64,000 bases of DNA from Nitrospirota bacterium (lineage in GTDB: Bacteria; Nitrospirota; Nitrospiria; Nitrospirales; NS-4). The position numbers and the translations under genes were made by a program. Location of the stretch: contig VBOG01000107.1 of the NCBI GenBank assembly GCA_005877815.1, positions 1-64,000 of the forward strand, in the 5' to 3' direction. Positions within the stretch are counted from its first letter, which is position 1. Each line of letters opens with the position of its first letter. The notes under the pieces were generated by a model. The model was given only the letters and a program-made list of their open reading frames with translations, did not search any database and had not been told where the DNA came from. Shown here one piece after another: positions 1-64,000 of the stretch.

Positions 1-27
1 CGGTACCTTCGCCAAAAGGCCTTCTTA

Positions 28-831
28 GTGGATCGCCGGCGGGTGTACGCGGCCCTCGTCTTCTTTCCCTGCTTTTATGTTTTGGTCCGATTCCTCCCTC
101 CTCTCGCGTTTTCGATATTCGTGGGCACAGGCATCGTGATCGCGCAATATGAGTACTATCGGCTGCATTTTGCAGACACCTTCTCTCCGCAGATCGCGCT
201 CGGTCTGGGACTGGGGCTACTCGTCACCACCGGTTTTTCAATTCCGGGTCTCCTGTCCGACAGCGCAACCGTCAGCTTCATCGTCGTCGCCATTCTTTTG
301 AATCAACTGTTTTCGGGCCGCGACCTGAAATCGGGTTTCGTGGACACGGCGGTCCTGGCGTTCGGAATATTTTACGTCGCTTGGCTTGTAGGCCACATGA
401 TCCTGATCAGACACCTCCATGCCGGCGCTTTTCTCATCTTCTTTCTTTTCCTAGTGACATGGGCCAACGATACGGGCGCGTATTTCGTCGGCAGCCTCCG
501 GGGACGCTCTGCCATGGCGCCCCGCATCAGCCCCGGGAAGACGTGGGAGGGAGCGTTCGGAGGGATCGTGGCGTCGCTCGCTGCGGCCTTGGCCTGCCGC
601 GCATGGTTCTTGCCAACGCTGACCTCGGCGGAGGCGCTTGGATTTGGATTGCTCGTGGGCGTGATGGCCCCGCTCGGCGACCTCGCCGAATCCATCATGA
701 AACGAAGCGCCGGAGTGAAGGATTCTGGACGCATCATTCCCGGCCACGGCGGGATCCTGGATCGGATTGACAGCTTGATCTTTACCACCCCGGCATTTTA
801 CTATTACCTTCTTGCCGTCCGCACACCGTGA
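28..831 (+). CDS. cdsA: Phosphatidate cytidylyltransferase
   Basis: Multi-TM ORF with C-terminal CdsA signature (KDSGRIIPGHGGILDRIDSL); immediately upstream of dxr and rseP as commonly seen. Confidence 0.93.
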   Translation: MDRRRVYAALVFFPCFYVLVRFLPPLAFSIFVGTGIVIAQYEYYRLHFADTFSPQIALGLGLGLLVTTGFSIPGLLSDSATVSFIVVAILLNQLFSGRDLKSGFVDTAVLAFGIFYVAWLVGHMILIRHLHAGAFLIFFLFLVTWANDTGAYFVGSLRGRSAMAPRISPGKTWEGAFGGIVASLAAALACRAWFLPTLTSAEALGFGLLVGVMAPLGDLAESIMKRSAGVKDSGRIIPGHGGILDRIDSLIFTTPAFYYYLLAVRTP

Positions 832-841
832 GAGTCATCCC

Positions 842-2020
842 ATGAAGAACATCATCATCCTCGGCTCGACCGGGTCCATCGGGACGAATACGTTGGATAT
901 CGTGTCCAAGTTTCCGGGAAAGTTCCGTGTCGTAGGCATCACCGCGGGGACGAACGTGGACAAGATGGAGGAGCAGATCCGGACATTCTCCCCACTGCTT
1001 GCCGCCATGTCGGATGAAACGGCGGCCGACCGTCTCCGCACTCGGTGCAAGGGACTGTCCACCAGAATTCTGAGCGGTACGGACGGTTTGGTAAAAACCG
1101 CCACGATGGACGGCGCGGATTTGGTGATTTCTGCGATTGTTGGAGGAGCCGGCCTCGTACCGACGCTGGCAGCCATCCAGGCGGGAAAGTCGATCGCCCT
1201 CGCCAACAAGGAACCGATGGTGATGGCGGGCCAGTTGATGCGAGAGGAAGCCCGCAAGGCGCGCGTGCGGATCTTTCCCGTGGATAGCGAGCACAGCGCC
1301 CTCTTTCAATCCATGGAAGGCCACCGCGTCCAGGACATCCGGCGGCTCATTCTCACGGCGTCCGGCGGACCGTTATGGAATCTGACCACGCAGCAGATGC
1401 GGGCTGTTCAGCCGGAGCAAGCACTTAAGCATCCGAACTGGAAAATGGGGCCGAAGATCACGATTGACTCCGCCACGCTGATGAATAAAGGGTTGGAAGT
1501 GGTCGAGGCGCACTGGCTCTTCGACATCCCCGCATCCAAGATCGAGGTCGTCGTCCATCGAGAAAGCATCATTCACTCGCTGGTCGAGTACACCGACCGC
1601 TCGGTCATCGCTCAACTCGGGCTCCCCGATATGCGGACGCCCATCGCCTATGCGATGAACTATCCCGAAAGAGTTCCCCTTGATCTTCCTTCATTGAATC
1701 TGGCGCAAATCGGCAGTCTCAGTTTTTGTGAACCGGACCACGATCGTTTCCCGTGCCTGGGGTTCGGCTATGAGGCGCTGAAGGTCGGGGGAACCATGCC
1801 GGCCGTCTTGAATGCGGCCAATGAGATCGCGGTGCAGGCCTTCCTGGACCGAAAGATTGGATTTCTCGGGATTGCAGAAACCATCCGCCGGACGATGGGA
1901 CAACATGTTCCCGTCGACGTGTCCAGTCTTGACATCGCGCTCAAGGCGGACCTTTGGGCCCGAACGAAAGCCGCCGAGATGCTGGCAATAGTCGCCTCCG
2001 CTCCCGCTGTGGTACACTAA
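842..2020 (+). CDS. dxr: 1-deoxy-D-xylulose 5-phosphate reductoisomerase
   Basis: N-terminal GSTGSIGTNTLDIV, SEHSALFQ and ESIIHSLVEY motifs; start placed at internal ATG of the 812 ORF. Confidence 0.96.
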   Translation: MKNIIILGSTGSIGTNTLDIVSKFPGKFRVVGITAGTNVDKMEEQIRTFSPLLAAMSDETAADRLRTRCKGLSTRILSGTDGLVKTATMDGADLVISAIVGGAGLVPTLAAIQAGKSIALANKEPMVMAGQLMREEARKARVRIFPVDSEHSALFQSMEGHRVQDIRRLILTASGGPLWNLTTQQMRAVQPEQALKHPNWKMGPKITIDSATLMNKGLEVVEAHWLFDIPASKIEVVVHRESIIHSLVEYTDRSVIAQLGLPDMRTPIAYAMNYPERVPLDLPSLNLAQIGSLSFCEPDHDRFPCLGFGYEALKVGGTMPAVLNAANEIAVQAFLDRKIGFLGIAETIRRTMGQHVPVDVSSLDIALKADLWARTKAAEMLAIVASAPAVVH

Positions 2021-2073
2021 CAGCCAACGGTCACATTCTGATTCAACCCTCTCCCTAAGGCAGGTGTCATGGT

Positions 2074-3177
2074 ATGGAACTGATTCAACATTATGGATTT
2101 TATATCGCGTCGTTCGTGGTGGCACTGGGGGCGCTCGTCGCCTTTCATGAATTCGGGCATTTCTGGGTCGCCCGCCGCTCCGGCGTCAAGGTGCTGAAGT
2201 TCTCCATCGGCTTCGGCCCGAAGATCGTTGGCCGCCAGATCGGTGAAACCGAATACCTGCTTTCGATGATTCCACTCGGCGGGTACGTGAAGATGCTCGG
2301 TGAAGATGCCGGCGAAGACATCAGTGAAGAAGACAAGCGCCGTTCGTTTTCCCATGCGCCGCTGTATAAACGCTTCGCCATCGTCGCGGCAGGGCCGGTC
2401 TTCAATCTATTGTTGGCGTATATCGTGTTCACGGTGTGGCTCGCCACCGGCGCCCCTCTGTTCGTGCCGTCATTCGCGGATCTGGCGCCCAGCGTCGAGT
2501 CGGTGGTCGCAGGATCGCCCGCTGCTAGTGCAGGCCTCCGGAGCGGCGACAAGGTCACGCAGATCGGCGACAAACGCATCACCACCTGGAACGAAATGAC
2601 CGACCTCGTGAAGAAGAACCCCGGCAAGCCGTTGCCCGTCGTGGTTGAGCGCGAAGGACAGTCCATTTCCTTGACGATTATTCCTGCGTCGAAAAAGGAA
2701 ACCTCGAGCGACGGCACCGAAATCGAAGTCGGACAGATCGGCATCACCAAGGCCAATAAGGCCATCCTTCAAAGCGACAACCCGGCGATGGCGGTCGTGG
2801 ACGGCGTCCAGGCGACCTGGGGGTGGACCAAGCTGACCTTCATGGGCATCGTCAAGATGATCACCAGGGAAATCTCGCCGGACAACATCGGGGGGCCGTT
2901 GACAATCGCCAAGATCTCCGGCGATGCCGCCTCACAGGGCTTCTCGAACTATATCTTTCTCATCGCCATCCTCAGCATCAACCTTGGCGTGCTGAACCTG
3001 CTGCCGATTCCGGTACTGGACGGCGGCCACTTGGCCTTCTTCACGTTGGAAGCCGTGCTGCGGCGGCCGGTCAGCATCAGGAGCCGTGAGGTCGCGCAAC
3101 AGGTTGGAATCTTTCTGTTGATCTGCCTGATGCTGTACGCCTTCAGGAACGACATTCTCAACGTCTGGCCGAAGTAA
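2074..3177 (+). CDS. rseP: Site-2 intramembrane metalloprotease RseP
   Basis: HEFGHF zinc motif, PDZ domain, [11 protein letters not shown] motif. Confidence 0.95.
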
Positions 3178-4892
3178 TGCGCCAATCCCGTCTCCTGATT
3201 CCCACCCTCCGGGACGAGCCGGGGGAAGCGGAGATCGTCAGCCATAAATTAATGTTGCGTGCCGGTCTGATTCGGAAGGTCGCGGCAGGCGTCTACACGT
3301 ATCTGCCGCTGGGGCTTCGGGTCATCCGTAAGGTCGAGCGCATCATCCGGGAAGAACTCAACAAGGCAGGCGCCCAGGAAGTGCTGATGCCGATCGCATC
3401 CCCCGCCGAGCTGTGGCAGGAAACAGGCCGCTGGGATTTTTACGGTAAAGAGCTGTTCCGTCTGAAGGATCGTCATGAGCGTGACTTCTGCTTGGGACCG
3501 ACGCACGAAGAAGTCATTACGGACCTAGTCCGCCGCGAAGTGCGGTCCTATCGCCAGCTCCCTGCCAATTTTTATCAGATTCAAACCAAATTCAGGGACG
3601 AAATCCGTCCCCGTTTCGGCCTCATGCGCGGCCGCGAGTTCATCATGAAGGACGCCTACTCGTTCGACGCAGACGAGGCGGGGGCTGCCGAGAGCTACCG
3701 GAAAATGTACGAGGCCTATAGGGCCATCTTCACCCGCTGCGGTCTGAACTTCCGCCCGGTCGAGGCCGACGCTGGGCTAATCGGCGGATCCTCTTCGCAT
3801 GAATTCATGGTCCTCGCCGAGACGGGCGAAGAAGGCATTGCAGTCTGCGATGCCTGCGACTACGCCGCGAATGTTGAACGCGCGGAGATTCAACCTATTG
3901 CGCAGGCTGCGGGCGACAACATCGCTGAAAAACGCCTGGTGCCCACGCCCGGCAAAAAAACTGTCGAGGACGTGACCGCCTTCCTGAACGTGCCCGCTTC
4001 GCAATTGGTCAAGACCCTTCTCTATCTGGCTGACGGCAAGCCCGTGGCCATCCTGGTGCGCGGCGACCACGTCGTGAACGAAATCAAAGTAAAGAAACTT
4101 CTCGGCGCGGTTGATCTCGCCATGGCTGACCCGGCGGCCGTGGAAACCCTTACTGGCGCCCCCGTCGGATTCGCGGGCCCGATCGGTCTCTCGGGCGTGA
4201 CCCTGCTCGCCGATCTCTCGGTGAAGGATGTCACTCACGCCGTCGTGGGCGGCAACGCCGCCGATCGGCACTGGGTGGATGTGTCTCCTGCGCGGGACGT
4301 TCCTCTCGCGCGCTATGCCGACCTTCGCAACGCCATGGCCGGTGACCCCTGTCCGCGCTGCGCGACGCCGCTTCGTATCGTCCGCGGGATCGAAGTGGGC
4401 CACGTCTTCATGCTGGGCACCAAGTATAGCGAAAAAATGAAGGCGACATATCTTGATCAGCAGGGCCAGGAGAAGTTCATCGTGATGGGGTGTTACGGCA
4501 TCGGCGTCGGGCGCACCGCGGCGTCATCGATCGAGCAGAACCACGACGCGAAGGGCATTATCTGGCCGGCACCGATCGCGCCGTTCCACGTCCACCTCCT
4601 CCCCTTGATGGATAAATCGGGAAAGGTCATGCCTGCGACGTTGGCATTGGAGGCGGAACTCGAGAAGAAGGGTCTCGACGTGTTGGTGGACGATCGGGAC
4701 GAGCGTCCGGGCGTAAAATTCAATGATGCCGATCTCATCGGCATCCCGTACCAAATCGTCATCGGGGAAAAGGGACTGACTCAGAGCCAGATCGAGCTCA
4801 AGGAACGCCGCACCGGCACCGTCACCAAATTCGCACCCGCGGATATCGCGCTGCGGGTCGCCGAACTCGTCCAGCCGATCCTGCAGGCATAG
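3177..4892 (+). CDS. proS: Prolyl-tRNA synthetase (with inserted editing domain)
   Basis: Class II aaRS motifs ([27 protein letters not shown]), ~570 aa with editing insertion. Confidence 0.96.
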
Positions 4893-4907
4893 AGACTCTC
4901 CGATCAG

Positions 4908-5546
4908 CTACTGCTCTTTCTTGCCGACAATCAATCGTTCCCCAACGTGGATCTCGTCCCTGGTCAAATCATTGAGCTCACGGATGGTTTTCACATCAAT
5001 GTGGTAACGCTTGGCAATGTTAAAAAGCGTATCGCCTCGTTTGACCTCGTGATAGACATTCGATCCACCGCCTTCCAACGAAGGCGTCGCAGACGTTGCT
5101 TTCTTCCCAGACCCGCCCTGAAGTTCATCCAGACGATCCGGTGGTTCGGTCGGCGTAGGGGCCGTTCCAAGGGACTTTTTTGATTTGGACTTTCCTGCGA
5201 TCGCGCTCTGACGTCCCTTCTGAACTTCCTCCTGCAGGCGGCCGACCTCCTCAAGCGAGCGCACCACCTGCGCCCGGGCTTCCGTGAGCTGGGTCGTCGT
5301 CAGCTTGTTCTGGGCCTCAAGATCGCCGGCCTGTTTTTTCAAGCGAGCGATTTCAACGGCGAGATCCGCGCTTCGTTTCTCCTCCTCGGCGAGCAATCGC
5401 TGCAGATTCGTCGTGCGGTTGACTTGGGCGGTATAGGTCTCCTTCGTCACGCAACCCGCCATGGCAAGCGCGGCCGCCAGCACTGCCAATGGCGCAAACC
5501 CCAGCGTTCTTATTGCTCTCGGCAATCTCGCCAGTGTCGTTGTCAT
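4908..5546 (-). CDS. LysM-domain lipoprotein with coiled-coil region
   Basis: Lipobox-like AMAGC, coiled-coil segment, C-terminal LysM (YHEVKRGDTLFNIAKRYHIDVKTIRELNDL). Confidence 0.85.
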   Translation of the reverse strand: MTTTLARLPRAIRTLGFAPLAVLAAALAMAGCVTKETYTAQVNRTTNLQRLLAEEEKRSADLAVEIARLKKQAGDLEAQNKLTTTQLTEARAQVVRSLEEVGRLQEEVQKGRQSAIAGKSKSKKSLGTAPTPTEPPDRLDELQGGSGKKATSATPSLEGGGSNVYHEVKRGDTLFNIAKRYHIDVKTIRELNDLTRDEIHVGERLIVGKKEQ

Positions 5547-5555
5547 CGTACCTCC

Positions 5556-5744
5556 TTACGCTTTTTTCTGAAAGATGCCCGCATCACAGGACATATACTT
5601 GACCTGCCGCATGGGAATAATGATCACTTCCTTGGGCGTATCAATCTCGAGGATCTCCATGTCGTCGCTGATGGTATGCCGGACGACATTGTTGTACACC
5701 AGCTCTTCTTTATCGGTCAGGACCACCCGCACCCAATATTCCAC
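5556..5744 (-). CDS. Small conserved-looking hypothetical protein (62 aa)
   Basis: Directly upstream of the LysM gene and downstream of the radical SAM gene on the same strand; balanced composition. Confidence 0.65.
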   Translation of the reverse strand: MEYWVRVVLTDKEELVYNNVVRHTISDDMEILEIDTPKEVIIIPMRQVKYMSCDAGIFQKKA

Positions 5745-5756
5745 GTCAGTCTCCTC

Positions 5757-7010
5757 TCACGTCGGCACTGGAATCGCTTCGAACTCCTTGGCCGCCGGGT
5801 TTGCGATATAGTCCCGGACATAGCTGCTGAGATAGCCATGTTCCCACAGCTTCTTGTCGGCGACCTTGGTATTTACCTTTCCCAAGATCTTGACCTTGCA
5901 CTTCGCTTTCTCTTTGAACTCCTCGAGCGTGACGCCGCTGATATCGCAGTCGTTCCCTCGCGGGCTCTCCATGATGCATTTCGGAATATGGACCACTTTC
6001 TCGCCGTTCAACCGTCGGAGGATGTCGTCAAAAGTCAGCAGGATCGTGCAGTCGGAATCCCCGCCGAGCGTGGCATTCGGCACGGGAAGAAAATGCGCCC
6101 GATTTTTTCGGTACATTGAGAGCACTCGGTACACGCTTTTGCCCATGACGACCGTGTCCTTTTTCTCCAACTCCAGCGCGTCGAACAGCGTCATGATCTT
6201 GTGCCGGTTCAAGAATGCGGTGATATACGGCTCGGTGTGAATGGTGGTCGGATTCGGCAACGCCGCCTCGTAAATGCGCAGGGCTTCCTCAGGCAGCGTC
6301 TTTTTACCCTGACGGCACAGCCGCACCGTCTGTTCATCCATGCCCTTCAGCGGCGTCAGACATCCCATCCAGAGAATCACGTGGGGATTGAGGCGGGAGA
6401 TCGTCTGTGCGTCCACGGACATCGTATGGTGGTCGAAGGAGTAAAAATTGGCTGACGTGACGCCCGGGCCTTCCAGCACCTTCATCAGATGCGAGATCGA
6501 GGGCGCATGCGGCATCAACGCTTTTCGATGGTCCTTATGAAGCGTAATGACCGAAAGTTCGAAATTAATGCGGTTGGGATACTGGACGGCCAACTGATGG
6601 ATCCTTGGTACATGCACATAGCCGACGGTGAAGATCGTCACCGACTTGTCCGTATACTTGAGAAAATCCTCCAGCCATTCCATCGCCTTCGGATGGAGGA
6701 ACAGGTCGGTCCACTCCATATACTCGTTTCCGCCCCAGACCCAGTTCTCATTGGCACGGGTCGGTTTCTTGCTGATGTAGTCGAGGATGTAATTCCAATC
6801 CTCCTGGGTCGTCTTTCCCGGTTCCAGCGTATCCCGATAGCTATGATCGATTTCATAGCAGAATGTGCATTTTACCGGGCAGGTCTTGCCGATGCTGACC
6901 GGAATTTTTCGCTTCTCCATTTCTTTTCGCAGAACGTCGCGGTAATCCGGCGGATGATCGGGGTAGATCAGCCGGGCGTCGGTCGGAATGACGGGGATCT
7001 CGGTCGGCAT
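5757..7010 (-). CDS. Radical SAM protein
   Basis: CxxxCxxC motif in TCPVKCTFCYE; 417 aa. Confidence 0.88.
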   Translation of the reverse strand: MPTEIPVIPTDARLIYPDHPPDYRDVLRKEMEKRKIPVSIGKTCPVKCTFCYEIDHSYRDTLEPGKTTQEDWNYILDYISKKPTRANENWVWGGNEYMEWTDLFLHPKAMEWLEDFLKYTDKSVTIFTVGYVHVPRIHQLAVQYPNRINFELSVITLHKDHRKALMPHAPSISHLMKVLEGPGVTSANFYSFDHHTMSVDAQTISRLNPHVILWMGCLTPLKGMDEQTVRLCRQGKKTLPEEALRIYEAALPNPTTIHTEPYITAFLNRHKIMTLFDALELEKKDTVVMGKSVYRVLSMYRKNRAHFLPVPNATLGGDSDCTILLTFDDILRRLNGEKVVHIPKCIMESPRGNDCDISGVTLEEFKEKAKCKVKILGKVNTKVADKKLWEHGYLSSYVRDYIANPAAKEFEAIPVPT

Positions 7011-7102
7011 AGATCCCTACTTTACCCGCACAGGGGATGAACTGGCAATGCCCGACGGTGAAGCAATGACGTCTGGTGCGTCGCAGATCGGCGGAGCGGA
7101 CT

Positions 7103-7131
7103 CAGGCCGCCGGGATCTTCCCGGCGGCCTG
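7103..7131. terminator. Perfect 13-bp inverted repeat (CAGGCCGCCGGGA-TCT-TCCCGGCGGCCTG)
   Basis: Perfect palindrome between the pal-like gene and the radical SAM gene; no U-tract, so terminator role is tentative. Confidence 0.55.
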
Positions 7132-7142
7132 CGGATCAGAGA

Positions 7143-7823
7143 CTAGGGCGCGTCTTCCACAACTAGGTGAGCCCGACGATTCTTAGCATAGCAAGCTTCG
7201 TCACGCTCTGTGCAGACCGGCCTTTCTTTCCCATAGCTGATGACGCTGACCGGATTCCTGAGACCCAGGTCAGACAGATACTGGCGAGTTTCCTTCGCCC
7301 GCTTCTCTCCCAGTACCAGATTGTATTCACGGCTGCCACGCTCGTCGCAGTCTCCCTCGATAAGCAGCTTGGCTTGAGGATGCTGGCGCAGAAACTCAGC
7401 GCTTTCGGCCAAATTCTTCTTGCCTTCATCGGAAAGAGCCCACTTATCGAATGCAAAATAGATGTCCGCCAATGTGTGGCTGGCAGCCTTTCGGCTCGGA
7501 GCTTCCTGGGTTGCTTTCACCATCATCACAGGCGGAGGGTTTGAGACGACTTCCGCTTTCGGAGTTTTTGAAAAACCTTGCAGCATGTCCGCTCGCGGTG
7601 TCTCCACTCCTTGTCCGCCATTTGCAGACAGAGAGCCGTTCTCACCGCTTATATTGTCCTGGCCTCTAAACCCACCTGCCGACTCACCGTCGCCGCTCTT
7701 CATCGTTGTGGCGACGCCGTCAGCGGTGGTCGACTTGACGTTCTTTTGAGAACATCCAAACAGCACGAACGTCCCGACGAATACTGTGAGGACAATCGGG
7801 CCCAAAAATTGAACGCTTTTCAT
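7143..7823 (-). CDS. pal: Peptidoglycan-associated OmpA-family lipoprotein (Pal-like)
   Basis: Lipobox VLFGC; OmpA/Pal domain (DIYFAFDKWALSDEGKKNL...IEGDCDERGSREYNLVLGEKRA). Confidence 0.88.
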   Translation of the reverse strand: MKSVQFLGPIVLTVFVGTFVLFGCSQKNVKSTTADGVATTMKSGDGESAGGFRGQDNISGENGSLSANGGQGVETPRADMLQGFSKTPKAEVVSNPPPVMMVKATQEAPSRKAASHTLADIYFAFDKWALSDEGKKNLAESAEFLRQHPQAKLLIEGDCDERGSREYNLVLGEKRAKETRQYLSDLGLRNPVSVISYGKERPVCTERDEACYAKNRRAHLVVEDAP

Positions 7824-7881
7824 GTGAGATCCTCCTGTAAATCGAACCGCCGATATTTCACGAACCTTGATCCTCAATTCT

Positions 7882-8529
7882 TCACTTTCTGCCTTCCGCT
7901 GCTCCCACCGTTAACCCATGTATGCTCCGCTCGATTTGGTCCTGGATCTTCTGGCGGCGAAGCTGCATTTCCCCATTTTGAGCGGCAACCACGTGGTGTG
8001 TCAGAAGCCCCGTCGTAAAGGCTGACAGCGCGATCGCCATATGTCGAGCCCCGTTGGCTGTCGTCTTGGCCGATAGAACAGGACCCACCAAATGACCGAG
8101 CCGGTCCAGATAGGCGTTATAGGTGTGCTTGAGCGCTGAGACGTCGAGCACCTTCAATTGCAAGAAGCCGCGCACCTGATGGAACAGCAGAAGAAATTCA
8201 GGGTTCTCAAGATAGAACTCCAATTGCGCCCGCACCAACGACGACAACATGCGGCTCTTCGACGTCTGGGCGTGCGCGGCCTCCTTCATGCGCGTCAGCA
8301 GAAGGTCAAAGCCCTGTTGCAAAAGCACCTGCAGCAAGACTTCTTTCGTCTCGAAATAGTGGTAGAAGGTTCCCTTCCCGATATCCGCCCGATCGGTAAT
8401 ATCCTCGATCTTCGTCCAATAAATCCCCTTTTCATAAAACAGGCCGAGCGCGACGTCGAGGAGGATCTGACGGGTCTTGTCCTTCCGCCTCTGGATACGG
8501 GTGGCCGGTTTGTTCATCGCTAAGACCAA
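7882..8529 (-). CDS. TetR/AcrR-family transcriptional regulator
   Basis: N-terminal HTH (ILLDVALGLFYEKGIYWTKIEDITDRADIGKGTFYHYFETKEVLL). Confidence 0.92.
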   Translation of the reverse strand: MVLAMNKPATRIQRRKDKTRQILLDVALGLFYEKGIYWTKIEDITDRADIGKGTFYHYFETKEVLLQVLLQQGFDLLLTRMKEAAHAQTSKSRMLSSLVRAQLEFYLENPEFLLLFHQVRGFLQLKVLDVSALKHTYNAYLDRLGHLVGPVLSAKTTANGARHMAIALSAFTTGLLTHHVVAAQNGEMQLRRQKIQDQIERSIHGLTVGAAEGRK

Positions 8530-8575
8530 CGATCCTGACCTCTCCTGAACTGCGGATTGAACGCAGAGTCGAGTA

Positions 8576-8589
8576 TGACTAGCTAGTCA
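8576..8589. promoter_or_regulatory. 14-bp perfect palindrome TGACTAGCTAGTCA, candidate TetR operator
   Basis: Abuts the -10 box of the TetR promoter. Confidence 0.6.
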
Positions 8590-8618
8590 ATTGTACTAGG
8601 GACACACCCCATTGTCAA
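8590..8618 (-). promoter_or_regulatory. Sigma70-type promoter (TTGACA-N17-TACAAT) for the TetR gene
   Basis: Read on minus strand ~60 nt upstream of the TetR ORF. Confidence 0.7.
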
Positions 8619-9188
8619 GAAATAACCTAATTAAACTGCTTAAAACGAGGTTGCTGATGAAGACTACGAGCGAAAGACTGAGTATTAGACGACCGGTACG
8701 TCTACCGTCGCGAGTCCATCGACTTCAAACAGCATCGCGCAGACGACTTTTCACTGCGGTTTGGCGGCTCACGTTGACGGAAGATCGCTTATCGAGATCG
8801 CGCCGGACCACCCATCCGCGGCCCAAGATCTGTTCGACTTCAGGAAGGACGTCAGAACGCACCCACCGCTCCACGTACCCTTTCCCTGCACATAGTAGGC
8901 AGGGTGTGTTTGAGGTGGAAGGACAGGGCCAGCGAATGAGAAAGTCTACAGGGCACCTCCGTGTCAACCTTCTCCATAGCAGAGCGGCCAGGACGCAGCA
9001 ATACAACTAAGGATTTATGTGGCATACCACTTTTGCGCGGAAAGTACAAAATGGCGCGCGATGAATGCTCAGCAAGCGTGACTTAAGTTCTCGCAAAGGA
9101 ATTTGGAACCGAAGCGCATGGTATCTGGCTTGCGCGAACATTTCTGATGCTTGTAAAGTGAGCGCAGCATCTTGAAGGAGAGATCAAC

Positions 9189-10160
9189 GTGCAACACGTC
9201 CATCTCGGGCGATCGGGTCTGCGCATCAGTCGTCTGTGTCTCGGGTGCATGAATTTTGGGCCGGAGACGTCGGAAGCGGACAGCTTCCGCATTATGGACC
9301 GAGCGCTAGAGCATGCCATCAATTTCTTCGATACGGCCAATGTGTATGGGTGGAAGGTCGGCGAAGGCATCACCGAGCAGATCATGGGCCGGTGGTTCGC
9401 GCAAGGTTTCGGACGACGCGAGAAAGTCGTGCTGGCGACAAAAGTCTACGGCCGCATGGGAGAATGGCCCAACCAGGCACGGTTGTCGGCGCTGCACATC
9501 AAGCGCGCGTGCGAAGACAGCTTGCGCCGTCTCCGCACCGATTACGTCGACTTGTATCAGATGCATCACATCGATCGAGAGACACCGTGGGAAGAGATCT
9601 GGCAGGCCATGGAACACCTCCAACAACAAGGCAAGGTAATTTACGTCGGATGCAGCAATTTCGCCGGCTGGCACATCGCCCAGGCGCAAGAGATCGCAAA
9701 GAGCCGCCGCGTCATGGGCTTGGTCTCCGAGCAAAGTCTCTACAATTTGCGGGACCGCACGATCGAGTTGGAAGTCATTCCGGCGTGCGAAGCCTATGGC
9801 GTGGGGTTGATTCCATACAGTCCGCTGGCCGGCGGTTTGCTTGCCGGCGTGTTAGAACGCACAATGGTCGGGCGGCGGGCATCGGAAGACCTCCGCAAGG
9901 AAGTCGAGCAACATCGCCCCAAGGTCGAAGCCTATGAAAAGCTATGCGGCGAGATGAAAGAACGGCCGGCCGATGTCGCGCTTGCCTGGCTGCTGCTGCA
10001 AAAAGCGGTCGCCGCCCCGATCATCGGGCCGCGCACGATCGAGCAGTTGGACGGCTCCCTCCGCGCCCTTCAGATCACGCTGTCTTCCGATACACTGAAG
10101 CGATTGGATGCCATCTTCCCCGGTCCCGGCGGGCCCGCCCCGGAAGCCTACGCCTGGTGA
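9189..10160 (+). CDS. Aldo/keto reductase
   Basis: DTANVYGWKVGEGITEQIMG and SNFAGWHIAQAQEIA motifs; AAGGAG SD and GTG start. Confidence 0.92.
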   Translation: MQHVHLGRSGLRISRLCLGCMNFGPETSEADSFRIMDRALEHAINFFDTANVYGWKVGEGITEQIMGRWFAQGFGRREKVVLATKVYGRMGEWPNQARLSALHIKRACEDSLRRLRTDYVDLYQMHHIDRETPWEEIWQAMEHLQQQGKVIYVGCSNFAGWHIAQAQEIAKSRRVMGLVSEQSLYNLRDRTIELEVIPACEAYGVGLIPYSPLAGGLLAGVLERTMVGRRASEDLRKEVEQHRPKVEAYEKLCGEMKERPADVALAWLLLQKAVAAPIIGPRTIEQLDGSLRALQITLSSDTLKRLDAIFPGPGGPAPEAYAW

Positions 10161-10192
10161 GATTTTGCCTCAGCGTCTGTTGCTGAAGACAC

Positions 10193-10591
10193 TCACCGTC
10201 TGGCTTCCTGAGGCGGCCAGTCCATTTCAGCCTGCCTGCCGCAATAAAAACAGGAAAGCAAGTACTTGGCTCGACGCCGGGGATTAGGCCGCGAGGTGAA
10301 CACGACCGTCGTGCCGTCAAACGGACAAATCGCTGGCTGGTGCATCAAGTGCTCGTACGCCATATCAAGGAGGGCGGTGTCATCCCATGGCGGCGTGAGT
10401 TGTTCATGCCCCGTCACTTGATCTTGCCAACCGCATAGACGGCAGATACAGGCAAACGTTTTCACACGATCATGCACTTGAGAGAGATCCTGGATTTCCA
10501 CCGGCCCAGGACATCCGTCACGACCACAATTGATCGGCTCTCGCTGAAGCGCTTTGTGAAATTGCTGCTGATGGAGATTGCTTTCCGCCAC
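10193..10591 (-). CDS. Hypothetical protein with several Cys pairs (Zn-ribbon-like)
   Basis: CICRLCGW, CPFDG and CFYCGR motifs; convergent with the aldo/keto reductase gene. Confidence 0.7.
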   Translation of the reverse strand: MAESNLHQQQFHKALQREPINCGRDGCPGPVEIQDLSQVHDRVKTFACICRLCGWQDQVTGHEQLTPPWDDTALLDMAYEHLMHQPAICPFDGTTVVFTSRPNPRRRAKYLLSCFYCGRQAEMDWPPQEARR

Positions 10592-10700
10592 GTCCCCTTA
10601 ACTCCCTTTGATCGGAACTTTATGCAGCGGTCCTTCGTGCAACGTGAACACAGTGGGAGGTCATCATCGTGACATTAGCACAACGGACAAACCGATTCGA

Positions 10701-10835
10701 CCGAGTATGAAAGTAGTGTATATCTCCAGTTCTCAGGATTGTGGTGAAACGCAAAACGAGAACACCGACCTCCTGCCGAAGCCGTTCACACACACGATGC
10801 TGCTCGACCGCGTTCGGCATCTCCTTGAGGGCTAG
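10701..10835 (+). pseudogene. Remnant of a response-regulator receiver-domain C-terminus
   Basis: PSMKVVYISSSQD...LLPKPFTHTMLLDRVRHLLEG* matches the end of a REC domain; N-terminal half absent. Confidence 0.55.
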
Positions 10836-10991
10836 CTCCGTACCTTACCAAAAGCTCCCTCTGTGGTTTGCAGGGTCTACACATCACTATCTACTACGAA
10901 CGGATGTTTGCCTCCTGAAGGCGTGCTTGCGACAATTGGCAAACACGACGACGAATCTTTCACTGTCAAAATGGTTTATGGAGGACGTGAC

Positions 10992-11435
10992 ATGCGACAC
11001 GTAGGTATTGCCATTGTGGTTTTTGCATTCCTAATGACGTCTGGCCTGGGCGCCTCCGAGGCACGCGACAAAAGTGGGACATTGAAAGCGAGCAGTTTAA
11101 TCGGAAAGAAGGTTCAAGGTACGGACGGAAAGAAACTCGGCGACATCAAAGATCTTGTCATTGACCCGGAGAACGGTGGCATTCAATACGCCGTGCTCGA
11201 TTTCGGCGGCTTTCTGGGTGTCGGCGATAAATACTTTGCCGTGCCATGGGAGGCGCTTCAGTTAACGGACGATCAAAAAGCTGTTGTCCTCGATGTGACC
11301 AAGAGGGATCTCAAGCAAGCCCCCGGGTTTGATAAAAACAACTGGCCGGATTTCAGCGGCGAAACGGCTTTTGTCATCTATGAATTCTATGGGGTCCCCT
11401 TGCCTGATTCCTTAGAAAAACAGCCGGCTCGGTAA
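10992..11435 (+). CDS. PRC-barrel domain protein with signal peptide
   Basis: N-terminal signal sequence then SLIGKKVQGTDGKKLGDIKDLVIDPENGGIQYAVLDFGG; GGAGG SD upstream. Confidence 0.85.
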   Translation: MRHVGIAIVVFAFLMTSGLGASEARDKSGTLKASSLIGKKVQGTDGKKLGDIKDLVIDPENGGIQYAVLDFGGFLGVGDKYFAVPWEALQLTDDQKAVVLDVTKRDLKQAPGFDKNNWPDFSGETAFVIYEFYGVPLPDSLEKQPAR

Positions 11436-11498
11436 TGCATCACTGTCAATCCGGAACAGCTGTCCAGTATCTGTTCCGGATTGGCCGATATTCCACGA

Positions 11499-11786
11499 CT
11501 ATCCGTGATGGCCTTGGAAGTGACCTCTACGCCCGCCGTAACCGCCGCGGCTGCCAAAGTCGAATCGGAACCCCAAAAGAGGCGGACTTACGACAACGCC
11601 TGGTGGCGGATAGAACTGCGGCGGATAGGGATATGGGTAATAGGCATAAGGCGCATAGGCATAGGGCAATGGAGGCGGCGGAGGTGCCTCAATGACCGGA
11701 GGGGCACCGCCATAGACGGCGCAACCGGAGAGACCGCCGGCAACGAGAAGCAGCCCTACAAGAACGACAATGACTGAACGGGACAT
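11499..11786 (-). CDS. Small Pro/Tyr-rich putative lipoprotein with Gly/His tail
   Basis: Lipobox LSGC, PPPPPLPY segment, C-term GRRGHFQGHHG; AGGAGG SD. Confidence 0.7.
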   Translation of the reverse strand: MSRSVIVVLVGLLLVAGGLSGCAVYGGAPPVIEAPPPPPLPYAYAPYAYYPYPYPPQFYPPPGVVVSPPLLGFRFDFGSRGGYGGRRGHFQGHHG

Positions 11787-11820
11787 TTCCAACCTCCTCG
11801 CGAAGATTTCATCGCGTGAC

Positions 11821-12216
11821 TTAGCGGTGATGCCCACCGAAGTGACGACCGACGTGCCCGCCGAAGTTGAACCTAAACCCAAAGAGAGGCGGCCCGACAT
11901 AGACGCGCGGACCCGCATAGTAATAGTACTGAGGCGGGTAATAGGGATATGGGTATGGCGCGTACACAACGGGTGGTGGCGAAACGACGACCGGCGGCGG
12001 TGTCGGGACATACTGCGGAGGATCGCTCTGCACGGGCGATGGCGCAGGGCTCGGATTATACATACCGTCATACTCCTGACAGTCGGCGTTCCCATTCGGC
12101 TGTTCGGTCCAAATGTCGCCCTGCGGCGTGTGACAGCGCCAGATATAGGCATCCGAGATACCTGGCGTAAACAGTCCAAACAGTATGCTGGTAGTGATCA
12201 CAGGTAAGAAGTACAT
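11821..12216 (-). CDS. Small Pro/Tyr-rich exported protein with Gly/His tail; related to the downstream gene
   Basis: Signal sequence; C-term GPPLFGFRFNFGGHVGRHFGGHHR parallels the neighbour. Confidence 0.7.
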   Translation of the reverse strand: MYFLPVITTSILFGLFTPGISDAYIWRCHTPQGDIWTEQPNGNADCQEYDGMYNPSPAPSPVQSDPPQYVPTPPPVVVSPPPVVYAPYPYPYYPPQYYYYAGPRVYVGPPLFGFRFNFGGHVGRHFGGHHR

Positions 12217-12523
12217 GGCGCACTCCCACTTTTTTCTATAACACCGCCCACCAATATTGAAGGGCAGTCTTTCACCTAATTAGGAACCACAACCATGAAG
12301 AAGCCGGCAGGAATCTTTGCCGACCGGCCCTTTCCTCTATGGAGGATAAATAGCAGACTTCGTGCCATCAAGGAAACTCAATGACTTAGCTTGGAAACAT
12401 TGGGCAGCAGGACCCCGTTTACGGCAGGAATGACCGCATTTGAAGTGGCAGGCAGAACACCGCCCGTAAATTGGGTTCCCTCACAGTGGCAAGCAGCAGA
12501 CGACATAGATGTCATGGCAGATA

Positions 12524-13330
12524 CTACGTGATGGGACTTTGAGGTTTGCTTGAAATGCCCAGCAAGCGATGTAGGCGTTCTTGCCTTGTCGCCATTTCGA
12601 TGAAATGGACTTCGGTAGGTGCATAGCGTCCTTTGGGCCTTTTGAACGTCTTAAAGAAGGCTCTCACGATATCCAGCGCTTCGCGCAACATACCGCACGC
12701 CTCAAGCAAATAGCTCAGGCGTAGGTATGCGGGCACGACATAGTCAAGTTCCCGTCCCTGAGCATAAGCGATCACGGCACGATAACAGGCGACGGCTCGT
12801 TTTATATTGGTCGCTTCCGCGCATACAGCGCCGAGCATGAACAGAGTCGCGCGATGGCGTTTTTGCGGCGTCATCTGCGTCTCGCTCTCCCGCCAAAGTT
12901 CCTGCAGGGCTTCCGGTTTCAGCCGAAGGGTGCCGCCGGCATCCGTGACTTCACGGCTTAACTCTTCTACTCCCGGCCACTCGGCATAGATCCCTAGTAA
13001 CACACACCGGCATCCTCGTGAGATTCCATGACGTCGACGATGCGATCGGTCTCTCAAATCGGAGGGCAATATCACTTCTCCTTGACTCTCACAACATGCC
13101 TGGCACCTCTCTGAGTTCCGAAGCGTCAGGCGGAGATAGAGGCGGGGAAGCTCTTCTCGAACCAGCGAGACGGTGCGAAACAGCAGCACGAGCTTAAGAA
13201 GATCGGCCGGTTTGATGCAGCCCTTTCGCACTTCGAGATCATGGAGCTCCCAGGTGAACAGCAGACCGAGGATTGCCAGAAAGCTCTGCAGTTCCTCCTG
13301 CAGCACGACGGTTGCGACTACGCCTGACAT
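12524..13330 (-). CDS. Hypothetical protein with TPR-like helical repeats
   Basis: Long ORF; helical repeat-like ATLFMLGAVCAEATNIKRAVACYRAVIAYAQ; start uncertain. Confidence 0.5.
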   Translation of the reverse strand: MSGVVATVVLQEELQSFLAILGLLFTWELHDLEVRKGCIKPADLLKLVLLFRTVSLVREELPRLYLRLTLRNSERCQACCESQGEVILPSDLRDRSHRRRHGISRGCRCVLLGIYAEWPGVEELSREVTDAGGTLRLKPEALQELWRESETQMTPQKRHRATLFMLGAVCAEATNIKRAVACYRAVIAYAQGRELDYVVPAYLRLSYLLEACGMLREALDIVRAFFKTFKRPKGRYAPTEVHFIEMATRQERLHRLLGISSKPQSPIT

Positions 13331-13570
13331 TGGCCGTGCCCTCCCGCATAGTATGCTGGCGACAATCACGAAGAGAGCAACCGGCATTCCAAGGAATCCT
13401 GGATCGAACTGGCACATGTGAGTAGGACATTCACACTGCCCGGTGAAATTGTCTGCTTGGAGAAATGCGGAGAGGCGGCGTGAAACCCTTCACCGCTTCG
13501 ATCCACTGTAAAGGAGGGAGGAATCGACCTAATGCTGCAGTTCTTTCAGGCCGTCAAAGAGAGGTCGGAA

Positions 13571-13795
13571 CTAGGCACCGTCTTTATCGTCAGCCACATG
13601 CATCGTAAAAGAGCGCGTGGCCTCTTGGTCCAGGGCCCTGGCATAAGCAACTTGAAGTTGGCTGATCGTCGTCTGGATGATAACTTTCTCCTGAGCGTTC
13701 AGAAAGGTGTGTTTGTTCAACAGGACCTTGAGGACAGGCGTAATACAGTCCTCCAATTGTCTGATTTCCGCGTTGATTTCGTGTCGCTCGTCCAC
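13571..13795 (-). CDS. Small hypothetical protein (74 aa)
   Basis: Helical composition; no competing ORF with better features. Confidence 0.45.
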   Translation of the reverse strand: MDERHEINAEIRQLEDCITPVLKVLLNKHTFLNAQEKVIIQTTISQLQVAYARALDQEATRSFTMHVADDKDGA

Positions 13796-13955
13796 CGGGC
13801 CTCCTCACACGATCTCCGGCTGCCGTGAGCTGCTTGGATGTATATCTATCTCAAATCTGTGGCAAGAAAGCCGTTCCCCATTGGAGTGTAGAAGCACTGC
13901 TTACTTACATGTTTGAGAGCTGCACAGGGAGACAAATGTGCGAGGCATGCAGAGG

Positions 13956-14615
13956 TTAGTATTTTCCTGCCAGGAACGCGTCCCATGTTGGGCCGCGATC
14001 TTCCGGAGCCGCAGGCTGGTATTCTGCGCATTCGACTCTCAACAGCTTGTCGCCGAAAGGGGCATCTACGTATGCGCAGTGATGCGGCCGTTCCGGATCG
14101 TCATGGACGTTTGGTCGGAAGAAATTACACGTCACACACATTTGGGATATGGGGATATTGCCCTGCTCCTGCAACGCCCGGATAGTTTTCACCAGCCCGC
14201 GAAGAAGCGCTTCCTGCTCAGTGTCTGTAAGCGACCCCACGGCCTCCGCCAGGAAGTCTTGCCACGATGCCGTTCGATCCGCTTCCTTCCGTCCCTTCGG
14301 CGTCAGAATGTTCGCGACCACGCGGGCGTCCGTCTTTGACCGGACCTTGCGGATGAGCTGCTTCTTCTCGAGAACGCGTACCGCCTCGCAGCCGGTCGGG
14401 TCGGAAATACCCAGGGCATCCGAGATTGTCGAAAGCATGGCCGATTGGTCCGGCTGCTGTCGAAGAAACAGGAGTATCTGTCCCTGCGTCGGCGTGAGTC
14501 CGCGGGCGCCTGCTTCCTGCCATGCGTGCGAGCGGAGCGCCATGGCGATCTTGGAGAGGCCTGTGGCGACCCGCTTGGTGATCGGTTCCGTGATTTCATC
14601 AAGCAAGTTATTCAT
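13956..14615 (-). CDS. MarR-family regulator with C-terminal Cys-rich extension
   Basis: wHTH (LTPTQGQILLFLRQQ...SDPTGCEAVRVLEKKQLIRK) then CVTCNFFRP...HHCAYVDAPFGDKLLRVEC. Confidence 0.85.
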   Translation of the reverse strand: MNNLLDEITEPITKRVATGLSKIAMALRSHAWQEAGARGLTPTQGQILLFLRQQPDQSAMLSTISDALGISDPTGCEAVRVLEKKQLIRKVRSKTDARVVANILTPKGRKEADRTASWQDFLAEAVGSLTDTEQEALLRGLVKTIRALQEQGNIPISQMCVTCNFFRPNVHDDPERPHHCAYVDAPFGDKLLRVECAEYQPAAPEDRGPTWDAFLAGKY

Positions 14616-14702
14616 AAGCGTTTCCTAAGGTTCATTGGTGTCCAAAAGTAATTCGCGGGTGCCTGGAAGTCAAGACTTTCCCATGGAACTGGCCCTTCCA
14701 CG

Positions 14703-15521
14703 TCATGGATTGGAAGATTCGATCTGATAGGTCATCCACGTCTGGAACCACTGATAATCGGTCTGGTACGCATATTCCGTCGGCAGCACGTCGGTGTCCT
14801 GGGGTGCTAACAAGGCGTAGGATCTCGGCCATTGTTTCGTCCACCAGGCTTTGAGCTCATCGGGCTGATAGGGCTGATCTTCCGCGTTTCGAATGCCGGC
14901 AGCCGTGATGACCTCGCAGACGATGGGCCAGGACCGGTCCTTTCCCAATCCGAGGGAACGCAGATGCTCTTTGAGGAGAAATATCACCCAGACCTCAGTG
15001 CTATGCTTTTTATTGTGTCGGAAATGAATCCGTTGTCGGAACGGTGTGGAATTCAAGCTTTTGATCACCGAGGTGTAGTCGGGGCCGCCGAGTCGCCCCG
15101 CCGCCTGCGCAATCCCTTCGAGCAGGGCTGAGAGGTCCAGTTCTGGGTCCGTCCGATTTTCGTCCGGCCCCGCTGTCTTAGGAAGGGGATGGGATTCGGT
15201 CAGCATGGCGAGAAACGGCCTCAATTCCCGAAGGCGTCCGACCGCCTGTTTCAGAATCTGCTCCGATTCGATCCAGTAATCCGGGTCGCCCTTCACCATG
15301 CGCTCCTTCCCGGCCGGAGGCAGAATCGGAGGCACCCAATAGCGGATGAGGACAAATAACACATAGTGTAGATCGCCTTGGGCTTGAGCGACTTTCGTAA
15401 AGGCTTCGATCGCACCGGATTCTGGGGATAGAAAGGCGTCACATTGGCTTCCGACGCCCAACCGCTTGGCGGTCTCGGACCACCATTGCGTGAATTCTAG
15501 CCATCTGGCCGGCGTCAGCAT
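14703..15521 (-). CDS. Hypothetical protein
   Basis: Long ORF of protein-like composition; start uncertain (15584 or 15521). Confidence 0.65.
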   Translation of the reverse strand: MLTPARWLEFTQWWSETAKRLGVGSQCDAFLSPESGAIEAFTKVAQAQGDLHYVLFVLIRYWVPPILPPAGKERMVKGDPDYWIESEQILKQAVGRLRELRPFLAMLTESHPLPKTAGPDENRTDPELDLSALLEGIAQAAGRLGGPDYTSVIKSLNSTPFRQRIHFRHNKKHSTEVWVIFLLKEHLRSLGLGKDRSWPIVCEVITAAGIRNAEDQPYQPDELKAWWTKQWPRSYALLAPQDTDVLPTEYAYQTDYQWFQTWMTYQIESSNP

Positions 15522-15799
15522 GACCGATAGTACCGTGGCCTTTCGGCGGTTTTCAACAAACGTGAACAGTCCCGACGCTTTCACTCACCCTACTGAAGAT
15601 TCACCCAAGTCCGACCAAAAGAAGAATTCACTAAGAACCCTTGCAGGGGAATACTGGTATCAAAGAAGGTGCACATGGGGCATTGGACGAATTGGCAACT
15701 GATTCTGTGGTTCGCGTTGACACTGCTGGGCAGCGGTCATCGATAACTGAATAAGGGGCGTGATGGCTTCATCATGCCATGACAAATGAAGGAGCGACT

Positions 15800-16222
15800 A
15801 TGCGGTACCTCGTCGTTGCATTTGCGCTGATCATGGGGGCCACCCCCGCTTTTCCGCAGGATGCTCCACGCATCTCCCCAAGCATCGCTCCTTCGCTTCC
15901 TCATGCCCGTCCCGAGGTTTCTGAGATCCAGAACAGCCAGCAGGCGGTGAACGCTCCGCAACGTACCGTAAAGGGCGAAGTCCTGGCATTGGAACACGAC
16001 TACCTCGTGGTCAAAGAGCGCTCCGGCGCGGAAGTCCGCCTACCTCTCAACCTCAATGTTCCCGGAGAGCGTGATTTACATGTGGGCGACAAAATCGTCG
16101 CGCACATGGCACCGTCGGGAGATGTCACGATGATTCACAAAGGCCGTCCCAAGTACCGGTCGCTCGAAGAATCCTCAGGCGGCGCATCGGGCGGAGAACG
16201 AGGCTTTCCCTTCGGGAGATAA
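15800..16222 (+). CDS. Hypothetical exported protein
   Basis: Signal peptide MRYLVVAFALIMGATPAFPQ; KGEVLALEHDYLVVKERSGAEVRLPL suggests a small beta domain. Confidence 0.75.
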   Translation: MRYLVVAFALIMGATPAFPQDAPRISPSIAPSLPHARPEVSEIQNSQQAVNAPQRTVKGEVLALEHDYLVVKERSGAEVRLPLNLNVPGERDLHVGDKIVAHMAPSGDVTMIHKGRPKYRSLEESSGGASGGERGFPFGR

Positions 16223-19200
16223 TCAGCAGTCGACCCACCATTTACTACCGAAGAGACAGCACAGCCTAACCGCAAAAAGATGAGTTGGAACCCGGGGCGC
16301 GAGCCCATCGCCTGATGCACGGCATTGAGATACGCCTGTGCCTGCATCCGATAGGCCGCGACACGATCCGCCATCTCACACTCTTCGATGCGATCCGTCT
16401 TGTAATCCGCGATCCACATCTGCCCGTTCATCTCTTGATAGAGCACGTCGATGCGTCCTTCCATGAGACGTCGCGGCTCTCCATTGCCGGCTTGACTCCA
16501 CGGCATGAGGAAGCACACTTCACGTCCCAGGATGCGCGCACGGCATAACGCGGCATAGGGTTGAGAGTTCGCAAAAGATGTCATCATTTCTTTGAGTTCC
16601 GCCCGCATGACCTCGGCTTCCGGGCCTAAGTGACCGGGCAGACTGTCCACGGCGCGATCGCAATTCGCCAGGAGCCCGCTGGTGTCGTCGCCAAAACTCC
16701 ATTGCTCCAGGATGCGATGCGCAAGCGATCCGATGGTTGCGGCAAGAGAATGCGTGCTCTCTTGCCGTGCCACCCGACGAGCCGCCTCGTCGACAGTCAG
16801 GGAGCTGGGGGTCACCACGAGAGGCCGCGATTGATGCCACGCATATCGGTCGGACCATGCCCGCCAGCGTGTCTCATACGCGCACAGGTCTGGCAAGGAC
16901 GTAACGGCACCGTCCGGCGCCTTCTTCCTCAGCCACGGCTGCCCTTCATCGGCGGGTAAGATTATCTGGGAAAGCACGCCGTCGCCAACCGCAAGCCGGG
17001 TCTCCCCGGCCTTTCCCAATCCTTCGCCAATGCTTTCCCGGCATAACTCCAGGAAATTTCCGGCTGCCCGCCGGGACGTCAATGCCCCGGAGAGCACCAG
17101 CCGTTCCTTCGCCCGTGTCATGCCGACATAGAGCAGCCGCTGCCGTTCCGCCGTCATGCGCGCGTCCAGCTTCTTGGCCAGGTACACACCCTCCAACGTA
17201 CTAATCTCTTCGACACGAAGACCGACAAGGTTCGTGGACCAGTCATGATGGACTTCGATGTTCTCCCGCTTTGGGGCCGTCCCTGCCTGCATACCCGCGA
17301 GAATGACGATCGGAAACTCCAACCCCTTCGCTTTATGGATGCTCATCACGTGCAACGCTTCCAGGGACTCCTCCGCCAGACCACTCTCAGACTCTTCCGG
17401 CGGTTTGGTGATCCGGTCGGTCAGGACCCCGACAAATCCGGCAAGCGTCAACGCAGGGTCGGAGACCAGTTCTTCCGCCATGCCACGGATCTTCCAGAGA
17501 TTCGCCACCGCTTGCTCGCCATGGGAGGATGCGGCGGCCAGCTCGAGAACCGGCAGCCGGTGAAAAATTAGGTCCAACGCGTCCGGCAATGATCGTCGGG
17601 GGCAGTCCAGATGCAGAGAGTCCATCACCGCATACAAACGCGAAAGATGGGCCGCCTGGGAATGCTGTTCCAGAAGAGCATACCGGCCCGCACGGTAATC
17701 GTCTGCCCCGAGCGCCATCAACTCCACGATCTCCCGGTCGGTCAAGGCACCCATAGGCGATCTGAGCACGCCCAAACGGGCCACGACATCATCGGGGTTC
17801 TGGACCCAACGCAGCAGATTCGCGAGGTCGATCACCTCCTGCCGGCGATAAAAATGCTTTTCTCCATCCGCCACGTATGGCACCCGGTACCGACGAAGGG
17901 CATCGAGGTACTCTCGGCTCTGCGTGAAGGTGCGGAGAAGGATGGCGATGTCCCCGGGTTGGACTTTTCGAGGTCGGCCGTGCCGGTCGGTCAGCATCTC
18001 TTTTCCAATTACATTCGTTTTGACCCACTGCGCGACGGCTTCCGCTTCGCTGCGGACACCGCGTTCCGCAGTCAGGTCGTCGCCGTCTTCATCCTCGTCG
18101 GGTTGCGCGACGAACCGGCACTCGACGCCCTGGGTTCCGGCAGCCATCGGCCGTTGCGGCTGAGCATCGAGCGGCGCGTAGGCCGGCTGGATCCCGTGGA
18201 TCGGCGTCATCAGCTTTGAAAACATCCCATTGACGGCGGACAGGATCGTCTCATGGCTCCTGAAGTTTGTGCTCAGGGATAGTGGCCGCCCGCCTTGCGC
18301 CACCACGAGATTCGTGACGTCATGAAATGCTTCGATGTCCGCCCGGCGAAACGCGAAGATCGATTGCTTCGGATCTCCCACGATAAACAATTTGCCCGGC
18401 TGCAATTCAATATCCCGCCATGTCGCCGCCGATCGATCCGGCCGTTCGGCGAGAAACAGGAGGATCTCGTACTGGACCGGATCGGTATCCTGAAACTCAT
18501 CCACCAGAATCGCCTTGAAACGGACCTTCAGGCGCGTCCTGATCTGCGGATGGTCTTTCAGCAGGTCCCGCGCTCTCGCGAGCAGTCCTGCAAACCCCAC
18601 CCGTCCGGTTTCAAGAAATGTCCGCCGGCACCTCTCAGCAAACGGCAGCAGCAGCCCGATCACGGACCGAAGAAACTCTTGATCGGTGTTGAACAAGGAT
18701 TGGGCGGTGTCAATGATCGCGCACGCCTCGTCAAACTCGATTTGGTTCCAGTCCACGGGAGGCTTGGACCCGGCCTTCTTGTCCTTAAGCAGCAGGACCG
18801 CTTGCGGATCGACATGCGTCAGTCCGGAAAGCCCCTGCGACCCGACAGCCGCGAAGACCCGTTCCGCACACGCCAGCAGTTTTTCAATCTGACGAGGTTC
18901 TTTCTGCTCCCGGCGAGTCTCGTCAAGAAGTTCCTGAGCGCGTTCCCGATTCTTTTCGAGCCATTGAACGATGGTCGAAGACAAGCCCGTCTGTTCGAGT
19001 TGTGCCGCCAACGTCCGCAAAGGAATGTGGTCATGCGCAAGTTGGGTGGCGAGTTCGCGAAGACTTTCGAGAGACGTCTTCAGAAGAATCCGTCGCCACA
19101 CGTCATGCTGCAGGCCCCGTGAGCCAAGCTCCAGATTCAGCCATTGGTCCCATGCCCACTCGAAGTGTTCCTTGAATCCGTGCCCATCATCCGGCTCGAA

Positions 19201-19620
19201 GCGCGGGTCCACACCGGCCTCGATCGGATAGAGCCGGATGAGATGCGCCGCGAAACTATGAATGGTCCCAATCTGGCTCCGTTCAACGGTCAGGAGCGCC
19301 GTGTCGATCCGGTCACGGATCTGCGAAAGGGACAGATGAGCCGCGAAGGTCGAGACCGACTGCGGGTGAGAGGACACTTCCATCAGACGCTCCCGCAACC
19401 GGACCTTCATTTCATTTGCCGCTTTTTCCATGAAGGTCAATGCCACGACGTCTGCGAGAGAGACCGGGTCGGCGGACGCCAGGATCAGCCGGACCATGCG
19501 CTCGACCAGCAACGTCGTCTTTCCCGTACCGGCGCTCGCCGTGACGACGACATTCCGATCGAACGTCTCCGTCGCCTGCTTCCTGGCCTCATGATCTGGA
19601 AGGTCCTGACTGTCAGGCAT
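16135..19620 (-). CDS. addA: AddA-like UvrD/Rep superfamily helicase-nuclease
   Basis: Walker A ASAGTGKTTLLVERM; ILVDEFQDTDPVQYEIL; C-terminal nuclease IADYKTD. Confidence 0.9.
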   Translation of the reverse strand: MPDSQDLPDHEARKQATETFDRNVVVTASAGTGKTTLLVERMVRLILASADPVSLADVVALTFMEKAANEMKVRLRERLMEVSSHPQSVSTFAAHLSLSQIRDRIDTALLTVERSQIGTIHSFAAHLIRLYPIEAGVDPRFEPDDGHGFKEHFEWAWDQWLNLELGSRGLQHDVWRRILLKTSLESLRELATQLAHDHIPLRTLAAQLEQTGLSSTIVQWLEKNRERAQELLDETRREQKEPRQIEKLLACAERVFAAVGSQGLSGLTHVDPQAVLLLKDKKAGSKPPVDWNQIEFDEACAIIDTAQSLFNTDQEFLRSVIGLLLPFAERCRRTFLETGRVGFAGLLARARDLLKDHPQIRTRLKVRFKAILVDEFQDTDPVQYEILLFLAERPDRSAATWRDIELQPGKLFIVGDPKQSIFAFRRADIEAFHDVTNLVVAQGGRPLSLSTNFRSHETILSAVNGMFSKLMTPIHGIQPAYAPLDAQPQRPMAAGTQGVECRFVAQPDEDEDGDDLTAERGVRSEAEAVAQWVKTNVIGKEMLTDRHGRPRKVQPGDIAILLRTFTQSREYLDALRRYRVPYVADGEKHFYRRQEVIDLANLLRWVQNPDDVVARLGVLRSPMGALTDREIVELMALGADDYRAGRYALLEQHSQAAHLSRLYAVMDSLHLDCPRRSLPDALDLIFHRLPVLELAAASSHGEQAVANLWKIRGMAEELVSDPALTLAGFVGVLTDRITKPPEESESGLAEESLEALHVMSIHKAKGLEFPIVILAGMQAGTAPKRENIEVHHDWSTNLVGLRVEEISTLEGVYLAKKLDARMTAERQRLLYVGMTRAKERLVLSGALTSRRAAGNFLELCRESIGEGLGKAGETRLAVGDGVLSQIILPADEGQPWLRKKAPDGAVTSLPDLCAYETRWRAWSDRYAWHQSRPLVVTPSSLTVDEAARRVARQESTHSLAATIGSLAHRILEQWSFGDDTSGLLANCDRAVDSLPGHLGPEAEVMRAELKEMMTSFANSQPYAALCRARILGREVCFLMPWSQAGNGEPRRLMEGRIDVLYQEMNGQMWIADYKTDRIEECEMADRVAAYRMQAQAYLNAVHQAMGSRPGFQLIFLRLGCAVSSVVNGGSTADYLPKGKPRSPPDAPPEDSSSDRYLGRPL

Positions 19621-22600
19621 CGCCGTTCTTTCGGTCGACAGACGAATCTGCGTCCATTGCGGACGGCTCTTCTTTCCCGAGCGTCAGCGCACGGAGGTCC
19701 TTTAATGCTTTCATTCGTGGGTCGATCCGCGCGCGCCGGCGAGTCGGATCGTGGTTGGAACGGCACGCTGCGGCAAAGTCACAGTAACCGCAATAATCCG
19801 CCGGCAGGACCGCATAGTATCCGGCGCGGAGGCCGTCGACGATACGCCGGACCGATGCGGCAATCATCCGTCCCGTCTGGCCCTGCCAGCAGGAGGCGTC
19901 CAAAGACGTGCGTCGTAACGATCCCTCTTTCCAATGCGGTGCAAGAAAATAAAAGGCCGCGGACTGCGGGACTGCCGTCTCATCCGGCAAAAGATGTCGT
20001 GCCATGAGCGCATACAGCGGAGGCTGCAGCCTGAGGCCTCTGATGGCCGCCAACGCTAAATTCTTGTCGCAGGCGCGCATCGTCTTGCCCGGCGTGTATT
20101 TGTAATCCACCACCCGCAGATGGAACTGTTCTCCGTCTTTTTTAATGTCCACCCGATCCAGCACGCCATGGATCGCAAGCGGCCGGGAAGAGAAGCCATC
20201 CAGATCCAACACACCCTCCGTCTCGACTTCGAACAGGGCGGGGAAGTATCCGCTGTCGTGACATTCCTCCAAATCCGCCAACACCAATCCCTCCGTCAAA
20301 GACATGATCTCTTCCTTGGCGAGCTGCCACAAAAACGAATATCCGATCGACTCCGATCGCTCAAACTCGCCAAACACGCGCGTCGCTTCTTCGTTGAGCC
20401 ACGCCCGCGCCTCATCGGGTTCGACCTTGGGCTGAGGTCCCGCAATCTGAAGCCGCTGATAGAGCGCCCTCAACACACGATGGCACAGCATGCCGCGCGT
20501 GCGCCCTTCCAACTCGCTCACCGATTCTGGTTTCGGCAACGGCGTCAGACGCAAGACATTCGACGCAAAGTACTGGAAGGGACATCGCGCATAGCGCTCC
20601 AACGACGTGGGCGACACTCCCTTTTCTTCAACCATCTTCCAGTATGGATGGCTCATGCCCAGGAGACCGTCATAGGGCGTCAACGCCGGCAGAGGTCCGT
20701 CAAGCATGGCGACAACCTTCAACCCCTGCTCCAAGAGTTCCGCCATTCCGCGCTGACGAACGCATGTCAACAGGGCCGTCCCAATGTCCGGATGGTCACC
20801 CGCACGCAGGAGGAGATTCAGGGCCATTTCCTGAGGAGTCAGGCGGGTGGCATCATAGGGCAGAGACGCCCACCGCTCAGTGGGACGGCGGCTGATCGTC
20901 CAGTGATGTCCATGGTCGGGAACATCTGCCGACGGCCCTTGAAGTTCCCGTTGCAACTCCATCAGATATCCGGATGGGATCATCGCACGGCCGTTCTCAT
21001 CGGCTCGCTGGTACACCAGATACAATCGCTCCGATACGGAACGCAGCAGCAAACCGAACAGCAAGCGCTCCTCGTCAAATCCATCCAGCTTCCGCGACAT
21101 CTTGTAACCCAGGTCGCGCGCCAGGACGTCGCGGGCGGCATCGGAGAGAAACGCGTCCTCCTGAATCGACCGCGGAAAGACCTTCTCGTTGAGGTTGAGG
21201 ACGAACAACGCACGAAAGGGAACGCCGCGGGCATCCATGGCATCGAGGACCTGAACGCCACACGTACTCCGATCGTCCACAGGTATGCTGCTGCGCTCGA
21301 ATACGTCAATCACCTGGGCATACCATTGAAGATAGGGAACGGCTTCACCGAGCAACTCCAATGTAGAGACAGACTGAAGACAACGCTCGATTTCCGATTG
21401 CACGCGTTGCTCGCGCGTCTTGCCCGCGTTCTGGGTGGTCAGATCGAACCATTTCGGAAGCAGATCCAGAAAGGCCTGTGCGTACTCGTTCCATCCGGCG
21501 AGGTCTGGAATACGGGTCAAGTCTGCATGGAGCTCGCGGACCAGCATCGATAACACCTTGACCTGTTCCCGCGAAATGGTCAGTCGAGCAGAGGCACCAT
21601 CGTCGTCGTCTGACAATTCGATATCCCTGCCTGAGTAGTGCTCCAGGCGCCCCCAATCGCCGAACCCATGATTCTCGGCATCCCCGGAGGCGATGCAGAG
21701 TTGTCGGGTGATCCAATCCCATTCATCGGGTCGCGGGATGACGCCGCGAGGCAACCGATCCACGAGCCGACAGAACGGTGAGGCCAGTACATCCATGACC
21801 GCCCCACGTTGGAAGGACGACGCGCGAAGGCCGATAAATTGAGCGATGGTTTTCACCAAGGGCTCATGAATCAATGGCTCTCCCGCCGCGCACGCGAAGG
21901 GAACACGGTTCTCTTCAAAGACACGCCGAATCATGGGCAGAAGAGGATCCAAGGACCGCGAGACCACACCGATGTCGAGGGGGTTCACGTCCTGGTCTTC
22001 GATCAGCCGGCGGATTTCCTTGGCCGCCACTGACACCTGCTCCTCAAGGCTGCCGGTGCTGACGAAGCGGCAATCGGCTCGGACCTGCGGGCGCATCTCC
22101 GTGACGAAAGAGCCGGACGAAAGCGGCGCGCTCCCGGCCTCGGCAGGTGTTCCTTTCTCTTCTGTGTTCAGGCCCTGCATGTGGCGGTCGAAGAAATCCT
22201 GCGCGAAGCGGTAGACGGGATTGCCCGCGACGAGGGGGAAAAACACGGTGGTTGGGGATGCGCCGGACACCGCCTTGAACAGGTCCACCTGGCACTGGAT
22301 CAGGTCGTAGACCCCATAATAGTATGTCGCGGCCATTCGGCAAAGGAATGACGACTGCCCGGCGCATGCGGCCGCCATCACCGCCAAGTCGCTCTCGTCG
22401 GCGATGCCGAGCGCCTGATCGGTCTGCAGCACCGCATCGTGCAGATGCAGCACGGCCCTCAGTCGCGTCGGGTCCTCGCCGCCCAGCAGTCCTTCGTCGA
22501 TGGCCGACATCAGTACAGACGTCTCCACACCGGACTCCTTGAGGTCCTGGATGGTCGCCCATACGCCTGCCCACACGCCGTGCATCTCCGTCCAGTCGCG

Positions 22601-22927
22601 GAACACATCGACACCGGGAATCGCGCGGTACACGAGGGAACGCAAGAGCTGCTCTCGGAAGGCCGGGTTCACGGCATGCGGCATGGCTTCCGGTCGCACG
22701 TCGGAGATGACCTTGACGGCCAACTGATGGAATGTCAGCACGTGCACATCCAACAATGTCAAGCCTTCTTCGACGGCGAGCAGCCATTTCACCCGACGCG
22801 CGAGCTGATGGGAGGGAACGAGAATGGCGAGTGGCCGGAGGGGATCATCACGCTTCGCGCTCCTGACTTCGTCCGCCAGTCGGCATTCGAGGTCGGGATG
22901 GAAGGGCGCGGTGATGATTCGTGGCAT
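19613..22927 (-). CDS. addB: AddB-like nuclease subunit
   Basis: C-terminal nuclease (VLDRVDIK...VVDYKYT) with C-x2-C-x5-C (YCGYCDFAAAC) plus upstream Cys (YARCPFQYFASNVL); adjacent to addA. Confidence 0.85.
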   Translation of the reverse strand: MPRIITAPFHPDLECRLADEVRSAKRDDPLRPLAILVPSHQLARRVKWLLAVEEGLTLLDVHVLTFHQLAVKVISDVRPEAMPHAVNPAFREQLLRSLVYRAIPGVDVFRDWTEMHGVWAGVWATIQDLKESGVETSVLMSAIDEGLLGGEDPTRLRAVLHLHDAVLQTDQALGIADESDLAVMAAACAGQSSFLCRMAATYYYGVYDLIQCQVDLFKAVSGASPTTVFFPLVAGNPVYRFAQDFFDRHMQGLNTEEKGTPAEAGSAPLSSGSFVTEMRPQVRADCRFVSTGSLEEQVSVAAKEIRRLIEDQDVNPLDIGVVSRSLDPLLPMIRRVFEENRVPFACAAGEPLIHEPLVKTIAQFIGLRASSFQRGAVMDVLASPFCRLVDRLPRGVIPRPDEWDWITRQLCIASGDAENHGFGDWGRLEHYSGRDIELSDDDDGASARLTISREQVKVLSMLVRELHADLTRIPDLAGWNEYAQAFLDLLPKWFDLTTQNAGKTREQRVQSEIERCLQSVSTLELLGEAVPYLQWYAQVIDVFERSSIPVDDRSTCGVQVLDAMDARGVPFRALFVLNLNEKVFPRSIQEDAFLSDAARDVLARDLGYKMSRKLDGFDEERLLFGLLLRSVSERLYLVYQRADENGRAMIPSGYLMELQRELQGPSADVPDHGHHWTISRRPTERWASLPYDATRLTPQEMALNLLLRAGDHPDIGTALLTCVRQRGMAELLEQGLKVVAMLDGPLPALTPYDGLLGMSHPYWKMVEEKGVSPTSLERYARCPFQYFASNVLRLTPLPKPESVSELEGRTRGMLCHRVLRALYQRLQIAGPQPKVEPDEARAWLNEEATRVFGEFERSESIGYSFLWQLAKEEIMSLTEGLVLADLEECHDSGYFPALFEVETEGVLDLDGFSSRPLAIHGVLDRVDIKKDGEQFHLRVVDYKYTPGKTMRACDKNLALAAIRGLRLQPPLYALMARHLLPDETAVPQSAAFYFLAPHWKEGSLRRTSLDASCWQGQTGRMIAASVRRIVDGLRAGYYAVLPADYCGYCDFAAACRSNHDPTRRRARIDPRMKALKDLRALTLGKEEPSAMDADSSVDRKNGDA

Positions 22928-22991
22928 TGCGGACTACAGTCGTCTTGCCCGCGCAGGTATACAACGTAGGTTCAAGGAGGAAGGAAAAATC

Positions 22992-23333
22992 TTAACGGGC
23001 GGCACTGCGTGTTTCCGCAGCATCCCGGGCCGCGGCCCAAGCTTGCCGGACGGCCTGCACCGGCGCATGGTTCTCGTCAAGAATACCCGCTTCGACGAGC
23101 ACAGCGATCCGCGGGTTCGGATCGAGCCGCACCACCCCTTCCCGATCGAGTACACTCCGGCCATCCTTCAGCACGTTCACGAAGGCGTCCAGCCAGGAAC
23201 TGATGATCGCAGCCAAGGCGGGAGAATCCTTGGGCATCCGCCCGAGACGAACCTGAGGCAGCAGTTTGGGAATGGGGTCGGAACGCTGGAGCGTGACAAA
23301 CGCCCGATCAAGAAATGCTTGGGAGGATTCCAC
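22992..23333 (-). CDS. Hypothetical protein
   Basis: Same-strand ORF between addB and a small Zn-ribbon gene. Confidence 0.6.
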   Translation of the reverse strand: MESSQAFLDRAFVTLQRSDPIPKLLPQVRLGRMPKDSPALAAIISSWLDAFVNVLKDGRSVLDREGVVRLDPNPRIAVLVEAGILDENHAPVQAVRQAWAAARDAAETRSAAR

Positions 23334-23346
23334 AACTCCGGTGAGT

Positions 23347-23511
23347 CTAGCCTGTCTCGGGACCGCAGTCCGTACCGTTGCAATCCCCGCAGAACCAATC
23401 GCCGTCGTTGAACATCATCGGCTCGTCGCAGACCGGACAATTCGGAGGCGCAATCCGGGGCATCGAGCGCAGGACGTCAAGGTCCAGGTCGTTGTCGTAT
23501 TCGTCAGCCAT
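23347..23511 (-). CDS. Small Zn-ribbon-like protein (54 aa), below the ORF-track length cutoff
   Basis: MADEYDNDLDLDVLRSMPRIAPPNCPVCDEPMMFNDGDWFCGDCNGTDCGPETG; CxxC...CxxC. Confidence 0.75.
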   Translation of the reverse strand: MADEYDNDLDLDVLRSMPRIAPPNCPVCDEPMMFNDGDWFCGDCNGTDCGPETG

Positions 23512-23514
23512 ATG

Positions 23515-23772
23515 CTACCGATCCTGTTTGAACCCGAGCGCCTTTTCGGCGCTTTCCCTGGTCGGCACGCCGATAAACTTCAATTTGCCGTCAACGATAG
23601 ACGCCGGCGTGGCACGAATCGCGTGCCGTTCGGCCAGCTCCTGGCCGTCGGGACTCAAAATGTCCACTTCCCGGTAGCTGAAACTATGTTTGATCCGTAA
23701 CCCTTTCCAGAGGGTCTTAGCGGCCGGGCAGGCGGAACAGCTCTGTGAATACACGAGCGTGACGTTCGCCAT
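23515..23772 (-). CDS. Glutaredoxin/thioredoxin-like protein
   Basis: VYSQSCSACPAAKTLW redox motif; RATPASIVDGK cis-Pro region. Confidence 0.85.
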   Translation of the reverse strand: MANVTLVYSQSCSACPAAKTLWKGLRIKHSFSYREVDILSPDGQELAERHAIRATPASIVDGKLKFIGVPTRESAEKALGFKQDR

Positions 23773-23797
23773 TTCTCAACGCGGCTCCTCCCGTATT

Positions 23798-24763
23798 TTA
23801 ATCGGCAGTCGCCAAGGCCGCAAGCCGGGGCTGGCCATGCAACACTGCCACGAGGTTCTCTGCCGCCTTGACGGCCTGCCTCAAGACGCATTCCTCCGTA
23901 TTCGGCCCAGCATGGCCGGAGACGAGCACATTGTCCTGGGACAGCAGCGGCACCGTGAAGGGGCTGTCCTCCGTCGGTAAATCAAAGGCCGCGGCACGAA
24001 TCCGCTGGCTCCGCAAGGCATCGAGCACCGACCCCTCATCGATCAATTCGGGCCGGCCCGTGTTGATCAAGTACGATCCCGGCCGCATCCGGGCGACGCG
24101 CATCTTTGAGAGCCAGCCTTTCGTCTCGGGGTTGAAATCGAGATGCAATGTGACGATATCGGAATTTTTCAGCAGCTCATCCGCCGGCACATATTCAATG
24201 CCATGGTGCTCGGCAAACGATTCATCGGGCTGCATATCAAAGGCCATGACGTTCATCCCGAGGGCAAGCGCCCGCTTGGCAACCTCTTTGCCGATCCCTC
24301 CCATGCCGATAATGCCGAGCATTTTCCCCATCAATTCGATCCCCGCCACCGAAGACCATTTGCCGTTGCGGATGTCGCGGTCCATCTGCGGAATGCCACG
24401 AAGCATCGCGAACATCAGCGCCAGGGTCAATTCGGCAATGGCCGGATGGCTGACGCCGGGGGTAAATGTGACTGGGATCCCGCGCGCAGCCGCCACGTCC
24501 ACATCGATATTGTCGACGTGAGAACCAAACTTGGAGATAACTTTGAGCCCCGTGGCCCGGTCCAGCACCCGGTGCGTCAGTGGCTCATCGCCGATGATAA
24601 TCGCCTCCATGCCGGGGATGTAAGCGGCCAGCTCATCCTCGGTCAAGGCACGTGGCTTGGGATTGGCCACCACCTCACAGCCGGCCTCTTTCAGAATGTG
24701 TTTATGCTCGCCCTCCATGTCAAGGAAAGCCCTAGGGGTCACAAGTACGCGCGGTCCTACCAT
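23798..24763 (-). CDS. D-isomer-specific 2-hydroxyacid dehydrogenase
   Basis: GMGGIGKEVAKRALALGMNVMAFD Rossmann motif; INTGRPELIDEGSVLDAL. Confidence 0.92.
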   Translation of the reverse strand: MVGPRVLVTPRAFLDMEGEHKHILKEAGCEVVANPKPRALTEDELAAYIPGMEAIIIGDEPLTHRVLDRATGLKVISKFGSHVDNIDVDVAAARGIPVTFTPGVSHPAIAELTLALMFAMLRGIPQMDRDIRNGKWSSVAGIELMGKMLGIIGMGGIGKEVAKRALALGMNVMAFDMQPDESFAEHHGIEYVPADELLKNSDIVTLHLDFNPETKGWLSKMRVARMRPGSYLINTGRPELIDEGSVLDALRSQRIRAAAFDLPTEDSPFTVPLLSQDNVLVSGHAGPNTEECVLRQAVKAAENLVAVLHGQPRLAALATAD

Positions 24764-24886
24764 CAGCCATCTCCTCTTCGGAAACGATGCAAATGATTGT
24801 GGTTATTCGATATTCTTTTGATTCTACCATCGGAACGTGCCGGTCCTCAACTCTTATTATTTCTGCAGCCCGACAGTTGTTCGGAC

Positions 24887-26527
24887 ATGATCGAATGGGC
24901 TATCGTGAGCGCGATGGCGACTCGACGCAATCCTCTTCCACACCTCCTTGGACGTGTTGTTACCCTCATTCTCCTTCCTGGGCTATCCGGTGCCTTGTTG
25001 CTCCTCAGTTTCCCGAGTTTTGACTTCAGTGCCCTGGCATGGGTCGGATTCGTTCCTCTTCTATTCGCGCTCGGAAAGTCCCCCTGGAGGACGGCCTTCG
25101 GCCAGGGATGGCTGGCCGGCGTGGTGTTCTTTAGCGGCACGCTCTCCTGGGTCGTCATTGCCATGCATCAATACGGCCACGTGCCCCTCGCCGTCAGCTA
25201 TTTGGTCATGCTGCTCCTATCGTCGTACTGCGCCCTCTTTTTTGGAACTTTTGCCGCTGTTCTTCCTCTGGTTGCGGGCAAAAGCGGCTGGTTGACGGTC
25301 TGGACGGCGCCCGCCCTGTGGGTGTGTTTGGAATATGTGCGCAGCCATCTCTTCTCGGGATTTCCCTGGGCGCTCCTTGGGTACAGCCAATATCACGCTC
25401 TCTCAGTGATCCAAATCGCGGATATCACGGGGGTGTACGGCGTGTCATTCATCCTGGTGCTCGCCAATACCGTGATCGCCAAGATCCTCGAAGCCATTCG
25501 ATCGCGAGTCCTCGTGCTCGCAACCGAACAACCGCTCCCCATCCCCTGGGTGACGACGACCCTCTCAGTCGGTCTTTTTGCGGCGGTCATCTGGTATGGA
25601 GACTGGCACCTAGCACCGCATCGAGACGTTGTCAATGATCCCCCTGTGCGGATCGGGCTCGTCCAGGCAAACGTGGACCAATCGCAAAAATGGGACGTCG
25701 CCTTCCGCCGCGAAACCATCGACCGGTACGAGCGGTTGACGATGCAACTGACGGATCATTCGGATCTGGTGATCTGGCCGGAGGCGTCTACACCTTTTCT
25801 GTTCGAGGTCGAGGTCAATTATCGGGATGAATTGCTCAACTTCGTCAAGGATCACGGCGTCCCGCTCCTTTTCGGAAGCCCTGCGGCCATGCCGGACAAG
25901 ACACACAATCAACTACGGTTGACGAACAGCGCATTTCTGGTCGGGTCGAACGGCATGGTCCTCGACCGCTACGACAAAATCCATTTGGTCCCGTTCGGCG
26001 AGTACATTCCGTTGAAAGACGTGTTCTCGTTCCTGGACAAAATGGTGGTCGGCATCGGAGATTTTTTTCCGGGCAACGGCCCCGACGTGATGAGCGGCCC
26101 GGGGGGACGCTTCGGCGTCGTCATCTGTTTTGAAGTCATCTTTCCGGATGTCGTGCGCAGCTTCGTGGAACAGGGCGCGCAATATATGGTAACGATCACC
26201 AACGACGCATGGTTCGGCCGGTCCAGCGCGCCGTACCAGCATTTCGCCATGGTCGTTTTTCGCGCGGTGGAGAACCGGGTCTTCTTTGCCAGAGCGGCCA
26301 ACACAGGGATCTCCGGTTTTATTGATGCGCACGGCCACATCCTCCGCGCGTCTGACATCTTTGTCGAGGAAGCGCTCACGGGCGAGATCCGGGCCGCAGG
26401 CCCACAGAGCGTATACACCGCCTATGGCGATGTGTTCGCATATGGCTGTGGTATACTGACGCTGCTCGCCCTTGTCTGGCGGCCCGCTCCCAAAGCACCG
26501 ATACTGAGGAGACCCCATGCTCGATGA
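24887..26527 (+). CDS. lnt: Apolipoprotein N-acyltransferase
   Basis: Multi-TM N-term; nitrilase domain (WPEASTPFLFE, HLVPFGEYIPLK, VVICFEVIFPDVVR, TNDAWFG). Confidence 0.93.
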   Translation: MIEWAIVSAMATRRNPLPHLLGRVVTLILLPGLSGALLLLSFPSFDFSALAWVGFVPLLFALGKSPWRTAFGQGWLAGVVFFSGTLSWVVIAMHQYGHVPLAVSYLVMLLLSSYCALFFGTFAAVLPLVAGKSGWLTVWTAPALWVCLEYVRSHLFSGFPWALLGYSQYHALSVIQIADITGVYGVSFILVLANTVIAKILEAIRSRVLVLATEQPLPIPWVTTTLSVGLFAAVIWYGDWHLAPHRDVVNDPPVRIGLVQANVDQSQKWDVAFRRETIDRYERLTMQLTDHSDLVIWPEASTPFLFEVEVNYRDELLNFVKDHGVPLLFGSPAAMPDKTHNQLRLTNSAFLVGSNGMVLDRYDKIHLVPFGEYIPLKDVFSFLDKMVVGIGDFFPGNGPDVMSGPGGRFGVVICFEVIFPDVVRSFVEQGAQYMVTITNDAWFGRSSAPYQHFAMVVFRAVENRVFFARAANTGISGFIDAHGHILRASDIFVEEALTGEIRAAGPQSVYTAYGDVFAYGCGILTLLALVWRPAPKAPILRRPHAR

Positions 26528-27630
26528 TCTGAAAGTCCGTATGACGGCGCTCCGCACCCAGTTCGAAGATTTGCGGAGGCATCTTTGACCTTGCCTCGCT
26601 GAAGTCTCAAATCCAGGCCCTCGAAGACCGCATGGGCGAACCCAATTTTTGGTCGGATCGCCGCACCGCACAGAACACCACGCGTCAAAAAAACCAGCTG
26701 GAACGTGAAATCGGCATGTGGGCGGAGATGGACCGTCGCATCGAGGATCTCGCTGCCATGATGGACCTGTTGGGAGCGGAGCACGATGCCTCGCTCGAAC
26801 GGGAACTGACGGCGGAGATGATCCATGCCGAACAGGCAATGGCGAAGCTGCGTGTGAATCTGCTGCTGCGCGGCGAGAAGGACGCGAGCAATGCCATTCT
26901 GTCCATACATCCGGGGGCCGGCGGCACGGAATCCCAGGACTGGGCCGAAATGCTGATGCGGATGTATGTGCGATGGGCTGAAAACAAAGGGTACGCCGTC
27001 GAGACCTTGGACTATCTTCCCGGCGAGCAGGCCGGGCTCAAAAGCGTGACGCTCGGGATCTCGGGGGATCACGCGTATGGATACCTGAAAGCGGAGGCGG
27101 GTGTGCATCGTCTGGTTCGCATCTCGCCGTACGACGCGAACAAGCGCCGGCACACGTCCTTCGCGTCCGTCTTCGTCTATCCTGAGATTGAGGACGATGT
27201 CGAAGTGAACATGGACGAGAAGGACCTCAAAATTGATACCTTCCGGTCAGGGGGCGCCGGCGGCCAGAACGTCAACAAGGTCGAGACCGCCATCCGAATC
27301 ACGCACATTCCCACCGGCATCGTCGTGCAGTGCCAGAACGAGCGGTCGCAGTTGAAGAACAAGTCAGGGGCGATGAAGGTTTTGCGCGCGCGCCTGTACG
27401 AGATGGAGCAAAAGAAAAAGGAGGAGGAGTTCAACGCATTCGTCGGGGAGAAAAAGGAGATCGGCTTCGGCAGCCAGATACGCTCATATGTCTTTCAACC
27501 CTACCAGCTCGTCAAAGACCACAGGACGAACACCGAGGTCGGCAATATCAACGCTGTCATGGATGGCGATTTGGACGCGTTCATGGAAACCTATCTTGTC
27601 CACTCGTTGAAGCAGCCGAAGCCAAATTGA
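26517..27630 (+). CDS. prfB: Peptide chain release factor 2, +1 programmed frameshift (join 26517..26585, 26587..27630)
   Basis: ATG at 26517; in-frame UGA at 26586 in GGAGG-CAT-CTT-TGA-C context; RF2 GGQ motif ([17 protein letters not shown]) in the +1 frame. Confidence 0.95.
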
Positions 27631-27666
27631 CTTGAATAGGCCCCCCCATTATGATGCGCCATCCGT

Positions 27667-29175
27667 ATGGATGAACTGAACGATCAGATCGAGCAGCGCC
27701 TCAAGAAATTGGACCGGCTGAGGAGCCTTGGCATCGAGCCATTCGGTGCGAAGTTTGACGTCAAGGACCGCGCCGGCGATGTGATCGCCCGCCATGGCAC
27801 CAGCACGAAAGAGGCGTTAGAGCAGCAACGGGTCACCGCTACGGTCGCCGGACGAGTCATTGCTCTACGGCGTTTCGGCAAAGCCGCCTTTGCATCAATC
27901 CAGGATGGCATAGATACCATTCAGGTGTATTTGAAGAAGGACCTCTTGGGCGAGTCCGGGTATGCCCTTGCCGAATTGCTCGATATCGGCGACTGGATCG
28001 GCGTCACGGGGCCGCTCTTTCGAACGAAGACGAACGAGCTGACCATCGAGGTCAACCAGTTGACGCTGCTTTCCAAAGCCCTCAGGCCATTGCCCGAAAA
28101 ATGGCATGGCTTGACCGATGTCGAAACCCGCTATCGGCAACGCTACGTCGATCTCATTGCCAATCCCGAGGTCAAGCGCATCTTCATCACCCGCAGCCGG
28201 ATCATCCAGGCCATCCGTACCTTCCTCGTCGGTCACGGGTTCTTGGAAGTTGAAACGCCGATGATGCACCCGATCCCGGGAGGCGCGACCGCCCGCCCCT
28301 TCGTCACCCATCACAATACGCTCGGCGTGGACCTCTACCTTCGGGTGGCGCCGGAGCTGTACCTCAAACGCCTGATTGTCGGCGGCCTGCCTCGCGTGTT
28401 TGAGATCAATCGCAACTTCAGAAATGAGGGCATCTCGACGATTCACAACCCTGAATTCACCATGCTCGAATTCTATATGGCCTATGCCGACTATCAGGAT
28501 CTCATCGCACTCACCGAGGAGCTCTTCATTCATCTTCTGGATGAGGTCATAGGGAAGGGCACGACCACGATTCCCTACCGCCCGAATCTCAGTGATGAAC
28601 ACACGCTGCAGATTTCTTTCGTGCGTCCATGGAAGCGGATGGATTATCGAGGCGCCGTCGCCGAGCGCCTGGGGTCGAGTGCAACCGACATCACGGATCC
28701 CGCCTACGTCCGAGCGCAGGCGAAACGGCACCACTGCGACCTCAAAGGGGGCGAATCGTACTGGAAAGTCCTCGCATTAATTTTCGAGCAACTGGTCGAA
28801 CCAAGCTTGCTCAATCCGACCTTCATCACCGATTTCCCGGTCGAGTTATCGCCATTGGCGAAGCGCAGCGTGGCCGATCCCGAATTGACCGACCGCTTCG
28901 AGCTGTATATCGCCGGACGGGAGATGGCCAACGCCTTCTCCGAGCTCAACGATCCGCTGGATCAGCGCCAACGCTTCGAAACCCAGATGGCGGAACGAGC
29001 CAAGGGAGATCTCGAGGCGCAGCATCTCGATGAGGATTTTCTGCGGGCCCTTGAGCATGGCATGCCGCCGACGGCCGGTGAGGGCATCGGCATCGACCGC
29101 CTCGTGATGCTCCTCACCAATCAACCCTCGATCCGGGACGTCATCCTGTTCCCGCAACTCCGTCCGGAAAAATAA
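27667..29175 (+). CDS. lysS: Lysyl-tRNA synthetase (class II)
   Basis: RVAPELYLKRLIVGG, FEINRNFRNEGISTIHNPEFTMLEFY, GEGIGIDRLVML. Confidence 0.97.
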   Translation: MDELNDQIEQRLKKLDRLRSLGIEPFGAKFDVKDRAGDVIARHGTSTKEALEQQRVTATVAGRVIALRRFGKAAFASIQDGIDTIQVYLKKDLLGESGYALAELLDIGDWIGVTGPLFRTKTNELTIEVNQLTLLSKALRPLPEKWHGLTDVETRYRQRYVDLIANPEVKRIFITRSRIIQAIRTFLVGHGFLEVETPMMHPIPGGATARPFVTHHNTLGVDLYLRVAPELYLKRLIVGGLPRVFEINRNFRNEGISTIHNPEFTMLEFYMAYADYQDLIALTEELFIHLLDEVIGKGTTTIPYRPNLSDEHTLQISFVRPWKRMDYRGAVAERLGSSATDITDPAYVRAQAKRHHCDLKGGESYWKVLALIFEQLVEPSLLNPTFITDFPVELSPLAKRSVADPELTDRFELYIAGREMANAFSELNDPLDQRQRFETQMAERAKGDLEAQHLDEDFLRALEHGMPPTAGEGIGIDRLVMLLTNQPSIRDVILFPQLRPEK

Positions 29176-29176
29176 C

Positions 29177-30490
29177 GTGCAGCTCCCCTACGAAGTGTTC
29201 ATCGGCCTCCGCTATCTCCGCGCGAAACGTCGCAATCGAACCATTTCCTTCAACACGTTGATCTCGATCGCCGGCGTGACGATCGGGGTCGCGGCTTTGA
29301 TCGCCACGCTCGGGATCATGACGGGCTTCAAGGAGGACTTGCAGGCCAAGATCCTGGGCACGAATTCGCATATCATCGTCACGAGCAAGACCGGCGAGCA
29401 CCTCATGAACTCCGAGGCGCTGACTAACACCGTCGCCACGGTGCCGGACGTCGTGGCCGCCACTCCATTCATCTTCAAGCAGGTGCTCCTAACATCCGAC
29501 AATGGGTCGGCGGGAGTGGTGTTGCGCGGGATCGATGTTCGCAGAGAAACCACCGTGACCGACATCGCGAGAAATCTTAAAATCGGCACGCTGGACGAAC
29601 TGGAGCGCTTCGCTCCTCCCCGGACCGATCTCCGCGTCTCACCTCCCGCGGCGCCCCCGTCAGGGGCCCTCACTCCCGAAATGCCATCCGGCGACACACC
29701 GCTTCTGCCCGGCATCATTATCGGGAAGGAACTGTCCCTCCGTCTGGGTGCCTTCGTGGGCGACCGCGTCAATGTCGTCTCTCCGGTGGGACGAATCAGC
29801 GCGATGGGGATGATTCCCAAGATCCGGAGCTTCCGGGTTGCTGGCATCTTTGAGTCCGGCATGTTCGAATACGACTCGTCGCTCGCATTCATCTCAATCG
29901 CGCAGGCACAGGAATTCTTCAATCTCGGCAAGACCATCACCGGCATCGAAGTCAAAGTGGCGGACATCTTCGCTGCAGACCGCATTGCGGCGCGCATCGA
30001 GGAGACACTCGGCTTTCCCTACTGGGCACGGGACTGGATGAAAATGAACCGGAACCTCTTCTCGGCGCTCAAACTCGAGAAGTTCATGATGTTCGTGCTG
30101 CTGGTCTTGGTCGTCGTGGTGGCGTCCTTCAATATCGTCAGCACGCTGACCATGATCGTCGTGGAGAAACACCGGGAAATCGCCATCCTCAAGGCCATGG
30201 GGGCGACCGGACAGGTCGTCACCCGCATCTTCATGCTCAATGGCCTGGTGATCGGAGTGGTCGGCACTGTCATTGGCATTCCGCTCGGCTACAGCTTCTG
30301 CTGGGCCATTCAGACGTTCTTTACGCTGCCGGGGGACGTGTACTACCTCAGCCGTATTCCCGTGAACATCAAAATCCTCGATGTGCTGGTGGTCGGACTC
30401 TCGGCAATTACGATTACCTTTCTGGCCACCATCCATCCCTGCCGCCAAGCCGCGCGCCTGGACCCCGCAGAAGCGCTCCGCTACGAATGA
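29177..30490 (+). CDS. lolC: Lipoprotein-releasing ABC transporter permease (LolC/E family)
   Basis: FIGLRYLRAKRRNRTISFNTLISIAGVTIGVAAL; C-terminal FtsX-like domain; adjacent to lolD. Confidence 0.92.
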   Translation: MQLPYEVFIGLRYLRAKRRNRTISFNTLISIAGVTIGVAALIATLGIMTGFKEDLQAKILGTNSHIIVTSKTGEHLMNSEALTNTVATVPDVVAATPFIFKQVLLTSDNGSAGVVLRGIDVRRETTVTDIARNLKIGTLDELERFAPPRTDLRVSPPAAPPSGALTPEMPSGDTPLLPGIIIGKELSLRLGAFVGDRVNVVSPVGRISAMGMIPKIRSFRVAGIFESGMFEYDSSLAFISIAQAQEFFNLGKTITGIEVKVADIFAADRIAARIEETLGFPYWARDWMKMNRNLFSALKLEKFMMFVLLVLVVVVASFNIVSTLTMIVVEKHREIAILKAMGATGQVVTRIFMLNGLVIGVVGTVIGIPLGYSFCWAIQTFFTLPGDVYYLSRIPVNIKILDVLVVGLSAITITFLATIHPCRQAARLDPAEALRYE

Positions 30491-30580
30491 ACGGCGCTCA
30501 GCCATTCCCCTCCCGGACCCAGGCGCGCCAAGGCACGCCCGTTCCCGAAGAAACTCCGTCCAGCGTCCGCCGCACGTGCC

Positions 30581-31243
30581 ATGATTGAAGCCGTTGACCT
30601 CCATAAATCCTTCCACCTGGGACCGACCGAGGTTCACGTGCTGCGGGGCGTCAACTTGGAAATCAAACGAGGCGAACTCATCGCCATTGTCGGGGCATCG
30701 GGCGTCGGGAAGACGACCTTGTTGCATATCCTGGGAACGCTCGACCGCCCGACGAGCGGCACGGTGCGCTTCGATGGCGAGGATGTCTTCATGCGATCGG
30801 ATCAGGGGCTGGCGGATTTCCGGAACCAGCGGATTGGCTTTGTGTTCCAGTTCCATCACCTTCTTCCAGAATTCACCGCCGTTGAGAACGTCATGATCCC
30901 CTCGTTGATTCGGCGGGACACCAATACGACAGCACGTGAACGGGCCGAGCGCATGCTGGTGGAAGTCGGCCTCGCGCATCGATTGGAGCACAGGACCGGC
31001 GAACTGTCCGGCGGGGAGCAACAACGCGTGGCCGTCGCTCGGGCGCTGATTCTCCAGCCGGACATCATTCTGGCAGACGAGCCGACAGGGAATCTTGATA
31101 CGCACACAGGGGAAGAGGTCTTTCAACTGATGCGGAGCTTGAATCGCGCCAAGAGCATCACGTTCGTCATCGTGACACACAACGAAGCGCTCTCGAACCA
31201 GGCGGACCGAATCGTAAGAATGGTGGACGGACAAATCGCCTAG
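30581..31243 (+). CDS. lolD: Lipoprotein-releasing ABC transporter ATP-binding protein
   Basis: [15 protein letters not shown] Walker [27 protein letters not shown]. Confidence 0.94.
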
Positions 31244-31382
31244 ATCATTGGTACGCCGCTCCGCCGAGACGTCGCGGCTATGGAAGCCGCAGGCGCCCCC
31301 TGCCATTGACGTCAACCTTCGTTCCCTGTTAGGTTTTGCGTGGACCTCTTTAGGGGTTCCAACGCGCATCGGGAGCACCGTC

Positions 31383-32492
31383 ATGCTAGCCACGCGCATC
31401 CGCCAGAAAGACGGTATCTTCTACTTCATCTCCTATCCAGCGCAGGATCTGCTCCGGAAGGTTCGCTTTGTGAGCCGATTCTACGGCGAAGGCGAGCAAA
31501 TAGAGCCGTCCACAGTGGCCGAAAACGACGAGGTCGGCCAGTTCATCTCCAAGATCGAGCGCAATGACAAGGCCTTTCAGCGCCAGCTTTCACGCGCCAA
31601 GGTCAAGGCCATCACAAACTTCTACGAGACCGCCGTGAGTCAGCCGCCGATTCCCGGCACCATCTTGCTGTTTACACACGAACAGCTTCGGTTCAGAGCG
31701 CTCCCTACCTCCGAGGAGGTCGGTCATCTAGAGGAGCCAAGCGGGAAATATCTGGTCATTGATGGGCAACATCGCCTGGCCGCCCTGCACTTCTATGCGC
31801 ACGATCGGCCGAATGACGCGGCAACCATCCACATTCCCTGTGTGCTCTTTGACGGACGGAGCGAGGATTTCGCCACCGAGATGTTCGTCATCATCAACTC
31901 GACGCCGACACGGATCAGCAAGTCGCACCTGGTAGATCTCTACGAGAGAGTCTCGTGGGCGAGCCCGGAAAAGAAATTCGCGGCCAAGCTGGTCACACTG
32001 CTGTATGAAAGCGACGACTCTCCGCTGCGGTACCGGATCAACCGTCTCGGTGGCCGAAGCCGGCAGGAAAAGTGGATCTTACAATCGGAGCTGTTCAATG
32101 AGATGCACAAAATCGTTGAGACGCATCGCTCGTTGTTCGAGAAGCGGTGGCAGCTGAAAACTGATCGGGCGTACCCGCTGATCCGGGATTATCTCAAAGC
32201 GGTGCGCGAGGTGATGGAGCCGGTGTGGGGCAAGAACGACCGCTTCATGTTCACCCGCGACGTCACGCTGAAGGCGCTGATCCGCGTGTTCGGCGACCTG
32301 CTCGAGAGCCTTCCGATATTCAAGGCGTGGGAAACGGAGCGATCGCCCCACGCTTTTCACAAGACGCTGGCGGGCTGGCCCGAGCTCGCCAAGGAATTTC
32401 GGACCGAGGGATTTTACGAGCGCTTTCCCGCCAAGGGCCAGCTCGAACGCGTGCGCCGCATCCATACCCGCCTGAGCGACGCGCTGAAGTAG
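31383..32492 (+). CDS. DGQHR-domain protein (DndB-like fold)
   Basis: LVIDGQHRLAALHFY motif; no other dnd genes in the window. Confidence 0.8.
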   Translation: MLATRIRQKDGIFYFISYPAQDLLRKVRFVSRFYGEGEQIEPSTVAENDEVGQFISKIERNDKAFQRQLSRAKVKAITNFYETAVSQPPIPGTILLFTHEQLRFRALPTSEEVGHLEEPSGKYLVIDGQHRLAALHFYAHDRPNDAATIHIPCVLFDGRSEDFATEMFVIINSTPTRISKSHLVDLYERVSWASPEKKFAAKLVTLLYESDDSPLRYRINRLGGRSRQEKWILQSELFNEMHKIVETHRSLFEKRWQLKTDRAYPLIRDYLKAVREVMEPVWGKNDRFMFTRDVTLKALIRVFGDLLESLPIFKAWETERSPHAFHKTLAGWPELAKEFRTEGFYERFPAKGQLERVRRIHTRLSDALK

Positions 32493-32501
32493 ATCGCACG
32501 T

Positions 32502-32912
32502 ATGGAAGAAAGAAGATACGGCCAGCGGGGCTATAAGGAACATGAGAAGGAGCGAGAGCGACAAGGAAAGCCCAAGGAGCCCTCCCGATCGGGCACGCCC
32601 GCGATGCTTCCCACTCGGACCGTCTCGCGCTGCGTGGACTGCGGAACGCTACTCCACCCTCTAATAGATCCATTCGGCCAGTGTCCCAAGTGCAAATCAG
32701 AACTTCATTCCTGCCGACAGTGCGCCCATTTCGATCCCGGCCATCGTTTTGATTGCACCCAGCCTATACCGGAACGCATCGCCAACAAGAACGCTCGTAA
32801 TGCCTGCACATTCTTTTCGATGCACGTCACAGTGGAGCGCGAGACCGCGTCGGGGGCTGCATCCCCTGAAGACCCCCGGCGTGCTCTTGACAATCTCTTC
32901 AAGAAGAAATAG
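32502..32912 (+). CDS. Small Cys-rich (Zn-ribbon-like) protein
   Basis: CVDCGTLL...CPKCKSELHSCRQCAHFDP...C...C; starts 9 nt after the DGQHR stop. Confidence 0.75.
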   Translation: MEERRYGQRGYKEHEKERERQGKPKEPSRSGTPAMLPTRTVSRCVDCGTLLHPLIDPFGQCPKCKSELHSCRQCAHFDPGHRFDCTQPIPERIANKNARNACTFFSMHVTVERETASGAASPEDPRRALDNLFKKK

Positions 32913-32983
32913 CTCGCCCCGCACCTCAGCCTCAGGCGACATCGGATCTCATCAATAGACGTGAGGTCAACAGGACTGAGGCT

Positions 32984-34237
32984 TCACAGCTGGTCTTTGA
33001 CGGGAAAGGCGAACCATTCGACCAGCCGTTCGTAGAGGTTCCGCGACTTCCACTCATCGTAACTTATTTGCTTGGCGTGTTTTAAATCTTCCCGGAAGAT
33101 GTCTTCGAGGCGGGCAGCCAGCGCGCGGTCGTAGATCGTGAGGTTCAGTTCCTGATTCAGGGCAAAGGACCGGTTATCGAAGTTGGTGCTGCCGATGGTC
33201 GCCCACTGGCCGTCGATGGACATGGTTTTTGCGTGCAGCAGGCCCGCCTGATACTCGTAAATCTCGATGCCTCCCCGTAGCAGGGGGCCATAATGGCTGC
33301 GGCTAGAAGTGCGCGTGATCTCGCTGTCTATCTTGCCCGGCAGCAGGATGACGACCCGCACGCCGCGCGCGGTCGTTTTGACCAGCGCCTCCGTCATGAC
33401 ATCGTCGGGCATAAAGTACGGGTTTGTGATGACGATGGATTTTTTGGCTGAACTGATCGTAAGGAGGAACAGCATGTAACATTGAAAACTGCCGTTCGTC
33501 GGGGAACTCTTGACGATCTGCGCCGGCACGTCTCCGCGCGCTTCGAGCCGCGGAAAATAGGCGTCCCCTCCGATGGCGGCGCCGGTGGCTTCGAGCCAAT
33601 CTTCGGCAAAGGCGGCTTGCAGCGATTGCACCGCCGGCCCTTCGATTCGCGCATTGGTATCGCGCCAATGTTTCGGCGTACGGCCATTTCCCGTCCAGGC
33701 TTCGCTTATCCCGTACCCGCCGGTAAATCCGACTCGGCCGTCAATGACCAAGATGCGCCGGTGGCTGCGATAATTGTATTTCAACAGTTTCCATGGAAAA
33801 ATGATGCCCTCCGCTTTCACGCGACGAAAATGTTCCACGCGACAGCCGGCGTCTTTCATCGTTTTGATGATGTCGGCCGGCGCCTTGGCCGATCCGTGGC
33901 TGTCCAGCAGAATATCAACGATGACGCCCTTCCGGCATCGTTCCGCAAACGCCTCCGCCAGTTCATGCGTGATCGAGCCGTCTTCAACGAGATACTGAGA
34001 GAAGGTGATCGTGGATTTGGCGCTTCTGATCTCGCGCAGCATGATGGGGAACGTTCCATCACCGTTCAGTAGGATGTCGATGCGATTGCCGCCGACGATG
34101 GGGGCGTCGGTGTGGGCTTCAATGGTGGGGTAAAAGGACGCTTGTCCGAGGGCGATATCAGGAATGTCGCGTACCGAAAGGACCTTGACGCACCCCAACA
34201 AGAGAAAGATCGCACACAGCCAGTGCAAGCGTCTCAT
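32984..34237 (-). CDS. Phospholipase D-like / cardiolipin synthase family
   Basis: Two HKD-type regions: YRSHRRILVIDGRVGFTGG and LLHAKTMSIDGQWATIGSTNFDNRS. Confidence 0.9.
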   Translation of the reverse strand: MRRLHWLCAIFLLLGCVKVLSVRDIPDIALGQASFYPTIEAHTDAPIVGGNRIDILLNGDGTFPIMLREIRSAKSTITFSQYLVEDGSITHELAEAFAERCRKGVIVDILLDSHGSAKAPADIIKTMKDAGCRVEHFRRVKAEGIIFPWKLLKYNYRSHRRILVIDGRVGFTGGYGISEAWTGNGRTPKHWRDTNARIEGPAVQSLQAAFAEDWLEATGAAIGGDAYFPRLEARGDVPAQIVKSSPTNGSFQCYMLFLLTISSAKKSIVITNPYFMPDDVMTEALVKTTARGVRVVILLPGKIDSEITRTSSRSHYGPLLRGGIEIYEYQAGLLHAKTMSIDGQWATIGSTNFDNRSFALNQELNLTIYDRALAARLEDIFREDLKHAKQISYDEWKSRNLYERLVEWFAFPVKDQL

Positions 34238-35124
34238 GGCGTTGGTCGCTTATTTGTCGGCGAAAGCTCGGCGTCAGGACGCATAGTGGCGGCTTTGAGG
34301 GAGCGGGTGAAGGAACCGAGGCGGTCGGCGACGGAGGGGGAGCCTTCGGCGATGATCTTGACCAGGGCGCTGCCAACGATCACGCCGTCGGCCATAGGCG
34401 CGATCTCCCGTACGTCGTCAGCCGTCGCAATGCCGAATCCCACTGCCACCGGAGTCTTCGCGTAGCGGCGAATTTCCTTCACCTTGCTCGCGACATCCGC
34501 CCTGTCCTTCAACATCGCGCCCGTGATCCCCGTCATCGACACATAATAGATAAAGCCGTTGGAGAGGCGCGCCACCGAGGCCTGCCGCCTCGCGGTGCTG
34601 GTCGGCGCCAACAGAAAGATCAGATCGAGGCCCGATCTCCTCGCCAGGGGCTGCAAGGTCGTCGCTTCCTCCGGCGGAAGGTCCGGCACGATGATGCCAT
34701 CCACACCCGACTCGGCGGCGTCCCGGCAAAAGGCCGCTTCTCCGTATTTCAGGATTGTGTTGTAGTACGTCATCAGCACAAGGGGCACCTGCGTCTTCGT
34801 TCGAAGGGAATGGACCGCGGCGACGATTTTCCTCAACGTCGTCCCTGAGCGAAGCGCCCGATCGGCCGCCTGCTGGATAACGGGTCCGTCGGCGATAGGG
34901 TCCGAGAAGGGCACGCCGAGCTCGATGATATCCGCTCCGGCCTCGGCCATCCGCAAGACGTAGGTTTCGGTCTCGTCGAGTGACGGGTCGCCGGCCATGA
35001 TGTACGCGATCAATGCCTTCTGGCGTTGCTCGGCCAGACGATGAAATGTCGAGGCGATACGAGACGTCTGTGCGGAGATCCGGCCAGGCGCCGGCGGGAG
35101 AGAGGTGCCGCCCTGCACCATCAA
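34234..35124 (-). CDS. trpA: Tryptophan synthase alpha subunit
   Basis: [40 protein letters not shown]. Confidence 0.96.
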
Positions 35125-36320
35125 ATGGTGACGCCCTTCATGCGTGCGATCTGATGCACGTCCTTATCGCCCCTTCCGGAGAGATTGACCAGAACGGCCT
35201 GACTGCGTGTGAGCGTGGGGGCGAACTTCACGACATGGGCAACGGCATGGGCAGATTCGAGGGCCGGCATGATGCCTTCCGTTTGCGCCAGGAGATCGAA
35301 CGCCGCGATCGCCTCATCGTCGGTGACGGAGGTATACGCAATGCGTCCACGCTCTTGATAGAGCGCATGCTCCGGTCCGACGGCCGCGTAGTCGAGTCCG
35401 GCCGACACGGAATGCGTCAACTGGATCTGACCATCGCCGTCCTGCAGGAGATAGGTCATGGTGCCCTGCAGCACCCCTACAGAACCCGACGCGAACCTCG
35501 CGGCATGCTTGCCGCTGGAGAGGCCGAGCCCGCCGGCTTCCACGCCGACCATCTTCACACGGCGGTCCTTGAGAAAGGCCGTGAATAACCCGATCGCATT
35601 GCTGCCGCCGCCGACACAGGCGACCAAATAGTCCGGTAGTTTGCCATGCGCCCGCACGATTTGCTTCCGCGCTTCCCGACCGATCACGGCTTGAAAATCC
35701 CGGACCATCATGGGATAGGGATGTGCCCCCAGTACGGACCCCAGAATGTAATGCGTCGTGCGCACATTGGTCGTCCAATCCCGCATCGCTTCGCTGATGG
35801 CATCCTTGAGCGTGCGGCTCCCCGCATTAACGCCGGTGACGGTCGTCCCCAGCAGCCGCATGCGAAAGACATTCAACGCCTGGCGTTCCATGTCCTCCGT
35901 GCCCATGTACACTTCGCACTGCAGCCCGAACATTGCCGCCACAGTCGCGACCGCCACACCATGCTGGCCGGCCCCTGTCTCAGCGATCACCCGCGGTTTC
36001 TTCATCCGGCGCGCCAAGAGAACTTGGCCCATCGTGTTATTGATTTTGTGCGCACCCGTGTGACAGAGATCTTCGCGCTTTAAATAGATTGTTGCACCGC
36101 CAAGCTTTTTCGTGAGGCGCTCGGCGTAGTAAAGCGGAGTCGGCCGGCCGACATATTCTCGGAGATAATAATCGAGTTCGTGGCGAAACTTGGGGTCGCG
36201 GCGGGCCTTCTGGTAGACGGCGGTGAGTTCATCCAACGCCGGGATCAAGGTCTCAGGGACATACCGCCCCCCGAAGGGTCCAAACCGGCCGCGCTTGTCA
36301 GGAATCGCAGTCATCGTCAC
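35121..36320 (-). CDS. trpB: Tryptophan synthase beta subunit
   Basis: [34 protein letters not shown]. Confidence 0.97.
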
Positions 36321-36353
36321 AGTATAAGTGATGGTCGATGGCCATTCAACCGC

Positions 36354-36971
36354 CTACCAGATGGAGCTTTTTGCGTTCGCCACGAACGTCCGCAGCTTTG
36401 CGTGATCCTTTTTCCCTGGAAATGCTTCGACCCCACTGGTGACATCGACGCCATACGGGCGGGCTCTTCGAATGGCCTCCTCAACATTGTCGGGCGTGAG
36501 GCCACCGGCCAGCACAATGGGTCCCAATTGCGCCGCATCGGCCGCCAGGTCCCAGTCGATCGCCATCCCGGTTCCTCCCGGAATCCCCTGGACGTACGCA
36601 TCGAGCAAGTAACCGGCCACTTGATACCGAGACATCAGCTCGAAATCACGGCGATCCCTGACGCGGACAGCCTTCACGACCGCCCTCTTGAGATCTTTGC
36701 AATACTCGGGTGATTCGCTCCCATGCAATTGGGCCAGCAGGAGTCCGCACTCATCCATCCTCTCTCGGACGACCTGCAAATCCTCGTCGACGAAGACCCC
36801 CACTGGCGTCACAAAGGGCGGGAGTCGGGCGATAATGTCGGCAGCCGTCTTGGCGCTGATCGCGCGAGGGCTTTTTGCATACAACACAAACCCGACTGCA
36901 TCGGCGCCAGCTTGCACCGCCGCCATCGTGTCATCCAGATTCGTGTTGCCGCAGATCTTCACTTTCACCAT
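36354..36971 (-). CDS. trpF: Phosphoribosylanthranilate isomerase
   Basis: VKICGNTNLDDTMAAVQAGADAVGFV; LAGGLTPDNV; GVDVTSGVE. Confidence 0.95.
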   Translation of the reverse strand: MVKVKICGNTNLDDTMAAVQAGADAVGFVLYAKSPRAISAKTAADIIARLPPFVTPVGVFVDEDLQVVRERMDECGLLLAQLHGSESPEYCKDLKRAVVKAVRVRDRRDFELMSRYQVAGYLLDAYVQGIPGGTGMAIDWDLAADAAQLGPIVLAGGLTPDNVEEAIRRARPYGVDVTSGVEAFPGKKDHAKLRTFVANAKSSIW

Positions 36972-37038
36972 AATCCGCGGATTGTACGGGGACGCGCGGA
37001 TCAGTTGCAAACCATGAACGGCAAACGGTTCATCTGCC

Positions 37039-37068
37039 TTGACGCTCATCGTTGAAATTCACTATGCT
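37039..37068 (+). promoter_or_regulatory. Candidate sigma70 promoter (TTGACG-N18-TATGCT) for lpxD
   Basis: Spaced boxes ending 10 nt before the lpxD ATG. Confidence 0.5.
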
Positions 37069-37078
37069 GCCGTGACTC

Positions 37079-38233
37079 ATGACTGATTCGCCACTCACGA
37101 CCGGTCGGATCGCGGCGGTTCTCCATGCCCGCGTGGTCGGCTCGTCAGACCTCCCGATCACGGGGGTCGCCGCGCTCGATGAGGCGGGAGAAAGCGATCT
37201 CTCCTTTGTGGCCGCACATGTCACCGTCACAGCTGCACGGTCATCACGCGCCGGCGCCCTGCTCGTCAACCGTCATCTGGACGAACTTTCCTGCGCCCAG
37301 ATCATCGTCCCCCATCCGGCGCTTGCCATGGCGCAGGTTGTGGAAGCGTTGTTTCTAAAACAACGTCCCGCCTTTGGCATCAGTAATCTGGCCTCTCGGG
37401 GGCAGCATGTGACGCTCGGTCGGGAGGTATCGATTTGGCCGTTTGTCACCCTGGACGACCATGTCTCGATCGGCCGCGGCACGACACTGTTTCCGGGCGT
37501 GTTCGTCGGGGCCGGCAGTACGATCGGCGAAGATTGCCTCATCTATCCCAATGTGACGGTTCGGGAAGGCATCACCATCGGCAATCGGGTCATTATTCAT
37601 GCGGGGACCGTTATCGGAAGCGATGGGTTCGGCTATCTACAGGAAGCTGGACGACACCGAAAGATCCCGCAGGTCGGCACTGTCATCATCGAGGACGACG
37701 TGGAACTCGGTGCAAACGTCGCGGTGGACCGCGCCACGTTCGGTAAAACCGTCATCCGGCGCGGCACCAAAATCGATAATCTGGTGCAGATCGCGCATAA
37801 CGTCGAGATTGGCGAAGATAACATTCTCGTCTCGCAGGTCGGGATCGCCGGGAGTAGCAAAACCGGCCACCATGTGATGGTCGGCGGGCAGGCAGGCATT
37901 GCGGATCATGTCTCGGTGGGAGACCTCGCGATGGTGGCCGCCCGCGCCGGTCTCAACCGGGATGTGGCCGCCAAGGAGATCGTGTCGGGGGCGCCGGCCC
38001 TTCCCCACAGAACCTGGCTGAAAGCGATGGCCGTGGTCGCCAAACTGCCGGAATTGCGTGAGCAGGTGCGGGCACTGGAGTTGCGGATGACCACCCTTGA
38101 ACGAAAACCGACGTCCTCCACAAGATCGGCAAAGACTGAGCCCAGACACGCCGAGAGGGCTTCTCGAGCGCGTCGCTCAAGCAAGCCCTCCCCGCGTGTA
38201 CGCGCGAAACGAACACCTAAGCGAAGGCGTTAG
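37079..38233 (+). CDS. lpxD: UDP-3-O-acylglucosamine N-acyltransferase
   Basis: Hexapeptide repeats (IHAGTVIGSDGFGYL...NVAVDRATFGKTVI...IAHNVEIGEDN); basic C-terminal tail. Confidence 0.95.
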   Translation: MTDSPLTTGRIAAVLHARVVGSSDLPITGVAALDEAGESDLSFVAAHVTVTAARSSRAGALLVNRHLDELSCAQIIVPHPALAMAQVVEALFLKQRPAFGISNLASRGQHVTLGREVSIWPFVTLDDHVSIGRGTTLFPGVFVGAGSTIGEDCLIYPNVTVREGITIGNRVIIHAGTVIGSDGFGYLQEAGRHRKIPQVGTVIIEDDVELGANVAVDRATFGKTVIRRGTKIDNLVQIAHNVEIGEDNILVSQVGIAGSSKTGHHVMVGGQAGIADHVSVGDLAMVAARAGLNRDVAAKEIVSGAPALPHRTWLKAMAVVAKLPELREQVRALELRMTTLERKPTSSTRSAKTEPRHAERASRARRSSKPSPRVRAKRTPKRRR

Positions 38234-38240
38234 CCTTCGC
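38221..38240. terminator. 8-bp stem / 4-nt loop hairpin spanning the lpxD stop codon
   Basis: GCGAAGGC-GTTA-GCCTTCGC between convergent genes. Confidence 0.45.
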
Positions 38241-38251
38241 CGGATCTCATA

Positions 38252-39052
38252 TTACTTCACCGCCAACTTCACACTGATGGCACCGCCGAGATCGCCCTCC
38301 TTGCCCCCGTCTTTGAGGTATCCAGAGATATCTTTTTCGTTCTTGGGTTCCCCATGGCATCCAAGGCAGCCTTTGCCGTAAAACAGCGGGAGGACGACGC
38401 GCACCGTCTTGCCGCCGTCCGCAGCGGCGCTGATCACTTTCTCACCGACCCGCGGATAAGCTGGATCCGCAAATTTTGCGAGCGTCGCCGCTTCAAATTC
38501 ATCGGGCACGTTCTTCTGATTGCGAACCAGTTTGACCGGCGCGGTCTGCTTCATATACGCCCCGGACTCCGCGGTGAAAAGGGCGGCCGCTTGCGTCCCC
38601 CAGGTCGCCGGAATGAAATTCTTGAACCCCATCCCCTGCTTGTTGATGATCGGCTGATAGTTGCGTGTGACCGTCTTGCCGGCCTCCATCAGCATAGGCA
38701 GGAGTACCTTCGCCTGCGCCGGAACCTTTTCGTTCTTGATATTGGCCAGATCGACGCCGGTCCTTGCCTTGAACTTCTCGGACATTTGCTTTTCGAATAC
38801 TTCCACGGTGAATCCTTTGTTGCCTTGCTCAATGTCGTTGATCATGGCCTGGTTCACGCCGATTACTACTCGTCCCGAGTCCAACAGCACGGCCAGCAAT
38901 CGGCCGGTCTCAACCGTATCATCAGCGGACGCCAGCGCCGGGAACAGTCCACAACTGGTCAGAACCACCAGGGTCAAAATCACCACTCCGCGTGTGTTCA
39001 TAGACATCTCCTTGTGAGTTAGCTTTCCAGACTGACGCGCCAGCAAGGGCAT
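38252..39052 (-). CDS. DUF3365-like periplasmic c-type heme protein
   Basis: Signal peptide region; single CLGCH heme motif near C-term (GKGCLGCHGEPK). Confidence 0.8.
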   Translation of the reverse strand: MPLLARQSGKLTHKEMSMNTRGVVILTLVVLTSCGLFPALASADDTVETGRLLAVLLDSGRVVIGVNQAMINDIEQGNKGFTVEVFEKQMSEKFKARTGVDLANIKNEKVPAQAKVLLPMLMEAGKTVTRNYQPIINKQGMGFKNFIPATWGTQAAALFTAESGAYMKQTAPVKLVRNQKNVPDEFEAATLAKFADPAYPRVGEKVISAAADGGKTVRVVLPLFYGKGCLGCHGEPKNEKDISGYLKDGGKEGDLGGAISVKLAVK

Positions 39053-39125
39053 AGGGTATCACCAGGCCGATCAGGTCGATGAAGAGTACCAGAGAATGCT
39101 CTTACGAGCAAGCACCACGTGCGGC

Positions 39126-39794
39126 TCATCGCATTCCTCTGATCGCGGCGAGAGTATCGGCAATGGCCACCGCGGGATCTGGAGCTGATAGAATTGCAGA
39201 AATCATCGCCGGAGTGTTCGAGCCTGCCTCAACGACGTCCGCGACGTTCCCCGGTCCGATGCCTCCGATAGCAACGATGGGAATCTGCACATGGCGCCGC
39301 ACGGCCCTCAATCCTTCGAGTCCGACAATGGGTTCCCGCTCGCCCTTCGACACCGTGGGGAAGATCGGTCCGAAGCCGATATAATCAGCGCCTCCTCGCT
39401 CAGCATCGAGGGCTTGAGTCAGGGTGTGAGTCGAAATCCCGATCAGTGCCTCATGGCCGAGAATTTGCCGGGCGTCTGGTAAGAGAAGATCGTCTTGTCC
39501 GAGATGCACACCGTCGGCACCGACGGCCAGGGCCACGTCGCACCGGTCATTCACGATGAACCGTCCTCCATGCCCCTGCACGAGCGGACAGAGTCGTGCG
39601 GCGAGGTCGTAGAGCTGGCGGGTGCCCACGGCTTTCATCCGTAATTGAAATGCGCGCACGCCAGCCGCTAATGCGATTTCGACCAGTTCCACGAGCGATC
39701 GTCTGCCTGCTGCGGAGGGGTCAAGAATGAGATACAACCCGTACGGCAAGGGAGGACACCGTGAAGCGGGAAAATGCGGAGAATTCTTCGTCAC
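39126..39794 (-). CDS. thiE: Thiamine-phosphate synthase
   Basis: GVRAFQLRMKAVGTRQLYDLA, VGADGVHLGQDDL, YIGFGPIFPTVSK; GTG start avoids overlap with accC. Confidence 0.92.
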   Translation of the reverse strand: MTKNSPHFPASRCPPLPYGLYLILDPSAAGRRSLVELVEIALAAGVRAFQLRMKAVGTRQLYDLAARLCPLVQGHGGRFIVNDRCDVALAVGADGVHLGQDDLLLPDARQILGHEALIGISTHTLTQALDAERGGADYIGFGPIFPTVSKGEREPIVGLEGLRAVRRHVQIPIVAIGGIGPGNVADVVEAGSNTPAMISAILSAPDPAVAIADTLAAIRGMR

Positions 39795-39813
39795 GGGCGG
39801 GCGCGGCCGTCTC

Positions 39814-41163
39814 TTACGCCGAATAGGCGGCAAAAAACCGTTCCAGGAAGGAAGTGGAAAAGCGGCCCTTCTGAAAGTCGGGATCATCAAAGATACGGCG
39901 ATGGAGCGGGAGTGTCGTTTTGATTCCTTCTACGACGCATTCATCAAGGGCTCGCCGCATGCGCGCGAGCGATTCTTCACGGTTGACCCCATGAACGATC
40001 AGCTTGGCAATCAGTGAGTCGTAATGGCAGGACACCTCCGACCCGGTCTCGATGGCCGTATCCACTCGCACCCCCGGGCCGCCGGGAGGATGAAAACGCG
40101 TAATGCGGCCGGGCGAAGGCGTGAACTTCTCAGGACACTCGGCATTGATACGGCATTCTATGCTATGGCCGTTGATCTTCACATCCTGCTGCTTCCACGG
40201 GAGGGACATCCCGGCGGCAATCTTGATCTGCTCTTTGACCAGATCAATGCCTGTAACTTCTTCCGTGATGGGGTGCTCGACCTGGATCCGCGTGTTCATC
40301 TCCATGAAATAGAACCGCCGATCCTTGTCGAGAAGAAACTCCACGGTCCCGGCATTCCGATAGTGGACGGCTTGGGCCACCTCGACGGCCACACGTCCGA
40401 GTTCGCGCCGGAGCCGGTCATCCACGGCCGGAGATGGAGTCTCTTCGATAAGCTTCTGATAGCGCCGCTGGATGGAACAATCCCGCTCGCCCAGCGAGAT
40501 GGTCCGGCCGCGCTCGTCCGCCAGAATTTGGACTTCGATATGCCGGGGCTCGAGGAAGAAACGCTCGACGTACAGCCCGGTGTCTCCGAAGGCTGAGGCC
40601 GCCTCAGCTTTGGCCGCCTGAAAGGCATGCGCCAGGTCCTCTTCCTTATTGACCACTCGCATGCCCCGGCCGCCGCCGCCGGCAGAGGCTTTGATGATCA
40701 CGGGATAGCCGATTTTGGCGGCCACGGCCGCCGCTTCGTGTTCACTGGCAATCTCCCCTTCGCTGCCGGGCAGGACTGGAAGTCCATGCCGAATCATCAG
40801 CTCACGGGCATTTGACTTGTCGCCCATCGTCGCGATGTTTTCGGAGGTGGGACCGATAAACTTGATGCCGATAGACTCACACACCTCCGCAAAGTGGGCG
40901 TTCTCCCCGAGAAAGCCGTAGCCGGGATGGATGGCATCACATGCGGTGATTTCCGCGGCACTGAGAATGTTCGGAATGTTCCGATAGCTGAGCGCGGGTT
41001 CGGCTGGCCCGATGCAGAGATGCTCGTCCGCCAGCCGGACATGATGGGCGTCGGCGTCGGCGTCGGAATGGACCGCCACGCTCCGCACGCCGAGCTCCTT
41101 GCAGGCCCGAATGATCCGGACCGCGATCTCCCCTCGGTTGGCGACCAAAATCTTCTTGAACAC
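39814..41163 (-). CDS. accC: Acetyl-CoA carboxylase biotin carboxylase subunit
   Basis: [46 protein letters not shown]. Confidence 0.97.
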
Positions 41164-41164
41164 G

Positions 41165-41704
41165 CTAGGCCTCCGGCCTCGCCCCGGGCTCGATCAGGAA
41201 CAGGGCCTCGCCGTACTCCACAGGCTTGGTATTTTCAACGAGAATCTTGACGACCCGCCCATCCACCTCCGACTCGATTTCATTCATCAGTTTCATGGCC
41301 TCGACGATGCAGAGCACCTGGCCCTTCCGCACGTAGGAGCCTTCCTCCACGTACACTTCGGTCTCGGGCGAGGCGGATCGATAAAAGACACCGACGATCG
41401 GAGAGGTGACGGTAATAAGGCCTTCCGTTTCCGCCAGGCTTGCCGGCGTTTCGACGGGACCGCTTTGGCGGAGAGCCTCGGAGACCGGCACGGTGATCTC
41501 ACGGCTTTGGCCGGCCACGACCGCCTCCTGGCGCCGCAAGCGAACGCGCAGCCCTCCCCGTTCCACTTCCAGATCCGCCACTCCCGCCGAGTGAAACACA
41601 TCCACCAGTTCCTGCAAGACCTTCGGATCGATCAGCGCATCGGGACGAGGCTTGGGCGCAGACTTCGCTATTTTTGAGATGGCTCTGGCGGCGCGCCGTT
41701 TCAT
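41165..41704 (-). CDS. accB: Biotin carboxyl carrier protein
   Basis: Biotinyl motif [17 protein letters not shown]. Confidence 0.96.
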
Positions 41705-42261
41705 CAGGCGCGTTCCACATACTCACGGGTCCGGGTGTCCACCTTGACCATCACACCCTCATCGAGATACAGCGGCACTTTGACGACGGCGCCGCTTTCC
41801 AGCGTGGCGGGCTTCGAGCCTCCCGACGCGGTATCCCCACGAACGCCCGGATCGGTCTTCACCACTTTTAGTTCGACGAAGACCGGAAGGTCCATCCCGA
41901 TGGGAACCGAATTATGGATCAAGAGCGTCACCGTCATATCTTCTTTCAGAAGATCCCAGCCGCCACCGAGGAGCCCCTTGTCAAAAGTCAGCTGTTCGTA
42001 ATTCGTGGTGTCCATGAACGTATATTGATCGCCCGCGGCGTAAAGGAACTTCATCTCCAGTTCCTCAAGATCGGGAGTGTCGAGTTTCTCGCCTGAACGA
42101 TAGGTCCGCTCGATCACATTCCCCGACCGGAGGCTCTTCAGCTTTGTCCTGACGAATGCGCCCCCTTTCCCGGGCTTCACATGTTGAAATTCAATAATCG
42201 TAAACGGCTCCCCTGCCAATTCCAACTTTGCCCCATTGCGAAACTCCGACGTCGTAATCAC
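41704..42261 (-). CDS. efp: Elongation factor P
   Basis: TTSEFRNGAKLELAGEPFTIIEFQHVKPGKGGAFVR; GTG start behind GGAGGAGGA SD. Confidence 0.95.
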   Translation of the reverse strand: MITTSEFRNGAKLELAGEPFTIIEFQHVKPGKGGAFVRTKLKSLRSGNVIERTYRSGEKLDTPDLEELEMKFLYAAGDQYTFMDTTNYEQLTFDKGLLGGGWDLLKEDMTVTLLIHNSVPIGMDLPVFVELKVVKTDPGVRGDTASGGSKPATLESGAVVKVPLYLDEGVMVKVDTRTREYVERA

Positions 42262-42357
42262 TCCGATCCTCCTCCATATCACTCATGAACGACGGTCACC
42301 GAGTCACGCCGAACGCCGAACACGTCCGCAGATTGTTCAGGCGCGCCGGTCAAGACG

Positions 42358-42807
42358 TTACCGCTTGGCTGCCTGCTGCATTTTCACCTGCGAGACGGCA
42401 GCCCGTAAGCCCAACAGGTAACTGTCCGTCCCAAACCCCGAAATCTGTCCGACGGCAACGCCAGCAATATAGGACTGGTGCCTGAAATCCTCTCTCCGGT
42501 AAATATTCGACAGATGTACTTCCACGGCGGGAATGCCGACCGCCGCGATGGCGTCACGGATGGCAATACTGGTATGCGTAAACGCGCCGGGATTGATGAC
42601 CAAGGCATCAAAACGGCCCACGGCTTTCTGAATCGCGTCCACGAGTTCCCCTTCGGCATTCGACTGCCGAATGGTCACCGACACTCCCTCCGTACGCGCG
42701 AGCTTCTCAAGTTCCTCATTGATGGTTTCGAGGGTCACGGTCCCATACACGTCGGTTTCCCGCGTACCCAAAAGATTCAGATTGGGTCCGTGCAGCACCA
42801 GAATCAC
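42358..42807 (-). CDS. aroQ: 3-dehydroquinate dehydratase type II
   Basis: [50 protein letters not shown]. Confidence 0.95.
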
Positions 42808-42851
42808 GGCGCCAGGCCCTCTTGCCGCAGTCTGTCCACGGTCCTGGCTGC

Positions 42852-43616
42852 TCACGACTGACGTCGGCTCCGGATGACCGCCAACCAACCCTCTAGGCGA
42901 CGCACTTGATTCTTCCGTCTCGCCTGGCCGGGCGTCTCGTGTGGAGGCTGTCCTTCGGCATCCGCGATCTCTCGGTGATCGTGGCCAAGAAGCTCTTGGA
43001 GTCGCAATTGGAAGCGTGGATCGTCGGGATCCTTATCCGCCAGCCGCCCGTAGACCGCGAGGGCCTTTTCGCGATGTCCCTGCGAGACATACAGCTCGGC
43101 GAGGGATACGCTGTCGATCTCCGCCTCTTCTTCGCGAAGAGACGACGTCCGAACCGTTTCTTCCATATCCGTTGGAGCGGGTTGAGACAGTGGCGCACGT
43201 GTCCGCACGGTCGCCGTCGGCAGCTCGGCAGCCGTAGTTGTAAGAGGTCCCATTTTTGTCTGTAAATCCGTCAAGAGGTTTCGCATTTCCTGATCTTTGG
43301 GGTTCGCCTTCAGAACGGCCAAACAACATTCGGCAGCAAGGGCAAATTGCCCAAGCCTGTGATAAATGATCGCAAGCTTGCGGCGGGCGCCAAAATTATC
43401 CGGCACGCTCTTGATTACTTGCTCCAGTTCGACCCGCGCGAGGGCGGCGTTTCCCGATATCCAATAGACGTCCCCGAGCAATACCCGTGCACTGATAAAG
43501 TTCGGGTACTGCTTCAAGCCTTCCTGGAGTGTGTTGATGGCGTCGCCAAATTTTCCGGCGTCGGAAAGATCCTTTGCGGTATTCATAAACGCCCGAGACA
43601 CTGACTCATTCGCCAT
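42852..43616 (-). CDS. Tetratricopeptide-repeat protein
   Basis: Multiple TPR-like repeats. Confidence 0.8.
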
Positions 43617-43669
43617 GGTCTATTACCTCCAAGGAGCCTGGGAATTCCCGCATAAACCGCCGAGGAGAG

Positions 43670-44917
43670 TCAAGGCCTGGGTCTGCCAGCCGTCGTCAGC
43701 CGCCGGACGGCGTCCAGGATCCGATGGGCCACGTCTCTTTTAGAGAGAAGCGGCAGCGCCTTGCAGCCTCCCGCCCGGTCTAGCAAGGTCACCCGGTTCG
43801 TCTCAGTGCCGAAACCGGCGCCCGGCTCTGTCACATCGTTGGCGACGATTAGATCGAGATTTTTTCCTGTTAATTTTCGTCGCGCTCTTGCCAGAAGATC
43901 TCCGGTCTCCGCGGCAAACCCCACCACAATCTGTCCGGATCGGCGCTCTGCCAAGTCGCCCAAAATATCCGGTGTCGGTTCCAGATCCAGCACGAAACGC
44001 CCCTGGCCTTTGGCAACCTTTCCCGGGGCTTTCCGGGCCGGCCTGAAGTCGGCAACTGCCGCAGCCATGATAAGAATGTCTGCATCCGCGAACCGGGTCG
44101 TCACGGCCTTGTGCATTTCTTCGGAAGTGACCACCGGAACCCATGTCACATTTGTCACGGGCGCAAGGCCTGTGGGACCGGCAATTAAGACGACGTCTCC
44201 GCCGCGATCTCTCGCCACTTCGGCGATGGCCCACCCCATTTTACCAGTCGATCGGTTGGAGATGTACCGGATGGGGTCCAACGACTCCTGCGTGGGTCCG
44301 GCCGTCACGAGAATACGGCGACCTTGAAAATCCTTCTGCGGGCTCAATGCCGATGAAAAAGCCGCTAGGATCGTCTCTTCATCAGGCAAACGACCCTTGC
44401 CGATCCGCCCGGAGGCCAGCGGGCCGGTGTCGGATTCCATGACGCACACGCCGCGTGCGCGCAGTATCCTCACATTTTCCCGAACAGCTGGATGATCCCA
44501 CATGCCACCGTCCATCGCAGGCACAAGAAGTAGCGGGCACTCTGCCGCAAGAACCAGCGTCGAGAGCAGATCATCCGCCAGACCATGAGCCATCTTGCCC
44601 AAACAATGAGCGGAAGCCGGAGCAACGAGGATGGCATCCGCAATTTCCGCCAGGTTCAAATGCGCCATCTCATTGCCGGAGACAAACAACCCTGTCGCGA
44701 CCGAATTCCCGCTTATCACCTCGAAGGTCAGCGGACCGACAAATCGTTCAGCGGCGCGCGTCATGACGACGTGCACCTGGGCACCCTCGGCTTTCAAACG
44801 CCGGCACAAGGAGACCGCCTTATAGGCGGCGATGCTGCCCGTCACGCCGAGCACAAACGTCTTGCCGGCATAACGTCCAACATGAGCAGAAGGCGTATGA
44901 ACGTCAGTCTTCTTCAC
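43670..44917 (-). CDS. coaBC: Bifunctional phosphopantothenoylcysteine decarboxylase/phosphopantothenate-cysteine ligase
   Basis: VLGVTGSIAAYKAVSLCRRL; ILVTAGPTQESLDPIRYISNRSTGKMG. Confidence 0.95.
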   Translation of the reverse strand: MKKTDVHTPSAHVGRYAGKTFVLGVTGSIAAYKAVSLCRRLKAEGAQVHVVMTRAAERFVGPLTFEVISGNSVATGLFVSGNEMAHLNLAEIADAILVAPASAHCLGKMAHGLADDLLSTLVLAAECPLLLVPAMDGGMWDHPAVRENVRILRARGVCVMESDTGPLASGRIGKGRLPDEETILAAFSSALSPQKDFQGRRILVTAGPTQESLDPIRYISNRSTGKMGWAIAEVARDRGGDVVLIAGPTGLAPVTNVTWVPVVTSEEMHKAVTTRFADADILIMAAAVADFRPARKAPGKVAKGQGRFVLDLEPTPDILGDLAERRSGQIVVGFAAETGDLLARARRKLTGKNLDLIVANDVTEPGAGFGTETNRVTLLDRAGGCKALPLLSKRDVAHRILDAVRRLTTAGRPRP

Positions 44918-45260
44918 CCGGTTCCACCGGCTTCGAATCGTCTACCATCACGCTGAGGTCTTTCTTGATCTCGCTTGCATCTTCTCCGGCAACTCGCGCC
45001 ACGGCCAGACGCTCGAGTTCACGTTCCCGCTGCTTTTTTGCCTCCTTCATCGCTTGACGCGCATCCTTCCCCACGAGGAATTTGACATGTCCTTTGAGGA
45101 CTTGCTCCAACGCAATCGTCGTTGGCTTGGTATGCTTGGTCACGATAGAGGACGGAATTCCCTGCATGAACTGGCGGGCTCTCTGCGCCGAGACGATCAC
45201 CAAACGGCTTCTCGATCCGACCCGTGTCAGATCATCCGGCAATAATGATAAGGCATCCAT
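44904..45260 (-). CDS. rpoZ: RNA polymerase omega subunit
   Basis: SRSRLVIVSAQRARQFMQG...KPTTIALEQVLKG; between gmk and coaBC. Confidence 0.87.
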   Translation of the reverse strand: MDALSLLPDDLTRVGSRSRLVIVSAQRARQFMQGIPSSIVTKHTKPTTIALEQVLKGHVKFLVGKDARQAMKEAKKQRERELERLAVARVAGEDASEIKKDLSVMVDDSKPVEPGEED

Positions 45261-45910
45261 TAGCAGCTCTCCTCCTTTTGCGACAGCATCATCTCCAATC
45301 CGGATAAGTCCAGCATGGCCGTGCGGCATCGCTCCGCCACGATAATCGCTTCTAATTGGCCGGCTGAAGATTTAAAGTCATCGTTGATGATTACATACTT
45401 ATAATATCGATAATGCTTAACTTCCTCCTTTGCTTTCGCAAGCCGTTTGGCGATCTCACGAGGGGGATCTGATCCTCGCTGCTCAAGTCTTTCGCGCAAC
45501 ACATCCCACGACGGCGGCAGCAGATAAATCAAAACCGCGTCCGGTTCGTGAGCCCGGATTTGCGCAGCGCCTTGGGTGTCAATGTCGAGCATCACGTCGA
45601 TGCCTTCGTCGCGCCATTGCCGGAGCGGAGCAACCGGAGTCCCGTAGAACTGCCCGTAGACCTCGGCCCATTCCAAGAACGCGCCTTGCTGGATCATCGA
45701 TTTGAAGGCCGCGTGCTCGACAAAATGATAGTCCCTTCCATTCACCTCGGCGGCTCGGGCCGGTCGCGTCGTATAGGAAACAGAATGTCTGACGCACGGT
45801 AAACGAGACACCATTTCTTGACAGAGAGAAGTTTTTCCCGTCCCGGAAGGCGCCGAGACCACAAACAACGCGCCCCGGCGTCGAAGACATGGAATTCCCC
45901 TATTCGACAT
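45260..45910 (-). CDS. gmk: Guanylate kinase
   Basis: GALFVVSAPSGTGKTSLCQEM; SVSYTTRPARAAEVNGRDYHFV. Confidence 0.96.
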   Translation of the reverse strand: MSNRGIPCLRRRGALFVVSAPSGTGKTSLCQEMVSRLPCVRHSVSYTTRPARAAEVNGRDYHFVEHAAFKSMIQQGAFLEWAEVYGQFYGTPVAPLRQWRDEGIDVMLDIDTQGAAQIRAHEPDAVLIYLLPPSWDVLRERLEQRGSDPPREIAKRLAKAKEEVKHYRYYKYVIINDDFKSSAGQLEAIIVAERCRTAMLDLSGLEMMLSQKEESC

Positions 45911-46790
45911 TTTGAACCTGCTCGCGAACCTTCTCCAGCTCGGCTTTGACGGCAAGGATTTCTTGGGTCACAGTGATATCGCCGACCTTCGAGGTCAACG
46001 TCGTGACTTCCCGATTCATCTCCTGCAAGAGAAAATCAAGATTACGTCCGACCGGTTCCGTTTTCCGCAGGAAGCCTCTGAATTGCTGCAGGTGACTGTC
46101 CAACCGCGTGAGCTCCTCACTGATATCGCTTCGATCTGCAAGAAGCGCCACCTCCTGAGCAAGGCGGACCGGGTCAACCCGATCCTGGTCACCCACGCTC
46201 TCCAACAGTCGATTGAGGCGCGCCTCGGTGCGAGTGTAGTGTTCCTTCACGATGTGGGGCACTCTCTTGCCGACAGCTTCCAACCTGCGCTGAATCTCTC
46301 GCAACCGCGCCGAAAGATCGCGCCCCAGTGCCCGCCCTTCTTGTCGTCGCATGCGGGTGAGGGCCTTGAGCGCTTGCGCCAATACATGTTCCACTGATTT
46401 GAGCGCTGCCTGATCTTCTCGCGGCGACTCGACAGACTTGATAACGTCACGAAAGCCGGCCACAAGACCGATGTCTGGAGTGCCTGGTACGCCCAATTCT
46501 CGCTGCAGCTCCTTCAACAGGCTGAAATATTTCTTGGCGAGGGGCCGATCCAACCGCAGCTCACCCCCTCCCTCACGCTCGCCGTTGACGCTGATACTGA
46601 CGTCGACCCGGCCTCGGCGCACATGCGCTTGGACGAGGTTGCGCACCAGATCCTCATGCGCTTGGAAGACTCGTGGAAGTCGCGCCACTACTTCACGGTG
46701 GCGATGGTTCACCGATTTCACCTCGATCAGCATTGGAAATCCCTGGTACCGGCCTTCCGCCCGGCCGTACCCCGTCATGCTGTAAATCAC
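45900..46790 (-). CDS. yicC: YicC family protein
   Basis: IYSMTGYGRAEG N-term and FLLQEMNREVTTLTSKVGD C-term; GTG start overlapping nth TGA. Confidence 0.92.
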   Translation of the reverse strand: MIYSMTGYGRAEGRYQGFPMLIEVKSVNHRHREVVARLPRVFQAHEDLVRNLVQAHVRRGRVDVSISVNGEREGGGELRLDRPLAKKYFSLLKELQRELGVPGTPDIGLVAGFRDVIKSVESPREDQAALKSVEHVLAQALKALTRMRRQEGRALGRDLSARLREIQRRLEAVGKRVPHIVKEHYTRTEARLNRLLESVGDQDRVDPVRLAQEVALLADRSDISEELTRLDSHLQQFRGFLRKTEPVGRNLDFLLQEMNREVTTLTSKVGDITVTQEILAVKAELEKVREQVQNVE

Positions 46791-47431
46791 GTGAGACGCT
46801 TCCCCTCCCATGGGCACATCGGATTCAATCGGCATTCAGGGCATTTCGGCGCGCGAGCCATACAAATGTGCCGCCCGTGAAGAAGCAGCTGATGCGACCC
46901 CCGCGTCCAGCGATCCTTCGGAAGCAGATGTTGTAATGCGACCTCGATTTTCTCGGGGTCCTCCGCATAGACCAATCCGAGCCGACCACTCACTCGTTTC
47001 ACGTGAGTGTCCACCACTACCGACGGAATGCCGAAGCAGTTGCCCAGCACCACGTTGGCGGTCTTTCGGCCAACGCCGGGAAGGGTAATGAGCTCTTCCA
47101 TCGTCGCCGGCACCTTCCCGCCGAACCGTTCCACAAGTGCGCTCCCGCAGGCGATCAGATTTTTGGCCTTGGCCTTATAAAAACCGGTTGATTTGATCTC
47201 TTGTTCAAGGGTGACGCGGTCCGCGCGTGCATAGTCTTCGGGGGCCCGGTACCGGCGGAACAAGGTCTTCGTCACTTGGTTCACTCTCGCATCCGTGCAC
47301 TGCGCGGAAAGGATGGTCGCCACCAGCAATTCAAGGGGCGTTTCGAAATGCAAGGCTACTGCCGGAACCGGAAATTCTTTGTCCAGCAGCGACAGGAGCC
47401 GTTGGGCCCCGTTCCTTCCCTTCGTCGGCAT
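46787..47431 (-). CDS. nth: Endonuclease III
   Basis: ATILSAQCTDARVN; LPGVGRKTANVVLGNCFG; C-terminal Fe-S Cys cluster. Confidence 0.95.
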   Translation of the reverse strand: MPTKGRNGAQRLLSLLDKEFPVPAVALHFETPLELLVATILSAQCTDARVNQVTKTLFRRYRAPEDYARADRVTLEQEIKSTGFYKAKAKNLIACGSALVERFGGKVPATMEELITLPGVGRKTANVVLGNCFGIPSVVVDTHVKRVSGRLGLVYAEDPEKIEVALQHLLPKDRWTRGSHQLLLHGRHICMARAPKCPECRLNPMCPWEGKRLT

Positions 47432-47496
47432 GATGACCTACGTGAAAACAACGGGCAAGACGCATGCGGAGTCATGAGCCCTGAAAACACGCCATG

Positions 47497-49146
47497 TTAG
47501 CAGGGTAGACCTTCTCGGGTCAAACAGCCCCATAGTCTCTCCTCGATGACCTTCATCAATGGATACAGGCTGTCGGGCCTGAGCGCGGACATTGGAAGAC
47601 CGCCCACCCTCGCGCTGAGCGTGGCCGCCTCATGCGGATCAAGGCGGTCCGCCTTATTGAGGACGAGCAGGCGCGGGATATGATGCAGTCCCAATTCGGT
47701 GAGGATTCTCTCCACCACCCGCATTTGGTGTTCGACCGTGGGGCTGCTGATATCAGCCACATGGAGCAGGAGATCGGCATCCTGGAGTTCTTCGAGCGTG
47801 GCACGAAACGCTTCCATCAGTTCGGAAGGCAGATTGCGGATGAATCCGACCGTGTCGGTGACGATCGCTTCCTGGTCCATGGGGAATCGCAGGCGGCGGC
47901 TGGCAGGATCCAAAGTGGCAAAGACCTGGTTCTCTACGAGAGTGTGGCTACTGGTCAGTACATTGAGGAGGGTCGATTTCCCGGCGTTCGTATAGCCCAC
48001 GATCGAAATGATCGGCACCTCGCGCCGCAGCCGTTTCGCACGTTGCTGAGCGCGATTCCTCGCCAATGCCTCAATCTGCCGCTCCAGATGTACGATCCGC
48101 TCTCTCACGCGCCGACGGTCCACCTCGAGTTTCGTCTCGCCCGGGCCCCGGCCTCCGATTCCGCCCGCGAGACGAGACAATGCCGTCCCGTGGCCGATCA
48201 GGCGAGGCAGAAGATATCGCAGCTGCGCGAGTTCCACTTGGAGTTTGCCGCCGCGGCTGTGCGCTCGACGGGCAAAGATGTCGAGAATGAGTTGCGTCCG
48301 ATCAATGACTTTCAGTTCCGTCACCGCTGCAATGGCCGTTGCCTGCGCCGGCGACAGGTCCTGATCGAATACCAGATAATCCACGCCGTGCTGCAGCGCT
48401 TTGATGACCACCTCCTTCAATTTTCCGCTCCCGAGCAAATACTTGGGATGGAGCGATTGGGGCCGCTGGACAACGGTCTCCAATACGGAGAGGCCTGCGG
48501 ACTGGGCCAGGTCCCGAAGCTCTTCGAGAGAGTCTTCCTGCTCCCCGCGGCTTTGTTTCGAAACACTGACTAAGATGGCTTGCTCAGGCTCGAATCCCAC
48601 CTGATAGGCTGGTCGCGCCCGCGCCAATTCTTCTTCAAGTGCGGAAAGGAATTGCCGGAAGTCCACCCGGCAATCCTGAAGGAGAACAGGATCCCAGATT
48701 TCATACGGCTTACCCGCGGCGTTGGGCGGCAGAATGTTGGCGGCATACAGATGACCAGGTTGTCCGTCGTCACGCACCCCTACCGCCGCAATCAGATCAA
48801 ACCTCAGCAAGGCGAGGTCGGTCAGGTCATCTTGGCTCAATGGCTCGTCACGGAGATGCGTGTGCACCATCCGGATGCCGCGAAGCGACCGGCGCCCCAG
48901 GCGATAGGCGGACAGATCCGGCAAGACGACTTCATGGTGGTCGCCGACGATCACGTCTTCGATCGCGCCATGGCGGTTGATGAGCACGGCAATCTGACGC
49001 CCGATCTCTCGCGACAAGACCGCACAGAAACGGGCCAACTCAGGGGACACCACGGCATCATCCGGAACTTTCCTGCGATAGACATGTTCAAGCCGCCGCA
49101 GCTGGTTTGGCTTGAGCCCCGTTAAATTGCCGTGCGCGGACGGAAT
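47497..49146 (-). CDS. hflX: GTPase HflX (start probably AUU at 49146; ORF-caller start GTG 49053)
   Basis: G-domain VGYTNAGKSTLLNVL and NKADRLD; conserved-looking HflX N-terminus in frame upstream of the called start, behind AGGAGG. Confidence 0.9.
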   Translation of the reverse strand: MPSAHGNLTGLKPNQLRRLEHVYRRKVPDDAVVSPELARFCAVLSREIGRQIAVLINRHGAIEDVIVGDHHEVVLPDLSAYRLGRRSLRGIRMVHTHLRDEPLSQDDLTDLALLRFDLIAAVGVRDDGQPGHLYAANILPPNAAGKPYEIWDPVLLQDCRVDFRQFLSALEEELARARPAYQVGFEPEQAILVSVSKQSRGEQEDSLEELRDLAQSAGLSVLETVVQRPQSLHPKYLLGSGKLKEVVIKALQHGVDYLVFDQDLSPAQATAIAAVTELKVIDRTQLILDIFARRAHSRGGKLQVELAQLRYLLPRLIGHGTALSRLAGGIGGRGPGETKLEVDRRRVRERIVHLERQIEALARNRAQQRAKRLRREVPIISIVGYTNAGKSTLLNVLTSSHTLVENQVFATLDPASRRLRFPMDQEAIVTDTVGFIRNLPSELMEAFRATLEELQDADLLLHVADISSPTVEHQMRVVERILTELGLHHIPRLLVLNKADRLDPHEAATLSARVGGLPMSALRPDSLYPLMKVIEERLWGCLTREGLPC

Positions 49147-49183
49147 GGCCGAATCCTCCTACAGTGCGTGTGACGATCGACTT

Positions 49184-50188
49184 TCATGCTTCCCCCAAGC
49201 TCCACCCCGGACGGGGCTCACAATCGAGACCGGCTGACTGGCCTGCGCGTGCCAACCGGGCCCCCGCGACAGCGATCATCGCAGCGTTATCGGTGCAATA
49301 ATGGAGAGAAGGGATGTGGACCTTCACCCCTGCCTGCGGGCCGCATAATTTAAACAGGCTCCTCAGCAGCGAATTGGCCGCCACACCTCCCGTAACCACG
49401 ACGTCACGGATGCCGGTGCGCTTTGCTGCTGCTAGTGTTTTCTCCACCAGCACGGTAACGATGGCCTTTTCAAATGCGGCGGCAACGTCCTCCAGGACCG
49501 GCGCCGCGCCAGCCGCTTTCAAGTCGCGCAGATGATACAAGAGAGAGGTCTTGAGCCCGCTGAAACTGAAATTGAGATCCTCCCGGCTGGGGTACGGACG
49601 GGGTAGTTTCACGCGATCGGAATTTCCGTGGCGTGCAAGCCGGTCGATGATAGGCCCCCCCGGATATGCCAGGCCGAGCATCTTCGCCGCCTTGTCGAAG
49701 GCTTCGCCGGCAGCATCGTCCAGCGTGCGGCCGAGCAACTCACACGATTCCCATGCCCGCACGGCATACAGATTGGTATGGCCTCCAGAAGCGATCAACG
49801 CGACAAATGGGGGCGTGACGGGGTCCGGGCAGAGCTGTGCGGCACTCATGTGACCATCCAAATGATTCACCGGCACCAGGGGGATCTTTCGGGCGTAGGC
49901 CACCGCTTTTCCATATGCAAGCCCGACAAGCAGTGCCCCCACAAGACCAGGGCCCGCAGTGACGGCGACCCCGGTCAGATCCTCTACTTCAATGCGAGCC
50001 CGCGACAATGCCTCTCGAACCACCTCATCGATCACTTCAATATGGCGGCGACCGGCAAGTTCAGGGACCACACCGCCATAGCGGGCATGGTCCGCCTGCG
50101 ACCGGACAATGTCCGACAGAACCACGCCCTCGTTGGATGCAACGGACGCGGCGGTTTCGTCGCAGCTGGTTTCTATTCCGAGAATCAT
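49184..50188 (-). CDS. tsaD: tRNA N6-adenosine threonylcarbamoyltransferase
   Basis: MILGIETSCDETAASVA; ALIASGGHTNLY; VTGGVAANSLLR. Confidence 0.96.
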   Translation of the reverse strand: MILGIETSCDETAASVASNEGVVLSDIVRSQADHARYGGVVPELAGRRHIEVIDEVVREALSRARIEVEDLTGVAVTAGPGLVGALLVGLAYGKAVAYARKIPLVPVNHLDGHMSAAQLCPDPVTPPFVALIASGGHTNLYAVRAWESCELLGRTLDDAAGEAFDKAAKMLGLAYPGGPIIDRLARHGNSDRVKLPRPYPSREDLNFSFSGLKTSLLYHLRDLKAAGAAPVLEDVAAAFEKAIVTVLVEKTLAAAKRTGIRDVVVTGGVAANSLLRSLFKLCGPQAGVKVHIPSLHYCTDNAAMIAVAGARLARAGQSAGLDCEPRPGWSLGEA

Positions 50189-50192
50189 GGGG

Positions 50193-50236
50193 CGGAAAAG
50201 AAAACGCCGGGATGCATACCTGCTCATCCCGGCGTT
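50193..50236 (-). terminator. Rho-independent terminator after clpC
   Basis: Minus strand: AACGCCGGGATG...CATCCCGGCGTT followed by TTCTTTTCC-type T-rich run; lies between clpC stop and tsaD start. Confidence 0.85.
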
Positions 50237-50271
50237 GCGCATGTTGGATCAGCTGCAAGAAGAACAGAGGC

Positions 50272-52701
<2,430 letters not shown>

Positions 52702-52875
52702 CCTGTCTCCTCTCGATAAGGGGAGCCTGAAGGTTTTTCGGCCGCGTGAATTCTGTGGTTATTCTATCTTTCGTACTCTCAGGTGTCAAGCGACTGAATG
52801 CGTTGCTTCCATCGCTAGACGCGGGGGGGAAGATCCCCGTTTTACTATACTTAAGTAGTAACTCCAGACCATTCG

Positions 52876-52905
52876 TTGACACGCTGACAACGGCACGTTT
52901 ACAAT
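52876..52905 (+). promoter_or_regulatory. Sigma70-type promoter (TTGACA-N18-TACAAT) for nadK
   Basis: Boxes end 8 nt before the nadK ATG at 52914. Confidence 0.6.
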
Positions 52906-52913
52906 GGCGCCAC

Positions 52914-53771
52914 ATGAAACACATCGGAATATTGATTAAACCGGGCTTTGTCGACATCACATCCCTTCTAGAGGACTTGGTGCCCTGGCTTCGCGCCCGT
53001 GGTAAAACGCCTCTCCTCGCCCCCCTGGCCGCGGCTCTCATCGGTGAGCCAACGGCCTATCCTCCGCCGGAAATGGCGGCCTTGGCGGATTTGCTCATTG
53101 TCTTGGGAGGCGACGGTACGATGTTGGCCGGCGCCAGGCTGCTCGAAGGCCGTCCCGTGCCGATTCTGGGCGTCAATGTCGGAGGCCTGGGATTCCTCAC
53201 CGAAATCACGCCGGACGAAATTTATGACGCCCTCCAGGACATCTTTTCGGACGCCTTCCAACAGGAGGAGCGGCTGATGCTTCGGTCGCGTATCATCCGG
53301 CACGGACAACAAGTGGGAGGCGCGTCGGTTTTAAACGACGTCGTGCTCAGCAAGGGTACGTTGACGAGAATGGTGCAGATGCAAGTCTCCATCAACCATC
53401 AGCTTGTCACGAGCCTCCGCGGTGATGGACTGATTATCTCCACTCCGACGGGTTCGACCGCATACTCCCTCTCATCTGGCGGCCCGATTCTCAACCCTTC
53501 GGTTCATGCCTTGATTTTGACGCCGATTTGTCCACACACGCTGACAAACCGACCCATCGTGATTCCGCAGGATGCGCAGGTCGAGGTTGTGATTACGAGC
53601 AAAGAAGAAGGCGCCATGGCCACCTTCGACGGCCAGGTCGGCATCGCCCTCCATCACTCGGACATTGTCGAGATCCGCGCGGCGGAGCACAAAATGAAGC
53701 TGGTTCGCTTTCCCGACCGGACCTTCTATGAAGTGTTGCGAGAAAAACTGAAGTGGGGGGATGGGGCTTAA
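52914..53771 (+). CDS. nadK: NAD kinase
   Basis: VLGGDGTMLAGARL; GLGFLTEI; STPTGSTAYSLSSGGPI. Confidence 0.95.
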   Translation: MKHIGILIKPGFVDITSLLEDLVPWLRARGKTPLLAPLAAALIGEPTAYPPPEMAALADLLIVLGGDGTMLAGARLLEGRPVPILGVNVGGLGFLTEITPDEIYDALQDIFSDAFQQEERLMLRSRIIRHGQQVGGASVLNDVVLSKGTLTRMVQMQVSINHQLVTSLRGDGLIISTPTGSTAYSLSSGGPILNPSVHALILTPICPHTLTNRPIVIPQDAQVEVVITSKEEGAMATFDGQVGIALHHSDIVEIRAAEHKMKLVRFPDRTFYEVLREKLKWGDGA

Positions 53772-55144
53772 CGCGGGACTGAGGCACTCTTGCATTGCGC
53801 CTTCTGCTTTCTGATGACCTCCAGCATCTCGTCGTTCGTAGGAAATTTGAATTCCTCAATATCTCGACGCTGTCCTTCTACGCGTTCCATTTCCGCCAAC
53901 GCTTGCAGATCCGCAACCCGCACGAGTGCAGGGTTTCGCTCCAGTAGCAAGGACTCCAGATCACGTGTTTTCCCGGCAAGCTCCTGGTCTGAGAGCGCTG
54001 GCCTGCTCGCAAGATATCGAGATACCACTTCGCTGCACCATTCGCCATCACGTTTCGCGACTCCTACCAAGCCTTCGCTCGCCTTCCGCGCCCACCCGCA
54101 CAGGAAGACGCCTGGCAGCACCTCGCCGGCACTCTCGTCGAAAGCCTGAAACAGACTGTCATCGGGATCGTTCGACGTCCGAGTGGGATTACAGACGAAA
54201 CAGCCGTTCCTATAAGGTAACCCCACCGTCTCGTCCACCCGATCTCCCACCGCAAACACCACGCTGTCACACGCGATGGAGTAATAGGTCTTCAGACCGA
54301 CCGCGGCCATGTCGCCGCCTTTTGCTTCGAGCTTGGTATCTTCCATCTCAAGACCGGTGACGCGGTTCTCGGCATTCGTGAGCACACGTTTGGGGGATGA
54401 CAGGAAGTGGAAGTAGATTCGCGTTTGGCTTTCGGTAGGCTCGCCTTTGGTGAATTCCGCCTGCATGTCGGAGAAGATCTTCTCGGGCGATTGCCCGACG
54501 ACTTCCAATCTGGCGGCCACACGCTCGATTTCCTTCCTGAGAGCGGTCCGATCAATGTTCTCGCAAACGGCCCGTATTTCCTTCGGATTATATTTGCGCT
54601 CTCCGGGCCCCCTCCGCACGATGACATGAATTTCGGCGACTCGCTTTCGACGCGACAGCCAGTGGGCGATGTCCACCATGACGTCTCCGATACCGATCAC
54701 CGCCACGCGCTGTCCCATTTCGAACGGTCGCGTACTGAATCCCGGCAGCAGGTTGAAGTGATACACGCAGTCCTTGGCATGATAAACGCCCCGGGCGTTC
54801 TCGCCTTCCACACCGATTGTCTTGGTGCCCTGGGCGCCGGTGGAGAACACCAGCGCGCTCGGCTGAAAGCCGCGCAACTCAGAAACGGTCAAGTGCTTCC
54901 CGTTTCCCACCGACACGTTGCCGAAATAGTGGACGTTGGGACGAGTCAACATCTCCCAATAACCTTTTCGCAGTCCACCTCTCAGCTTGTGTTTTGTCGG
55001 AAAAATGCCGTATTCGGCCAGTCCGCCGAACTTAATGTCCCGATTCAACACGATGACTTCATGACCTTGCTTGGACATCACGTTGGTCACCGAAAGCCCG
55101 GCCGGCCCCGCGCCAACGACAATGACAAGGTGTTTGCCGCTCAT
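53768..55144 (-). CDS. FAD/NAD(P)-dependent oxidoreductase (ferredoxin-NADP reductase / GltD-like)
   Basis: VVGAGPAGLSVTNVMSKQGHEV; second dinucleotide motif VIGIGDVMVDIAHWL; GVFLCGWARKASEGLVGVAKRDG. Confidence 0.85.
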   Translation of the reverse strand: MSGKHLVIVVGAGPAGLSVTNVMSKQGHEVIVLNRDIKFGGLAEYGIFPTKHKLRGGLRKGYWEMLTRPNVHYFGNVSVGNGKHLTVSELRGFQPSALVFSTGAQGTKTIGVEGENARGVYHAKDCVYHFNLLPGFSTRPFEMGQRVAVIGIGDVMVDIAHWLSRRKRVAEIHVIVRRGPGERKYNPKEIRAVCENIDRTALRKEIERVAARLEVVGQSPEKIFSDMQAEFTKGEPTESQTRIYFHFLSSPKRVLTNAENRVTGLEMEDTKLEAKGGDMAAVGLKTYYSIACDSVVFAVGDRVDETVGLPYRNGCFVCNPTRTSNDPDDSLFQAFDESAGEVLPGVFLCGWARKASEGLVGVAKRDGEWCSEVVSRYLASRPALSDQELAGKTRDLESLLLERNPALVRVADLQALAEMERVEGQRRDIEEFKFPTNDEMLEVIRKQKAQCKSASVPR

Positions 55145-55172
55145 GGGTAGATGGCGTGTCCCACGCGGATGA

Positions 55173-56630
55173 TCATCCTCCGGCGCTGCCCGGTTTGCCG
55201 CCACTCAGCCCCGGTTCGGTCATCCGCCAAGGGTCCAGAAGATGATCCAGTCGCGACTCGGACAGGAGATTTTTCAACCGCGCAACCTCCCGGACGGTCT
55301 TCCCGGTCTTATGGGCTTCCTTGGCGATCGCGGCCGCGGCCTCGTACCCGATCTCCGGCGCAAGCGCCGTGCACATCGCCAAGCTCTGTTCAATCCCCGC
55401 CTGGCAGCGTTCGCGATCCGCCGTAATGCCTTCCACACAGCGTCGAGAGAAATTCTCGGCCACCTTGGTCAGGAGCTCGATGGATTGCAGAAGATTGTGC
55501 GCCATCACCGGCAGCATCACGAGCAATTCAAAGTTGCCTGCCTGCCCCGCCACCGTAATTGCGACGTCGTTGCCGATGACCTGCGCCGACGCCATCATCA
55601 CCGATTCGGCGATGACCGGATTGACTTTTCCGGGCATGATGGACGAGCCGGGTTGGGTTTCCGGCAATACGATCTCACCCAGCCCGCAGCGAGGGCCAGA
55701 TCCCATCCATCGGATGTCGTTGGCAATTTTTAGCAAGCTCACGGCAATGGTTTTCAGGATGCCACTGGTCTCCACCAGCGCGTCTTGCGCCGCCTGAGCT
55801 TCGAAATGATTCGGAGCTTCCTGAAAGGGACACGCTGTTTCCCGCGTGAGTTCCGCAATCACGCGGCGGGCGAACTCAGGATGCGTGTTCAGTCCGGTGC
55901 CGACCGCCGTGCCCCCAAGCGCGACCTCTCCCAATGATGCACGCACGCGTTGGAGTCGCACGAGGCCAAGCTCAATTTGACGCGCGTAGCCGGAGAACTC
56001 CTGCCCTAGCCGGATCGGAGTAGCGTCCTGCAGGTGCGTACGGCCGATCTTGATGACAGCATCGAATTCCTTCGCCTTCGCGGCCAATGCGGTCCGAAGA
56101 CGTGTGAGTGCCGGAACCAGCGCGCGGTCCACCTGTTCCAAGGCTGCCACGTGAATCGCGGTTGGGATCACATCATTGCTCGATTGACCGAGATTGACAT
56201 GATCGTTCGGGTGGACGAGCTTACCGCCGCGTTGGCCGCCGAGAATCTCCGCAGCCCGATTCGCAATGACCTCATTGACGTTCATGTTCGTCGAGGTGCC
56301 GGAGCCCGTCTGAAAGACATCTACTGGAAAGTGCTCATCCAAGCGCCCGTCCGCCACCTCCTGGGCTGCTGCCTGAATCGCGGCAGCGATCTTCGCGTCC
56401 AAAAATCCCAACTCGGCATTCACGCGCGCCGCCGCAGCTTTCAGCAGGCCCAACGCCCTGAGCATGGATCGCGGAATGCGAAGAGCGCTGATGGGAAAAT
56501 TTTCAATAGCACGCGCTGTCTGGACACCATAATACGCATCCGCGGGGACGGCCAGTTCACCCATCGTATCGCGCTCAAGTCGCGTTGCTTTTCCGGCTGT
56601 GCCCTGAGCTTTTGATATTTTTTTGTTCAC
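55173..56630 (-). CDS. fumC: Fumarate hydratase class II
   Basis: GSGTSTNMNVNEVIANRA; GSSIMPGKVNPVIAE. Confidence 0.95.
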   Translation of the reverse strand: MNKKISKAQGTAGKATRLERDTMGELAVPADAYYGVQTARAIENFPISALRIPRSMLRALGLLKAAAARVNAELGFLDAKIAAAIQAAAQEVADGRLDEHFPVDVFQTGSGTSTNMNVNEVIANRAAEILGGQRGGKLVHPNDHVNLGQSSNDVIPTAIHVAALEQVDRALVPALTRLRTALAAKAKEFDAVIKIGRTHLQDATPIRLGQEFSGYARQIELGLVRLQRVRASLGEVALGGTAVGTGLNTHPEFARRVIAELTRETACPFQEAPNHFEAQAAQDALVETSGILKTIAVSLLKIANDIRWMGSGPRCGLGEIVLPETQPGSSIMPGKVNPVIAESVMMASAQVIGNDVAITVAGQAGNFELLVMLPVMAHNLLQSIELLTKVAENFSRRCVEGITADRERCQAGIEQSLAMCTALAPEIGYEAAAAIAKEAHKTGKTVREVARLKNLLSESRLDHLLDPWRMTEPGLSGGKPGSAGG

Positions 56631-56709
56631 AAAGTCCGTCCTGCGATGCGCATAAGGGCGCGATTATAATCCAATCCGAATCTTCCGCACAAGACGCCAC
56701 CACCAGCAA

Positions 56710-57846
56710 TTAGGCCCGCTGATCCAGCGGAATATACCGTCGGCCATGGTCGCCCTCATAGATCTGGTCGGGACGGTAGAGCTTGTTCTCCTTCATCTGT
56801 TCCAGCCAATGCGCCAGCCAGCCGGAGACGCGCGCCATGGCAAAAATCGAGGTAAAGGTATCGGGCGGGATGCCCATCTGCTCGTACATAATGCCGGAAT
56901 AGAAGTCCACGTTGGGGTAGACCTTCTTCTCGGCAAGCCGTTCCAGGCAGGCCCGTTCCACTTCCTCCGCCAATGCGTAGAGAGGGGACTTGCCGCAGTG
57001 CGCGAAGAGCGTCTGCGCCAAGCGTTGAAGAATCACCGCACGCGGGTCTTTGACTTTGTAGACCCGATGCCCGAACCCCATAATGGGGGTCTTCGCCCGC
57101 AGTTTTTCATCAATGACAGCTTGGACACGATCCGTGGATCCGATCTCGCGCAGCATGGCCACGACCTCCTCATTCGCACCGCCATGCAAAGGCCCCTTCA
57201 GCGCGCCGATGGAGGAGGCCACGACGGTGTATGGATCGGCCAGTGTGGATGCCGTCACCAGTCCACAGAATGTCGAGGCATTCATCGTATGCTCCGCATG
57301 AAGAATCAGACACGCATCCAGGACGCCGGCAACCAGCGTGTCCGGTTCCCGATCCGACAACATGTACAAGAAATTAGCCGTGAAGCCGAGATCATCGCGA
57401 GGCGCAATCGCATCGTCGCCGTGCCGCACACGGGCGAAGGCCGCGACGATCGTCGGCTGCTTGGCGATCAGGCGAACCGCCGACCAGTAATTGTTGTGTG
57501 TGTCCCGAACATTCCGACCGGGATAGAACATTCCCAGTGCGGCGACCGCCGCCTGCAGGGCGTCCATTGGATGGCCGTGCTCCGGGAGACATTTGATGAG
57601 ATCGGTGATTCGAAACTTGATTCGTCGGTGGCTCATCACATCGGCTGTAAAGGCATCCAATGCGGTGCCGTTGGGAAGGCGGTTGAAGAGGAGAAGGTAG
57701 GACGTTTCCAAAAACGTACTGTTCGCAGCGAGGTCTTCAATCCGGATCCCGCGATACTCGAGAATGCCGGCTTGTCCGTCCACATCGCTGATCTTCGACC
57801 TCGCCGCAGGCACTCCGGCGAGACCAGGCATGAAATCGTGTGGCAT
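56710..57846 (-). CDS. gltA: Citrate synthase
   Basis: LHAEHTMNAST; GALKGPLHGGANEEV; GFGHRVYKVKDPRA. Confidence 0.94.
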   Translation of the reverse strand: MPHDFMPGLAGVPAARSKISDVDGQAGILEYRGIRIEDLAANSTFLETSYLLLFNRLPNGTALDAFTADVMSHRRIKFRITDLIKCLPEHGHPMDALQAAVAALGMFYPGRNVRDTHNNYWSAVRLIAKQPTIVAAFARVRHGDDAIAPRDDLGFTANFLYMLSDREPDTLVAGVLDACLILHAEHTMNASTFCGLVTASTLADPYTVVASSIGALKGPLHGGANEEVVAMLREIGSTDRVQAVIDEKLRAKTPIMGFGHRVYKVKDPRAVILQRLAQTLFAHCGKSPLYALAEEVERACLERLAEKKVYPNVDFYSGIMYEQMGIPPDTFTSIFAMARVSGWLAHWLEQMKENKLYRPDQIYEGDHGRRYIPLDQRA

Positions 57847-57960
57847 ACGCCTCCGTCAGTATCTAACGACAGCGATTCTCTGCCTGTCAATGTGCGTCTT
57901 CAGATGCATACCCATTGCGGGTTGCAAACCTACCAACCGTTCGCCATACTTTCCGCTGCT

Positions 57961-58299
57961 GTGAGTACCGTGACACTCCACAAAAAACAGATTACCGCGA
58001 TGATGGTGGGTTTGGCCGTCTTTGTCCTCGCCATGGGTCTCCACCAGACGGGCCTTCCGCAACCATGGCCTCTAGATTGAACTGGCGTTTCCGCTCGGCG
58101 CGCTGGCCGTGACATTTGCCGCGGCCTAGCCGCCTACAAGCAGCGCAACTTTTCACTGGCCAAGCAGCGGTTCGAAAGCGCCCTCGCAATCGATCCTTCC
58201 GATGGACCCAGCCGGGTCTATCTGCACCGAACAGAAGAGTATCTTCATCAGCCGCCCCCGCCGATTGGGGCGGTGTCTATATTCTCAAATCGAAATAGG
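57961..58299 (+). pseudogene. Internally deleted remnant of a CHASE2/cyclase-type TPR-ending protein
   Basis: N-term TM segment (LHKKQITAMMVGLAVFVLAMGLHQTGL...LNWRFRS in next frame) joined to GLAAYKQRNFSLAKQRFESALAIDPSDGPSRVYLHRTEEYLHQPPP and, after a frameshift, ADWGGVYILKSK*. Confidence 0.6.
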
Positions 58300-58336
58300 G
58301 AAGATCCGCGTGGCACGAACACGTGTGGGACCGATC

Positions 58337-58450
58337 ATGACGTTCACGATTGCGATGGCACTCCTCGCCGGTTTCGTCTCCGCTGAGATGGTCTTCGTCC
58401 AGGGAAAGACCGCAAGGCTCAGAGCGGTAAACAATTATAGAGCTTGCTAG
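58337..58450 (+). pseudogene. Truncated exported SH3-like domain protein
   Basis: MTFTIAMALLAGFVSAEMVFVQGKTARLRAVNNYRAC*: signal peptide plus first SH3-like strand, then premature stop. Confidence 0.5.
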
Positions 58451-58830
58451 GCCTCTTCGAGACAGGCGACACAACGCGAGGGCGCCACGTGTGCGTCCTG
58501 TTCCTGCTGCGTCAGACTGAACGGGGCTTGGCACAGTTCGCAGACATGAATGTCGAAGACCGGGAGGCCTTCAACGTCGAAGCGTGTCGGGAGCAGTAAG
58601 TCGGCTGGGTCGTACCCCAACATCACATTGTCGGCAAACTTCACCACGGCAAGACGGACATTGAACTTCTCCCAATGCGCCACTTGACCTTTGCGACCTA
58701 GGGTATGATCCGCGGAGACATAGACGGGTTGGCCGAATCGGCGATGCCGAAGATCTCGAAGATTTCGAGCTTGAGGCGTCGCGACGGCATAACCCGTCGC
58801 CTGCGCAAATCGTCCTTCTTCCACGCCCAT
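58447..58830 (-). CDS. Hypothetical protein with C-terminal Zn-ribbon-like motif
   Basis: CELCQAPFSLTQQEQDAHVAPSRCVAC. Confidence 0.65.
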   Translation of the reverse strand: MGVEEGRFAQATGYAVATPQARNLRDLRHRRFGQPVYVSADHTLGRKGQVAHWEKFNVRLAVVKFADNVMLGYDPADLLLPTRFDVEGLPVFDIHVCELCQAPFSLTQQEQDAHVAPSRCVACLEEA

Positions 58831-58961
58831 TCAAGAATCTCCATTTTCGCGGTCGAGCAGTCTATACCATTGGCATCAGGGAGGGTCAAGGGCTCCGCTG
58901 AATGCTTGACAACGTGTCCGATCCCTGTGATATGACCGTGGCCACAATGGTGGATGCGCGC

Positions 58962-59312
58962 ATGGACAAATTGACCGTGTACCAAAAGCCGACCTGCTCC
59001 ACCTGTCGTGCGACGCTGTCGCTGTTGCGAGAAGCCAAGGCGCCTTTTGTGACGATTGATTATTTTGCCACTCCCCTGTCCGTCGCAACGCTCAAAAACC
59101 TTCTCAAAAAGCTTGGGATGTCGCCGAGGGACCTCCTGCGGACCGGCGAGGAGGTCTACAAGAAGCTCGAACTGGACAAGAAAGCGGTCTCAGACGTGGA
59201 ATTGATCAAATTGATGGTCGTGTACCCGGAACTCATCCAGCGGCCCATCGTAGAAAAAGGAGACCGGGCAATTCTTGCCCGGCCCGCGGAAAGCGTCAAA
59301 AGCCTGCTGTAA
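58962..59312 (+). CDS. ArsC/Spx-family arsenate reductase-like protein
   Basis: VYQKPTCSTCRATLSLLREA; RPIVEKGDRAILARPAE. Confidence 0.9.
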   Translation: MDKLTVYQKPTCSTCRATLSLLREAKAPFVTIDYFATPLSVATLKNLLKKLGMSPRDLLRTGEEVYKKLELDKKAVSDVELIKLMVVYPELIQRPIVEKGDRAILARPAESVKSLL

Positions 59313-59356
59313 CCTTCCTCATCACAAAACGCTGGCCAGCGCGACCTTTTCAACAA

Positions 59357-59391
59357 AAGAGGGCCGCCGAGAATGTCCCGGCGGCCCTCTT
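59357..59391. terminator. Bidirectional terminator between convergent arsC-like and HU-like genes
   Basis: 13-bp perfect stem AAGAGGGCCGCCG/CGGCGGCCCTCTT, 9-nt loop; T-rich on the minus side. Confidence 0.75.
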
Positions 59392-59410
59392 CGTAAAGTC
59401 CCAAAAAGAA

Positions 59411-59695
59411 TTATTTCTTCAAGACAGCATCCTTGCAAGCCTTGGCAACCCGGAACTTCACAACACGCTTTGCGGGAATTTTGATCGGTTCACCAGTCTG
59501 AGGGTTGCGCCCCATTCTCGCTTTTCGGTTCATCAGCACCAGTTTTCCGATTCCCGGCAACGTAAAGGTGTTCTTCGCCTCTTTATGGGCCAATGACGCC
59601 ATCTCGTCGATGAATATCCCCGCCGCCTTTTTGGTGATTCCCACTTTACCGGCGAGATGCTCCGTAATTTGAGATTTGGTCATCGCTTTTGCCAT
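59411..59695 (-). CDS. HU/IHF-family DNA-binding protein
   Basis: MTKSQITEHLAGKVGITKKAAGIFIDEM...FTLPGIGKLVLMNRKARMGRNPQTGEPIKIPAKRVVKFR. Confidence 0.93.
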   Translation of the reverse strand: MAKAMTKSQITEHLAGKVGITKKAAGIFIDEMASLAHKEAKNTFTLPGIGKLVLMNRKARMGRNPQTGEPIKIPAKRVVKFRVAKACKDAVLKK

Positions 59696-59809
59696 ACCAT
59701 CGCTCCTTTCATTTCGAACCGCTTCGCGGTCCATTCGAACGTTGAGCACCTATTCAGTTTCTGTTTCCTATAGTGTCAGTGAATCTGCCCGGCTGTCCTG
59801 TGCTTTTGG

Positions 59810-60679
59810 TTACGCCACCACCCGAGTCCGCTCCGGCTGGACTCGATAGAGATTCCACGATGCTCCGATGACGGAGAGTCCATAGATCAGCCACTTCGAA
59901 GGATCGAAGTTGTACCACCGGGCTCCATTCCGATAATCCCGCTGATGTGCGTGGTGATAATTGTGATAGCCCTCTCCGAAGGTCAGCAGCGAGACCACCC
60001 AGCTATCCCGACTCGAATCGGCGATGGTGTGCGGCTGATCGCCCCACAGATGGCAGACGGAATTGATGCAGAATGTGGAGTTCAAGACGAGGAAAGTCCT
60101 GCCCAAACCGGCCAGGAGAAAGCATCCCAGTCCGCCGACCCATCCGCCATAGAGCGTCCCGACCGCCAGCGGAATGGCCAGACCGGACAGAACGATCAAT
60201 ACGTAATAGCGATGCTGCCACATGATCAATGGATCTTTCCGGAATTGAAGCGCGTACTTCTCGTGGGTATGTGAAGGATTTTTATAGAAAATCCAGAGAA
60301 GATGACTATGCCAGAACCCACGAAGGGCATTGTAAGGATCTTCCTCTTGATCGCACCGTGCGTGATGCCGGACGTGATCTGCGCACCATTTATACGCGGA
60401 ATTCTCCAATGCCCATCCGCCGGCGATCAACAAAACCGCCTTGACCCAAGGCCTGCATTCAAAACTTCGATGGGAGATCAGACGGTGATAACCAACGGTG
60501 ATGCCCAAACCCGAAGCGAAATAGAGCAGGACGGCCATCGTCCAATCAACCCAGGTGTAGCCGACGTAGTACCCGAACAGCGGGACGGCGACGACCGCGC
60601 CGAGCATAACGAGAGAGAACAACGATAAGGCGGTATGGTCAAATCGAACAGACGCCGGATTGCCTGTGGTTCGCTCCAC
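59810..60679 (-). CDS. Fatty-acid desaturase (stearoyl-CoA delta-9 type)
   Basis: Histidine boxes HRLISHRSFE, HVRHHARCD, EGYHNYHHAHQRDYRNG; start uncertain (60679 GTG or 60799). Confidence 0.88.
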   Translation of the reverse strand: MERTTGNPASVRFDHTALSLFSLVMLGAVVAVPLFGYYVGYTWVDWTMAVLLYFASGLGITVGYHRLISHRSFECRPWVKAVLLIAGGWALENSAYKWCADHVRHHARCDQEEDPYNALRGFWHSHLLWIFYKNPSHTHEKYALQFRKDPLIMWQHRYYVLIVLSGLAIPLAVGTLYGGWVGGLGCFLLAGLGRTFLVLNSTFCINSVCHLWGDQPHTIADSSRDSWVVSLLTFGEGYHNYHHAHQRDYRNGARWYNFDPSKWLIYGLSVIGASWNLYRVQPERTRVVA

Positions 60680-61050
60680 TCGATACCTCGCTCTAGGTGA
60701 AGAGAACACGTTGTCTTCGTGAGAAGGGATTACGGCCACCTGGAGTACCAAGTATACAAAAGTGTTATACAAGAATTCCAGATAATTTTTTTCCGGCAAA
60801 AAGAGCGCGCCAGCTTAAAAGCCGCATCAACCGTGGCAAATGGCGCGACTCTACATAAGGAAATCAAGGAAAGCAAGAGGAAAGAATATTTGTCGGTATT
60901 GCCCCCGGGCCATACAAACAACGGGTGAACCGACGAAAGAGATACGTGTCACGTGAGTTCAACGTACGCATGTACTAATACGTATTCAACTACCGCCTCA
61001 GGAAAAACAATTTTGGAATAAAAAATCGAGATTGAATTCCGAAAGAAAGG

Positions 61051-61086
61051 ACGGTACGGAAGCTCCTTGGGGAACCTCCGTACCGT
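61051..61086 (-). terminator. Terminator hairpin downstream of RRM gene
   Basis: ACGGTACGGA/TCCGTACCGT 10-bp stem followed on minus strand by CCTTTCTTTC. Confidence 0.65.
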
Positions 61087-61115
61087 ACAATGTGATCTGA
61101 CGTGATGGCAGATGT

Positions 61116-61445
61116 TCAGTACCGGCCGCCGCGATCTCCTCCGCGGCCACCGCCACCGCCCGCCCCGCCGAACCGGCTGCCGCCGCCCGAGCGGCTTTCC
61201 TGGGGCTTCGCCTCGTTCACGGTCAGCGATCGTCCATCGAGTTGCGTCCCATTCAGAGCGCTGATGGCCTTCTTCGCTTCCTCCGGTGTGGACATCTCCA
61301 CAAAACCGAATCCGCGCGACTGTCCTGTGTATTTGTCGGTGATCACCTTCGCCGAGGTCACAGAGCCCTGCTGGGCGAACAGATCATTCAACTGCTGCTC
61401 GGTCACTGAATAAGGCAATCCGCCGACATACAACTTGGTACTCAT
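61116..61445 (-). CDS. RRM-domain RNA-binding protein with Gly-rich tail
   Basis: KLYVGGLPYSVTEQQL (RNP2) and RGFGFVEM (RNP1); GGGGGRGGDRGGRY tail. Confidence 0.95.
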   Translation of the reverse strand: MSTKLYVGGLPYSVTEQQLNDLFAQQGSVTSAKVITDKYTGQSRGFGFVEMSTPEEAKKAISALNGTQLDGRSLTVNEAKPQESRSGGGSRFGGAGGGGGRGGDRGGRY

Positions 61446-61800
61446 GGTACCTCCTCCACTAAGGACATTGTCTTGAAGGTGAGGGAGCCGAGAGGGAATG
61501 GCAGCCGGGACTGGGCGATGTCAGAAGCAACGTCAGAACTGGCTTTCCGTTTCAGATTCCTACCGCAAGGCAACATCGGGTTCCGGGCCTCGTCGTTTCC
61601 TGACGCCATCGCGTGGCCCACGGCGATGACGCAGAAGACACATAGCACAGGGAGACAATGAAAGCAACGTCCATATTTACTTCCAAGCCCGTCTCCCGGA
61701 GAGTTGACGGAAGGGCGAAGGACTTGTATAAGATTTGATACTTCGGTCCTGATTCCTCTCCAGGTCTTCGTCCGCGCTCCTGACAAGACCTGCCTTAAAG

Positions 61801-61875
61801 GCCGGCGTAGCTCAGTGGTAGAGCAGCTGATTCGTAATCAGCAGGTCGGTGGTTCAATCCCACTCGCCGGCTCCA
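61801..61875 (+). tRNA. tRNA-Thr (anticodon CGT), CCA encoded
   Basis: Acceptor GCCGGCG/CGCCGGC, D-arm, anticodon loop TTCGTAA, T-arm GGTTCAATCC, 3' TCCA. Confidence 0.95.
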
Positions 61876-61908
61876 CATTCTTCAGGCGCACCTGTGATCT
61901 CGTGGTTC

Positions 61909-63795
61909 CTATCGCGTCCGTCTCGCCTTGGTCAGTGAGAACGCACCGATGGGCCCGTCCGGGTCTAAGGACGGCAGAATGACGGGGACCTGTTCCTTAC
62001 CCAACTCCGCAGCGCTCGATGCCACGTGCGCACGCAGGTAGGCGAACAACTCGCCGACATCCACCCAGCCGTTATCGTTCATATCGGCCTGCCCCCGGAT
62101 TCCTTTGAGGAATTGATACGTGAAGAGGCCATGCTGCCCCGCTTCCCAGGGAAGGGAAGGCCCGGGACTCGGGGACGACGCGATCAGAACGTTGCGGCCT
62201 TTTGTTCGCAGACCGGGCGCCTCCCAGAGGAGGCCGGCTGGTCCCGCCTGTCCAGTACCTTTCACCGTGTTAAATGCCACATCGGCAAGCAGAAGGTTCA
62301 ACCGTGAAGGAATCCTGTTCAAGACCTCTTGAAGTCGCGTGAGTGAATAGCCACGGGGCGCGCTCTCTGGTGCGCCGGTGTCGTATGCCAAAATCGACAT
62401 CTCGTGATTCGGGGCATTGAGCAAACCACTTCCCACGAGATACACCAGCACGATTCCCGATGACTTGGCCTTTCGCGGCAGCCAATCTTCGAAGGTACTT
62501 TCAATGTCCGCCAATAATGCGCGATCATCGGTCAGCACACGAACGTTTTCCGCCGGGAAGCCGGCAAGAGCCGTCAAGTGCTTCCCGACGATTTCGGCGT
62601 CGCGTTTCGCGAATTTCATTCGCGGCACCCCCTCGTCCCGATAGCTGCCGATACCGATCACGACGGCATACGAGGTGCGCCGTTCAAATCCCTGAGGCCG
62701 CGGAGGCACTTGGTCCACGTCGACTGAGAGCACCTCCAGCGATTCGGACGGTGCGTCCTTGACACCCGGCTGCACCATTGCCACGAATCGTTTTCGCGTC
62801 GACACTCCAAAACCTCCGGCTTCCGTAATCTGCACCACCAACTCTGCTTGTTGATCGGCAAGAGATGCCGACAGGGTCGAGGAGATCGTGACCTGTTTCT
62901 TTTCGCCCGGCTGGATGTCGCCCAAAAATGTGGGCGAAGTGAATTCTTTGACCAATGCGGCCGTGCCCGAGAGAACGGCCGCGACACCTCGAGCGACCCC
63001 TGGGCCGCTGTTGGCGACTTCCAGCCGAATGAGGACCTTTTCTCCTCCTTCAAGGATCTGGTTATGGTTTTCATCTTCCAATGACGCTCGGAAGCTCAGG
63101 GTCGGGGATTCGGCACTACTGCGCGGTTGAGCAGCGGCACCCGCCGCCAACTCTTGCCGCGTTCGAAGCCGGATCGCGGCATCCCTGATCCTGACCGCTT
63201 GCGTCAGACTCTCAACGACACGGTCTGAGAGTTTCTCTATCGCCTCGGTCACCGGCAACATAATACCTTGGACTCTGCACTCGGTGCCGTCCGTACGCGC
63301 CGTCCATTTCCCCTCGGCCTTGATGACGTCGTTGAACAAACTCTTGCCTTCCGTGTCCGAAACACTGATTCGCAAGCGGATGAGGACCTTGAGCGGATAT
63401 TCCCCAATTTCTCTTCTGGGAATATTGAGATTGATCTCGGACGTCTCCAGCACCGCGCTCAATACGGCATCCGCGGGCTCCTTGGCCGCCGTCCCTTCAA
63501 ACGTTTTCTCGAAGACCTGCGCAGCGTCAGCCTTCACTTGTTCTGCCAGCCGCTCGCCGAGAGGAATGGCCTGCGGCACATTGCAAGAGTCCCGGTAATA
63601 CATCTGCGCTTGTTTCAAGGCGTCGGGAAGGTCGAGACGCACCGACAGAGGAATGCTCGGCGTCTGAGGTTCGCTGGATTTGAATTCGAGCCGTGGAAAG
63701 ACAACTTTTTGACCGCACCCCGATGTCGCGCCGAGAAGCAGAAGGAGTAGTGCCAGAGTTGGCCTTACCAGGCGATACGAACAGGACAATACCAC
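61909..63795 (-). CDS. Putative lipoprotein with caspase-like (peptidase C14 fold) domain lacking catalytic residues
   Basis: Lipobox ATSGC; RTSYAVVIGIGSYRDEGVPRMKFAKRDAEIVGKHL...; GSG replaces GHG and ADVAF replaces D-x-C; GTG start behind GAGGAG. Confidence 0.75.
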   Translation of the reverse strand: MVLSCSYRLVRPTLALLLLLLGATSGCGQKVVFPRLEFKSSEPQTPSIPLSVRLDLPDALKQAQMYYRDSCNVPQAIPLGERLAEQVKADAAQVFEKTFEGTAAKEPADAVLSAVLETSEINLNIPRREIGEYPLKVLIRLRISVSDTEGKSLFNDVIKAEGKWTARTDGTECRVQGIMLPVTEAIEKLSDRVVESLTQAVRIRDAAIRLRTRQELAAGAAAQPRSSAESPTLSFRASLEDENHNQILEGGEKVLIRLEVANSGPGVARGVAAVLSGTAALVKEFTSPTFLGDIQPGEKKQVTISSTLSASLADQQAELVVQITEAGGFGVSTRKRFVAMVQPGVKDAPSESLEVLSVDVDQVPPRPQGFERRTSYAVVIGIGSYRDEGVPRMKFAKRDAEIVGKHLTALAGFPAENVRVLTDDRALLADIESTFEDWLPRKAKSSGIVLVYLVGSGLLNAPNHEMSILAYDTGAPESAPRGYSLTRLQEVLNRIPSRLNLLLADVAFNTVKGTGQAGPAGLLWEAPGLRTKGRNVLIASSPSPGPSLPWEAGQHGLFTYQFLKGIRGQADMNDNGWVDVGELFAYLRAHVASSAAELGKEQVPVILPSLDPDGPIGAFSLTKARRTR

Positions 63796-64000
63796 ACTCC
63801 TCGACTGTGCAATCCAGGCATCCAACCGAAGCCTTATACAGCATGTGCTCCATGAAGGCAATGCAAACGTGGTGCGCACGAGAGTTGACCGTCTCATCGC
63901 GAAGCCGTTAGCATGAGGCGATGCACGCCTCGCGCTCGCATGGCCATCACTGGCTTCTCCTGACCGATCTCCTCAGACTCCGCAACCAGACAGGCTCGCT

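Follow-up and report, generated by a model that had tools for sequence, protein, structure and literature searches.

hflX and its start site

The window, i.e., the whole 64,000-nucleotide stretch of Nitrospirota DNA that was analysed, belongs to a draft assembly of 204 contigs and carries on its minus strand a long-form hflX gene (47497..49146; 549 residues counted from an ATT codon) whose product matches TIGR03156 with E = 2.3e-134. The gene upstream of it is tsaD (49184..50242, minus strand), the stop codon of which lies 37 nt before the ATT. At the start of hflX the minus strand reads ...TG TAG GAG GAT TCG GCC ATT CCG TCC GCG CAC GGC AAT TTA ACG GGG CTC AAG..., and direct reading confirmed the layout given in the initial annotation: the hflX frame is closed upstream by an in-frame TAG (49159..49161, minus strand), and a Shine-Dalgarno (SD) sequence AGGAGG (49155..49160, minus strand) is followed after 8 nt by ATT (49144..49146, minus strand). 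Between this TAG and the conserved hflX N-terminus there is no in-frame ATG, GTG or TTG, leaving ATT as the sole candidate start codon, as had also been proposed. The ATT aligns with the ATH (ATA, ATC or ATT) and ATG starts of relatives, and strong SD sequences precede AUH starts family-wide. The first in-frame ATG, GTG or TTG of the hflX frame is a GTG (49051..49053, minus strand), which had been called as the start of the canonical open reading frame. The same region contains a 21-codon open reading frame (49122-49187, minus strand), whose ATG overlaps the tsaD stop codon and which runs, in a different frame, to 22 nt beyond the hflX ATT.

Translation of the segment upstream of the called GTG

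Since GTG 49053 is the first canonical start codon of the frame, translation might begin there, with the segment upstream (peptide HGNLTGLKPNQLR...) remaining untranslated. In a family comparison of seven genomes (L001 and L009-L014), with differences summed over all pairs, the 27 codons from the H of HGNLTG to the called GTG differ 54, 18 and 216 times at codon positions 1, 2 and 3, respectively, corresponding to 210 synonymous versus 36 non-synonymous codon differences. This synonymous, third-position bias identifies the segment as coding sequence under purifying selection. In addition, the codon aligned to GTG 49053 is ATC in all six family relatives, so the GTG is not a conserved start, and no good SD sequence precedes it. 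A start at this codon would also cut into a folded N-terminal domain of the modelled protein. Initiation at the GTG is accordingly very improbable, and the earlier claim that the called start omits an in-frame N-terminal segment is upheld by both the synonymous divergence and the ATC codons of the relatives.

At the proposed start itself, ATT is present in six of the seven family members, and the ATG of the remaining one (L009) marks the position as a start. The single ATG, together with the draft status of the genome, might be taken to indicate that ATT is a sequencing or assembly error for a true ATG. The initial annotation had named this as the case that would overturn its proposal. Five other independently assembled family members also carry ATT, so the codon in the window can be attributed neither to misassembly nor to a change peculiar to this genome, and ATA, ATC or ATT occur in further relatives; the probability of such an error is negligible. 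Taken together, these comparisons indicate that translation of hflX in the window genome almost certainly begins at AUU (49146-49144), which is selected by the strong AGGAGG preceding it. AUU initiation, the central proposal of the initial annotation, is thus borne out by conservation within the family and, as described below, by conservation of ATH across phyla.

The extra N-terminal domain of long HflX

The protein encoded in the window contains the GTP-bdg_N, GTP-bdg_M and GTPase domains, all above curated cut-offs (Pfam and TIGR03156), and this canonical HflX core is encoded at 47533..48582 on the minus strand. Pfam recognises the protein only from about residue 202 onward, where GTP-bdg_N begins. 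The segment restored by the AUU start is therefore not the typical HflX N-terminus that it had been taken for, but the start of an extra N-terminal domain of about 190 residues (48568..49134, minus strand). No Pfam or PDB sequence family was matched by the first 190 residues. AlphaFold2 modelling based on 50 sequences gave a mean pLDDT of 88, with residues 1-10 ordered (mean pLDDT 93), and in this model a start at GTG 49053 would delete the first strand and helix of the domain.

The best fold matches in PDB were JAB1/MPN proteins, namely CSN5, PfJAMM1, AF2198 and RadC, with low TM-scores and a best E of 1.2e-3. Long HflX proteins share a conserved HTHLxxEPL[ST]xxD in this domain, represented in the window by HTHLRDEPLSQDD (48826..48864, minus strand); over 50 sequences, H94 is conserved in 46, H96 in 45, S/T103 in 43 and D106 in all 50. 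The resulting pattern, HxHx6[ST]xxD, resembles the JAMM metal site HxHx7SxxD, although its loop is one residue shorter. Based on the model and the motif, the N-terminal domain of long HflX is likely, though not proven, to be JAMM-like.

Distribution of AUH starts among long hflX genes

A scan of genome contigs and whole-genome searches by phylum yielded an hflX frame at 212 loci; the N-terminal domain is shared by 179 of them (168 unique). This sample of 168 covers Nitrospirota, Geobacter/Desulfobacter-type bacteria, Acidobacteriota and others outside Bacillota. Outside the close family, the candidate codon with the best SD sequence was taken as the start, and a few starts were assigned by eye. 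On this basis, the assigned starts are ATC in 59 genes, ATA in 41, ATT in 39, ATG in 14, GTG in 5, TTG in 3 and CTG in 3, with 4 unassigned, so that ATH accounts for 139 of the 164 assigned genes. Conservation of the codon in related hflX genes, which had been suggested as a check, is therefore found both in the close family and far beyond it. The start in Geobacter hflX, for example, is ATC.

The same pattern emerges at a fixed alignment column, 4 codons before a conserved [HY]G, where ATH is present in 102 of 168 genes (ATG in 6, GTG in 2, TTG in 1 and CTG in 2), whereas most of the columns that precede it show ATH at roughly 2-11%. An in-frame stop codon occurs within 20 codons upstream in 120 loci, and 88 of these lack any ATG, GTG or TTG after the stop; 87 of the 88 have ATH, and the remaining one has CTG after AGGAGG. 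In 5 loci the stop codon directly precedes ATH. The possibility that ATH is merely an ordinary conserved isoleucine codon was ruled out by such nearby in-frame stops and by the SD sequences. Start-codon use also departs mildly from isoleucine codon usage (ATA, 41 observed versus 29 expected; p = 0.004).

An additional search of the phylum holding the Hydrogenedentota records gave, among assignable loci, ATT in 13, ATC in 3, CTG in 6 and ATG in 1. CTG, a codon usually rejected as a start, appears to serve as the start of long hflX in some clades, where it follows a 4-7 nt SD match (L362, L363, L366, L367, L369 and L378; also L094, L219 and L233). The AUH trait is not universal, given that the long hflX of Fusobacterium, which provided the sole relatives from plasmid records, starts with ATG; about 13% of relatives start at ATG, GTG or TTG without obvious harm. 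Searches of viral and phage collections returned no relatives. In the short-form hflX of L155, L156 and L157 (frame TAG AAT AAG ACG AAT AAA CTC AAA GAA), neither ATG/GTG/TTG nor ATH occurs from the in-frame TAG up to the conserved EKAILVG, and these genes perhaps start at ACG or CTC.

Selection for a weak start codon after a strong SD sequence

On a tree of the 168 proteins, at least 41 start-codon changes occurred among ATA, ATC and ATT, compared with 7 changes that involve ATG and 11 that involve any of ATG, GTG or TTG. With an unconstrained third base, G would be expected about as often as A, C or T; its strong avoidance indicates that selection keeps a poor start codon. The mean SD match is 5.3 nt for ATH starts versus 2.0 nt for ATG, GTG, TTG and CTG starts (p = 7e-11, kinship not corrected) and 2.5 nt for internal isoleucine codons of the same genes, with matches of at least 4 nt and at least 5 nt before 94% and 76% of ATH starts, respectively. 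Among the 102 ATH codons of the fixed column, which were picked without regard to SD, the corresponding proportions are 99% and 82%, versus 29% and 8% for 5,811 internal isoleucine codons. As demonstrated by sequence comparison, then, the putative start of long-form hflX has been kept poor (AUU, AUC or AUA, and CUG in some clades) in several phyla; AUG is selected against, and a strong SD sequence compensates for the weak codon.

Codon strength would hardly matter if ribosomes reached the AUU by coupling to tsaD or to the short open reading frame at 49187-49122, and the closeness of the tsaD stop codon, as well as the position of the short frame across the hflX start, would suit such an arrangement. 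Nevertheless, tsaD lies upstream of hflX in only 10 of 168 relatives and ATH is kept all the same, none of the six family relatives has the ATG of the short frame within the 45 nt that precede the start, and a strong SD sequence would be needless. Coupling is thus improbable, and because upstream gene content varies, the AUH trait is not a consequence of one operon.

infC and obg in the same genomes

To our knowledge, very few genes start at AUH, the classic example being infC. In the genomes examined here, infC starts mostly with ATA, ATC or ATT, and the infC of the window's genome (G000:C38:4254-4754; L151) has an apparent ATC start after an SD sequence (GGAGAGGTGGGCA ATC GCA GAA CAG). By contrast, obg, which encodes another ribosome-associated GTPase, starts with ATG, GTG or TTG in 22 of 22 readable cases. 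AUH starts are therefore not used indiscriminately in these genomes, and hflX behaves like infC.

In raw counts, canonical starts are found in both hflX and infC in 6 cases, in hflX only in 9, in infC only in 5 and in neither in 63 (Fisher p = 0.004). A single clade, that of Thermodesulfatator and its relatives, accounts for this association, which is not significant after kinship correction, with no trend over 6 independent pairs. Both AUH starts are missing in a clade comprising Thermodesulfatator and relatives and the L166/L178/L183 group, where hflX starts with ATG and infC with GTG or ATG (infC loci L134, L137, L257, L272, L274 and L276; hflX loci L057, L044, L090, L183, L178 and L166). 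Comparative support for a specific IF3 link is thus limited to the use of AUH by both genes.

Proposed IF3-sensitive control and its significance

IF3 destabilises 30S complexes on non-canonical start codons, whereby infC is self-regulated, and sigR of Streptomyces is repressed by IF3 in the same manner (PMC5472188). When 70S ribosomes are split by HflX, the 30S subunits set free are bound by IF3, which acts as an anti-association factor (PMC9067457). On these grounds, a mechanism can be envisaged in which initiator tRNA would pair imperfectly with the third base of AUH and IF3 would destabilise the 30S complexes formed on the hflX start, so that HflX output would be low and would increase under a shortage of IF3 relative to 30S subunits or under reduced initiation fidelity. 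The likely importance of such a throttle lies in the ribosome-splitting activity of HflX, which would be costly in excess, and in the binding by IF3 of the 30S subunits that splitting releases. IF3-sensitive control of hflX, which the initial annotation had raised as a possible regulatory link, appears to be the best mechanism on present evidence, although it is favoured only slightly.

A plausible alternative, against which the odds lie to some extent, is that AUH is the true start but acts as a fixed low-output brake, its IF3 sensitivity being incidental and without regulatory use. In S. aureus, the output of reporters with non-canonical starts was about 10-30% of that with AUG (PMC13009471). 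A fixed brake would also agree with the lack of phylogenetically independent co-variation between hflX and infC start types, and with the absence of a stable leader structure before the hflX ATT in the window (z = +1.0) that might point to another regulator. On the other hand, low output could equally be obtained with a weak SD sequence, whereas here the weakness is confined to the codon and follows a strong SD sequence, as for infC in these genomes. IF3-sensitive control could be extended to a more tentative, indeed somewhat doubtful, scheme in which HflX and IF3 would form an old co-regulated ribosome-splitting module, with IF3 repressing both infC and hflX via their AUH starts; if this is true, an excess of 30S subunits over IF3 would cause the splitting factor and the subunit-separating factor to rise together. 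The explanation as a whole, comprising an AUU start, a selected weak codon with a strong SD sequence and an IF3-linked throttle, is assigned a probability of roughly 80%.

The real finding is the conservation of a predicted non-AUG start of hflX over several phyla; from this pattern, it would appear that HflX synthesis has been held down at the initiation codon in the course of evolution. The presence of AUH over several phyla in a second translation-related gene would make weak start codons a lasting regulatory device, and an AUH-initiated hflX would tie a ribosome-splitting factor to initiation fidelity. From a practical perspective, gene callers that accept only ATG, GTG and TTG will annotate hflX too short in many genomes and remove part of the N-terminal domain.

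Comparison with known systems

The open-access literature searched, which is a part of the whole literature, contained no earlier description of hflX genes that start at AUH. The closest counterpart is infC of the same genomes, which has in common with hflX an AUH start after a strong SD sequence, conserved over phyla. Whereas the infC product, IF3, controls its own gene, hflX does not encode an initiation factor, and any effect of IF3 on hflX would represent control by another protein. In pcnB of E. coli, AUU limits expression, according to Binns and Masters 2002 as cited in PMC13009471 and PMC1780047; as far as these citing accounts go, pcnB resembles hflX in using AUU in a gene that does not encode IF3, its product being poly(A) polymerase. 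The sigR gene of Streptomyces provides an example of a non-canonical start in a stress gene that is IF3-repressed and conserved in the genus, but it differs from hflX in that its start is GTC, is confined to one genus and has been shown by experiment (PMC5472188). In Staphylococcus, ccpN (AUA) and cvfC1 (AUU) likewise start at conserved AUH codons, have extended SD sequences and show reduced output, although they were found by profiling within Bacillota and have other functions (PMC13009471). With regard to the protein itself, the HflX proteins of E. coli and mycobacteria share the GTPase core (TIGR03156) with that of the window, which possesses an additional domain of about 190 residues, predicted to be JAMM-like, compared with N-terminal extensions of 39-58 residues in mycobacterial HflX (PMC12493154).
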